From positions 1-34,891 of IMG/VR virus record IMGVR_UViG_3300049825_000124: 34,891 bases of DNA, one strand, 5' to 3'. The DNA comes from a virus. Position 1 is the stretch's first letter, and each line of letters starts with the position of its first letter. The notes beneath the pieces were generated by a model that saw only the letters and a list, made by a program, of their open reading frames with translations, was not told the origin of the DNA and did no database searches. Below, in pieces: positions 1 through 34,891 of the stretch. A program made the translations under genes and the position numbers.

Positions 1-323
1 GTGCTTGGGGCCGGAGCGCCAGACAGAAATGCCTCCAAAGAATCGCCAGATGGCGCGGCTGGTGCTGGCGCCATAGACCTTGCCGCCGGAGCAGCGCCGC
101 CAAATTCCTTTTGTGCCTCTGCAAGGTATTGCTGCGTCCTTGTGTGCAACGGGCTCCCCGGCACGGCATCGCGTAGGGTTGCTTGCAGCCTCTCAATCTC
201 TCCCGCCAAGTCAGCTTGTCCTAATGCTTTTTGCGGCGTCACCGGGCCTAGTGGAGCCTTTGGGCGGGTCGCCGCCGGAGCCGCCGCAGCACCGCCGCTA
301 AGGAATTGCTCAAGATCATCCAT
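1..323 (-). CDS. N-terminal part of a large virion/ejection-type protein (runs off left edge)
   Basis: An uninterrupted minus-strand frame starts at an ATG at 323-321, sharing one base with the TAA stop of the upstream gene (TAATG), and stays open to base 1, giving 107 visible codons. The product begins MDDLEQFLSGG and is rich in Ala, Pro and Gly. A similar short motif (DSLEAFLSG) recurs about 95 residues later. This low-complexity start is typical of large internal or ejection proteins of P22/T7-like phages. The gene belongs to the minus-strand late block. It may be the same gene as, or the neighbour of, the open frame entering from the right edge. A direct end-to-end join would put the two out of frame, so some sequence would have to be missing. 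Function is inferred from position and composition only. Confidence 0.6.
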   Translation of the reverse strand, partial: MDDLEQFLSGGAAAAPAATRPKAPLGPVTPQKALGQADLAGEIERLQATLRDAVPGSPLHTRTQQYLAEAQKEFGGAAPAARSMAPAPAAPSGDSLEAFLSGAPAPS

Positions 324-1747
324 TACAGGCTTCCCGTCTCGGATAATTTCTTCAGGTTTCTGTATTTATCAAGAAACTCTTTTCTATCGGAAGGATTAGG
401 GAATAATTTATTATATTCCTTTTCTTTTTCTTTTGGATCAGTAATTTCTTTAGAAATATTAATTGCCTCAAATACTTTAGAATCAGCATTTCTAGACCAA
501 TCTTGCTTAAATTTATTCATGTTTTGATCGCCAGCTTGCTGCTTAAATCTTTGCGCAGCAGTTGCTTGCATATCAATATTGGTCAAGTCGGCTTTATTCC
601 TGCGGACAATTTTTATCAAAACATCTGGCGGATATGTTTCGTCGCCATTTGCATACTTTTGTAGGCTTTGACCGGCAACAGTATCCATTGAACCGCCAAG
701 GGCTTTTAGGTTTCCAATCTGCACATTGGCAAGGTCTTTGCTTAATTCTATGTAGGTTGGATCACCCGCCCATCCTGATATTTTTCTTCTAATTGCTCCT
801 GCCACCCCGGAGGTTGGCAGAAAACCTTGTTCCAATTCTTTTGCTTTTGCTTCAACTTCATTCATGCTGCGCTTGGCCGAAGTCATCTCTGACTGCCTAG
901 CAACCAATCCTTCGCGGTATGCTTGACCTTTTGCGGCATCTGCCAGCTCGCTTGGCTCAGGTATATATTGCTGGGCAGCGCTTCTTATTGGGTATGGCAA
1001 AGGTGCGCCAGTCATTTGCTGGGCAGTGACGCCACCGGCCTGCGGTGCTGCTGCTGTGCTGACGCCGCCAGCCGTGCCCACTTGAACCGTTTGAGTCCCG
1101 CCAACCGTTGGTGTTCTGACAACCGTTCGGCCTTCTGGCGTAACTTCGGTGGTGGTCTGATAAGACCCAAGCTGCCCGGACTGGTCTAAGCCTGCAACAT
1201 GGCGCTGAATGAGGAAATTGCGCAAGCCAGCAGGGTCTTCTTGCGCCACTTTGATGTAAGGTGCAATCAAATTATTGGCAGTAGCGGAATCAACGCCAGC
1301 GGCCTTTGCCTGATCTTGTGCCCAAGTGCTGATGTAGTTTATCAACTTAGCGTTGTCAACTGGCTTGCCGGCGGCGGCCTCCAAAATCATTGGATTGTTA
1401 ATTGCTCCAACGTAGCCGTTGGCAATGATTCTGGCTTTGCCCGCTTGCAAATTTAGAGCAGACGATGCAGCGCCAGTCGCCGCCGTTTCAGCCTCGCTCC
1501 CTGCCCGAGCAATCCTCGGCGCTGCTGTTTGCGTAGCAACCCTAGATTCTGCTTCTTTTTGCGCCAACTCCAACGGATTTACAGCCGCAGACTGCTCCAC
1601 CGCCATCTGCTTGGCCCGCAGCTCCAACGGGTTCATCTGCTGTTCTTGCTGGTACGCCTGCGCTCCTCGCGCCATGGTGAGCATGTCCGCCAGGGACGAT
1701 TGCCTGACGGGCTGGACTTGCGGGGTGGTGAAAGCGTAATCGGGCAT
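323..1747 (-). CDS. Probable DNA-ejection (internal virion) protein, P22 gp20-like position
   Basis: This 474-residue protein is rich in Ala and Gln, with long predicted helices and no enzyme motif. The N-terminus (MPDYAFTTPQVQPV) leads into a helical stretch with a repeated NPLEL motif near residues 39 and 57. The middle is Thr/Val-rich (about 200-240) and the C-terminal third is highly charged. It lies after the tail genes and between a glycine-rich 270-residue protein and another large virion-type gene, the place of the ejection proteins gp7/gp20/gp16 in P22. In that role it would be packaged in the head and expelled into the cell envelope with the DNA. The part encoding the last ~150 residues is much more AT-rich than the rest, suggesting a mosaic junction. 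The function rests on context, not on a recognised domain. Confidence 0.65.
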   Translation of the reverse strand: MPDYAFTTPQVQPVRQSSLADMLTMARGAQAYQQEQQMNPLELRAKQMAVEQSAAVNPLELAQKEAESRVATQTAAPRIARAGSEAETAATGAASSALNLQAGKARIIANGYVGAINNPMILEAAAGKPVDNAKLINYISTWAQDQAKAAGVDSATANNLIAPYIKVAQEDPAGLRNFLIQRHVAGLDQSGQLGSYQTTTEVTPEGRTVVRTPTVGGTQTVQVGTAGGVSTAAAPQAGGVTAQQMTGAPLPYPIRSAAQQYIPEPSELADAAKGQAYREGLVARQSEMTSAKRSMNEVEAKAKELEQGFLPTSGVAGAIRRKISGWAGDPTYIELSKDLANVQIGNLKALGGSMDTVAGQSLQKYANGDETYPPDVLIKIVRRNKADLTNIDMQATAAQRFKQQAGDQNMNKFKQDWSRNADSKVFEAINISKEITDPKEKEKEYNKLFPNPSDRKEFLDKYRNLKKLSETGSL

Positions 1748-1762
1748 GGTCTGGCCTAAAAA

Positions 1763-2575
1763 TTAAAGTGGATAGCCGCCAATAAGATTGCCGGTCGCTT
1801 GATTTGATAGGCCGCTCATGTCACTAGCGGAAATCCCGCTTCCACCGTATCCGCCAAAGCCACCCGGCTTCATCAAGCTAGCCAAGTACCCAGCATTCCC
1901 AATTCCCTGCAGCCCGCCAGCCATCGCATTGGCCGCGCCAACCGCGCCGCCTGCCTGCGCCCCAGCTGCGCCAACGCCGAGCTGGCCCATGGCGTTGGTG
2001 GCTCCGATGCCCGCCGCATTGGTTGCCGATTGCCCGGTCTGGCCAATGCCGGCGATCCCGGCGAGCCGGTTGTAGATGTTGGTCTGCTGGCCCTGCAAGT
2101 TGTTGAATGCGTTCTGGTACGCATTGCTGGCGTAATCCTCGGCAAACTTGGTGCCGGCTCGGTTGATGTTGCTTCCGCCGCCGCCGACATTCATGGCCTG
2201 ATTCTGAGCGCCAAGACCTTGTTGCAGCATGAACTGATAGTTGGGGGCCAAGCTGCTCTTGAGCTGCTCAGGGCCAAACTGTTGGGTCAGGTAGCCGGTG
2301 CCCTGGGTCGTGCCGATGACGTTGCCCTGGGCGTCGTACTGCTGCTGCTGGCCTGGCAGCATCCCGCCAAGCTGACTGAGCGCCGAATAGCCTGCGCCGC
2401 GATAAGGCGCCTGCTGGGCGTTGATGCGGTCTAGGTTGGCCTGCTGCTGGGCCTGGGCTGCTGCTGCGGCGTCGGCTTGTAGGCGGGCGCCATATTGAGA
2501 TGCATTGGCCTGCTGGCTTGCTCCTGCAAATCCAAGCAGGGCTGACCCGCCAATTGCTGCTGCTACCCAAGTCAT
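1763..2575 (-). CDS. Probable DNA-ejection / internal virion protein, Ala-Gly-Gln-rich
   Basis: The 270-residue product starts with a hydrophobic glycine/alanine segment (about residues 3-20, could insert into membrane). An Ala/Gln-rich helix follows (about 25-55), then a conserved-looking core with FGPEQL and NYQFMLQQGLGAQN (about 100-125), and a Gly/Ala-rich, glycine-repeat C-terminus. I recognise this pattern from small phage proteins next to ejection genes in podovirus late modules, and P22 gp7 is the functional analogue I would suggest. The start overlaps the stop of the upstream cupin-like gene by four bases (ATGA), indicating translational coupling. A 15-base gap separates it from the next gene. 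A structural glycine-rich tail protein is the alternative. Confidence 0.65.
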   Translation of the reverse strand: MTWVAAAIGGSALLGFAGASQQANASQYGARLQADAAAAAQAQQQANLDRINAQQAPYRGAGYSALSQLGGMLPGQQQQYDAQGNVIGTTQGTGYLTQQFGPEQLKSSLAPNYQFMLQQGLGAQNQAMNVGGGGSNINRAGTKFAEDYASNAYQNAFNNLQGQQTNIYNRLAGIAGIGQTGQSATNAAGIGATNAMGQLGVGAAGAQAGGAVGAANAMAGGLQGIGNAGYLASLMKPGGFGGYGGSGISASDMSGLSNQATGNLIGGYPL

Positions 2576-3018
2576 GTCAAAACCCCCATCTTCAATTTGT
2601 TGCTGGCGTCAAACAAGGCCAGGTCATTCGGCTCAATCAACTCTGCCTCAATCTCGTCCAGATCGGTCTTGTCGGTGCGGTGGATCGTGATCCCGATTGC
2701 GTCGGTGATTGCCATCGTCACGCGCTTGGTGCCTGGCAGTGATTGGATGACGTCCCCGGCGTGCATGTGGCGCATTCCTGTCTCGCTCCATGCCATTATC
2801 TCGCCTTTGGCGCACAAGAACAGGTGCGGTTTGAGGTGAGTCTTGCCAACAATGATCGTCCCAGCCGCCCGCGCCACCTTGCGGCAGTACATGCCTTCGG
2901 AAAAATAGTGCTCCGTCTCAAGCTCAACTTGAGGCATGGCGAGCATCTCCGTTTCCAACCGCTGAATCTGCTCCAGCGTTGGCGGCTCAGGGCGGTCGGT
3001 GAGCTCTAGCATTTCCAT
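2572..3018 (-). CDS. Cupin-like phage protein
   Basis: This 148-residue protein has an N-terminal helical segment (about 1-35), then a probable small beta-barrel. Its features include EHYFSEGMYCRKV (about 36-48), the pair HLKPHLFLCAKGE, and an HMHAGDVIQSLPG turn, giving the spacing of histidines, glutamate and GD-x-PG loops seen in RmlC-type cupins. Cupins bind a metal or a small ligand, but no reaction can be assigned here. Proteins like this are frequent in late modules of environmental podoviruses beside ejection genes, so a virion-associated role is possible. The gene overlaps its upstream neighbour by 13 bases and its downstream neighbour by ATGA, so it is a coupled member of the late operon. 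Confidence 0.6.
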   Translation of the reverse strand: MEMLELTDRPEPPTLEQIQRLETEMLAMPQVELETEHYFSEGMYCRKVARAAGTIIVGKTHLKPHLFLCAKGEIMAWSETGMRHMHAGDVIQSLPGTKRVTMAITDAIGITIHRTDKTDLDEIEAELIEPNDLALFDASNKLKMGVLT

Positions 3019-3248
3019 TTTTTAAGCGCCAATGCCTTGCGAGTCGGCTCGCCCTTGGCGTCCTTCATCGGACCCGGCACGCCGCCCATCCTGGCGCAGA
3101 ACGAATCCTTGCGCGGGCCACCCTCGGGCTGCGGTGGCTTCAACCCAGGCTTGCCGGGGTTCGCCGCGTTGTACGAGGCTCGACCTTTGGCGTTCAAGCC
3201 GCCTTCGGGGTTCTTGCCTTCTTTGCGCTGCCAGGCTGGAGTTTTCAT
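3006..3248 (-). CDS. Small basic conserved phage protein (DUF6321-like)
   Basis: The 80-residue product is basic and rich in Gly, Pro and Lys, with the string [20 protein letters not shown] near its N-terminus and [12 protein letters not shown] near residue 50. I recognise this signature from a widespread uncharacterised phage family that I associate with DUF6321. It is usually found in virion modules and has no known activity. The start overlaps the stop of the tail-fibre gene (ATGA) and its end overlaps the cupin gene. The basic character suggests nucleic-acid binding, but that is inference. Confidence 0.7.
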
Positions 3249-4429
3249 GCTGCTGCAATCGTAGTGACGGTGCCCGATGAGCCCCGGTATTTGAGAGCGC
3301 CGGCCTCGACGTAAAGTTGGCCCATGCCTGCCGGGGAGGTTGTCGGCGCGGTGCCGTTGCCAATGCCAATGACCTTGTCGGCATTGGTGCCCCAGACAGC
3401 AGGTTGCCCGTTGTTGAAGCCAATGTTTCCAGTGCTGCTGATCTGCATTCTTGCTACTGGGGGTAGGGTGGTGGTGTTAGTGCCAGTGGCAAACGAGAGC
3501 GCTATAGGGACAGTGTTAGCAGATACCGCGCCATCAACAAATCCTGAGATGTTGGCTAGAAATTGATTTCCTCCAGTAGCCTGACCATCCGCACCGCCAA
3601 ACAATATCCCGCCAAGCGAGTCGTATAGCTGTACCGCAGTTGTAGCCGTAGCAGTTGTGCCACGAGTTTTGAGCAATAAGAAGTTAGGGCCAGAAGCATT
3701 GTCGGAGTAACCGCGAGCAAGCACGCTAGCCGCAAAGGTTGCGGTGTTTCCGTATACTTGAACACCAATTTGGCTTACGGCTGAAGTAGGCCCACCAACC
3801 AGAACTTTGGTTGCAACAGCAACAGTGCCGGTAAGCGCGGGGGAATCCGAGAACACAAGATTGGTACTTGTGGTGCCCGTTGCGCCGGAGGCCGTGTAGC
3901 CTGTGATGTTGTTAAACGATGCAATGCTGGCCGTGATGGCGTTCGTACCGCCGTTGGCCACAGGCAACGCCGTGCCGGAGTAGGCAAGGGCGAGCGTTCC
4001 AGCGGTAGTGATTGGCGATCCGGTGACGCTCAAAAACGCCGGCACGGTGGCTGCTACGCTGGTGACGGTGCCCGTCCCGGTTACCGTTGTCCAAGTCGGG
4101 GCGCTTGCGCCGTTGGATTTCAGAACCTGGCCCGAGGTGCCGACAGCAGAGAATGCGTAGGCGGTGCCGGTGCCATAAGGCACAGCGCCCGCCGTAGGCG
4201 TTGCGGTGGCGTTCGTGCCGCCATTGGCAACCGCCAAGGTGCCAGCAAGCGTAACAGCGCCGGCAGTTGCGGTTGCTGGGGTCAGGCCGGTAGTGCCGCC
4301 AGATACGGTAGTCTGCGCCGAGGTGACCGTCGTCCGTTTGGTGACGCCGCCCTGCACCACTGCGACAAGCTCAGTGCCCGCAAGCGGGGTCGTAGCTGCA
4401 GGAAGGTTTGATATTTTGACGCCGGCCAT
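3245..4429 (-). CDS. Tail fibre / receptor-binding-type protein
   Basis: This 394-residue protein is rich in Gly, Thr, Ala, Ser and Val with a repeated pattern characteristic of trimeric beta-structured tail fibres. The N-terminus ([18 protein letters not shown]) is a common phage fibre start. Two copies of a VANGGTNA unit occur near residues 68 and 155. A central module ([23 protein letters not shown]) is shared with the 236-residue tail protein encoded at 6182-6892. The C-terminus carries [17 protein letters not shown], a typical fibre end. The protein probably forms part of the adsorption apparatus together with the neighbouring tailspike. A Shine-Dalgarno AGGAG lies just upstream of the ATG. 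The central-to-C-terminal coding part (about 3540-3780) is more AT-rich than its flanks. Confidence 0.75.
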
Positions 4430-4438
4430 GATGGCTCC

Positions 4439-6172
4439 TTATGCTGCGAAGTATTGACCAGTAATGACAACGTCGGCACTCGCTGCCCAGGTCGGCACAT
4501 AGATGACGTTGCTGTTGACCAAGCCGGTGCCAAACCCAAGCGCCGTGACGTTTGATGCGGCAACGCAAGTGCCAGCCACCACGGTCGAGGTCGGCGCGCT
4601 GAAGCTGGTGGTGCCTGCCGTTGCTGCTGTGCTGGTAGTGCTGGTGATCCGAATGGTAAAGCTGACAAAGTCACCGATGCGCTCAAACGTGCCGACGTAG
4701 GTCGGTGTGCCGACGATCGTCAATCCAGTGGGTACAGGCGTCCAAGTGTTTTTGGTGATGTAGGAGTCGGGTAGCGTGGTTCCGCTGCCGACATTGTAAA
4801 GTTGGATGTGGCGAGTATTGGTGCCAGCGTCGGTGATGGTGCCAGTGGCAGCGCCAGTGTTGTAGGCCAGCGAGTTGGTGACCGTGTTTTTGACGCCAGC
4901 TTCAATCTTTAGGCTTTGGATGCTGCCGCTATAAAACGCCGTGCTGTTGCCGCCGTATATCCAGACTAGTGGGGTGCCTGCTGGGGCCGGGTAACCTTCG
5001 CCAGCATCAGCAAAAAGGTTTACAAAAGTGGTTCTTAGCCCAGCGCATTTGACGTGAAATGTTGTTGCGTCGCCAACTATGCCGTTGGCCTCAAGAAACA
5101 TATTGACAAATGTGTTATTGGTGTTGTTTGCACCAATAAGGATGCCGCCGTAGCCGGTGGTATACCCGCAGCCCTCAACCGTGCCGCCAATAAACGTGTT
5201 TGATGCGGTTTCATCCAATACCAACCCGTTGCCGCTAGTGCCCTCAATGACAAGGTTGACCCAAGTGCAGTCGGCGCATTGTTCGCCAGCGTTACGTTTT
5301 CCAAGGCCAACACCAATCACGGATGGTACGGTGATGCCGGGTTCGTTGCCTGAATAGCAAAAATCGTAGAACGAGTTGGACACCATGAAGTTGCACAACA
5401 TGGCGTAAGCGGGGAAATTGATGGACCGCAGGCGGTTGAACTGGCTGTGCGTGATGCCCCGAATGAAGACGCCGATGGTTGCCGCGCCGGTGCAGTTGAT
5501 CGTCAGGTTGTCGATGACGATGTTCTGCACGACAACACCTGCGGTTGTTCCTGCATCAACAATTAGCCCTGGCCCTGCGCCGGTGATGTTGAGCACAACC
5601 CGCCCGATGCCCTGGATGCGAGCGCCAAGCGTGGCGAAGTTGGGCAGACTGGTGACGTTGTAGGTTCCTGCCGGGATGGTGAGCTGCTTAGATACCGCAA
5701 AAGCGCTGGCAAAAGCGGTGGCGTTTGCCGTTGCGTTGTTGCTGGGGGAGAACCCAAAGTCGGCAACGCTGTAGGAGTCGCTCAACTTGCTCTGGACCGT
5801 GCGCGTGGTGCCTGGGCCGGTCTGGGTGAAGCCAACCAGAGTCGAGCCGGTGCTGCCAGCCAGCGTTGATTGAAACGCTGCCAGAGCAAGCAAAGCATCT
5901 TGCGTCGTGATGTTGTCGGCGGTCCAGATTAAGACGCCCGCCGCATCGCGCAGCGTGAACTTGTACGCTGCTGGGCCGAGCCAGACTGCCGCTTCACCTC
6001 GAGTGTTGAGCGTGATGGTGGTTGAGTTGGCAATTGCCGCGCTGAAGTCGGTGTAGGTGGCCAGCGGCGTGCTTGTGCCAGCGGCAAACGTCTCAAGCGT
6101 GCCAAGATATAGCGGTGCGCCGGTAATGTCGAAGAACTGCATCAATGGGTTGGGGGTGAGATATGCGCTCAT
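4439..6172 (-). CDS. Tailspike with N-terminal particle-binding domain and right-handed beta-helix
   Basis: The 577-residue product has an N-terminal domain of about 115 residues (MSAYLTPNPLMQFFDITGAP, then TLNTRGEAAVWLGP and YKFTLRDAAG) of the kind that attaches podoviral tailspikes to the tail. The linker VQSKLSDSYSVADFGFSPSN at about 125-145 is the classic entry into a pectate-lyase-type beta-helix. The helix occupies about 145-440, with repeated rungs such as NIVIDNLTINCTG and NTFIGGTVEGCG. A beta-rich C-terminal domain, probably for trimerisation, ends in GQYFAA. Such proteins bind and often cleave or deacetylate host surface polysaccharide. No catalytic residues can be named with confidence. 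It is a host-range determinant next to two fibre genes. Confidence 0.85.
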   Translation of the reverse strand: MSAYLTPNPLMQFFDITGAPLYLGTLETFAAGTSTPLATYTDFSAAIANSTTITLNTRGEAAVWLGPAAYKFTLRDAAGVLIWTADNITTQDALLALAAFQSTLAGSTGSTLVGFTQTGPGTTRTVQSKLSDSYSVADFGFSPSNNATANATAFASAFAVSKQLTIPAGTYNVTSLPNFATLGARIQGIGRVVLNITGAGPGLIVDAGTTAGVVVQNIVIDNLTINCTGAATIGVFIRGITHSQFNRLRSINFPAYAMLCNFMVSNSFYDFCYSGNEPGITVPSVIGVGLGKRNAGEQCADCTWVNLVIEGTSGNGLVLDETASNTFIGGTVEGCGYTTGYGGILIGANNTNNTFVNMFLEANGIVGDATTFHVKCAGLRTTFVNLFADAGEGYPAPAGTPLVWIYGGNSTAFYSGSIQSLKIEAGVKNTVTNSLAYNTGAATGTITDAGTNTRHIQLYNVGSGTTLPDSYITKNTWTPVPTGLTIVGTPTYVGTFERIGDFVSFTIRITSTTSTAATAGTTSFSAPTSTVVAGTCVAASNVTALGFGTGLVNSNVIYVPTWAASADVVITGQYFAA

Positions 6173-6181
6173 GGCGTAACC

Positions 6182-6892
6182 TTAGATGGATGTGATGGTT
6201 TGCCAGGCCGTGCCAGAGTAAACGCAGAGCTTGGCAAGCGTGGCGTCAAAGACCACCAGACCTGCGGCGGGGCTTGAGATGGCCGTTTTCTGCGCTGTGG
6301 TCATGTTGGGGAAGCGCACGCCCTGAGTCGTTGATTGTGCATCCAGCACGGCGGATGCAGCTGGTGTTGCGCCAATACCAACGCTGCCAGAAAATACCGG
6401 GGACGCAGAAAAAACTAGGTTTGTGCTGGTTGTTCCGGTGGCGCCAGTGGCGCTATAGCCGGTGATGTTGTTGAATGATGTGATGCTGGCCGTGGATGCG
6501 CTTGTGCCGCCGCTTGCGACGTTGAGCACGCCAGCCAGAACAATTGCGCCAGTCGTTGCCCCTGCTGGGGTCAAGCCGGTAGTGCCGCCGGCCCAAGTAA
6601 GAACGCCGGTATTGGCAATCGTGATGGCGCCAGGCGCATTGGCGACAGAGACGCCGGCACCTGGCGTCAACGTGCCAAGCGTGTAGCCTGCACCATTGCC
6701 GATGAGCAATTGTCCGCTTGTCGGGATTGTGGACAGGCCCGTGCCGCCAGACTGGACGCTCAGGGCGGTGGTTGAATTAATCTGAATGACGCTCGGGCTC
6801 ATCAACCAGAGCATCCATGCTCGAGATGGCCGCCCGGTAAGCGGGTCCAGAAACTCGGACTGCGGGAAGTTGATGTTGGTGTTGGTGGCCAT
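6182..6892 (-). CDS. Tail fibre-like structural protein
   Basis: This 236-residue protein begins with a short conserved-looking segment (NINFPQSEFLDPLTGRPSRA, about 5-25) that probably docks it to the tail. Glycine/threonine-rich beta repeats follow, including the GGTTGLTP and ASFNNITGY-type module shared with the fibre at 3245-4429. It ends with RFPNMTTAQKTAI..GLVVFDATLAKLCVY, a well-known phage fibre C-terminal motif. It sits between the gp10-like stabilisation protein and the tailspike. Its stop is 10 bases upstream of the tailspike start. A chaperone or connector for the spike is the main alternative to a fibre role. Confidence 0.7.
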   Translation of the reverse strand: MATNTNINFPQSEFLDPLTGRPSRAWMLWLMSPSVIQINSTTALSVQSGGTGLSTIPTSGQLLIGNGAGYTLGTLTPGAGVSVANAPGAITIANTGVLTWAGGTTGLTPAGATTGAIVLAGVLNVASGGTSASTASITSFNNITGYSATGATGTTSTNLVFSASPVFSGSVGIGATPAASAVLDAQSTTQGVRFPNMTTAQKTAISSPAAGLVVFDATLAKLCVYSGTAWQTITSI

Positions 6893-8448
6893 CAGTTGTC
6901 GCCCACCGATGCCTTCAGATTTGCCGAGACGATCACCGTTTTGACCGGGTCGGAGATAGAGACCTCAAAGATGCGATCTCGCGCCATGCCCAGCCGGCGC
7001 CAAATGGCGCGGTTCTGGTAGCGCCCGATCCGGCCAATGCTTGTCCAATGCTCGTTCGACCAAGTGCTGCCGCCGTCGTTACTCCAGCGAAGCATGGCTT
7101 GTGGGTCAACGCCCTGGGTGGTGACAACGGATGCCAGCAGATCGTCGCCGGACTCTGTCAGCAGCTCATCGCCGGACTCGGTAAGCAATGCCTCAAGCGT
7201 TATCGTTGGGTCATCGCCCGCTAGGCCAACGCCAGGCTGGAATTGGATCTGGAACTCGTCAAAGTACTGGCGCTGCAAGTCGGTGGTCAGGTGCGGCGCT
7301 CGGCGCAGGCGGCGGATGGGTGCATCGGCGTCGGTATAGACGGTGTTGCTCAACTTGTAGAGCATCCCGTTCTCATAATCGCCGATGAAGATGCTGCCGG
7401 CAAAGTTGGTGCCGCAATTGGAGCGGTGGCGGTGGAACTCGCCATTGGAGAAGGATAGCCACTTGTGCCAAGCCTGGCTCGCCAGGTCGTAGACCCAAGT
7501 CAGATCGGCGCTGGGGAAAGTGACAACGTAGAACTCGTGGCCTTCGATCTGATAGGTCCAAGCTATTGCGTCGGAAATCGTCTTGTCAACCAGCGATTGC
7601 TCAACGGCGTGGGTGGAGACGCGTTGGAATTGGTAACCGGCAATCATGCCGATGATTGACTGGCCGCGCTGGTCTTGGCTTACGAACATGAACGCCTCGG
7701 CAAATCTGGCAACCGAAAACTGAGCGGCGATTCCGTGCTGCACCATCGTGCCGGGGACGCGAGAAAACGGGAAGGAGATGATGCCGGGGATTACGTTGCC
7801 AATGTCCGTCCAGACTTCGGTGGTGAACTCGCCAAGCAAGTAGACCTGGCGGTGGTCAACGATCAAAGACACCAGAGTGTCAGGCGCACCATCCTTGGCG
7901 CCATAGTAGGCGTTGGTACTCAGGCTGCTGCCGAGGTCCGTGGCGCCCCAGTTCTGCGTTCCAGGCTGGTTATAGATGTTGTAGTTGTCCAGTACCTCGC
8001 AGACATTTGCGCCTTGCCACGGTCCGTCTGTGGCCGGCAGTTGGGTGAATACGCCAGTGAGCGCAACCCAGGTGTACCGATCCGCGCCGCTGACAATATA
8101 GGCGGTCAGGCCATCAACAGTGGTGACGTTGTCGGAGATGGAGACTTGCCCGGTCCCCGACACAAAACCAATGAGCGTCGGCACCATGGCCGAGGTCATG
8201 GAGTAGGCGGAAGTGCCGGAGACCACTACCAAATATTGCCCGCCGGAGAGCGCCCGCATTCCACGCACCTTGCCGACCGCCAGCTGCGCCGCCAGCGTAT
8301 AGCCTGGCGTTGGGTAGAGCGCCACAATCCCGCGAGTGCCGGGTGGCTTGGTTGGATCGACCTCGGGATAGAAGTTGATGCACTCCTGAGCATCTTGGTA
8401 AATGCTGGGCGCTTCATAGCTGGGACCGACAAAGCCGAAATCTGGCAT
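6892..8448 (-). CDS. Packaged-DNA stabilisation protein, P22 gp10-like tail hub
   Basis: This 518-residue protein starts MPDFGFVGPSYEAPSIYQDA, with QECINFYPEVDP close behind. Its body contains many beta-strands and the segment EGHEFYVVTFPSADLTWVYD (about 310-330) followed by QAWHKWLS, matching the layout of the P22 gp10 family (Phage_stabilise). P22 gp10 is 472 residues, so the length is close. In P22 gp10 forms a hexameric ring below gp4 that closes the portal channel after packaging and carries the tailspikes. The gene follows a gp4-like gene, the expected order. Near residues 435-450 there is a perfect tandem repeat in the protein (LLTESGDE / LLTESGDD), probably a recent small duplication. 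Confidence 0.8.
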   Translation of the reverse strand: MPDFGFVGPSYEAPSIYQDAQECINFYPEVDPTKPPGTRGIVALYPTPGYTLAAQLAVGKVRGMRALSGGQYLVVVSGTSAYSMTSAMVPTLIGFVSGTGQVSISDNVTTVDGLTAYIVSGADRYTWVALTGVFTQLPATDGPWQGANVCEVLDNYNIYNQPGTQNWGATDLGSSLSTNAYYGAKDGAPDTLVSLIVDHRQVYLLGEFTTEVWTDIGNVIPGIISFPFSRVPGTMVQHGIAAQFSVARFAEAFMFVSQDQRGQSIIGMIAGYQFQRVSTHAVEQSLVDKTISDAIAWTYQIEGHEFYVVTFPSADLTWVYDLASQAWHKWLSFSNGEFHRHRSNCGTNFAGSIFIGDYENGMLYKLSNTVYTDADAPIRRLRRAPHLTTDLQRQYFDEFQIQFQPGVGLAGDDPTITLEALLTESGDELLTESGDDLLASVVTTQGVDPQAMLRWSNDGGSTWSNEHWTSIGRIGRYQNRAIWRRLGMARDRIFEVSISDPVKTVIVSANLKASVGDN

Positions 8449-8451
8449 GGG

Positions 8452-9429
8452 TTACCTAAATCCGCCGTCCATGATAAAAGCCGCGTCCTTGGCCTTGCCC
8501 ATCAGAAGCGCATCGGGGTAGCGAGCGACCGGGGCCGGGAGCATGTTGGTACGCTTGATTGTAGCCTTGGCCTGGGCTGCGAAGCCGCCAATCATTGCGA
8601 TCTGCGCTTGCGACGTCTTGCCGTACATCGGCATCAGCCTCTCAGCCAAACACCAGCGCAGCGCCATGTTGTAGCCCTGGGGTAAGTTGATAGCATCGTA
8701 CAGGCTGACGTACTCGGAAAAACTTGTGCTGGTGAACAGGTGGAGCTCGCCCTGTGCCGGGTTGGGCCAGACGAAGACCGTTGCAAGCTGCTCTGCCGGC
8801 TGGTAATAGATCGCCTTGGGCCAGGGGCCGTTCAGGCTCTTGAGCCCGATCATTTGGTATTCATCAATCCCAAGAACGGCCACCGGGTAGTCCAGGCCGC
8901 CGCCGTAGATCGGCACGCCGTTGGCTGTGGTGCTGACTCGCACAAACGCCGAGGAGATGGACAGCGGGCGCTCGTAGTAGGCGCGGATTGATGTGCTGCT
9001 GACCGTCTGCGGAATGCTGACGGTGTAAGTGCCCAGCACGTTGACGTTGCCACCAGCGCCGGTGATGAAATCTACGATGATGGTGCCAGGCGTGATGCCG
9101 GTGCCGGATAGCTTTTGGCCAACGCAAATGGCACCAGACGCCAGGCCGGTGACGGTCAGGATCGTGCCGGCAATCGAGCCTGTTATCGTGGCGCCAATCT
9201 GGCCGGTCGGGCCAATGGTGTACTGGATTTGATTGGACACCACCGGGAAGATGATCTCGGAGGTGTAGTACACCATCATGTTTTCATTCGACCACTGCCC
9301 AACAATGTCGTTGAGCATCTCGAAAGCATCTTGCGCCGCGTCTGCGGTGGGCGTCTCGCCAGCCTCAAGCGCCCCAATGTCCTTGAGCGCCCGGCTGATG
9401 ATTTGGATTGGGGTTGAGGCTGTGGTCAT
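8452..9429 (-). CDS. Head-tail adaptor, P22 gp4-like, with an inserted beta domain
   Basis: This 325-residue protein is about twice the length of P22 gp4 (166). The N-terminus ([20 protein letters not shown], then [20 protein letters not shown]) has the helix pair of the tail-accessory-factor family, in which a small protein binds below the portal and plugs the head-tail joint. The C-terminal part ([20 protein letters not shown], then helices) matches the second family segment. Between them, about residues 75-150, lies a Gly/Thr/Val-rich stretch with [27 protein letters not shown] and [10 protein letters not shown]. This is a beta-fold module seen in many phage surface proteins and apparently inserted here. 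The stop overlaps the next start by ATGA. Confidence 0.75.
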
Positions 9430-10967
9430 GGGTTACCTTGCGCGTCTTCGTACTTGAACACAGCCCCGACAGTCGATGCCGTGTAGGTATTGCTGCCGGC
9501 GGTGTTGTAGCTTGCTGAACTGCTGCGCACCTTGAAACCGTTTGCCAGCTTGTCGGCTTGGGTTCCGAAGGTCACTGCGTTGCCGTTGATGGTCATCGCC
9601 GTGGGGGTGCCGTTCAGGTACACCATCGGGCCGTCTGTGCTGGCGTTGCCGGTAAACGTGCCGCTGGTGGTGACTGTGCCCGCTGCGATGTTGAACGTGT
9701 TGAGGGGAAGGAAACCGTTGGGCAAGGTGGGATAGACGAAGGGTTGCTGGCCGAAGTTATAGTTTGTCTGGCTAGTGTCCGCATCTCCGGATTGACTTGC
9801 CGATATTAGTTTTGCTGCGGCAGGCACGGTCAACGCAGACCCTATTTGCGTGTTATTTTTATACACACTCAACGTTAAATTAGTAGCATCGTAAGCCATT
9901 CCAATTACGTCACCATTTGTAAACGTTGTATAGACTGTTACTTGAACACCGTTAGCCCAAAGTCCACCGTAAATAGCGTTAGTAGAAAGAAAAACACCAG
10001 CGCCAGCAAGCGAGTCATAATTAGGTGCGCCAGTAGAAATACCATGCGTTCCCCAAAAATAAGTACTGTGGGCGTCTACCAGCGTAACTTCCCAATAGAA
10101 TTTACCTGTAATGGGGCGCATGGTTGCGCTACACCCGGAATTAGCCCCGACGATAGATAGATTGCCATTAGACAGCGTTGTGTTTGCCCCTTTGTCCAGA
10201 GGATTCAACACAGCATAGTTCGCCACCGTCTCCGAGGTCAGTGTCGGCACATCAGCCAGTGAGTCGTATGTAGACCCGGCTGTGAGGCTGATGTTGTTGG
10301 GTGTCCAGTTGTTGGCGTTGCCGCTGGAGTCTGCTACCAGGGTTGATGTGCTGGTGGTGTTCGTAAACGGCAAATAGAACCCATTCGTCCCGTATGTCCC
10401 GGTGTAGGCTTTGGGTAGCCACTGGTTGTTTGCGCCTGTTGCGCCGAAGCTCGCAGGGGCTAGGGCTTGACCGTCTACGAAGTTGATCTCGGCTAGTTCG
10501 CCGTCGAAGTAGTCGGTTGTGTTGGCAGCAGCAAGTTGGTGAGAAATTGCAGTGTTGAACACGGTGTTGGCCGTAGTGCCGGTGCCAGCAGACGCGCCGT
10601 TTACATAGATTGTTTGAGCAGAGCCATTTTGCACATAAACAAGGTGATACCAAGCGGCAGGATCACGATAGACTGCGGTTGTTGTTACCGCAGCAGTCCC
10701 GCTCAATGTCAACAGCAATTGATTGCTTGAATTAAAGCCAAAATTAGTAGTGGTGCTTGCGCCAAACAATTGCCCCGTTGCGTTTAACGTGCCGCGTTTA
10801 ACCCATGCCGACCATGTGTATATGGTGGATGATGTTGGCGTAGAAAACGTCCTGTTCAGGTACGCACTCGCAGAAGACCGGAAGCGCAGGGATTTGTTTA
10901 CGCTATAGCCGCCACCCCCAAGGGTGATAGGAAATCTGGAACCATGCCGAGAATGATTCCGGATCAT
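9426..10967 (-). CDS. Virion surface protein with LamG-type lectin and SPRY-like domains
   Basis: I place the start at the ATG at 10967, which has a GAGGG ribosome site eight bases upstream and lies one base after the previous stop. A start 30 bases further upstream would overlap that gene. The product is 513 residues. Residues ~20-170 resemble a concanavalin A/LamG jelly roll: [16 protein letters not shown], then [29 protein letters not shown] and [14 protein letters not shown]. Residues ~270-400 resemble a SPRY domain: [45 protein letters not shown]. Both are beta-sandwich, ligand-binding folds, so binding to host glycans or decoration of the particle is likely. The SPRY-coding part (about 9780-10160) is clearly AT-richer than the rest of the gene. 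Confidence 0.75.
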
Positions 10968-10968
10968 G

Positions 10969-11295
10969 TTACAGACCCTCGCCTGGGGTGATCTCAAATG
11001 CCGCCGCTATGTCGGCTTTGAAAAAGCCATTCGGCGGCAGGTTGCCAAAGACCTCAACCGTTCCCGGCGTGATGCCAAGGGTATAGGCGCTGGGCAATGC
11101 GCCAGGCGCTGTGACCGTAATGGTCGGGGTGGCGTTGGCCACGCCAGCCGGAGCCCAGGACAAGTACTGCGTGGTGGCAAGCAGCGAGCGAACGCGGTAG
11201 CTCGTAGAGCCGTTGTTGTTCGTCGAGAGCACTTGCACCGCTGAGGTGCCGACCAAATACGTTGGGCCAAACGGTGCAAATGCGCTGTTGTTCAT
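10969..11295 (-). CDS. Small virion-module protein, unknown function
   Basis: The 108-residue product is a beta-rich, uncharged protein (MNNSAFAPFGPTYLVGTSAV start, then QVLSTNNNGSTSYRVRSL and PNGFFKADIAAAFEITPGEGL). The type is common in late modules and compatible with a head decoration or tail protein. It lies just after the rho-independent terminator at 11322-11351, as the first gene of the tail segment. The next gene starts one base beyond its stop. I do not recognise a defined family. Confidence 0.6.
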   Translation of the reverse strand: MNNSAFAPFGPTYLVGTSAVQVLSTNNNGSTSYRVRSLLATTQYLSWAPAGVANATPTITVTAPGALPSAYTLGITPGTVEVFGNLPPNGFFKADIAAAFEITPGEGL

Positions 11296-11321
11296 GGTGC
11301 AAATTCCGAGGATTGAATAGA

Positions 11322-11351
11322 CAAAAAGCCGTCCCTTGTGAGGACGGCTTC
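11322..11351 (-). terminator. Rho-independent terminator of the packaging/capsid transcript
   Basis: Bases 11326-11334 (AAGCCGTCC) and 11342-11350 (GGACGGCTT) are a perfect 9-bp inverted repeat around a 7-base loop. Read on the minus strand, the hairpin is followed by a T run (11323-11327). This is the classic intrinsic terminator shape. It lies 24 bases past the stop of the 142-residue gene and upstream of the tail genes, so it would cut or attenuate read-through from the capsid segment into the tail segment. Confidence 0.85.
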
Positions 11352-11374
11352 CATTGTGCCTGAGCCGTCGCCGT

Positions 11375-11803
11375 TTAGGGCAGGAAGGTCAGGTCGATAC
11401 CATAGACCAGCAAATCCATCGTTGCAGCGGCACCTTGTGCGGTGGCGATGTTCCAGTAAATTGTCTGGCTGGTGTTCTGCGCCGCGCCGGCTGCCAGAAC
11501 GGTACGCTGCGAGGCCACTGTTGGGCCGGTAAGGGCTGACAATGCCGCGCTAGTCACCAGTGGAGTGCCGCCAGCCGCAGGGCCGGTGAACAGGCCGCCA
11601 GCCGCCGTGGTCAGCGAGATGCTGGCGTTGGTGGCAATAACGTACAAAATGATGTAGCTGCTGGTGTTGAGGATCGGGATCGCCGTGTCGCCAGTGGCGT
11701 TGGCGTTGATGCTCTGAGCGCTGCCCAACAGGCGCAAGGCCTGGTTGGAGCTCAGTACTTGCGGATGGGTTTGAATGCTTGATGCGGGTCCGGGATTGGC
11801 CAT
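11375..11803 (-). CDS. Virion-module protein, unknown function
   Basis: This 142-residue protein is rich in Ala, Thr and Ser with beta-prone segments (SYIILYVIATNASISLTTAA at about 48-67, MDLLVYGIDLTFLP at the end). It lies directly after the coat gene and before the terminator, where phages often encode head decoration or head-completion proteins. I do not recognise a named family. The charge is very low, unlike an enzyme. Its position before the terminator suggests expression at capsid-like level. Confidence 0.6.
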   Translation of the reverse strand: MANPGPASSIQTHPQVLSSNQALRLLGSAQSINANATGDTAIPILNTSSYIILYVIATNASISLTTAAGGLFTGPAAGGTPLVTSAALSALTGPTVASQRTVLAAGAAQNTSQTIYWNIATAQGAAATMDLLVYGIDLTFLP

Positions 11804-11824
11804 GATAATTTGTCCTTAAAGTTA

Positions 11825-11840
11825 GGGGCGCTGTGGCCCC
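11825..11840 (-). other. Short GC stem-loop after the coat gene
   Basis: GGGGC (11825-11829) pairs with GCCCC (11836-11840) around a 6-base loop, between the coat stop and the next start. There is no T run behind it on the minus strand, so it is not a complete intrinsic terminator. It could slow exonucleases or partly attenuate transcription. Confidence 0.3.
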
Positions 11841-11850
11841 ACTTGATTGA

Positions 11851-13098
11851 TTACGCGGCAACCCGGCAAGCAAGTTCCGGGTAGAGCGGAGCCCAGCCGT
11901 ACAGCACATCAAGACGAGTCGGGATCGAATCGTTGTTGATAGTGTACTGCCGCACCACGCGGATCGAAAGACCCAGCTGCTTGTCACTTGCGCGACCAGC
12001 AAAATGGACCCCATCTGGCAGCTCGAGGTCGGCGCAAGCCATCGTGAAGGCATTTTTGTGCATCACGATGTTTTGCGGCGAGACCACGCCGGTATTGTTG
12101 AAAGGCGTGACGGTCGATGCTCCTGGCGAGGTAACGCTGACGTTCTGGAACTGGCCCGCCGTAATGACCGCCGGAGAGACGATGACCGAGGTGGTGCCAG
12201 AGGTTGCAACGGTGACGTCGGCCTGGACCACAAAGTTGCGCAGCTTGTTAGAACCGTAAGCCTGGCGGTTCTGCGGGTTGACCGCATAGACGTTGGCAAT
12301 CTGGATCACGTCGCCTTGCTTCAGGCCGGCCGCTGCCGTTGCGCAAGACAGCGCGATGGTGGAGGTCGAAGCCCAGCCGGTGGTCAGGAAACCGGTAGCG
12401 GTAGCGGTCTGGCAGCTGAACGCGGTGGTGGTGGCGTAGGAGCCGAACGTTTGGTTCACAACGTTCTGGTCCATCTTCCAGTCCATGCCCGCGCTGTCGG
12501 TGCCCATCAAGCCCTTCTGGTACTGGCGGCTGATGGTGGCGTTGGGCACAAACAAACCCTTCAGGCCATCAACAATGGTCGCAGAAGTGAACGGCTCAAT
12601 GATGCAAGAACGTTGACCGTCGCGGGGTGCGCCTTCAGCGTCCAGAAATGCGCCAGCATTCAAGAACGTCAACAGGCTGCTTGGCGGAACGCCAGCGGTG
12701 CCAACGATGTTGGCGGTGTTGTTCTTCGCCATCACCAAGCCGTCGCGGTCAATCTTGTTGGCGATGGCTGCGATTGCGGGCTTCAAAACGCGGTCGCTGA
12801 ACATGTCCAAAGACAGGGCCAAGTCTTGTGTCGAGAACTGCGTGTCGACGTGGAACTGGGTCGACAACGTCACCGGCACGCTGGTTTCGTTGAAGTCTTC
12901 AACGTTCAGCGCTGGGCCGGTTGTACCGATGAAACGACCCGGCCTGCGGACGTTCAAAGTATTGCCAATCTTGGCGCCAACGACAGCGAACTGATCGTCG
13001 TAGTTGCGCTCTACTTCACTCGTAAAAGTCAAGCTGTTTTCCAAAACCATCAATGCCTCATTGGTGATTTTTGAAATAGTCAAAAGCGTATTAGCCAT
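11851..13098 (-). CDS. Major capsid protein, P22 coat (gp5) family
   Basis: The 415-residue length is close to P22 gp5 (430). The N-terminus (NTLLTISKITNEALMVLENS, then NYDDQFAVVGAKIGNTLNVR) and the segment VTLSTQFHVDTQFSTQDLAL (about 78-97) match a branch of the P22 coat family that I recognise from environmental podoviruses. IANKIDRDGL follows at about 112-121. The HK97-fold coat assembles on the scaffold encoded just upstream (19-base gap) and around the portal. A beta-rich insertion around 220-330 would correspond to the I-domain region. The order portal, scaffold, coat on one strand confirms the call. Confidence 0.9.
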   Translation of the reverse strand: MANTLLTISKITNEALMVLENSLTFTSEVERNYDDQFAVVGAKIGNTLNVRRPGRFIGTTGPALNVEDFNETSVPVTLSTQFHVDTQFSTQDLALSLDMFSDRVLKPAIAAIANKIDRDGLVMAKNNTANIVGTAGVPPSSLLTFLNAGAFLDAEGAPRDGQRSCIIEPFTSATIVDGLKGLFVPNATISRQYQKGLMGTDSAGMDWKMDQNVVNQTFGSYATTTAFSCQTATATGFLTTGWASTSTIALSCATAAAGLKQGDVIQIANVYAVNPQNRQAYGSNKLRNFVVQADVTVATSGTTSVIVSPAVITAGQFQNVSVTSPGASTVTPFNNTGVVSPQNIVMHKNAFTMACADLELPDGVHFAGRASDKQLGLSIRVVRQYTINNDSIPTRLDVLYGWAPLYPELACRVAA

Positions 13099-13117
13099 GA
13101 TTCGTTATTCCTTAAAG

Positions 13118-14035
13118 TTATCGGATTTTGCCGGCCATTCTCGCGGCTCGCCATGATTGGTAGTCGCCGTGAAACTCGCCGTTGCTGTCAATCTTTACAT
13201 CGGTGCCAGTCCCGCCGCCCCGGATGGGGTTGATCGGTGGTGGCGCCTTAGACCTGCCAACAGTAGAAAGCGGCTTGGTCTCGGCTTTCGTCTCAAACCG
13301 TGCCTCGAGCTTGCCTATTTCTCGCAGGGCGCTTGCGGTGGACATTCCTGCCAACTTCGTTGCCAGGTCGGTGTGCTCGGCCAGGTGATACAGGATTTTT
13401 GGTCCTACATCGCTGTCAAGTATCGCGTCCCGCACCTGGTCGCTGACCTGTACGTCGCTTGATGCCACCATGTCATCAAAATCTGGCAGGTCCGCCTTAG
13501 CCGCCGACAGCCGGGTGTTCCAAGTCTCAATGACCTTGTCACGATCAACTGCCGCCTTGCGCTCTGCGTCCTGCCTGTCTCGATTCCGTAGCGCCCGCTC
13601 AGTGGAGAATTCCGCCAGTGCTTTTGCGTACTCAAACGCATCGCTGAACTGGCTGGGCTGGGGTTCCTCGGTGGCTGCTGCCGGCTCTGCCTGCGGCCTG
13701 CTGCGTCCCTCGAGCTCCCTGACCTTCGACTCCAAAACCTCCCTCGCTGCCCGCTCCCGCTCGGCGTCTTGCCGTGCTTCCTCGCGTTGCTTGGTGAGAG
13801 CCGTGAATCGCTTCTCCAGCTTATTGGGCTTGCTGCTTTCTTCTACTGCTGTCGCCTCTTTCTCTTCGCTGTCTTGCCCACTCTGCTCGCTGACTTCAAC
13901 CGGTTCTGCGGGAGTTTCCTCCGCAGCCGCAGCTGGCGCCTCGCGTGTAGCTAGGTTCAAACGTTGCGAGTTGAACTCGGCTAGATTTTCGCTGGTGACC
14001 ACGTTAGCGGCCAACCGCTCTTGCACTTCCGACAT
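13118..14035 (-). CDS. Scaffolding protein, P22 gp8-like
   Basis: This 305-residue protein (P22 gp8 has 303) is highly charged. An acidic Glu/Ala-rich N-terminal half (about 30-70) is followed by long helices with coiled-coil character (about 70-120 and 140-190). The basic C-terminus GDYQSWRAARMAGKIR corresponds to the coat-binding helix-turn-helix end of such scaffolds. It would assemble transiently inside the procapsid and direct incorporation of the portal. It lies between portal and coat, the canonical place. Confidence 0.85.
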   Translation of the reverse strand: MSEVQERLAANVVTSENLAEFNSQRLNLATREAPAAAAEETPAEPVEVSEQSGQDSEEKEATAVEESSKPNKLEKRFTALTKQREEARQDAERERAAREVLESKVRELEGRSRPQAEPAAATEEPQPSQFSDAFEYAKALAEFSTERALRNRDRQDAERKAAVDRDKVIETWNTRLSAAKADLPDFDDMVASSDVQVSDQVRDAILDSDVGPKILYHLAEHTDLATKLAGMSTASALREIGKLEARFETKAETKPLSTVGRSKAPPPINPIRGGGTGTDVKIDSNGEFHGDYQSWRAARMAGKIR

Positions 14036-14095
14036 GAGTTACCTCAAGGATTTTGCCCGGTGCGCCCGCCGGTAGGTTTTTGGATAGTATCAGAT

Positions 14096-16210
14096 TCAGA
14101 TTGCTCGCTCAATAGCCTCGCCGCTGCTGATGTGCATGGCGCTTTTGTCAATGTCCGCCAGCATCAGCGCCAGCTGGCCTTTGATGTGCTCAATCTGCAG
14201 CCGGGTGTTGCTCTCAATAACCGTATCGTTGGCGCGACCGCTGATCTTCATTTGCTCGGTGTTGCGCTGCTCGGCGTTGCTGGCCTCGGTCTCGTGGGCC
14301 TTGGCTGTGACTTGCATAAGCGTGCGCTTGGTAGCACCTTCCTCGCGGATTTGCGCGACCTGGCCTCGGTTGTTGATCTCCAGTTGCATGGCCTGCATTT
14401 GCTGGGTCATCTGCTCAATCTGCGCCTTGCTTTGCGCAAGCTGCATCTGTACATGCGGCGGGATGGGTGACTTCTTGTCGATCTGCGCCAGCGGGTTGCT
14501 TGCCGCCAGGCGGTCGGCAATGACCTCAGCGCCGGGGAAATCCATGTTGCGGAAGACCAGATCGCCCGCCAGCTTGAACAACTCGGGGTTGCCGGCCAAC
14601 AGCGGCATCATGGAGTCGACCGCCTGCATCCGCTTGCTGATGTAGCCTGGCCCGCTGTCCATCACAATGTCGTATTCGCCCACCGTGACGTCATTGAGAA
14701 CCTTCTGGACGCCGTATTCGTCCTGGCCCTGCTCGTTGATTGTGACCATGTCCGGCTGGCCGTCCTCGCCAATAATTCGCATCACGCGCTGCGTGTCGTA
14801 AATCTTGGGTATCAGGTCCAGCAGAATCTTGCCGGTGTGCTTGATGCTGCGCGTCAGGTTGTCGAAATAATGGAAGTTGCTTAGGTCAACCTGCTGCTGC
14901 TGGCCGTTGAGCGCCTTACCGCTGATGTTGCCGCTGGGCAGCTGGTTCGGGTCGGTGATGCCCAGCACCATCTGAAGATCGGCATTGATCGCATCGGCGG
15001 CGCTCATCACGCCAACTGGCGGCGGCTCGGGCTGTAGCCTGGTGGGTGTCGGGGCTGGCCTGCCGTCAATGTCGGTTTGCTTGTAGCGCAGGACCGGGCT
15101 TGACTTGATGTTGGCCTGCGCCCACTCGTCCTCGTGGTTCTCGTCCTGGCCCTCGGCAAGCAGCCATTTGGCCTTAGGCGCCAGGGCAATGCTCTCTGTC
15201 ATTGAGGTGCGCCAAAAATTGTACATACGCTGAGGATCGATCGCAAACCGCACCAGTCCAAATTTCTTGCGCTTGTCCTCAACAATGAGCTGCTGGCCGT
15301 AGACCGGCACCACGGGGATATACCGTCCTGGCCAATCTTTTTCCTCCAGCACTTCCATCGCGGTCAGCTTGCACCACTTGACCACCTTGCGGTAGCTTGG
15401 GCGCTCGTCAATGATGGTGATGCCGGCCAGCGCCAGAAACTCGTCGCTAGGCAGCTCGTCCTTGTAGATTTTGGTTCCGTCCGAGAGCATCAACAGCTTG
15501 GTCTTGACTCGCTCAACGTGAAAGTACTCGGCAATCCGAATGTCCTCGGTCATCACCCAATCGGCGCTGTCGTCGCCAGTGCTGCGCTGCAAGAAGTTGG
15601 CGCCATCGTCCGCGCCGGGGTACATCTCTCGGAAGACCGCCTTCGGCATCACGCTGGTAATCAGGCATTGCTCGGCGTCGGAGCCGTCCGGCAGCGTGCT
15701 GTTGGGGTCGAAATAGACGGTAAACGGGTTGTCAACAGGCTGGATGTAGATTTCCTGGTCAAACGAGTCCTCGCGCACATAATCCGTGACGATGCGCCAG
15801 TAGCCCCAGCCCATCCGCACGGCATAGTCGAAGGCGTTGTCGTACGCCGTGTCGGCGTTGCTGTTCTCTTCAATGTGCCGGGTGATGCCCTCGAGCGTCT
15901 GCGCGATCTTGGCGTCGGCCTGGGTGTTAGTAGGGTGAACTTTGATCCTGGGTCGCTGCTGGCGCTGCTGGTTTGTGACCTGGCGCACATAAGCGTCGAT
16001 CTTGTTGATGGTCAGGCACGGCCTGGCGTCAAGGTTGCGGCTGTTTTGAATCTCCACCGGCCACTGGTCGCCGGCAGCGAACTTCAGATCGTTTAGCGCG
16101 TCCGCCCGGTTGCTGGAGTCGGAGTCGCCCGCCAGGCGCAGGAACTTGATCGCCGCGTCAATGCGCTTGTCTGAGCTCAGATTGTTGTCAGAATAGTAGG
16201 CCATGTTCAT
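14096..16210 (-). CDS. Portal protein, P22 gp1-like
   Basis: The 704-residue length matches P22 gp1 (725) rather than the ~500 of most portals. Family-type segments are visible in order: AAGDQWPVEIQNSRNLDARP then CLTINKIDAYVRQVTNQQRQ (about 47-86), RPRIKVHP, GWGYWRIVTDYVREDSFDQE (about 134-153), and NPFTVYFDPNS followed by DGSDAEQC. The C-terminal ~150 residues are helical and Gln/Met-rich, matching the barrel extension that reaches into the head in P22. As a dodecamer at one vertex it forms the DNA channel, binds terminase and nucleates assembly. Its start overlaps the terL stop by ATGA. Confidence 0.9.
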   Translation of the reverse strand: MNMAYYSDNNLSSDKRIDAAIKFLRLAGDSDSSNRADALNDLKFAAGDQWPVEIQNSRNLDARPCLTINKIDAYVRQVTNQQRQQRPRIKVHPTNTQADAKIAQTLEGITRHIEENSNADTAYDNAFDYAVRMGWGYWRIVTDYVREDSFDQEIYIQPVDNPFTVYFDPNSTLPDGSDAEQCLITSVMPKAVFREMYPGADDGANFLQRSTGDDSADWVMTEDIRIAEYFHVERVKTKLLMLSDGTKIYKDELPSDEFLALAGITIIDERPSYRKVVKWCKLTAMEVLEEKDWPGRYIPVVPVYGQQLIVEDKRKKFGLVRFAIDPQRMYNFWRTSMTESIALAPKAKWLLAEGQDENHEDEWAQANIKSSPVLRYKQTDIDGRPAPTPTRLQPEPPPVGVMSAADAINADLQMVLGITDPNQLPSGNISGKALNGQQQQVDLSNFHYFDNLTRSIKHTGKILLDLIPKIYDTQRVMRIIGEDGQPDMVTINEQGQDEYGVQKVLNDVTVGEYDIVMDSGPGYISKRMQAVDSMMPLLAGNPELFKLAGDLVFRNMDFPGAEVIADRLAASNPLAQIDKKSPIPPHVQMQLAQSKAQIEQMTQQMQAMQLEINNRGQVAQIREEGATKRTLMQVTAKAHETEASNAEQRNTEQMKISGRANDTVIESNTRLQIEHIKGQLALMLADIDKSAMHISSGEAIERAI

Positions 16211-17478
16211 CCCATCCAGTTCGCTGGCAACGAAAAGGTTGCCTTCTTCTTAGTCTTGCGTGGCTCGTTGACCATCAGGCCAATGTAACGGAAAGCGTCC
16301 GCGCCGTGGCTGTAGTGATCGTGCAGCGGCTGCTTGGAAAATCCGCCAGTCTCGGGGTCTACATCATATCGGTAGTGGCGCAGGCACGAAATCCCATCCG
16401 CCGCATTCTCTCGGTCGAACCAGCAGTTCGGAAAGATTGTGCGGGCTGCGTTGATCGAGTCGGGTATCGGTACGCGGGGAATAATGCTGACTTTATAGCC
16501 CGCCGAGCGAACAATGTCTTCGATGGAGCGGCCCGCAGCGGCGAGGGTTTGGTTTTGAGCGTCATGGGGTAGCCAAAGGGTATCGTAGACATAGCCGAAC
16601 TTCTGCATTTCGGACATGTAGTGGCTGATGGTGCGCTGGCTGTCCTCAAGGTAGCGGATGAGCCGGGTCTCCATGCCGATGAATTGCAGAAACCAGATCG
16701 CCGTGGAGTCTGACCAGCCAAGGTCAAACACCGCGTGGACGGGTTTGCTCGGGTCATAGTTGACGGTCGTAATCCGGCCCTGGAGCTCGGCCATCTGCAT
16801 CTCGCGGGCAAAGATAGCACCGTCCACCGTCTGGCGGCATATGCCCTCCCAGACCGTGTTGTAGGACTCAATGTCACGTTCCTTGAGTGCGTCCTTCTCC
16901 AGCCGCAGGGTCTCGGGGAACCATGGGTTGTCGGACCAGTTGACTTTGCAAATCATGCAGTCGGCTGGCGGCTTGAGCACGAAGCGCTGATAAGTCTCGT
17001 CGGTCTCAAGCTCGGGGTTGAAGCTGACCCATATGCTGCTGCCGGCCTTGCGGATGGTTGGTATCAGGACATTCCACGACAGCCGGCTGACCGACTGAGC
17101 CTCCTCGCACCAGCAAATATCGACGCCCTCAAAGGACTTGATGTTGCTGATGTTGTTGCGCAGGCCGGCAAAGGCAAATTCGGTGCCGTTCTTGCCTCGG
17201 ATCGTGGCCTGGGTGATCTCGTAGAACCCAAGCAGGCCCAGCGCCTCAATTTGGTCGCACAAGAGCTTGTGGACAGAGTCCTTGATGCTGGTCTGAAACT
17301 CTCGAGCACAGAGAATGCGCAGCGGGGACTTGGCGCCAAGGATAAGCAGGGCTCGGGCAATGCCCCAAGACTTGGCACCGCCGCGCCCGCCGTAGAGTAC
17401 CTTGTAGCGGGATGGCTCAAATAGGCAGGCGAGCTTTTCGGGGAACTCGGCGTTTGCTGCCGCCTGCGCAACGCTCAT
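16207..17478 (-). CDS. terL: Terminase large subunit
   Basis: The 423-residue packaging motor has an ATPase domain with Walker A GGRGGAKS (about 30-37) and Walker B DICWCEEA (about 120-127). The coupling region contains WVSFNPE (about 150-156). The C-terminal RNase H-fold nuclease has catalytic-type aspartates in VFDLGWSD (D252), in LPHDAQ (D306) and in SHGADAFRY (D394). It cuts concatemers and drives DNA into the procapsid through the portal. The length and motif spelling fit the Terminase_3/Terminase_6 type of headful-packaging phages. Its start overlaps the terS stop (ATGA). Confidence 0.93.
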   Translation of the reverse strand: MSVAQAAANAEFPEKLACLFEPSRYKVLYGGRGGAKSWGIARALLILGAKSPLRILCAREFQTSIKDSVHKLLCDQIEALGLLGFYEITQATIRGKNGTEFAFAGLRNNISNIKSFEGVDICWCEEAQSVSRLSWNVLIPTIRKAGSSIWVSFNPELETDETYQRFVLKPPADCMICKVNWSDNPWFPETLRLEKDALKERDIESYNTVWEGICRQTVDGAIFAREMQMAELQGRITTVNYDPSKPVHAVFDLGWSDSTAIWFLQFIGMETRLIRYLEDSQRTISHYMSEMQKFGYVYDTLWLPHDAQNQTLAAAGRSIEDIVRSAGYKVSIIPRVPIPDSINAARTIFPNCWFDRENAADGISCLRHYRYDVDPETGGFSKQPLHDHYSHGADAFRYIGLMVNEPRKTKKKATFSLPANWMG

Positions 17479-17879
17479 TCCGGCTTCACGAAAGTGACTG
17501 GAATGCTCAACGGGATCAAAGGCGCACCGTTCTCGCCGGTGATCTCCTGCTTGACGGACTCGCGGTATTTCTTAGGAAAGCGAGCCGCCATTGAGCGTGA
17601 CCACAACCCGGTGTTAAGTTTAGGCCCGTCCTTATGCTCAAGCATGTAGGTTTGCGCCTGCTCTTCCCACCAAATCATCTCATTTTCCTTGGCTCGTTCC
17701 AAGGCATGCTGAAATTCTTCGTATTCATCGCGCCAAGCAAACAAAGTGCGAGTGCCCACATCAAGCGCACCGCCTATCTGTTCAATGGATTTGCCCAACT
17801 TGCCCAGTTCTATGACCTGCTCACAGAACTCGGCACGGTACTTCGTTGGGCGCCCAGCGCCAATCTTGCCTTCAGTCAT
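17475..17879 (-). CDS. terS: Terminase small subunit
   Basis: This 134-residue protein has an N-terminal helix-turn-helix (about 10-55: GRPTKYRAEF, then GKSIEQIGGALDVGTRTLFA). It is followed by a helical, acidic segment with paired tryptophans (EMIWWEEQ, about 70) and a C-terminal stretch containing LWSRSMAARFPKKYRES. This pattern is the DNA-recognition small terminase of many phages, which oligomerises and delivers pac-site DNA to TerL. It overlaps terL by ATGA and overlaps the small basic gene before it in the same way. Confidence 0.85.
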   Translation of the reverse strand: MTEGKIGAGRPTKYRAEFCEQVIELGKLGKSIEQIGGALDVGTRTLFAWRDEYEEFQHALERAKENEMIWWEEQAQTYMLEHKDGPKLNTGLWSRSMAARFPKKYRESVKQEITGENGAPLIPLSIPVTFVKPE

Positions 17880-18028
17880 TTCTTCTTAACCGTCTTAGCA
17901 GCTTCCTTGAACGCCTTGGCCGTAGGCGCCCCAACAGCGCCAGGCTTGCGCATTTTCTCCTTGCTGCCCTCGGCGATGCGCTCTTGCTTGGCTCGGATGT
18001 TGGAATAGAGGCCGGGTTTGGTTGCCAT
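17876..18028 (-). CDS. Small basic conserved phage protein upstream of terS
   Basis: I start this at the ATG at 18028, giving 50 residues beginning MATKPGLYSNIRAKQERIAE. A longer frame would add an implausible run of arginines read out of the neighbouring gene. The product is very basic and carries EKMRKPGAVGAPTAKAFKEA, a spelling I recognise from a common uncharacterised phage family. The stop overlaps the terS start (ATGA). DNA binding is plausible from its charge, but nothing shows it directly. Confidence 0.75.
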   Translation of the reverse strand: MATKPGLYSNIRAKQERIAEGSKEKMRKPGAVGAPTAKAFKEAAKTVKKK

Positions 18029-18029
18029 G

Positions 18030-18170
18030 CTATTTCTTCTCCTTCTTCTCCGCCGCCTTCTTGACAGCGTAGCCAATCGCCACAGCCTGCTTCACAGGCT
18101 TGCCCGCCTTCACCTCGGCCTTGATGTTCTTAGTGAACGCCTTAGGGCTTGCTGACTTCATAAGCGACAT
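18030..18170 (-). CDS. Small lysine-rich conserved phage protein
   Basis: A 46-residue product begins MSLMKSASPKAFTKNIKAEV and continues KAGKPVKQAVAIGYAVKKAA with a Lys/Glu tail. The pattern (SxKAFxxNIKxE..AGKPxKQAxAIxYxVKK) is a family I recognise from many phages near terminase genes, of unknown function. Its stop lies one base before the next gene's start, and its ATG is three bases after the stop of the 134-residue gene. The tight packing supports it despite its size. The second ATG, at codon 4, is an alternative start. Confidence 0.75.
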   Translation of the reverse strand: MSLMKSASPKAFTKNIKAEVKAGKPVKQAVAIGYAVKKAAEKKEKK

Positions 18171-18173
18171 GAC

Positions 18174-18578
18174 TTACTGACCGTGAATGATTGCAAAGTT
18201 AAGGACCACAGCCTCAGACAACGAGCCCGCGCTGATGTTGTACAAGCTGATGACCGCCGTGCCGGTGCCGACGTTTGAGACAAACGACGTATAAGTGCCG
18301 TTAGTCGCCAGGCCGCCAGCCACGTTAACAATGATGACGTCCTTGGCCGACAGCAAGCTGTTGGTCAGCGTAAACGAGATGATGGCGCCGTTTGCCAGCG
18401 CCGCATTGTTCATCGTGATCTGGCCGCTGCTTTTGTTCAACGTCACGCCGGTTGATTTGTTAGTGGCTTGCGTCACAGTGCCCTGAGCCGCCGTGCTGTA
18501 CCCAATTTCCGCCGTAGCGTAAACGGTTGAGAACTCAGGGTCGTTGTACGCAACGCCAGTAGCAATAGAATTAGCCAT
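18174..18578 (-). CDS. Probable virion surface/decoration protein, beta-rich
   Basis: This 134-residue protein has a short N-terminal part followed by a beta-sandwich-like sequence: QGTVTQATNKSTGVTLNKSS, then GQITMNNAALANGAIISFTL and YNISAGSLSEAVVLNFAI. I have seen this module in phage structural proteins and fibre tips, where it looks like a self-contained beta domain. It lies upstream of the terminase genes, among small late genes. Decoration or fibre function is inferred. Confidence 0.65.
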   Translation of the reverse strand: MANSIATGVAYNDPEFSTVYATAEIGYSTAAQGTVTQATNKSTGVTLNKSSGQITMNNAALANGAIISFTLTNSLLSAKDVIIVNVAGGLATNGTYTSFVSNVGTGTAVISLYNISAGSLSEAVVLNFAIIHGQ

Positions 18579-18595
18579 GATTATATTCCTTTAAA

Positions 18596-18853
18596 TTAAT
18601 GCTCAACAATAGCACAAATATCAGCTTCTTGAATAATCTGATAATCCTGGCCGTCCACTTTATGCGTCGGCCATTTCAAATAATCGCCATTACCATATTT
18701 CACAAAATCCCCCACTTGCACGTCCAGCGCAAGCGGCCCAACAGCCACCACCGTCCCTTCGTTAAACGGCTCTTTATTATTGGTAATAATAATATCAGAT
18801 AGTTGCCGAGTATTCGGCTTAATAACTACCTTATCATGAAGCGGTTGCAGCAT
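18596..18853 (-). CDS. groES: GroES-like co-chaperonin (Cpn10)
   Basis: This 85-residue protein shows the Cpn10 pattern from end to end: LQPLHDKVVIKPN at the start, EGTVVAVGP in the middle, VQVGDFVKYG, and a C-terminal QDYQIIQEADICAIVE. The segment after the first strand (about 15-31) corresponds to the mobile loop, and DIIIT occupies the place of the hydrophobic GroEL-contacting tripeptide. It is slightly shorter than E. coli GroES (97). T4 gp31 shows that a phage can supply its own co-chaperonin to fold a demanding coat protein. Its place upstream of the head genes fits that role. The gene is AT-richer than its neighbours, and I see only a weak ribosome site. Confidence 0.85.
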   Translation of the reverse strand: MLQPLHDKVVIKPNTRQLSDIIITNNKEPFNEGTVVAVGPLALDVQVGDFVKYGNGDYLKWPTHKVDGQDYQIIQEADICAIVEH

Positions 18854-18857
18854 GTAT

Positions 18858-19226
18858 TTAGTCCAAAAAACGGAGTTTGAAGAGGGTGGAGTTTATCAGG
18901 TCGGCAATCTCGTCGACAAGATTCTGTAGTTCGCTGTCTTGGGGCAGATGCTGCCGCGCTTCTTCGACAAACGATTTCATGGACTCCAGGTACGCGACCG
19001 GCTCGGTGGCCTGATGGTAGTCCTGGGGGAAGTCTTTGAGCTGCTGGTAGCGGCCCATGGCGGCCTCGGCGAACTGGTCCGCCAGGTCAATGATCTGAGC
19101 GTAGTAGTCCCCCAGCGCCAGATGCACCGACAGGCTTTTGGTCGACCAGTGCATCAGATGAGCGTTGGTGCTGGAGTGCAGCAACGCCAGGACAAAGGCG
19201 GCAATTTCAGTCATGTTGGGGATCAT
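18858..19226 (-). CDS. Helical protein, DUF5856-like / possible Dps-ferritin fold
   Basis: This 122-residue, almost entirely helical protein contains LHSSTNAHLMHWSTKSLSVH (about 16-35), then LGDYYAQIIDLADQFAEAAM. The regular His/Trp then Asp/Glu spacing over two helices recalls Dps and ferritin-like bundles, and I associate the family with DUF5856 of phages. Iron binding is possible but unproven. It is four bases upstream of groES. There are two candidate starts, ATG at 19226 or ATG at 19214 (MTEIAAFVLALL), and neither has a clear Shine-Dalgarno. A possible promoter overlaps this region and would favour a near-leaderless message from 19214. Confidence 0.65.
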   Translation of the reverse strand: MIPNMTEIAAFVLALLHSSTNAHLMHWSTKSLSVHLALGDYYAQIIDLADQFAEAAMGRYQQLKDFPQDYHQATEPVAYLESMKSFVEEARQHLPQDSELQNLVDEIADLINSTLFKLRFLD

Positions 19227-19248
19227 AGCAAAAAAAGGTCATTGTCAA
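19222..19248 (-). promoter_or_regulatory. Candidate sigma70-type promoter for the late block
   Basis: On the minus strand a perfect TTGACA (complement of 19243-19248) is followed 15 bases later by TATGAT (complement of 19222-19227). The spacer is two bases short of optimal and contains a T7 run. It lies between the repeat array and the first late gene, a logical place for a promoter. Confidence 0.35.
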
Positions 19249-19288
19249 CCCCTGTGGCACCAGATACACGTTTTTGACCCGCTGCACC

Positions 19289-19400
19289 GGTACAAGCGGT
19301 ACACCCCTATAGGGGTGTGTACCGGTCTGTACCGGGTTGCGGCATAGCGCCCCGGTACAGTTGTACCGGCTTGTACCGTCTTGTACCGGTCTGTACCGGT
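19289..19400. repeat. GTACC repeat array with an 18-bp palindrome
   Basis: This 112-base stretch holds nine copies of GTACC or its complement GGTAC, at 19289, 19298, 19319, 19329, 19354, 19363, 19373, 19383 and 19393. The last four form tandem 10-base units of the type TTGTACCGGY (19361-19400). The pair at 19319/19329 has the same 10-base period. ACACCCCTATAGGGGTGT (19301-19318) is a perfect palindrome, and CCGGTACA/TGTACCGG (19353-19370) is an inverted repeat with a 2-base spacer. It lies between the primase-helicase stop and the late genes. It could be a multi-site operator, an origin with iteron-like units, or a structured terminator. Confidence 0.7.
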
Positions 19401-21349
19401 CATGGCAGGTCAATTTTCAACTCATAGACCCCTGGCTCGGTCTGGAGGATTTCCTCCCGATCCAGCAATTCGGACACCACCCTGGCGAACGCCTGCTTCT
19501 TTGAGTTAGTGCTGGAGAGCTCCGACATGGCGTAAAAAGACGCCCGCCACTCCTCATGCCCAACGCACTCCAGACTAAGAACCTTGAACGCCTCCAGCCC
19601 ATCATTGGCGTTGGGGCTTCGCAGCTTGACCCTGACGGCCTTGGTAGGCTCGCCTGCCTGCACCAGCACCGCGCTCGTCACCGGCTCCCCGTCCTCATCA
19701 AACCAGCCAGGGATAATCACTTTCTCAAGCGTGGCATATAAGGTAGGCGCCAGCTCGGCGTCCTTGCTCTTGCGCTGGATAATCTCCATCGGCGCATCAC
19801 CCTTCGCCGGCACGATGCTTATCTCAATGTCCAGCGCACCGCGCCAAGCGCTCGAGCCTCGAGCTCGATGCTGGGTCTCCTCAGATACGCCAGTATGGTG
19901 GACTAGTATGATGGTGCAATTAAATTCAGCCATCAACATGGCGCAAGCATCAAGCATCGCCTTGGCGTCCTGGGATGAATTCTCGTCACCGGAGTTGAAG
20001 CGGTGCAGGGTATCTATCGTGATGATGGCGGGCTTGATCGGCAGCGCCCGGATGTGCTCGGAGACCTTGCGGTAGCCCTCTGGAGTATCTAAATCGCAGC
20101 CGCTTTTGCTGAGATACATATTAAGAGGCTGGCCATTCCCATGGCGCTCCTTCCATGCCGCTATCCGGCTGCGCAGACCGTGGTGGCCCTCGCCCGCCAA
20201 GTAGACAATCGCCCCTGGCGTGACCCGGCGCCCAAACCAGTCCTGTTGCCCCTGGGCCATCCGCAGGCACCAGTCAAGCGTCGCAAAGGTCTTGCCGCCG
20301 CCGCTCGGGCCGTGAACCATGATGAGAGCGGCCTGCTGAATCCAGCCCTTGACCATCCATTTGATCGGCGCTGGCTGGCGAGAGAACTCGTCTGCTGGCA
20401 TCAGCCAGTCGCTCACTGCTGGCTCAAGCAGAGCCGCCAGATCGTTGCCGGCCTGGACGTAATCATTGGCGTCCCCAGCTGCTGGCGGCATCACCGACCG
20501 AGCACCATACTTGGCACTCGCCTGCTCGGCGTACCTTTGACCCACGCCGCTCGCATCATTGTCGGCAACGATCACCAAGTCCTGCTGCGCCCCAAACCTC
20601 TCCCGAAGTGCTCCGGTCACCGGGACTAGATTGCTGGCGGAGTACGCCACTGCGCAAGCCTTGCCGGTGGCTTGATGGATGGTGGCCGCAGTGGCGAAGC
20701 CCTCGGCGATGTAGATGGTGGCGGATGGCTCGCCTAGCATCCAAAACTTGCCGCCTGTAGCACCGCCTGAGTGATAGCGTTTCTCGCCATCGGCTGCAAT
20801 GTACTGCACGCTGGCCAGATCACCTTCGGCACCGTAGAGCGGGACCATGAGCCGCCCGTCGCCGGTGATCCTTGCGCCGTTAGGTGCGATGCCCTTGCGT
20901 GCTAGATACGGATGGTCGGCACTTGCTGCACCACCTGCTGTCCAGATCGCATCCACCGTACTGGCAGCCACCGCCTGGCTGCGCTCCTGCTCGGCCTCCC
21001 GCGCCGCCTTGGCCTCGCCCATGCGCCGGGTATGCGCGAGCTCCTCGGCGATGGTTAGCTTGCGCCCCATCTCCGCCTGCCAGGCTTGCTCAATGCCTGC
21101 CCGCCAGCAGCCGAACCTGCCTGCCGGCACGCCATCGCCGAATGCAACATACCAACCCGGCTTGCTGTGGCCTGGCGCGCCCTTGGTCCCGCTGTTAAAC
21201 CTGTGCAGCTTGCCGTCTAGGTAGATCGCCTCTGGCGGCTCTAGGCCCGCCTCAATCATCGCCTCCCGCAACTGCTCGTCTGGTGGCTCTACCCTCTTGG
21301 GCTCGGGGAGTGAGTACGTCCCGCCAAAGATGCTAGTCAGGTCTGCCAT
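19400..21349 (-). CDS. Bifunctional primase-helicase (Toprim + RecA-like ATPase)
   Basis: I start at the ATG at 21349 (MADLTSIFGGTYSLPEP), giving 649 residues. A longer frame exists but would read through the regulator gene upstream. A Toprim-type segment lies at about 210-300, with IYIAEGFATA (Glu216) and VADNDASG (Asp263, Asp265). A RecA/RepA-like ATPase follows, with Walker A GPSGGGKT (347-354), Walker B IITIDT (about 442-447) and LVHHTG (about 483-488). The C-terminal ~100 residues may be a winged-helix-like part. This architecture fits replication proteins that prime and unwind DNA at the fork. There is no obvious CHC2-type zinc finger at the N-terminus, so the primase activity is less certain than the ATPase. 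Confidence 0.85.
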   Translation of the reverse strand: MADLTSIFGGTYSLPEPKRVEPPDEQLREAMIEAGLEPPEAIYLDGKLHRFNSGTKGAPGHSKPGWYVAFGDGVPAGRFGCWRAGIEQAWQAEMGRKLTIAEELAHTRRMGEAKAAREAEQERSQAVAASTVDAIWTAGGAASADHPYLARKGIAPNGARITGDGRLMVPLYGAEGDLASVQYIAADGEKRYHSGGATGGKFWMLGEPSATIYIAEGFATAATIHQATGKACAVAYSASNLVPVTGALRERFGAQQDLVIVADNDASGVGQRYAEQASAKYGARSVMPPAAGDANDYVQAGNDLAALLEPAVSDWLMPADEFSRQPAPIKWMVKGWIQQAALIMVHGPSGGGKTFATLDWCLRMAQGQQDWFGRRVTPGAIVYLAGEGHHGLRSRIAAWKERHGNGQPLNMYLSKSGCDLDTPEGYRKVSEHIRALPIKPAIITIDTLHRFNSGDENSSQDAKAMLDACAMLMAEFNCTIILVHHTGVSEETQHRARGSSAWRGALDIEISIVPAKGDAPMEIIQRKSKDAELAPTLYATLEKVIIPGWFDEDGEPVTSAVLVQAGEPTKAVRVKLRSPNANDGLEAFKVLSLECVGHEEWRASFYAMSELSSTNSKKQAFARVVSELLDREEILQTEPGVYELKIDLP

Positions 21350-21524
21350 TGGCTGGAGCCTTTGAGAGGTACGTCGACAACCGCTGAATCGCGGTGATGC
21401 GGGGTCTCTTGCTGCGACCTCGCTGGAGGGCAAGAACGGTACTGTAATGCAGCCCTGTCGCTGCTGCAACGACCCGAACCTTGCGGTCTTGCAGAGCGGC
21501 AACGACTTGCTCAATCGTCATCAT
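21333..21524 (-). CDS. Small helix-turn-helix regulator (Cro-like size)
   Basis: The ATG at 21524 has an AGGAG eight bases upstream and gives 63 residues. MTIEQVVAALQDRKVRVVAA leads into ATGLHYSTVLALQRGRSKRP, a compact helix-turn-helix with a basic wing, followed by a short helix (TAIQRLSTYL). A larger frame upstream is the complement of the promoter region and is rejected. It is the first gene of the minus-strand replication unit, overlaps the primase-helicase start by 17 bases and faces the plus-strand early genes across a 129-base gap. This is the place of a Cro/CI-type repressor controlling divergent promoters. Confidence 0.75.
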   Translation of the reverse strand: MMTIEQVVAALQDRKVRVVAAATGLHYSTVLALQRGRSKRPRITAIQRLSTYLSKAPANGRPD

Positions 21525-21653
21525 AAAGCGTACTCCTGAAAAAAAGTTGGTGAAGATCGAAAAAAAGTGTACCACAAGTCGAAAAGATGGTGTAGGATGG
21601 CATCCATGCACTGAACGGATCTCCCGACGAGTGCTGACACAGAAGGAAACGAA
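21525..21653. promoter_or_regulatory. Divergent promoter/operator region with phased A-tracts
   Basis: This 129-base gap separates the regulator (minus) from the first plus-strand gene. The 10-base string GAAAAAAAGT occurs at 21538-21547 and again at 21559-21568, 21 bases apart. A related TCGAAAAG follows at about 21579-21586. Two helical turns between A-tracts predicts curved DNA and possible repressor sites. No strong -35/-10 pair is visible on either strand. Confidence 0.5.
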
Positions 21654-21875
21654 ATGACCAAAACCCTGACCACCCCGCTGATCGACCTCCTGTTTAGCGC
21701 TACCGACGAGATGGTGCCTGCGGTGCAAGATGCCATGCGGCTTGTCGCATCAGGCGAGTGGCGGCAAGCTAGCAAAGTGATGAGTTTTGCCGCAGACGCC
21801 TACGAAGGCGAGTGGCACGACAAGGCGCAGACGGCGGCAGACGAGTTGTATGCAATGGCTGTGGAACGCGCATAA
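21654..21875 (+). CDS. Small early protein, unknown function
   Basis: This 73-residue helical, mildly acidic protein (MTKTLTTPLIDLLFSATDEM start) is the first gene of the plus-strand early block. AAGGAA seven bases upstream of the ATG gives a good ribosome site. I do not recognise the family. Its position suggests an early regulator or host-takeover peptide, which is inference. Confidence 0.65.
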   Translation: MTKTLTTPLIDLLFSATDEMVPAVQDAMRLVASGEWRQASKVMSFAADAYEGEWHDKAQTAADELYAMAVERA

Positions 21876-21901
21876 AAGAAGCCATTAACCGCCCCGAGAT
21901 C

Positions 21902-21923
21902 GCCGGCAAACTGCCGGCAAACT
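21902..21923 (+). repeat. Tandem 11-bp repeat forming a hairpin upstream of the Sak4-like gene
   Basis: GCCGGCAAACT is repeated twice in tandem (21902-21912 and 21913-21923). GCCGGCA and TGCCGGC (21902-21918) can pair with a 3-base loop. It lies 13 bases before the next ATG, without a T run, and may act as a mild attenuator or translation control element. Confidence 0.5.
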
Positions 21924-21936
21924 GAAAGTTACGAAC

Positions 21937-22614
21937 ATGGCCATCAACCTAAAAACCACTAGCGCGCTAGCATCCAACGGCGCCAAAATCCTCGTTTACG
22001 GCCAAGCAGGCGCAGGCAAGACCACCCTGGCAGCAACCCTGCCAGCGCCCATCATCTTGAGCGCCGAGGGTGGGCTTTTGAGCATTCAGGATGCTAACCT
22101 GCCCTACATCGAGGTGACCAGCATGGCCACCCTGATGGAGGCATATAGCTGGCTGCGCGACAGCCACGAGGCCAAGGACTATCAATCGGTGGCGCTGGAT
22201 TCCATCTCGGAGATTGCCGAGGTGGTCCTGAACGCTGAGAAGAAGTCGAACAAAGACCCGAGGGCAGCCTATGGCGCGATGCAAGAACAGATGGCCGACA
22301 TTATTCGCGCCTTCCGCGATCTGGCTGGGCGCCACGTCTACATGAGCGCCAAGCTCGAGAAGACGCAGGACGAGATGGGCCGGGTGCTCTACTCGCCCTC
22401 GATGCCGGGGAACAAGACCGGCCAAGCCTTGCCTTATTTCTTTGACGAGGTGCTGGCCCTGCGGGTTGAGAAAGACGCCGAGGGCGTGTCACAGCGATCG
22501 CTCATGTGCGACAGCGACGGCCTGTGGCTGGCGAAGGATCGCAGCGGCAAGCTCTCCGCCTGGGAAACGCCAGACCTTTATCACATCATCAGCAAGATTG
22601 GCGGTGCGAAATGA
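21937..22614 (+). CDS. Sak4-like RecA-fold recombination ATPase (AAA_24)
   Basis: This 225-residue protein has Walker A YGQAGAGKTT (about 21-30), a short strand with PIILSAEGG (about 38-46), and a Walker B-type VALDSISEI (about 85-93). The rest fits the AAA_24/Sak4 group: a RecA-core protein that anneals or pairs single-stranded DNA with a partner ssDNA-binding protein. In phages Sak4 genes sit close to an SSB-like gene, here the DUF669-type gene two positions downstream. The stop overlaps the next start (ATGA). The role is recombination-dependent replication or repair. Confidence 0.8.
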   Translation: MAINLKTTSALASNGAKILVYGQAGAGKTTLAATLPAPIILSAEGGLLSIQDANLPYIEVTSMATLMEAYSWLRDSHEAKDYQSVALDSISEIAEVVLNAEKKSNKDPRAAYGAMQEQMADIIRAFRDLAGRHVYMSAKLEKTQDEMGRVLYSPSMPGNKTGQALPYFFDEVLALRVEKDAEGVSQRSLMCDSDGLWLAKDRSGKLSAWETPDLYHIISKIGGAK

Positions 22615-22976
22615 TCGCGGTCTGGCTGGCGTGCAAAGAAGCCGAGCGCCTGGCAACCGAGGCCCGCCGGGTTGTCGAGGACGCCATGATCGAGCAGTTC
22701 AAGATTGCCAAGGACATGGAGGGCACCAAGACCTTCATGAACACCGGCTACACGGTCAAGATTGTTGGTCGCCTGAACCACAAGATCGACAGCGACAAGT
22801 TGCAAGCGATCGCCGCCGAGGCTGGCTTGGCCGAGCACCTCGGCTCACTCTTCCGCTGGAAACCGGAAATCAATTCCTCGGCCTGGAAGTCGGCTGACGA
22901 ATCCATCACGCGCCCGCTCCTGGGCGCGATAACCACCACGGCGGGCCGCCCGTCTTTTTCAATCACCAAGGAATAA
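22611..22976 (+). CDS. Small conserved protein in the Sak4-SSB operon (possible DUF7173-like)
   Basis: The ATG at 22611 overlaps the previous TGA (ATGA) and gives 121 residues. A longer frame starts inside the ATPase gene and is less likely. The protein has an N-terminal helix (LACKEAERLATEARRVVEDA) and a beta segment (TGYTVKIVGRLNHKIDSDKL), and ends in a stretch with RPLLGAITTTAGRPSFSITK. The pattern resembles a small family that I tentatively relate to DUF7173, often found beside phage recombination genes. No activity is known. It could modulate the annealase or SSB. Confidence 0.65.
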   Translation: MIAVWLACKEAERLATEARRVVEDAMIEQFKIAKDMEGTKTFMNTGYTVKIVGRLNHKIDSDKLQAIAAEAGLAEHLGSLFRWKPEINSSAWKSADESITRPLLGAITTTAGRPSFSITKE

Positions 22977-22981
22977 ACATC

Positions 22982-23455
22982 ATGGCTACTCTCGGACAAG
23001 ACTACGTTGCGGCAGACCTGCCCATGGGCAAGAGCTTCGAGCCCTTGCCTGCCGGCTGGTACACGGCAGCCATTACGCAGGCGACCGTCAAAGACACCAA
23101 GGCCGGCACCGGACGCTACATCAGCCTGAAGTACGACATTACCGGCCCGTCGCACCAGGGTCGCACGATTTTCGGAAACCTCAACATCAGCAACCCGAAC
23201 CCGAAGGCCGAGGAGATTGGCCGCCAGCAGTTGAACAGCCTGATGCGGGCCATTGGCCTGGCCAAAGTGAACGACACCGACCAGTTGATCGGCGGGCAAC
23301 TGAAGATTAAGCTCAACGTCACGCAGTCGGAGCAGTACGGCGAGGGCAACGAGGTCAAAGACTTCGCCGGCATCGCTGGCGGGGCAATGCCTGCGGCAAG
23401 CAAGCCGGCTGCACCAGCTGCTGGCGCGAAGGCGGCTCCGCCTTGGGCGAAGTGA
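22982..23455 (+). CDS. ssDNA-binding-type protein, DUF669 family
   Basis: This 157-residue protein has an OB-fold-like core: LPAGWYTAAITQATVKDTKA (about 21-40), GRYISLKYDITGPSHQGRTI, then FGNLNISNPNPKAEEIGRQQ and LKIKLNVTQSEQYGEGNEVK. A flexible Ala/Pro-rich tail ends in APPWAK. I recognise this as the DUF669 family, regarded as phage single-stranded DNA-binding proteins and commonly coupled to Sak4-type ATPases. The tail lacks the acidic tip of bacterial SSB. It probably coats ssDNA for the annealase and primase-helicase. Confidence 0.8.
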   Translation: MATLGQDYVAADLPMGKSFEPLPAGWYTAAITQATVKDTKAGTGRYISLKYDITGPSHQGRTIFGNLNISNPNPKAEEIGRQQLNSLMRAIGLAKVNDTDQLIGGQLKIKLNVTQSEQYGEGNEVKDFAGIAGGAMPAASKPAAPAAGAKAAPPWAK

Positions 23456-23488
23456 CATAGCGTGACGGGGCGTGACGGGTGTCACGCT
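23451..23488 (+). repeat. GTGAC 10-bp-period repeats with nested hairpins
   Basis: Three consecutive 10-base units each begin with NGTGAC (23451, 23461, 23471). The second and third are CGTGACGGGG and CGTGACGGGT. An opposing GTCACGCT (23481-23488) can pair with the third unit (7 bp, 4-base loop) or with the second (8 bp, 14-base loop), so two hairpins exclude one another. It begins on the stop codon of the DUF669 gene and ends 26 bases before the next ATG. Confidence 0.6.
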
Positions 23489-23514
23489 CCAATCCAAACC
23501 AAATAGGAAATATC

Positions 23515-23682
23515 ATGATTATTAAGTTGAATCAAGCAGAAATTAAAGAAGCGGTACTTGCATGGGTTGCTGCTCAAATGGACTCAGCAATTCAAACGCA
23601 GGGATTTAATACAGTAGATTTTCATTATTCCAACGGTTGCGAGGTTTTTTGGGTTGAACCTGACGAAAACGAGACCGAATAA
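23515..23682 (+). CDS. Small AT-rich-coded acidic protein, unknown function
   Basis: The ATG at 23515 has AGGAA eight bases upstream, giving 55 residues (MIIKLNQAEIKEAVLAWVAA, then QMDSAIQTQGFNTVDFHYSN and an acidic end). The N-terminal helix spelling (IKLNQAEIKEAV) is one I have seen in small phage proteins. Its codons are AT-richer than those of its neighbours, suggesting separate acquisition. The TAA stop shares a base with the next ATG. Confidence 0.6.
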   Translation: MIIKLNQAEIKEAVLAWVAAQMDSAIQTQGFNTVDFHYSNGCEVFWVEPDENETE

Positions 23683-23951
23683 TGCGACAGCACCGCCCCG
23701 ATCACGTCCTAGAGCGAGCAGAGTTTTTGTCACGCGCTCGCTCCATGGCCCGCCGGGGCGTTGCCCTGACGCATAGCAAACTCACACCAGCAGAGGTTCA
23801 GGAGATCCGCCAAGCCAAAGAGAACCGCCTGGACCTGATGGCCCACATTGCCGAGACCTTGAGCAATTCCGCACTGGCGGAAAAGTACGGCGTTCATCCA
23901 CGCAGTATTGAGAAGGTGCTGTCTTATGAAACTTGGAGCCACATCAAATGA
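23682..23951 (+). CDS. Small helix-turn-helix DNA-binding protein
   Basis: This 89-residue basic protein contains KLTPAEVQEIRQAKENRLDL (about 33-52) followed by NSALAEKYGVHPRSIEKVLS (about 62-81) and ETWSHI. This is the helix-turn-helix found in small phage regulators and as the DNA-recognition end of homing-type proteins. No nuclease motif is present. It is coupled at both ends (TAATG before, ATGA after), so it is co-expressed with the nuclease. Confidence 0.7.
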   Translation: MRQHRPDHVLERAEFLSRARSMARRGVALTHSKLTPAEVQEIRQAKENRLDLMAHIAETLSNSALAEKYGVHPRSIEKVLSYETWSHIK

Positions 23952-24916
23952 GTGCAATCCCAATCCCCGACGAGGTCGCTGCAGCCATCGACGCCGCCCA
24001 CGAACGCCAAGTTGAGATGCCCAGGTCGCACCTCGGTGCCAGCCAACTTGGCCACGCCTGTGATAGGTGGCTGTGGCTATCATTCCGTTGGGCGGTGCGC
24101 GAGCCTTTTCCCGGTCGAATCCTGCGCTGGTTTCGGAGGGAGGAGGCCACCATAGCGGCGGATCTCAAGGCGATTGGGATTGAGATACACAGCACCGAGG
24201 GCGAGCAGGCCCGGGTTGACTTTGGCTCGCATGTCAGCGGCAGCCTGGACGGCATCATCGAGTCTGGCGTCCCTAAATCGCCGAAGGCTCGGCACATCTT
24301 CGAGGCCAAGACGCACAGCAAGAAATCGTTTGATGATCTAGTCAAACACGGCGTGGAGAAGTCTAAGCCGGTCCACGCCGCCCAGATGCAGGTCTACATG
24401 GCCGGCACCAACATCGACCGCGCCCTGTACTTTGCAGTCTGCAAAGACGATGACCGCATCTACACCGAGCGCCTGCGCTACAGCCGCACGGAGGCCGAAC
24501 GATTGATAGCTCGCGGGCATCGCATTGCACTGGCCGACAGGATGCCGGAGCCGCTCTCCAACAACCCAGCATGGTACGAGTGCAAGTTCTGCGCTGGGCA
24601 TGACTTCTGCCACGGCAGCAAGAAGACCAAGGAGGTCAACTGCCGAACCTGCGCTCACAGCACGGCGGAACCCTCAACGCCAAACCAAGATGCGCATTGG
24701 ACATGCGCACGATTCGACCGCAGCGTGATCCCGATTGAGACCCAATACACCGGCTGCGACAGCCATGTCCTGCACCCTGACCTAGTGCCCTGGCAGCGCT
24801 TAGACGGGCCGGACGATTGGACGGCGATCTATGTCATTGACGGGAGGGAAGTTGCCAATGGGGAGGGGGATGCTAATGTGTTTGGGTCTCGGGAGTTGCT
24901 GGGGTTGGGGAATTGA
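23948..24916 (+). CDS. Cas4-like PD-(D/E)XK nuclease with Fe-S-type cysteines
   Basis: Starting at the ATG at 23948 (ATGA overlap), the product has 322 residues. PD-(D/E)XK residues are visible as GSLDGI (D101) and FEAKTH (E119, K121), then AAQMQVY as the Gln motif (Q146/Q148). A lone N-terminal Cys (HACDR, C38) and a C-terminal CX2CX5C (C212, C215, C221) give the one-plus-three cysteine arrangement that holds a 4Fe-4S cluster in Cas4 and AddB. A second Cys group follows (C232, C235, C253, C270), perhaps a zinc site. The likely role is an exonuclease making ssDNA ends for the Sak4/SSB pair. There are no Cas1/Cas2 or CRISPR repeats nearby. Confidence 0.82.
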   Translation: MSAIPIPDEVAAAIDAAHERQVEMPRSHLGASQLGHACDRWLWLSFRWAVREPFPGRILRWFRREEATIAADLKAIGIEIHSTEGEQARVDFGSHVSGSLDGIIESGVPKSPKARHIFEAKTHSKKSFDDLVKHGVEKSKPVHAAQMQVYMAGTNIDRALYFAVCKDDDRIYTERLRYSRTEAERLIARGHRIALADRMPEPLSNNPAWYECKFCAGHDFCHGSKKTKEVNCRTCAHSTAEPSTPNQDAHWTCARFDRSVIPIETQYTGCDSHVLHPDLVPWQRLDGPDDWTAIYVIDGREVANGEGDANVFGSRELLGLGN

Positions 24917-25728
24917 ATGAGCTTCATCTATTCGCTGGCGCTGGTGGAGGAATCCTGGCCGGCCAACAACTTGGACACCGATGCGTCTGCGCCGTTGAAT
25001 GGGAGCCCTATGCCCAGGCCGTCCTTGTGTCACGACAAAACGATGGCAGTCTTCCGGCTTTCCCGATTTGGGATGACGTGCAAACCTTTGACGGACGGCC
25101 ATGGCGCGGCATTGTTGACATTGTGGCTGGCGGCTTCCCGTGCCAGGACATTAGCGTTGCCGGAAAAGGCGCAGGCATTGACGGAACCAAGTCAGGAATG
25201 TGGGGGCACATGGCGCGGATCATTGGCGAGGTTCGACCCCGATACGTTTTTGTGGAGAACAGCCCAGCCCTCATTACTCGAGGACTTGGGCGAGTCCTCG
25301 GTGACCTGGCCGCGCTCGGGTATGACTGCCGCTGGACAGTGTTGGGCGCTGCCGATGTTGGGGCGCCGCATCAAAGGGACAGATTCTGGCTTGTGGCCCA
25401 CCATAACGGTGTGTGGCAACTACAACCGCAAAGGTGCCAGCGCTACCAGTGGGGATGGCCTGATAACGGCGCTCAGGACATGGCCAACGCCAATCAGGCG
25501 CGACAGCAGGACGGTGCGGGGGGGGGCAAGAATGAAGAATTCCATAGGGTCGGAACCGCTGATAACGCAAGTAGCGGAATCGGAGCGCCGGACGGATGGC
25601 CGCCTGAACCCGATGTGGGTCGAATGGTTGATGGGGTGGCCTTTGGGATGGACAGACTTAAAGCCCTTGGCAACGGACAAGTCCCAGCCTGCGCAACCGC
25701 CGCTTGGAGAATCCTGAATGCTCCGTGA
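24913..25728 (+). CDS. DNA C5-cytosine methyltransferase (orphan)
   Basis: This 271-residue protein has the C5-MTase motifs in order: I FAGAGGG (7-13), IV GGFPCQDIS with catalytic Cys77, VI ENS (115-117), VIII QRDRFW (154-159) and a motif X-like ALGNGQVP (251-258). The stretch between VIII and X (about 160-245) is short and would be the target-recognition region. No restriction enzyme is adjacent, so it probably protects phage DNA from host restriction. The only start in frame is TTG at 24913, overlapping the nuclease stop (TTGA), and its end overlaps the helicase by 11 bases. A second long frame runs through nearly all of it, and its third-position G+C is lower than in the helicase gene. Confidence 0.88.
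   Translation: MNELHLFAGAGGGILAGQQLGHRCVCAVEWEPYAQAVLVSRQNDGSLPAFPIWDDVQTFDGRPWRGIVDIVAGGFPCQDISVAGKGAGIDGTKSGMWGHMARIIGEVRPRYVFVENSPALITRGLGRVLGDLAALGYDCRWTVLGAADVGAPHQRDRFWLVAHHNGVWQLQPQRCQRYQWGWPDNGAQDMANANQARQQDGAGGGKNEEFHRVGTADNASSGIGAPDGWPPEPDVGRMVDGVAFGMDRLKALGNGQVPACATAAWRILNAP
24917..25717 (+). CDS. Candidate overprinted protein in the +1 frame of the methyltransferase gene
   Basis: A 266-codon frame lies inside the methyltransferase gene. Its ATG directly follows the nuclease stop (24914-24916), and its TGA (25715-25717) directly precedes the helicase ATG. The product starts MSFIYSLALVEESWPANNLD. It contains SRARTLALPEKAQALTEPS, then RFDPDTFLWRTAQPSLLEDL, SVTWPRSGM, GTDSGLWPT, and near the end RLNPMWVEWLMGWPLGWTDL. 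From memory, these Trp/Pro motifs occur in free-standing hypothetical phage proteins near C5-methyltransferases; I could not check this. Long shadow frames also occur elsewhere in this window, so length alone is not proof. The function is unknown. It is listed as a serious candidate, not an established gene. Confidence 0.4.
   Translation: MSFIYSLALVEESWPANNLDTDASAPLNGSPMPRPSLCHDKTMAVFRLSRFGMTCKPLTDGHGAALLTLWLAASRARTLALPEKAQALTEPSQECGGTWRGSLARFDPDTFLWRTAQPSLLEDLGESSVTWPRSGMTAAGQCWALPMLGRRIKGTDSGLWPTITVCGNYNRKGASATSGDGLITALRTWPTPIRRDSRTVRGGARMKNSIGSEPLITQVAESERRTDGRLNPMWVEWLMGWPLGWTDLKPLATDKSQPAQPPLGES
25518..25526 (+). repeat. G9 homopolymer in the double-coded region
   Basis: Nine consecutive G residues lie in the variable region between methyltransferase motifs VIII and X. 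Such tracts are prone to slippage during replication or transcription. A change of one base here would join the front of one overlapping frame to the back of the other. Both frames are open without any shift as the sequence stands. Confidence 0.7.
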
Positions 25729-27319
25729 CTACCAACAACGCACAATAGACCAGCTCTACGCCTGGTTCGATCACAACACCACCGGCAATCCCTGCTTGGT
25801 GCTGCCCACCGGCTCGGGCAAGAGCCACATCATTGCGGCCTTGTGCAAGCGGGTATTGCAGGAGTGGCCTGACAGTCAGATTCTGATGTTAACCCACGTT
25901 AAGGAGTTGATAGAGCAAAACGTGGAGAAGCTGCGCCAGCACTGGCCCGATGTGCCAGTGGGCATCTACAGCGCCGCCATCGGCAAGAAGCAGCTCGGCG
26001 AGCCGATCACTTTTGCAGGCATCCAGTCGGTACGAAAGAAGGCCGCGCTGCTTGGCCACGTTGACCTGGTGCTAGTGGACGAGTGCCACCTAATTGCGCA
26101 CAAGGACCAAGGCGGCTATCGCTCGCTGCTGGCCGACCTGCTGGCGATCAATCCGCGCCTGCGAGTGGTGGGCCTCACCGCAACACCTTACCGTCTCGGC
26201 CACGGAATGATTACCGATGAGCCGGCGATCTTCAAGGAATTGATTGAGCCCACGAACATCCTTGAACTGGTGCGCCTCGGCCACCTAGCGCCGCTACGCT
26301 CCAAGCACACCATTGCCCAGCTGGACACCAGCGGGGTTCACAAGCGTGGCGGGGAATACATTGAGGCCGAGTTGCAGGCGGCAGTGGACACCGCAGACCA
26401 AAACAATTCCGTGGTGCGCGAGATCATTAAGCTCGCCGGAGATCGCAAAGCCTGGCTGGCATTCTGCTCTGGCGTCCAGCACGCCTGGAATATATGCGAC
26501 AAGCTCAACGAGCTCGGCATCGTGGCGGACTGCATCACCGGAGCCACGTCGAAGCGCGAACGCGAGCGCATCATCGGAGAATTCAAGGCGGGCCGCATCC
26601 GCTGCCTGACGAACGCCAATGTCCTGACTACCGGGTTTGATTACCCGGACATTGACCTGATCGCCATGTTGCGCCCCACGATGAGCCCAGGCCTCTACGT
26701 CCAAATGGCTGGCCGGGGTTTGCGGCCCAAGAGCCACACCGATCACTGCCTCGTGCTGGACTTCGCAGCGGTGGTGGCTACGCACGGACCCATCACCCAC
26801 GTCCGACCGCCAAACAAGAAGGGCGACAAGGAGGGAGCCGCGCCAGTGAAGGTATGCGACAACTGCCAGGAGTTATGCGCCCTGGCGGCCCGTGTATGCC
26901 TTGCCTGCGGGCATCCGTTTCCCGAGCCGGAGCTCAAGAAGCTCAAGCTCCAGAACGATGACATTATGGGGCTGGCGGGCAAAGAGATGGAGGTGACCGC
27001 CTGGCGCTGGCGCAAGCATGTCAGCCGAGCCAGCGGGCAGGAGATGTTGATGGTGACGTATTACGGGGCGCTGTCAGACGCGCCAGTGTCCGAATACATG
27101 CCGGTGAACAATCCCGGGTACGCGGGCGAAAAGGCACGGCGGACTGTGGCAACGATTGCCGTGGATGCTGACGTGCTTGTGTCCGACCTCTACAACCCGC
27201 TAGACGTGGTAGCCGACATTCTCTCCTGCGGCGAGCCGCCAAAAATAATTGAGTTCAAAATGGATGGTAAATTTCACAGAGTGTTAAGGAGAAATTGGGA
27301 TGCGCCACAAACAGCCTGA
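25718..27319 (+). CDS. SF2 DEAD/DEAH-type helicase with C-terminal zinc ribbon
   Basis: This 533-residue protein has Walker A PTGSGKS (30-36), DECH box (121-124), motif III GLTATPYR (about 152-159) and motif VI QMAGRGLRP (about 329-337). Together these define an SF2 helicase of the ResIII/UvsW-like group. A zinc-ribbon-like CX2C...CX2C (C380, C383, C394, C397) follows, then ~130 residues of unassigned C-terminal domain. It probably remodels branched DNA or drives annealing in phage recombination/replication, working with the Cas4-like nuclease two genes upstream. A restriction-type helicase is less likely because no specificity or nuclease domain is fused. The ATG directly follows a TGA in another frame and lies inside the last codons of the methyltransferase. 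Confidence 0.87.
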   Translation: MLRDYQQRTIDQLYAWFDHNTTGNPCLVLPTGSGKSHIIAALCKRVLQEWPDSQILMLTHVKELIEQNVEKLRQHWPDVPVGIYSAAIGKKQLGEPITFAGIQSVRKKAALLGHVDLVLVDECHLIAHKDQGGYRSLLADLLAINPRLRVVGLTATPYRLGHGMITDEPAIFKELIEPTNILELVRLGHLAPLRSKHTIAQLDTSGVHKRGGEYIEAELQAAVDTADQNNSVVREIIKLAGDRKAWLAFCSGVQHAWNICDKLNELGIVADCITGATSKRERERIIGEFKAGRIRCLTNANVLTTGFDYPDIDLIAMLRPTMSPGLYVQMAGRGLRPKSHTDHCLVLDFAAVVATHGPITHVRPPNKKGDKEGAAPVKVCDNCQELCALAARVCLACGHPFPEPELKKLKLQNDDIMGLAGKEMEVTAWRWRKHVSRASGQEMLMVTYYGALSDAPVSEYMPVNNPGYAGEKARRTVATIAVDADVLVSDLYNPLDVVADILSCGEPPKIIEFKMDGKFHRVLRRNWDAPQTA

Positions 27320-27491
27320 GATCGTGACGATCTACTACAACGCAATCAAGGCGGGGCCGCCCAAGTGCTGCCACAGCTGCGAGTTCTACGGCACGGACGG
27401 CCTGTGCGTGGAGTTTTTTAAGACACCGCCGGAGGAGTTCGCCGCCACGCCGGATGCGTGCGACAAGTGGACCTACGACATTCCATTCTGA
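27300..27491 (+). CDS. Small Cys-rich (zinc-binding-type) phage protein
   Basis: The 63-residue product has PKCCHSCEFYGTDGLCVEFF (about 21-40) and a later PDACDKW, giving a CX2C..C..C set that suggests one bound metal. The spelling PPEEFAATPDACDKW is familiar from many phage genomes and uncharacterised. A strong AGGAG precedes the ATG inside the helicase end (20-base overlap). The stop shares a base with the VRR-NUC start (TGATG). Confidence 0.7.
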   Translation: MRHKQPEIVTIYYNAIKAGPPKCCHSCEFYGTDGLCVEFFKTPPEEFAATPDACDKWTYDIPF

Positions 27492-27826
27492 TGAAAACCG
27501 AGCACGAAGAACAACGCGAGCTAGTGCAATGGATCCGCCAGGCCTGCGGGGTGCGGGTTTTTGCAATCCCGAACGGTGGCCTGCGAGGCATCGCAGCTGC
27601 TGGACGCCTGAAGGCCGAAGGCGTCAGCGCCGGAGTGCCTGACCTGTTCGTCCCGGCCTGGCTGCTCTGGATCGAAATGAAACGCGAGACTGGCGGCAGC
27701 GTCTCGCCAGAGCAGCAGAGCTGGCATGACTACCTGCGCAACCTGGGGCACCATGTGATCGTTGGGCGCGGGCAGGAAGATGCTAAAGAAAAGATGCGAA
27801 ACATAGGGTTTGTACCTAAGAATTGA
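27491..27826 (+). CDS. VRR-NUC domain nuclease
   Basis: This 111-residue single-domain nuclease starts at the ATG at 27491. The VRR-NUC pattern is complete: EEQRELVQWIRQ at the N-terminus, VFAIPNGG (about 23-30), KAEGVSAGVPDLFVP with Asp51, WIEMKRE with Glu62 and Lys64, and a terminal SPEQQSWHDYLRNLGHHVIV. Phage stand-alone VRR-NUC proteins are structure-selective nucleases related to Holliday-junction resolvases. It is probably the resolvase of the recombination module. It is the last gene of the tightly packed early block before a 61-base gap. Confidence 0.85.
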   Translation: MKTEHEEQRELVQWIRQACGVRVFAIPNGGLRGIAAAGRLKAEGVSAGVPDLFVPAWLLWIEMKRETGGSVSPEQQSWHDYLRNLGHHVIVGRGQEDAKEKMRNIGFVPKN

Positions 27827-27887
27827 TGCTTTTTTTGTAGTGTAATGCTCTTACACCAATCCGCAACCAGCGAACAGGAAAAGCCAA

Positions 27888-28148
27888 ATGACATACCGCC
27901 AAATGCACCTCAACAAAGCCGGCAGCGGAATGGCTGCCAAAACCGCCTGCGGGCGCAACATCCTGCGCGCGCCGTTCTCGTGCGGCTGGGGCGGCTTCAA
28001 ATTGACCCCGGAGGACCAGCAATGCGAGAAGTGCGCGGCCAGCAAGCAGGCCGAGCTGAATGCTCGCCGCGACGCGGACCTCTGGATCCCGGAGAGCCCG
28101 GACGCCTGGATGGTGGCCGACGACGCCTTGATTGCAGCCCGCCGATAA
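27888..28148 (+). CDS. Small Cys-containing accessory protein, unknown function
   Basis: The 86-residue protein (MTYRQMHLNKAGSGMAAKTA start) contains CGRNI, SCGWGGF and CEKCAASK, so a small metal site is possible. An AGGAAA ribosome site precedes the ATG. It follows a 61-base gap that contains a T run and a small GTGTAA/TTACAC hairpin, and it opens the accessory gene block. No family recognised. Confidence 0.6.
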   Translation: MTYRQMHLNKAGSGMAAKTACGRNILRAPFSCGWGGFKLTPEDQQCEKCAASKQAELNARRDADLWIPESPDAWMVADDALIAARR

Positions 28149-28189
28149 CCAACCCAGCCCGGCCCAGCGCCGGGCATCAAGGAGCCCCC

Positions 28190-28264
28190 ATGATTTTAGA
28201 CACCCTCTTTGCCATAGCCCTCGGGCTTGCTGGCGCCACCTTCCTCTTCCTGGCTTTGTCATGA
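28190..28264 (+). CDS. 24-residue one-helix membrane peptide
   Basis: A complete tiny frame is preceded by AAGGAG six bases from its ATG, the best ribosome site in this area. It encodes an almost purely hydrophobic peptide (MILDTLFAIALGLAGATFLF then LALS), one transmembrane helix. Its stop overlaps the next ATG (ATGA). The strong ribosome site and coupling argue for real translation. The function is unknown, and a membrane-active or leader role for the next gene is possible. Confidence 0.55.
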   Translation: MILDTLFAIALGLAGATFLFLALS

Positions 28265-28539
28265 ACGGCGCCCCACCCTGCCCGCTGGACAGCGTAGAGT
28301 TCGTTTACAACATAGACGACGTAGACCAGCCCCTGGTCTGTCACTTGGACTACGAGCCCGAGTGCTTTGGCCATGGCGATCACCCCGATTACCCAAGCAC
28401 CATGTGCTTGGTTGCCGCCTACATCAAGGACACCGACATTCTGGGCCTCTTGAGCCCCGACAAGATCGAGGCAATCGAACTGCTTGCCCTGGACGAGCAA
28501 GAGCGCTTTGACGGCGATGGTGGGTACGATGAAGAATAA
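28261..28539 (+). CDS. Acidic accessory protein, unknown function
   Basis: Starting at the ATG at 28261 (ATGA overlap) this encodes 92 residues. It is strongly acidic, with several His and Cys residues in the middle (VCHLDYEPECFGHGDHPDYP, about 24-43) and an Asp/Glu-rich C-terminus. The acidic, compact character would suit a DNA-mimic or inhibitor, but there is no direct evidence for it. No family recognised. Confidence 0.6.
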   Translation: MNGAPPCPLDSVEFVYNIDDVDQPLVCHLDYEPECFGHGDHPDYPSTMCLVAAYIKDTDILGLLSPDKIEAIELLALDEQERFDGDGGYDEE

Positions 28540-28735
28540 GCCGCCGCCAAGCATTGGCTGGTGGCCCACCGGCAAGCACAAGGTCCGCTGGTGGAACGGC
28601 GAGTATTTGTCGTGGACCTGCCTGGACAGCGACAGCATGAATGCCGTGGCAGCTTACAGCAACCGGATTGACAGGCACGCAAACGTCAAGTGGTACCCAA
28701 GGCCAGACAACTGGCCAGAAAGAAGCAAAGCATGA
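28529..28735 (+). CDS. Small Trp-rich basic protein, unknown function
   Basis: The ATG at 28529 gives 68 residues (MKNKPPPSIGWWPTGKHKVR start), with many Trp residues (WW at about 11 and 20, WTC, KWYPRPDNW). The sequence is basic overall. It overlaps the previous gene by 11 bases and the next by ATGA. No family recognised. Confidence 0.55.
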   Translation: MKNKPPPSIGWWPTGKHKVRWWNGEYLSWTCLDSDSMNAVAAYSNRIDRHANVKWYPRPDNWPERSKA

Positions 28736-28905
28736 TTAGCTACCAAAGACACAACGCGGACAGCTTGGCCAAGCGAGTCTTTTTTGACGAGCCTGCCAGC
28801 CCGCCGCACATTACGCCGAGGGCCGGGCATGTTCACCCATGCCCGCCAGAACTTAAATGGACGGCACCGATGCCGGCGCAAAAAACAGAGAAAAGCAAAG
28901 CATGA
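28732..28905 (+). CDS. Small Pro/His-rich protein, unknown function
   Basis: 57 residues from the ATG at 28732 (MISYQRHNADSLAKRVFFDE), with a Pro/His-rich middle and a basic end. It is coupled on both sides by ATGA overlaps. No family recognised. Confidence 0.5.
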   Translation: MISYQRHNADSLAKRVFFDEPASPPHITPRAGHVHPCPPELKWTAPMPAQKTEKSKA

Positions 28906-29003
28906 ACCGAGAAAAGTATTTTTGCCGCGCTGCGGCCCGCCAGACCTTGTTTTGTGCAGTCTGGATCGTCGCCCTAGTGGCGCTGATTGCGTGGCTGGCG
29001 TGA
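28902..29003 (+). CDS. 33-residue one-helix membrane peptide
   Basis: A complete frame too short for standard gene calls encodes MNREKYFCRAAARQTLFCAV followed by WIVALVALIAWLA. This is a basic N-terminus and one transmembrane helix. Its ATG overlaps the previous stop (ATGA) and its stop overlaps the next GTG start (GTGA). The coupling supports translation. A holin-like or membrane-regulator role is possible. Confidence 0.5.
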   Translation: MNREKYFCRAAARQTLFCAVWIVALVALIAWLA

Positions 29004-29131
29004 AACCGCTTGCGTGGATGGTCAGCGAGGGCGATGTCTGCATTTTGCTCACCAGGCGCCGCGAAGAGATGGAATACTGGGTGGGCCTCGGATGCACTGC
29101 GGTGCCGCTGTATGCAATGCCCCCGGTGTAA
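29000..29131 (+). CDS. Short member of the 'AWM..PLY' accessory family
   Basis: A GTG start overlapping the previous stop (GTGA) gives 43 residues. The product begins KPLAWMVSEGDVCILLTRRR and ends TAVPLYAMPPV. The N-terminal AW and terminal PLY-x-x-P match the pattern of the tandem paralogues at 31045-31686, but it lacks their C-terminal helix. It may be a shortened relative. Confidence 0.5.
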   Translation: MKPLAWMVSEGDVCILLTRRREEMEYWVGLGCTAVPLYAMPPV

Positions 29132-29297
29132 CGCGCCAGCCGGCGTTCTTGAGACCCGGCAGCGCCCCGATAACCTAACTTGGAGACGGTACAAATGTCA
29201 CAACGAACACAGGTTCAGCACAACGGAACAACTAAGCGGTTCCCAAGAACTCTTGATCAAGCCTTTAATCAAGGAGCCGATTATGGCTGCTCTATAA
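29112..29297 (+). CDS. Small zinc-ribbon protein (NrdR-like ribbon only)
   Basis: The ATG at 29112 gives 61 residues. MQCPRCNAPAGVLETRQRPD is followed by WRRYKCHNEHRFSTTE. The CX2C pair (3, 6) and the Cys/His group (29-33), together with the R-RRYxCxxxHRF spelling, resemble the zinc ribbon that precedes the ATP-cone in NrdR and similar one-ribbon phage proteins. It probably binds nucleic acid. It overlaps both neighbours in other frames. Confidence 0.65.
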   Translation: MQCPRCNAPAGVLETRQRPDNLTWRRYKCHNEHRFSTTEQLSGSQELLIKPLIKEPIMAAL

Positions 29298-29392
29298 TTC
29301 ACTATAAAAACCATTGGTCGTGGGTGCCCCGCGCCGCTGCGTTCATCATCTGGGTTTTAGTTCTTGCATGGGGAGCAACATTGTGGATTTGA
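29195..29392 (+). CDS. One-helix membrane protein before the lysozyme
   Basis: The ATG at 29195 with GGAG eight bases upstream gives 65 residues: a polar N-terminus (MSQRTQVQHNGTTKRFPRTL) and one C-terminal transmembrane helix (AAAFIIWVLVLAWGATLW). Its frame begins inside the zinc-ribbon gene and its end overlaps the lysozyme gene. A TTG start 15 bases upstream is less likely. Position next to the endolysin suggests a pinholin or holin-regulator role. Confidence 0.55.
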   Translation: MSQRTQVQHNGTTKRFPRTLDQAFNQGADYGCSIIHYKNHWSWVPRAAAFIIWVLVLAWGATLWI

Positions 29393-29802
29393 AACAGCAA
29401 CTACTTAGGGAAGAAGGCTCAGAGTCTTGCGCCTACCAAGATACCTTGGGCTTCTGGACGATTGGCGTTGGCCGATTGATTGACCCCAAGAAGGGCGGCG
29501 GTTTGTCGCAGGATGAGATCGAGTACCTGCTCGACAACGACATCAAGAAGATCACGGAAAAAGTCCACAAGTTCTTACCGTGGGTGTCCAAGCTCAACGA
29601 ACCCCGCCAAGCGGTGTTGCTCCAGATGACGTTTCAAATGGGCTTGCGTGGAGTGCTGGATTTCAAACGCACGTTGGGGTCTATCGAGGACGGGCAATTT
29701 GCCGAAGCTGCGGCTGAGATGTTAGAAAGTAAGTGGGCCAAGCAGACCCCTGCCCGCGCACAAAGGTTGGCAACGCAGATGGAAACGGGAGAATGGCAAT
29801 GA
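29383..29802 (+). CDS. Endolysin, T4-type lysozyme (GH24)
   Basis: I choose the GTG at 29383 because GGGGAG lies seven bases upstream and because it brings the catalytic residues to the numbering of T4 lysozyme: Glu11 (REEG), Asp20 (YQDT) and Thr26 (WTIGVG). An ATG 15 bases upstream is the alternative. The 139-residue protein cuts the glycan strands of peptidoglycan at lysis. The C-terminal part (RQAVLLQMTFQMGLRGVLDF, then the TL..I..G segment) fits the family. No signal peptide or SAR helix is seen, so release depends on a holin, here the next gene (ATGA overlap). Confidence 0.88.
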   Translation: MDLKQQLLREEGSESCAYQDTLGFWTIGVGRLIDPKKGGGLSQDEIEYLLDNDIKKITEKVHKFLPWVSKLNEPRQAVLLQMTFQMGLRGVLDFKRTLGSIEDGQFAEAAAEMLESKWAKQTPARAQRLATQMETGEWQ

Positions 29803-30167
29803 GCCTTGACCCCCTTACCGCTGCGATAGACGCAGGCAAGACTATCCTTGACAAGATTTGGCCTGATGCCGGGGAGATGGAGCGCAGCAAAGTCCAGATG
29901 GCACTCGCTATCTACGCTGGTCAGGCTGAGATCGTCAAGGCAGAAGCACAGTCAGATCATTGGCTTGCTGCTTGCTGGCGACCCATCCTCATGTTGACCT
30001 TCGGTGGACTGATCGTTGCTCGCTGGCTGGGTTGGTCTGCGCCTAATATAACGGAGGCTGAAGTGCTGAAGCTCTGGGATATTGTGCAGCTTGGCTTGGG
30101 TGGCTACGTCATTGGGCGCAGTGTCGAGAAGGTTGTGCCTGCTATAGCTGGAGCGTTGAAGAAATGA
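29799..30167 (+). CDS. Holin of the 3-TM / gene-transfer-agent type
   Basis: The ATG at 29799 overlaps the lysozyme stop (ATGA) and has GGGAG seven bases upstream, giving 122 residues. An amphipathic N-terminal half (SLDPLTAAIDAGKTILDKIW) precedes hydrophobic helices (WRPILMLTFGGLIVARWLGW and LGLGGYVIGRSVEKVV). The spelling WRPI..ML and GYVIGRSVEKV matches the family known as holin of 3TMs, used for lysis or gene-transfer-agent release. It would open the inner membrane for the endolysin. Confidence 0.82.
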   Translation: MSLDPLTAAIDAGKTILDKIWPDAGEMERSKVQMALAIYAGQAEIVKAEAQSDHWLAACWRPILMLTFGGLIVARWLGWSAPNITEAEVLKLWDIVQLGLGGYVIGRSVEKVVPAIAGALKK

Positions 30168-30406
30168 ACGACAACATCAAGCGGCTATGCGCGGAACTCC
30201 TGCACTACGACGACATGATCTTTGGGTGGGAAGACACGGTAGACCGTGTTGCTGAAGCCATCGCTAGGGAGTGCGCCAAAATTGCGGTAGCAATCCCATG
30301 CCCGATAGAGGAGGGTATTAGCAGACAAACCCAAGGACATACCTGGGACATGGCTTGTGTTGCAGCAGCAACTAAAATCAAAGAACATTTTGGAGTAACA
30401 AAATGA
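30164..30406 (+). CDS. Accessory paralogue A1 ('MNxxIK...ECA...HFG' family)
   Basis: This 80-residue protein begins MNDNIKRLCAELLHYDD. It contains AEAIARECAKIA and ends KIKEHFGVTK. It shares the frame MN..I, A..I-x-R-E-C-A and H/R-F/Y-G-V/I with the two genes that follow, so these are tandem paralogues. The family is common in phages and uncharacterised. It overlaps the holin stop by ATGA. Confidence 0.6.
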   Translation: MNDNIKRLCAELLHYDDMIFGWEDTVDRVAEAIARECAKIAVAIPCPIEEGISRQTQGHTWDMACVAAATKIKEHFGVTK

Positions 30407-30603
30407 ACGAACGAATCCGGCGGTTTATGGAGAACTGCTTTGACGTTAACGTTGACCACCGTGGACGGGAAGATTTTTCAACTGATTACGCTGGCATTGA
30501 GAAGTTCGCCGATCTTATCGTCAGGGAGTGCGCAGAATTAAGCACCGGCTATACCGGCAACGTCAAGCTGCTAATCTGTAATCACTTTGGGATTGAGCCA
30601 TGA
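30403..30603 (+). CDS. Accessory paralogue A2 ('MNxxIK...ECA...HFG' family)
   Basis: 66 residues: MNERIRRFMENCFDVNVDHR, then EKFADLIVRECAEL and the end ICNHFGIEP. It is the second tandem copy, with the clearest FA-x-LIVRECA core. Coupled by ATGA to both neighbours. Confidence 0.6.
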   Translation: MNERIRRFMENCFDVNVDHRGREDFSTDYAGIEKFADLIVRECAELSTGYTGNVKLLICNHFGIEP

Positions 30604-30791
30604 ATGATCGAATAAAAGAACTACTTGCCCGCCCTGAGCTTGAACGTCTAAATGATTGGGCCAGCATTGGCCCGGTACAAAGAGCGGCGGTAGAAACGTT
30701 TGCCGAGCTTATTGTCAGGGACTGCGCTGGTTACATACATGGGCATGAGCTATTCACTGCGTTGTTAAACAGATATGGAGTTGAGCCATGA
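30600..30791 (+). CDS. Accessory paralogue A3 ('MNxxIK...ECA...HFG' family)
   Basis: 63 residues: MNDRIKELLARPELERLNDW, then ETFAELIVRDCAGYI and the end LLNRYGVEP. It is the third tandem copy, with the core Glu of ECA changed to Asp. Coupled by ATGA at both ends. Confidence 0.6.
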   Translation: MNDRIKELLARPELERLNDWASIGPVQRAAVETFAELIVRDCAGYIHGHELFTALLNRYGVEP

Positions 30792-31048
30792 ACGTTAACC
30801 CAAACCCTTGGATCATTGAGCAGCGCATTGCATGGTGCAAGGACAGAGCCGAGCAAAATGGGTTCCGGCTTGAGCCTGGGAGTGGCAATAACACTATCAA
30901 TATAGTTGCAGAAAAAGAACCCTATGGTAAGGACGTTGTCATTGCCCGGTTATATGACTGGTCATTTGTAGAGATGTTCTTTATTGGGTATGAGCAAGCC
31001 AAGATGGAGCTTGGTATTGTTGATGCGCTGGCAAAGGGCAAGAAATGA
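30788..31048 (+). CDS. Accessory protein, unknown function
   Basis: The 86-residue product (MNVNPNPWIIEQRIAWCKDR start, LYDWSFVEMFFIGYEQAKME near the middle) is mixed alpha/beta with no recognised family. It separates two paralogue groups and is coupled to both by ATGA. Confidence 0.55.
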   Translation: MNVNPNPWIIEQRIAWCKDRAEQNGFRLEPGSGNNTINIVAEKEPYGKDVVIARLYDWSFVEMFFIGYEQAKMELGIVDALAKGKK

Positions 31049-31245
31049 ATGAACCTTACGCTTGGCAAGCCGTAGGCGGTACGATCTGGACTAGCGAAGA
31101 TAACAGACCTTACACGAAGCCTGAATGGCAGGGACTAACGGATGATGATGTAAATGAAATCACACAAGATGTGATTGCGTTCAAGAGTGATGTTGTGGCT
31201 TTTATTAGACGAGCAGAAGCCAAGCTCAAGGAGAAGAATACATGA
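31045..31245 (+). CDS. Accessory paralogue B1 ('EPYAWQ...YTKPxWQGLT' family)
   Basis: 66 residues: MNEPYAWQAVGGTIWTSEDN, YTKPEWQGLT and a C-terminal helix ending AEAKLKEKNT. The pattern, an AW motif, a P-x-Y-T-x-P loop, GLT and a helix ending in KEKN, is widespread among uncharacterised phage proteins. It is nearly identical in its first 40 coding bases to the next gene (two differences). ATGA coupled. Confidence 0.6.
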   Translation: MNEPYAWQAVGGTIWTSEDNRPYTKPEWQGLTDDDVNEITQDVIAFKSDVVAFIRRAEAKLKEKNT

Positions 31246-31445
31246 CTGAACCATACGCTTGGCAAGCCGTGGGCGGTACGATCTGGAACCACAAAACCAG
31301 CGAAGACGATGTGCCGCTTTACACAAAGCCTCAATGGCAGGGTTTAACTAAACTACACACAAAACTTATTGCCGAAAACTCACCAAATATTGAGTGGGCA
31401 ATAATGTTGACAGAGCAAGCACTTAAGGAGAAGAACGGTGGTTGA
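31242..31445 (+). CDS. Accessory paralogue B2 ('EPYAWQ...YTKPxWQGLT' family)
   Basis: 67 residues: MTEPYAWQAVGGTIWNHKTS, PLYTKPQWQGLT, and a C-terminal helix ending ALKEKN. It is the closest relative of the preceding gene, probably a recent tandem duplicate that then diverged in the second half. It overlaps the next gene by eight bases. Confidence 0.6.
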   Translation: MTEPYAWQAVGGTIWNHKTSEDDVPLYTKPQWQGLTKLHTKLIAENSPNIEWAIMLTEQALKEKNGG

Positions 31446-31686
31446 ACCCGTAGCGTGGATGGTTTACACAGAAGACGGTAAATCTGTGTATGTAACCGAT
31501 AACCCAACCGATATTAAAGAAGGGCAACGAGCTTTGCCGCTTTACACGAAGCCCCAATGGCAGGGGTTGACCGAGAGCGAAATGGGGCAGTTTATACACG
31601 ACCACTGCCAACCCTCTAAGACATATCGTAGCCTGATGGACTTTGCGACTGACCTCAATAACTGTCTTAAAAGGAAAAACACATGA
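31438..31686 (+). CDS. Accessory paralogue B3 ('EPVAWM...YTKPxWQGLT' family)
   Basis: A GTG start with AAGGAG eight bases upstream gives 82 residues: VEPVAWMVYTEDGKSVYVTD, PLYTKPQWQGLTESEM and the end CLKRKNT. It is the third tandem copy, more diverged at its N-terminus. ATGA coupled to the next gene. Confidence 0.6.
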   Translation: MVEPVAWMVYTEDGKSVYVTDNPTDIKEGQRALPLYTKPQWQGLTESEMGQFIHDHCQPSKTYRSLMDFATDLNNCLKRKNT

Positions 31687-31940
31687 CACCGAAACCGACA
31701 ACGAAAGTATTTATCGCCGAGTATTCTAGCGTACAGAATATTGACCAAGGCCGCTTTGTAATTAAAGCGCCGGACATAATGGCTGCGTGGGTGGAGTTTG
31801 CCGAGTTGTTGAAGGAGCAACCGCTGTACCCACAGTTTTGGGATATACGGCTGCGTCGGGCTACTGCGGAGCAAGCGAAAGAGGCTTTTGATGCGGCTAG
31901 GTTTGGCTCAGGAACCAACTGGGAGAAGATCGGTGACTGA
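31683..31940 (+). CDS. Accessory protein, unknown function
   Basis: 85 residues, MTPKPTTKVFIAEYSSVQNI start, with a helix AAWVEFAELLKEQPLYPQFW in the middle and a second helix (AEQAKEAFDAARF) near the end. Possibly a small alpha/beta protein. No family recognised. Coupled by ATGA to the preceding gene. Confidence 0.55.
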   Translation: MTPKPTTKVFIAEYSSVQNIDQGRFVIKAPDIMAAWVEFAELLKEQPLYPQFWDIRLRRATAEQAKEAFDAARFGSGTNWEKIGD

Positions 31941-32016
31941 AATTCTGCTTGCAATTGCTGGTGGCGTTATCGGCATAGCTGCCGGTGTCATTATTGTTCT
32001 TTGGCATAGGTGGTGA
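31933..32016 (+). CDS. 27-residue one-helix membrane peptide
   Basis: A GTG start with GGGAG eight bases upstream opens a tiny complete frame: TEILLAIAGGVIGIAAGVII then VLWHRW. This is one glycine-rich transmembrane helix with a basic end. It overlaps the previous gene by eight bases and ends one base before the next ATG. It is the third such mini-membrane peptide in this block. Confidence 0.5.
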   Translation: MTEILLAIAGGVIGIAAGVIIVLWHRW

Positions 32017-32017
32017 G

Positions 32018-32272
32018 ATGACTGAAACAGAACGTAAACTTGACCTCTTATTGGGAGATGCACTTGCCGAAAACGACAAACTTAGCAAAGCAAACGCCTA
32101 TCTTGTCAATGCGACAGCTTTCGCTCTGGCTGAAGTTGCTACTTTCAAGAAGCGACTCAAGTATCAAGACGATAGGGAAGGCCACATCGGAACGCACGCC
32201 CCCGACTGCTGGTCTTGGGGGCCAAAGCATTACGAGTGCGCGTTGCGGCACATAGGTGGCTCGAATGAATGA
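32018..32272 (+). CDS. Accessory protein, unknown function
   Basis: 84 residues from the ATG at 32018 (MTETERKLDLLLGDALAEND), with an AGGTGG-type site upstream. The N-terminal half is a long helix, possibly coiled coil. The C-terminal third holds several His, Trp and Cys residues (HIGTHAPDCWSWGPKHYECA), perhaps a metal site. No family recognised. Confidence 0.55.
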   Translation: MTETERKLDLLLGDALAENDKLSKANAYLVNATAFALAEVATFKKRLKYQDDREGHIGTHAPDCWSWGPKHYECALRHIGGSNE

Positions 32273-32447
32273 AATAATGCACGGCGTGACGGAGTACGCA
32301 GAAGGGCTTGACGTAAGACTTCAACTGGAAGACAACGGGCGCCCAATCGTATCCGCGTATAACGAAGGCGGCTTCAACGGCACCTCAGTTGATCTGTTGG
32401 AGTTGTTGGCTTGGTTGAGGGCCAACCGGCCCGACTTGCTTTTATGA
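32265..32447 (+). CDS. Small accessory protein, unknown function
   Basis: I start at the ATG at 32265, five bases after AGGTGG. A GTG nine bases upstream is possible. The 60 residues begin MNEIMHGVTEYAEGLDVRLQ and end LLAWLRANRPDLLL. It overlaps the previous gene by eight bases and the next by ATGA. No family recognised. Confidence 0.55.
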   Translation: MNEIMHGVTEYAEGLDVRLQLEDNGRPIVSAYNEGGFNGTSVDLLELLAWLRANRPDLLL

Positions 32448-32665
32448 GGCCGACTAAAGCCGCCATAGACGCGATCCGGGACGCCTACATGGCCGACGTC
32501 CTGACGATCAGAGCGCACATCCTGGCGCTCAATGATCCGCATCTGGAGGACGCCTGGGCTGGAATTGAGACGTTTGCCGCCGTGGCGCTGCGGGTGATGG
32601 CGAAGACCAACCCGTCTAAGCTCAAAAGCGAGATGGTGACTGTGGGTATCTCGGCGCTGCTATGA
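32444..32665 (+). CDS. Small accessory protein, last gene of the plus-strand block
   Basis: The ATG at 32444 overlaps the previous stop (ATGA), giving 73 residues (MRPTKAAIDAIRDAYMADVL start), helical with a basic end. Its stop codon (32663-32665) lies back to back with the stop of the minus-strand gene (32660-32662), so the two transcription units collide here with no terminator between them. No family recognised. Confidence 0.55.
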   Translation: MRPTKAAIDAIRDAYMADVLTIRAHILALNDPHLEDAWAGIETFAAVALRVMAKTNPSKLKSEMVTVGISALL

Positions 32666-32896
32666 GCGGTCGACCTTTCCATCCAGCTTGTCAAAAATTC
32701 GCCCCAGCAGGTCGCGGATCTCTTTGAGGTCTGACCTGTAGTCGTCACGAGTGACGTAGGTCTTTGGCATCTCGACCGACAGCCTCGCCAGGTCGCTTCT
32801 CAACTCCTTGACCGCCGTCCAGAGTTCTCTGGCGAACCAACCGGTGACGGTACAGACGGCGCCAAGGCCGGTGTTGATAAGCGATTGGGAATCCAT
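32660..32896 (-). CDS. Small membrane-anchored coiled-coil protein
   Basis: I start at the ATG at 32896, which shares one base with the previous stop (TGATG). A longer frame would read through the upstream gene. The 78 residues have a short hydrophobic N-terminal segment (about 6-20), then a charged coiled coil (ELRSDLARLSVEMPKTYVTR, then YRSDLKEIRDLLGRIFDKLD). The layout resembles small phage proteins found with lysis or ejection genes, such as the XhlA type, but that match is loose. Confidence 0.6.
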   Translation of the reverse strand: MDSQSLINTGLGAVCTVTGWFARELWTAVKELRSDLARLSVEMPKTYVTRDDYRSDLKEIRDLLGRIFDKLDGKVDRS

Positions 32897-33159
32897 CAGA
32901 TCATCCTTGCGAGCAGTGGCACCGCCCCGCCGGCGCAGGTTGCCAGGGCATCGAACCATTCTACGCCATGCGTAGGTGTTAGGCCGGCTCTGATAGCGCG
33001 TTGGTTGGAGAGCCAGTCGATGACTTCCTTGCCCACTGCTGCAAGAACCACGAGGCCGTAGGCGGCGTCAGGGCGGCGCAGGACGGCTAGGGCGGCTAGG
33101 AAGATCAACGCGCCGTAGATGGCATGGTTGGCTTTGTCGGCGGGGAGTTGGGGCATCAT
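32896..33159 (-). CDS. Small multi-helix membrane protein
   Basis: This 87-residue protein has two or three hydrophobic helices (AIYGALIFLAALAVL; YGLVVLAAVGKEVIDWL; DALATCAGGAVPLLARM). DKANH at the start and GKEVIDW plus HGVEWFDALA are reminiscent of the YfiM/DUF2279-type pattern, a weak match. It follows the large virion-type gene (ATGA). A role in lysis or at the virion-membrane interface is possible. Confidence 0.6.
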   Translation of the reverse strand: MMPQLPADKANHAIYGALIFLAALAVLRRPDAAYGLVVLAAVGKEVIDWLSNQRAIRAGLTPTHGVEWFDALATCAGGAVPLLARMI

Positions 33160-34891
33160 GGCGGCGGGCCTTGGAAGGTTTGGGTGTTGCCAAGCGATAG
33201 TGCTGGAGCAACTGAGCGGCCAGCTGGCGCCGCTGCTGGCGGCTTGGTGTAGTTGATGAACTCGTTGATCTTGGTATTCTTCTTGGCGGCCTGGCGCTTG
33301 CCGTAAAGCTGCTTGCCAATCATTACCAGCGGCACAGGGATTCCAGTCGTTGCCGCCTGCACGCCCATTTCTGTCATGGCCGCTATCATGGTGGACGCCG
33401 TGCCGGACGGGTTGGTTGTCCCCTGCGGGACGGTCAGCACATCCTTAGCCACATCGTTGATCGTGCGGTACTTGTCCGCCAGCTCTTTGCCAAAGATGTA
33501 GTCCAACTTCCCGCTTCGGTCCAGATCGGTGACGATGGAGTTCAGCTTGTGCGAACTGACGTAGGGCAGGCCGTTAATGTCTTTGGTGACGCTCTTGGTG
33601 GCCTCGTCGCGAATCTTCTGCGCTACAAACCCGCGCAACTCGTTGACCATCTGCTGACCTTGCGGGCCGGCTTTGTTCAGCGATGCGAACAATTGCTCTA
33701 CGTCCGAGCGCGGACCCTTGAGCATGGACTTCTCAACCAAATCCTCAATGGCAACCGCCCGCTGAGTCTTGCCAGGCTTCATCGCCAGGATGTTCTTGAT
33801 GACCGGCGTGTTCTCAAACTCGCGCATGTAATCGGCGTTGAGCTTGCGAGCCTGCTGGTACAACGGCCCACCCTTGCCCTCGGTGGCCTTGTCAATCATC
33901 TTGATGACCTGGCGCCCGTAGTACGCATTTGGCGCTGAGTCTTGCGCCAGCGTGCCGGTCATCTTGCGGATTTCCTCAAGGTCATTGACCGAAATGGTGG
34001 TCTTGCCCTCGGTCAATCCTTTGAGCTTTGCCTCTACGCTCTTGAGGACTGGCGCATTGATTGCCTCGGCCTGATGGTCCTTGAGGTAGTTGCGGAAGAC
34101 CGCCACATCCACCGGCTCGGCCATTTGCCCAGCCGCTCGAGCGGCGTCGTATGCCGGGGCAATTGCGCCCTTGATGCCGGCCTGGTACGGCGTCACCACA
34201 TCGGTCAGCGCCTTGCCCAGCTCGCCAGCCCCAACGCCGGTGAGCTCGGCGCCGGTCTTGTTGATGTGAATGTCCAAGTTGTTGATGAGCTTGGCGTTGT
34301 CGCTGGCGTACTTCTCCTGCAATGCTTGGCCGAATACCGGGTCTTTCGCCGTCTCGCGAGCAAAGCGAACATCCGCTGGGTTGCGGGTTGCCTGGTCCTT
34401 AGACAAGGCGATTGGATCGTAGAGTTGCTGCGCCTGCGCAACCCGCCCGGTCTCGGCATCAACCGCAGCAGCGCCGACTGACTGGCGACCGCCAGGCTGC
34501 GCAGCTGGGACGGCCGCCATTGCGGGAGTGGCCGCAGGAACAACGGCGCCAGGCACCGCCGGGGTCGCAGCAACGCCGCCAGCCCTCTGCGCCCGGATGG
34601 CATCCGAGGTAGCTTCAATCCTGGTCTGGAACTGAGTGCGCAGCGCCTCGGCGGTGGCAGAGAAGTCTTGCGCGACAGCGCCGCCTGTCTTGGCCGCTTT
34701 GGCGGCTGCCTTGGCGCCAGCGCCGAGTGCCTTGGCAGCAGGCCCAACAGCACCAACAGCATTCAGCGGATTAAGCAGAATCTCGGACGCGGTGGCCAGC
34801 GCAGGCGATCCCGTCTTCTCCAGCGTGTATTGCCCGATGGCCTCGGCGGGGATGTTGAGCTTGCCCATCACATCGGCGGTGGCCTTGAGGT
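33156..34891 (-). CDS. Large virion/ejection-type protein, N-terminus beyond right edge
   Basis: The frame is open to the right window edge, so the gene is partial. A GTG at 34871 could serve as a start, but coding continues upstream (LKATAD precedes it). At least 577 residues are visible. The sequence has an Ala-rich segment (about 30-60), a Pro/Ala-rich linker (about 95-125), then a long helical charged region (about 140-500) and a Pro-rich tail. LEDLVEKSMLKGPRSDVEQL-like helices and the hydrophobic VPLVMIGKQLYGKRQAAKKN near the end suggest a large internal protein ejected with DNA. It fits the late block that continues at the left edge, and no enzymatic domain is recognised. Confidence 0.7.
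   Translation of the reverse strand, partial: LKATADVMGKLNIPAEAIGQYTLEKTGSPALATASEILLNPLNAVGAVGPAAKALGAGAKAAAKAAKTGGAVAQDFSATAEALRTQFQTRIEATSDAIRAQRAGGVAATPAVPGAVVPAATPAMAAVPAAQPGGRQSVGAAAVDAETGRVAQAQQLYDPIALSKDQATRNPADVRFARETAKDPVFGQALQEKYASDNAKLINNLDIHINKTGAELTGVGAGELGKALTDVVTPYQAGIKGAIAPAYDAARAAGQMAEPVDVAVFRNYLKDHQAEAINAPVLKSVEAKLKGLTEGKTTISVNDLEEIRKMTGTLAQDSAPNAYYGRQVIKMIDKATEGKGGPLYQQARKLNADYMREFENTPVIKNILAMKPGKTQRAVAIEDLVEKSMLKGPRSDVEQLFASLNKAGPQGQQMVNELRGFVAQKIRDEATKSVTKDINGLPYVSSHKLNSIVTDLDRSGKLDYIFGKELADKYRTINDVAKDVLTVPQGTTNPSGTASTMIAAMTEMGVQAATTGIPVPLVMIGKQLYGKRQAAKKNTKINEFINYTKPPAAAPAGRSVAPALSLGNTQTFQGPPP

Follow-up and report, generated by a model that had tools for sequence, protein, structure and literature searches.

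Two overlapping reading frames of a phage locus as probable subunits of one C5-cytosine DNA methyltransferase

Two same-strand reading frames that occupy nearly the same DNA in a viral genome probably encode the two subunits of a single C5-cytosine DNA methyltransferase; we put the probability of this reading at about 0.87. The window analysed here is the whole of a 34,891-base virus record in which head, portal and terminase genes share one strand. One frame (alpha) is that of the C5-methyltransferase. The other (beta) is the +1 frame of alpha on the same strand, and the two are jointly open across ~800 bases, offset by one base as an earlier note on this DNA had described (Table 1). In the proposed enzyme, alpha would supply the catalytic part and beta the small domain, made up of a variable recognition region with motif IX at its end. 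The same note had suggested that a protein family may have been born by overprinting the enzyme, or that the two frames may form one unit. The second suggestion fits the complementary motifs, the fused and frame-swapped relatives and the frame-specific constraint described below. Overprinting is borne out as well, since every beta at the loci examined had an alpha overlapping it.

The locus and its catalytic frame

The overlapping pair sits among replication or recombination genes (a Sak4-like annealase, an SSB-like protein, a Cas4-type exonuclease and a helicase). Its start region reads TTGAATGAG, with the TTG of alpha, the TGA of the upstream exonuclease and the ATG of beta all inside seven bases. 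At 193 of 201 distinct long-beta loci, beta starts exactly 4 nt past the alpha start, usually as NTGAATGAG. The window does contain the two antisense shadow ORFs pointed out earlier (336 and 356 codons), and because of them ORF length alone is no evidence. Elsewhere in the window, minus-strand ORFs of 571, 474 and 394 aa (33156-34871, 323-1747 and 3245-4429) have no PHROG match at E 0.001.

Table 1. Features of the overlapping locus, in window coordinates
Feature	Position	Strand	Basis or remark
Cas4-type exonuclease, upstream neighbour, stop inside dual start	23933..24916	+	phrog_1990, E 3e-87
Dual start: TTG (alpha, 24913), TGA of upstream gene (24914), ATG (beta, 24917)	24913..24919	+	sequence
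Alpha, putative catalytic subunit of C5-cytosine DNA methyltransferase	24913..25728	+	271 aa, TTG start, stop included
Alpha motif I, LFAGAGGG	24928..24951	+	sequence; alignments
Alpha motif IV, GGFPCQDIS (catalytic Cys)	25129..25155	+	G74, P76, C77 and S81 invariant in alignment
Alpha motif VI, ENSPAL	25255..25272	+	E115 and N116 invariant in alignment
Alpha motif VIII, QRDRFWLV	25372..25395	+	R155 and R157 invariant in alignment
Alpha motif X, RLKALGNGQVPACATAAWRIL	25654..25716	+	sequence; helices folded at 248-269 in AlphaFold2 model
Beta, +1-frame subunit, proposed recognition region plus motif IX	24917..25717	+	266 aa, ATG start, stop included
Beta N-terminal extension, residues 1-65, long-beta clade only	24917..25111	+	
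Beta core, residues 66-162, overprints alpha motifs IV-VIII; has WPRSGM and GLWPT	25112..25402	+	common to long and short beta
Beta variable region, residues 163-227, same DNA as alpha disordered linker	25403..25597	+	substitution pattern
Beta probable motif IX, DGRLNPMWVEWLMGWPLGWTDLK	25598..25666	+	canonical HMM, hhalign, fused chains
DNA helicase, downstream neighbour	25718..27319	+	phrog_16, E 1e-95; ATG abuts beta TGA (TGAATG)

Motifs I, IV, VI, VIII and X, which the earlier note had listed for alpha, are visible there; the chain has motif X as well as I-VIII, with catalytic residues of PCQ and ENV type. PF00145 matches it with E 2e-34, but over profile positions 3-167 of 324 only, and phrog_363, labelled 'DNA methyltransferase', matches with E 4e-69. 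In the AlphaFold2 model, pLDDT exceeds 90 for most of residues 1-173 and 250-271, with RLKALGNGQVP of motif X folded, and is below 50 at residues 174-249. Structural alignment with M.HhaI gives a Z of 23.0 over 189 of 327 residues with an rmsd of 2.2. The large domain of alpha superposes on the monomeric PF00145 enzymes M.HhaI and M.HaeIII; unlike these, which hold a recognition domain and motif IX in their single chain, the alpha chain yielded neither motif IX nor a folded recognition domain, the PF00145 match ending at profile position 167 and residues 174-249 being modelled as unfolded. Sequence and predicted structure together identify alpha as a C5-methyltransferase large domain and so as only part of an enzyme.

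Beta is a conserved protein under its own constraint

Beta is a real conserved protein and not a chance shadow frame. The peptides WPRSGM, GLWPT and NPMWVEWLMGWPLGWTDL singled out in the earlier note are present in it, and phrog_1008, labelled 'DNA methyltransferase', matches it (E 2e-25). A simple homology search is insufficient here, since conservation of a protein carries over in part to its shadow frame. In the null model used, the alpha protein was kept, its synonymous codons were shuffled and the +1 frame was scored against the beta model. The +1 frame stayed open in about 1% of shuffles of the window gene and in 0.8% of those over 203 loci; the real frame is open at 203/203, and the third frame has about 15 stops on average. 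(The single '+1 stop' counted for the window is the TGA of the upstream gene, just ahead of the beta ATG.) Real betas score 304 bits with the beta HMM, against a median of 130 bits for the alpha-preserving shuffles. These loci had been retrieved through beta, and retrieval was therefore repeated using alpha alone. Beta was in the +1 frame at 160/160 loci, 80/80 found with the window alpha and 80/80 with a remote Paenibacillus-phage alpha; some contigs recur across searches, and the counts are not all independent.

Beta occurs in two forms, a long one beginning 4 nt past the alpha start and a short one with its own start ~178 nt in. At loci outside the model-building set, the variable segment beat all nulls in 71/72 long-type and 61/64 of the distant short-type loci, and the motif IX segment in 70/72 and 59/64. 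For the N-terminal 65 residues the counts were 72/72 long-type versus 13/64 short-type loci. Short-beta relatives do not have the N-terminal extension: its profile does no better there than the null, and the +1 frame upstream of their beta contains stops. Among close relatives, part of the surplus reflects silent sites inherited in common, an effect to which the positional test and the more distant short-type loci are less exposed.

Constraint switches frame along the gene, resting on alpha over the folded domain and on beta over the disordered linker of alpha. In comparisons of the window with seven close relatives, which have the window as common partner and make the p-value indicative only, divergence is 2.4-5.6% in the overlap versus 10.5-13.3% in the upstream gene, and the overlap changed 2-5 times less than neighbouring genes. 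Alpha third positions are not free in these relatives, taking 50% of changes versus 70%. In the linker DNA, which encodes the beta variable region, changes at alpha positions 1/2/3 number 44/1/0; they are silent in beta and non-silent in alpha. In 79 independent pairs, ~0.6 of the changes over the alpha folded domain fall at alpha third positions, and 0.55 of those over the alpha linker at beta third positions.

The earlier note had listed three findings that would refute its reading, namely no homologues outside methyltransferase overlaps, frequent +1 stops in related genes and no reduction of synonymous change. Only the first was found: the search for homologues without a methyltransferase overlap returned none, the +1 frame is open in the related genes and synonymous change is reduced in the overlap. 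The pattern therefore indicates an obligate overlap, not a spurious frame.

AlphaFold2 models beta alone with low confidence (pLDDT 59). No solved structure was matched by the beta model in Foldseek against the PDB or in VIA-align, and nothing was found when the whole-beta profile was compared with canonical enzymes by hhalign. The top BFVD matches include a phage protein labelled SAM-dependent methyltransferase, at low TM-scores. The label 'recognition domain' accordingly derives from its position, its variability and its complementarity.

Motif IX, rearranged relatives and distribution

Canonical motif IX follows the pattern L-T-P-R-E...L-x-G-F-P. The C-terminus of beta, LNPMWVEWLMGWPLGWTDL, resembles it, and the consensus of the beta element is LNPxWVEWLMGxPxGWT. 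In a one-chain relative (L450), PF00145 aligns over positions 2-321 of 324, the element stands directly before motif X, and the canonical HMM places its LNPDWVEWLMGYPISWTD on motif IX. At three loci (L245, L372 and L449) the beta chain carries IX and then X in one chain, and hhalign of such natural IX-X chains against canonical enzymes gives a probability of 85% (E 6.5e-6). Three plasmid enzymes (L448, L452 and L453) run from motifs I-VIII through X to a C-terminal part that closes with the beta element (hhalign probability 78.6, E 1.7e-5), which is the order of alpha then beta fused in one chain; this fused type was barely found among viral contigs.

The distribution of beta is complementary to that of motif IX. 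In bacterial genomes sampled by PF00145 regardless of beta, chains without the C-terminal part of PF00145 have beta in +1 in 6/6 cases, versus 0/33 for complete chains apart from one weak partial match (Fisher p 3e-7); the count excludes five chains with a two-piece PF00145 match or a contig-end cut, and one genome was reached via a beta match, which favours the six. Because the one-chain relatives, the plasmid fusions and the complementary distribution support the identity, the C-terminal element of beta is most likely motif IX, as judged from short segments plus architecture.

The plasmid enzymes are Vibrio and Alteromonas methyltransferases (L448 904-2148, L452 301-1533, L453 283-1542) with a beta-like motif IX at the C-terminus. 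A published screen for natural permutations took only motif X before motif I (PMC5944983), and for that reason the order I-VIII, X, IX at the end would escape it. Motifs IX and X have moved to another frame or chain at L245 3970-5167, L372 1986-3165, L449 769-2296, L450 1192-2217 and L429 1947-3031, with I-VIII, IX and X each still present once per locus. At L028 3001-4398 and L059 3001-4437, beta ORFs of 466 and 479 aa carry the motif IX element and then motif X in the beta frame, and L028 has an additional beta C-terminus in another frame. In several viral contigs (L268-L273) alpha and beta are both interrupted in the variable middle part; their frames rule out non-overlapping pairs, as alpha and beta overlap on both sides. 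At L008, L022, L034, L155, L220 and L262 a single indel-like shift is seen after which both continue in new frames, and these could be sequencing errors or real recombinants. One alpha-type ORF (L466 1428-3425) has 666 aa, far above the usual length, and may be fused to another domain.

Searching the +1 protein among viral proteins, as had been proposed, yielded relatives on at least 571 viral contigs. Beta relatives also occur in 98 phage records, at no fewer than 210 loci in bacterial and archaeal genomes, and in 14/369 genomes of the class of a Pseudomonas. E. coli PT62 and LP5-1 carry a relative of the pair, and the phage groups that have it include those of Paenibacillus and Mycobacterium smegmatis. 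The earlier note had mentioned a family of free-standing hypothetical phage proteins near C5-methyltransferases. The family is indeed large, conserved and always tied to these enzymes, but its free-standing members did not materialize: none was found in 170 loci, 104 more, the 160 alpha-found loci or the bacterial genomes, and every record opened that was annotated as a 'hypothetical protein' or 'DNA methyltransferase' of the beta kind proved to be the +1 frame of an overlapping alpha. Most phage records opened annotate one frame only, alpha or beta; Paenibacillus phages annotate both as methyltransferases. PHROG 1008 (beta) and PHROG 363 (alpha) share the label 'DNA methyltransferase', with nothing to mark them as two frames that overlap at a single locus.

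In a quick tree built on the catalytic domain, a branch with support 98 separates complete enzymes from all beta-bearing and fused ones. The fused chains sit on the beta side, and the long-beta group is nested within it (support 98). Because of this split, a single origin of the alpha-beta pair is not contradicted, and the pair apparently had one ancient origin followed by wide spread. Among individual phages, Microcystis phage Mel-JY01 has an S-adenosylmethionine synthase gene shortly upstream of the alpha-beta locus (L084 275-1477), and Salmonella phage S9-5 has an adenine methylase gene immediately ahead of the locus, overlapping its start (L082 1407-2000).

A proposed two-subunit enzyme, its rivals and its meaning

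M.EcoHK31I, like M.EaeI, is a two-subunit C5-methyltransferase with the site YGGCCR, and the gene of its 176-aa small subunit lies inside the large-subunit gene in another frame. According to PMC3404938, citing Lee, Kam and Shaw (1995), its large subunit has motifs I-VIII and X and its small subunit motif IX. That paper places the predicted TRD of M.EcoHK31I in the large subunit and notes that detached C5-methyltransferase fragments complement one another. By this published motif description, the window locus is alike in that alpha has I-VIII and X without IX and beta has IX, and in the nesting of one gene in the other in another frame. It differs in that beta has 266 aa, starts 4 nt after alpha, spans almost the whole gene and lies in a phage recombination-replication gene run. 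M.AquI likewise has catalytic motifs I-VIII in one chain and the recognition part and IX in the other; its small subunit bears motif X (PMC3404938), which in the window belongs to alpha, and the relatives L245, L372 and L449 have the AquI order, with X and IX together on the beta chain. The best reading is that the alpha-beta system works like M.EcoHK31I, by analogy with its published description. A literature search on overlapping methyltransferases of phages found none among the papers searched, which is not proof of absence. What appears new is that the frames start together and overlap almost totally, that the arrangement is so widespread in phages and bacteria, that its distribution complements that of motif IX, and that frame-swapped and fused forms exist in nature.

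On this model, alpha and beta would be translated off one message from the paired TTG and ATG starts. Because the TTG, TGA and ATG are clustered, the starts may share one ribosome landing via termination-reinitiation at the TGA of the upstream gene. The two proteins would then assemble as a heterodimer in which beta determines the target sequence, and the complex would methylate cytosines in a set sequence, plausibly shielding phage DNA from host restriction. Assembly, activity and target are what we infer from the family, with M.EcoHK31I in support.

An unlikely variant of the two-subunit enzyme takes motif IX alone from beta and leaves target recognition in the alpha linker between VIII and X. 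This is the published assignment for M.EcoHK31I (PMC3404938) and the canonical place of a TRD; the alpha linker is, however, predicted to be unfolded, and its substitutions respect beta, both in the close relatives (44/1/0) and in the 79 pairs (beta third-position share 0.55). It is less likely still that the enzyme consists of alpha alone and that beta, though encoded in the same DNA, does something else, for example as a regulator, an anti-restriction or a toxin-like protein. Although 'DNA methyltransferase' labels are all that databases offer on beta function, the motif complementarity (6/6 versus 0/33), the one-chain IX-X relatives and the alpha-beta fusions all speak against a separate job, as does the fact that beta never occurred without alpha among the loci examined.

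Motifs swapped between frames in L245, L372, L429, L449 and L450 could suggest that a programmed frameshift joins the frames in a single chain and that a separate beta is never made. We consider this very improbable, since the beta ATG is conserved 4 nt past the alpha start (193/201 distinct long-beta loci), short betas have their own start ~178 nt in, and one chain could not yield both the motif X of alpha and a complete beta. The idea that the +1 frame simply follows from composition and alpha conservation draws some support from the median of 130 bits that alpha-preserving shuffles still reach against the beta model. Its probability is nonetheless negligible in view of the openness of the frame, the segment surplus, the beta-dominated linker constraint and the motif IX evidence; a chance shadow frame is excluded by the shuffle null, the alpha-found loci, the complementarity with motif IX, the constraint and the segment tests.

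How a two-subunit, overprinted enzyme would have arisen is a more tentative matter. The recognition region of beta may have originated de novo as an overprint of the catalytic motifs, once and early, and have spread through phages and many bacterial phyla, with the alpha linker kept only because its DNA encodes beta; we hold this possible, at somewhat less than even odds. If true, specificity and catalytic modules are locked in one stretch of DNA and co-inherited.

Outside viruses, to our knowledge, few cases are documented in which the genes of two conserved proteins overlap over their full length on the same strand. The present overlap occurs at hundreds of loci, and its frame-swapped, fused and complete single-chain relatives are internal controls that make origin and mechanism testable. 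It also implies systematic mis-annotation, as the locus is usually annotated as a single gene. Because most records show one frame, the probable specificity subunit goes unseen in restriction-modification surveys, and alpha cloned alone would probably give an inactive enzyme. Finally, the locus is a clean natural example in which to measure how two frames divide selection between them.
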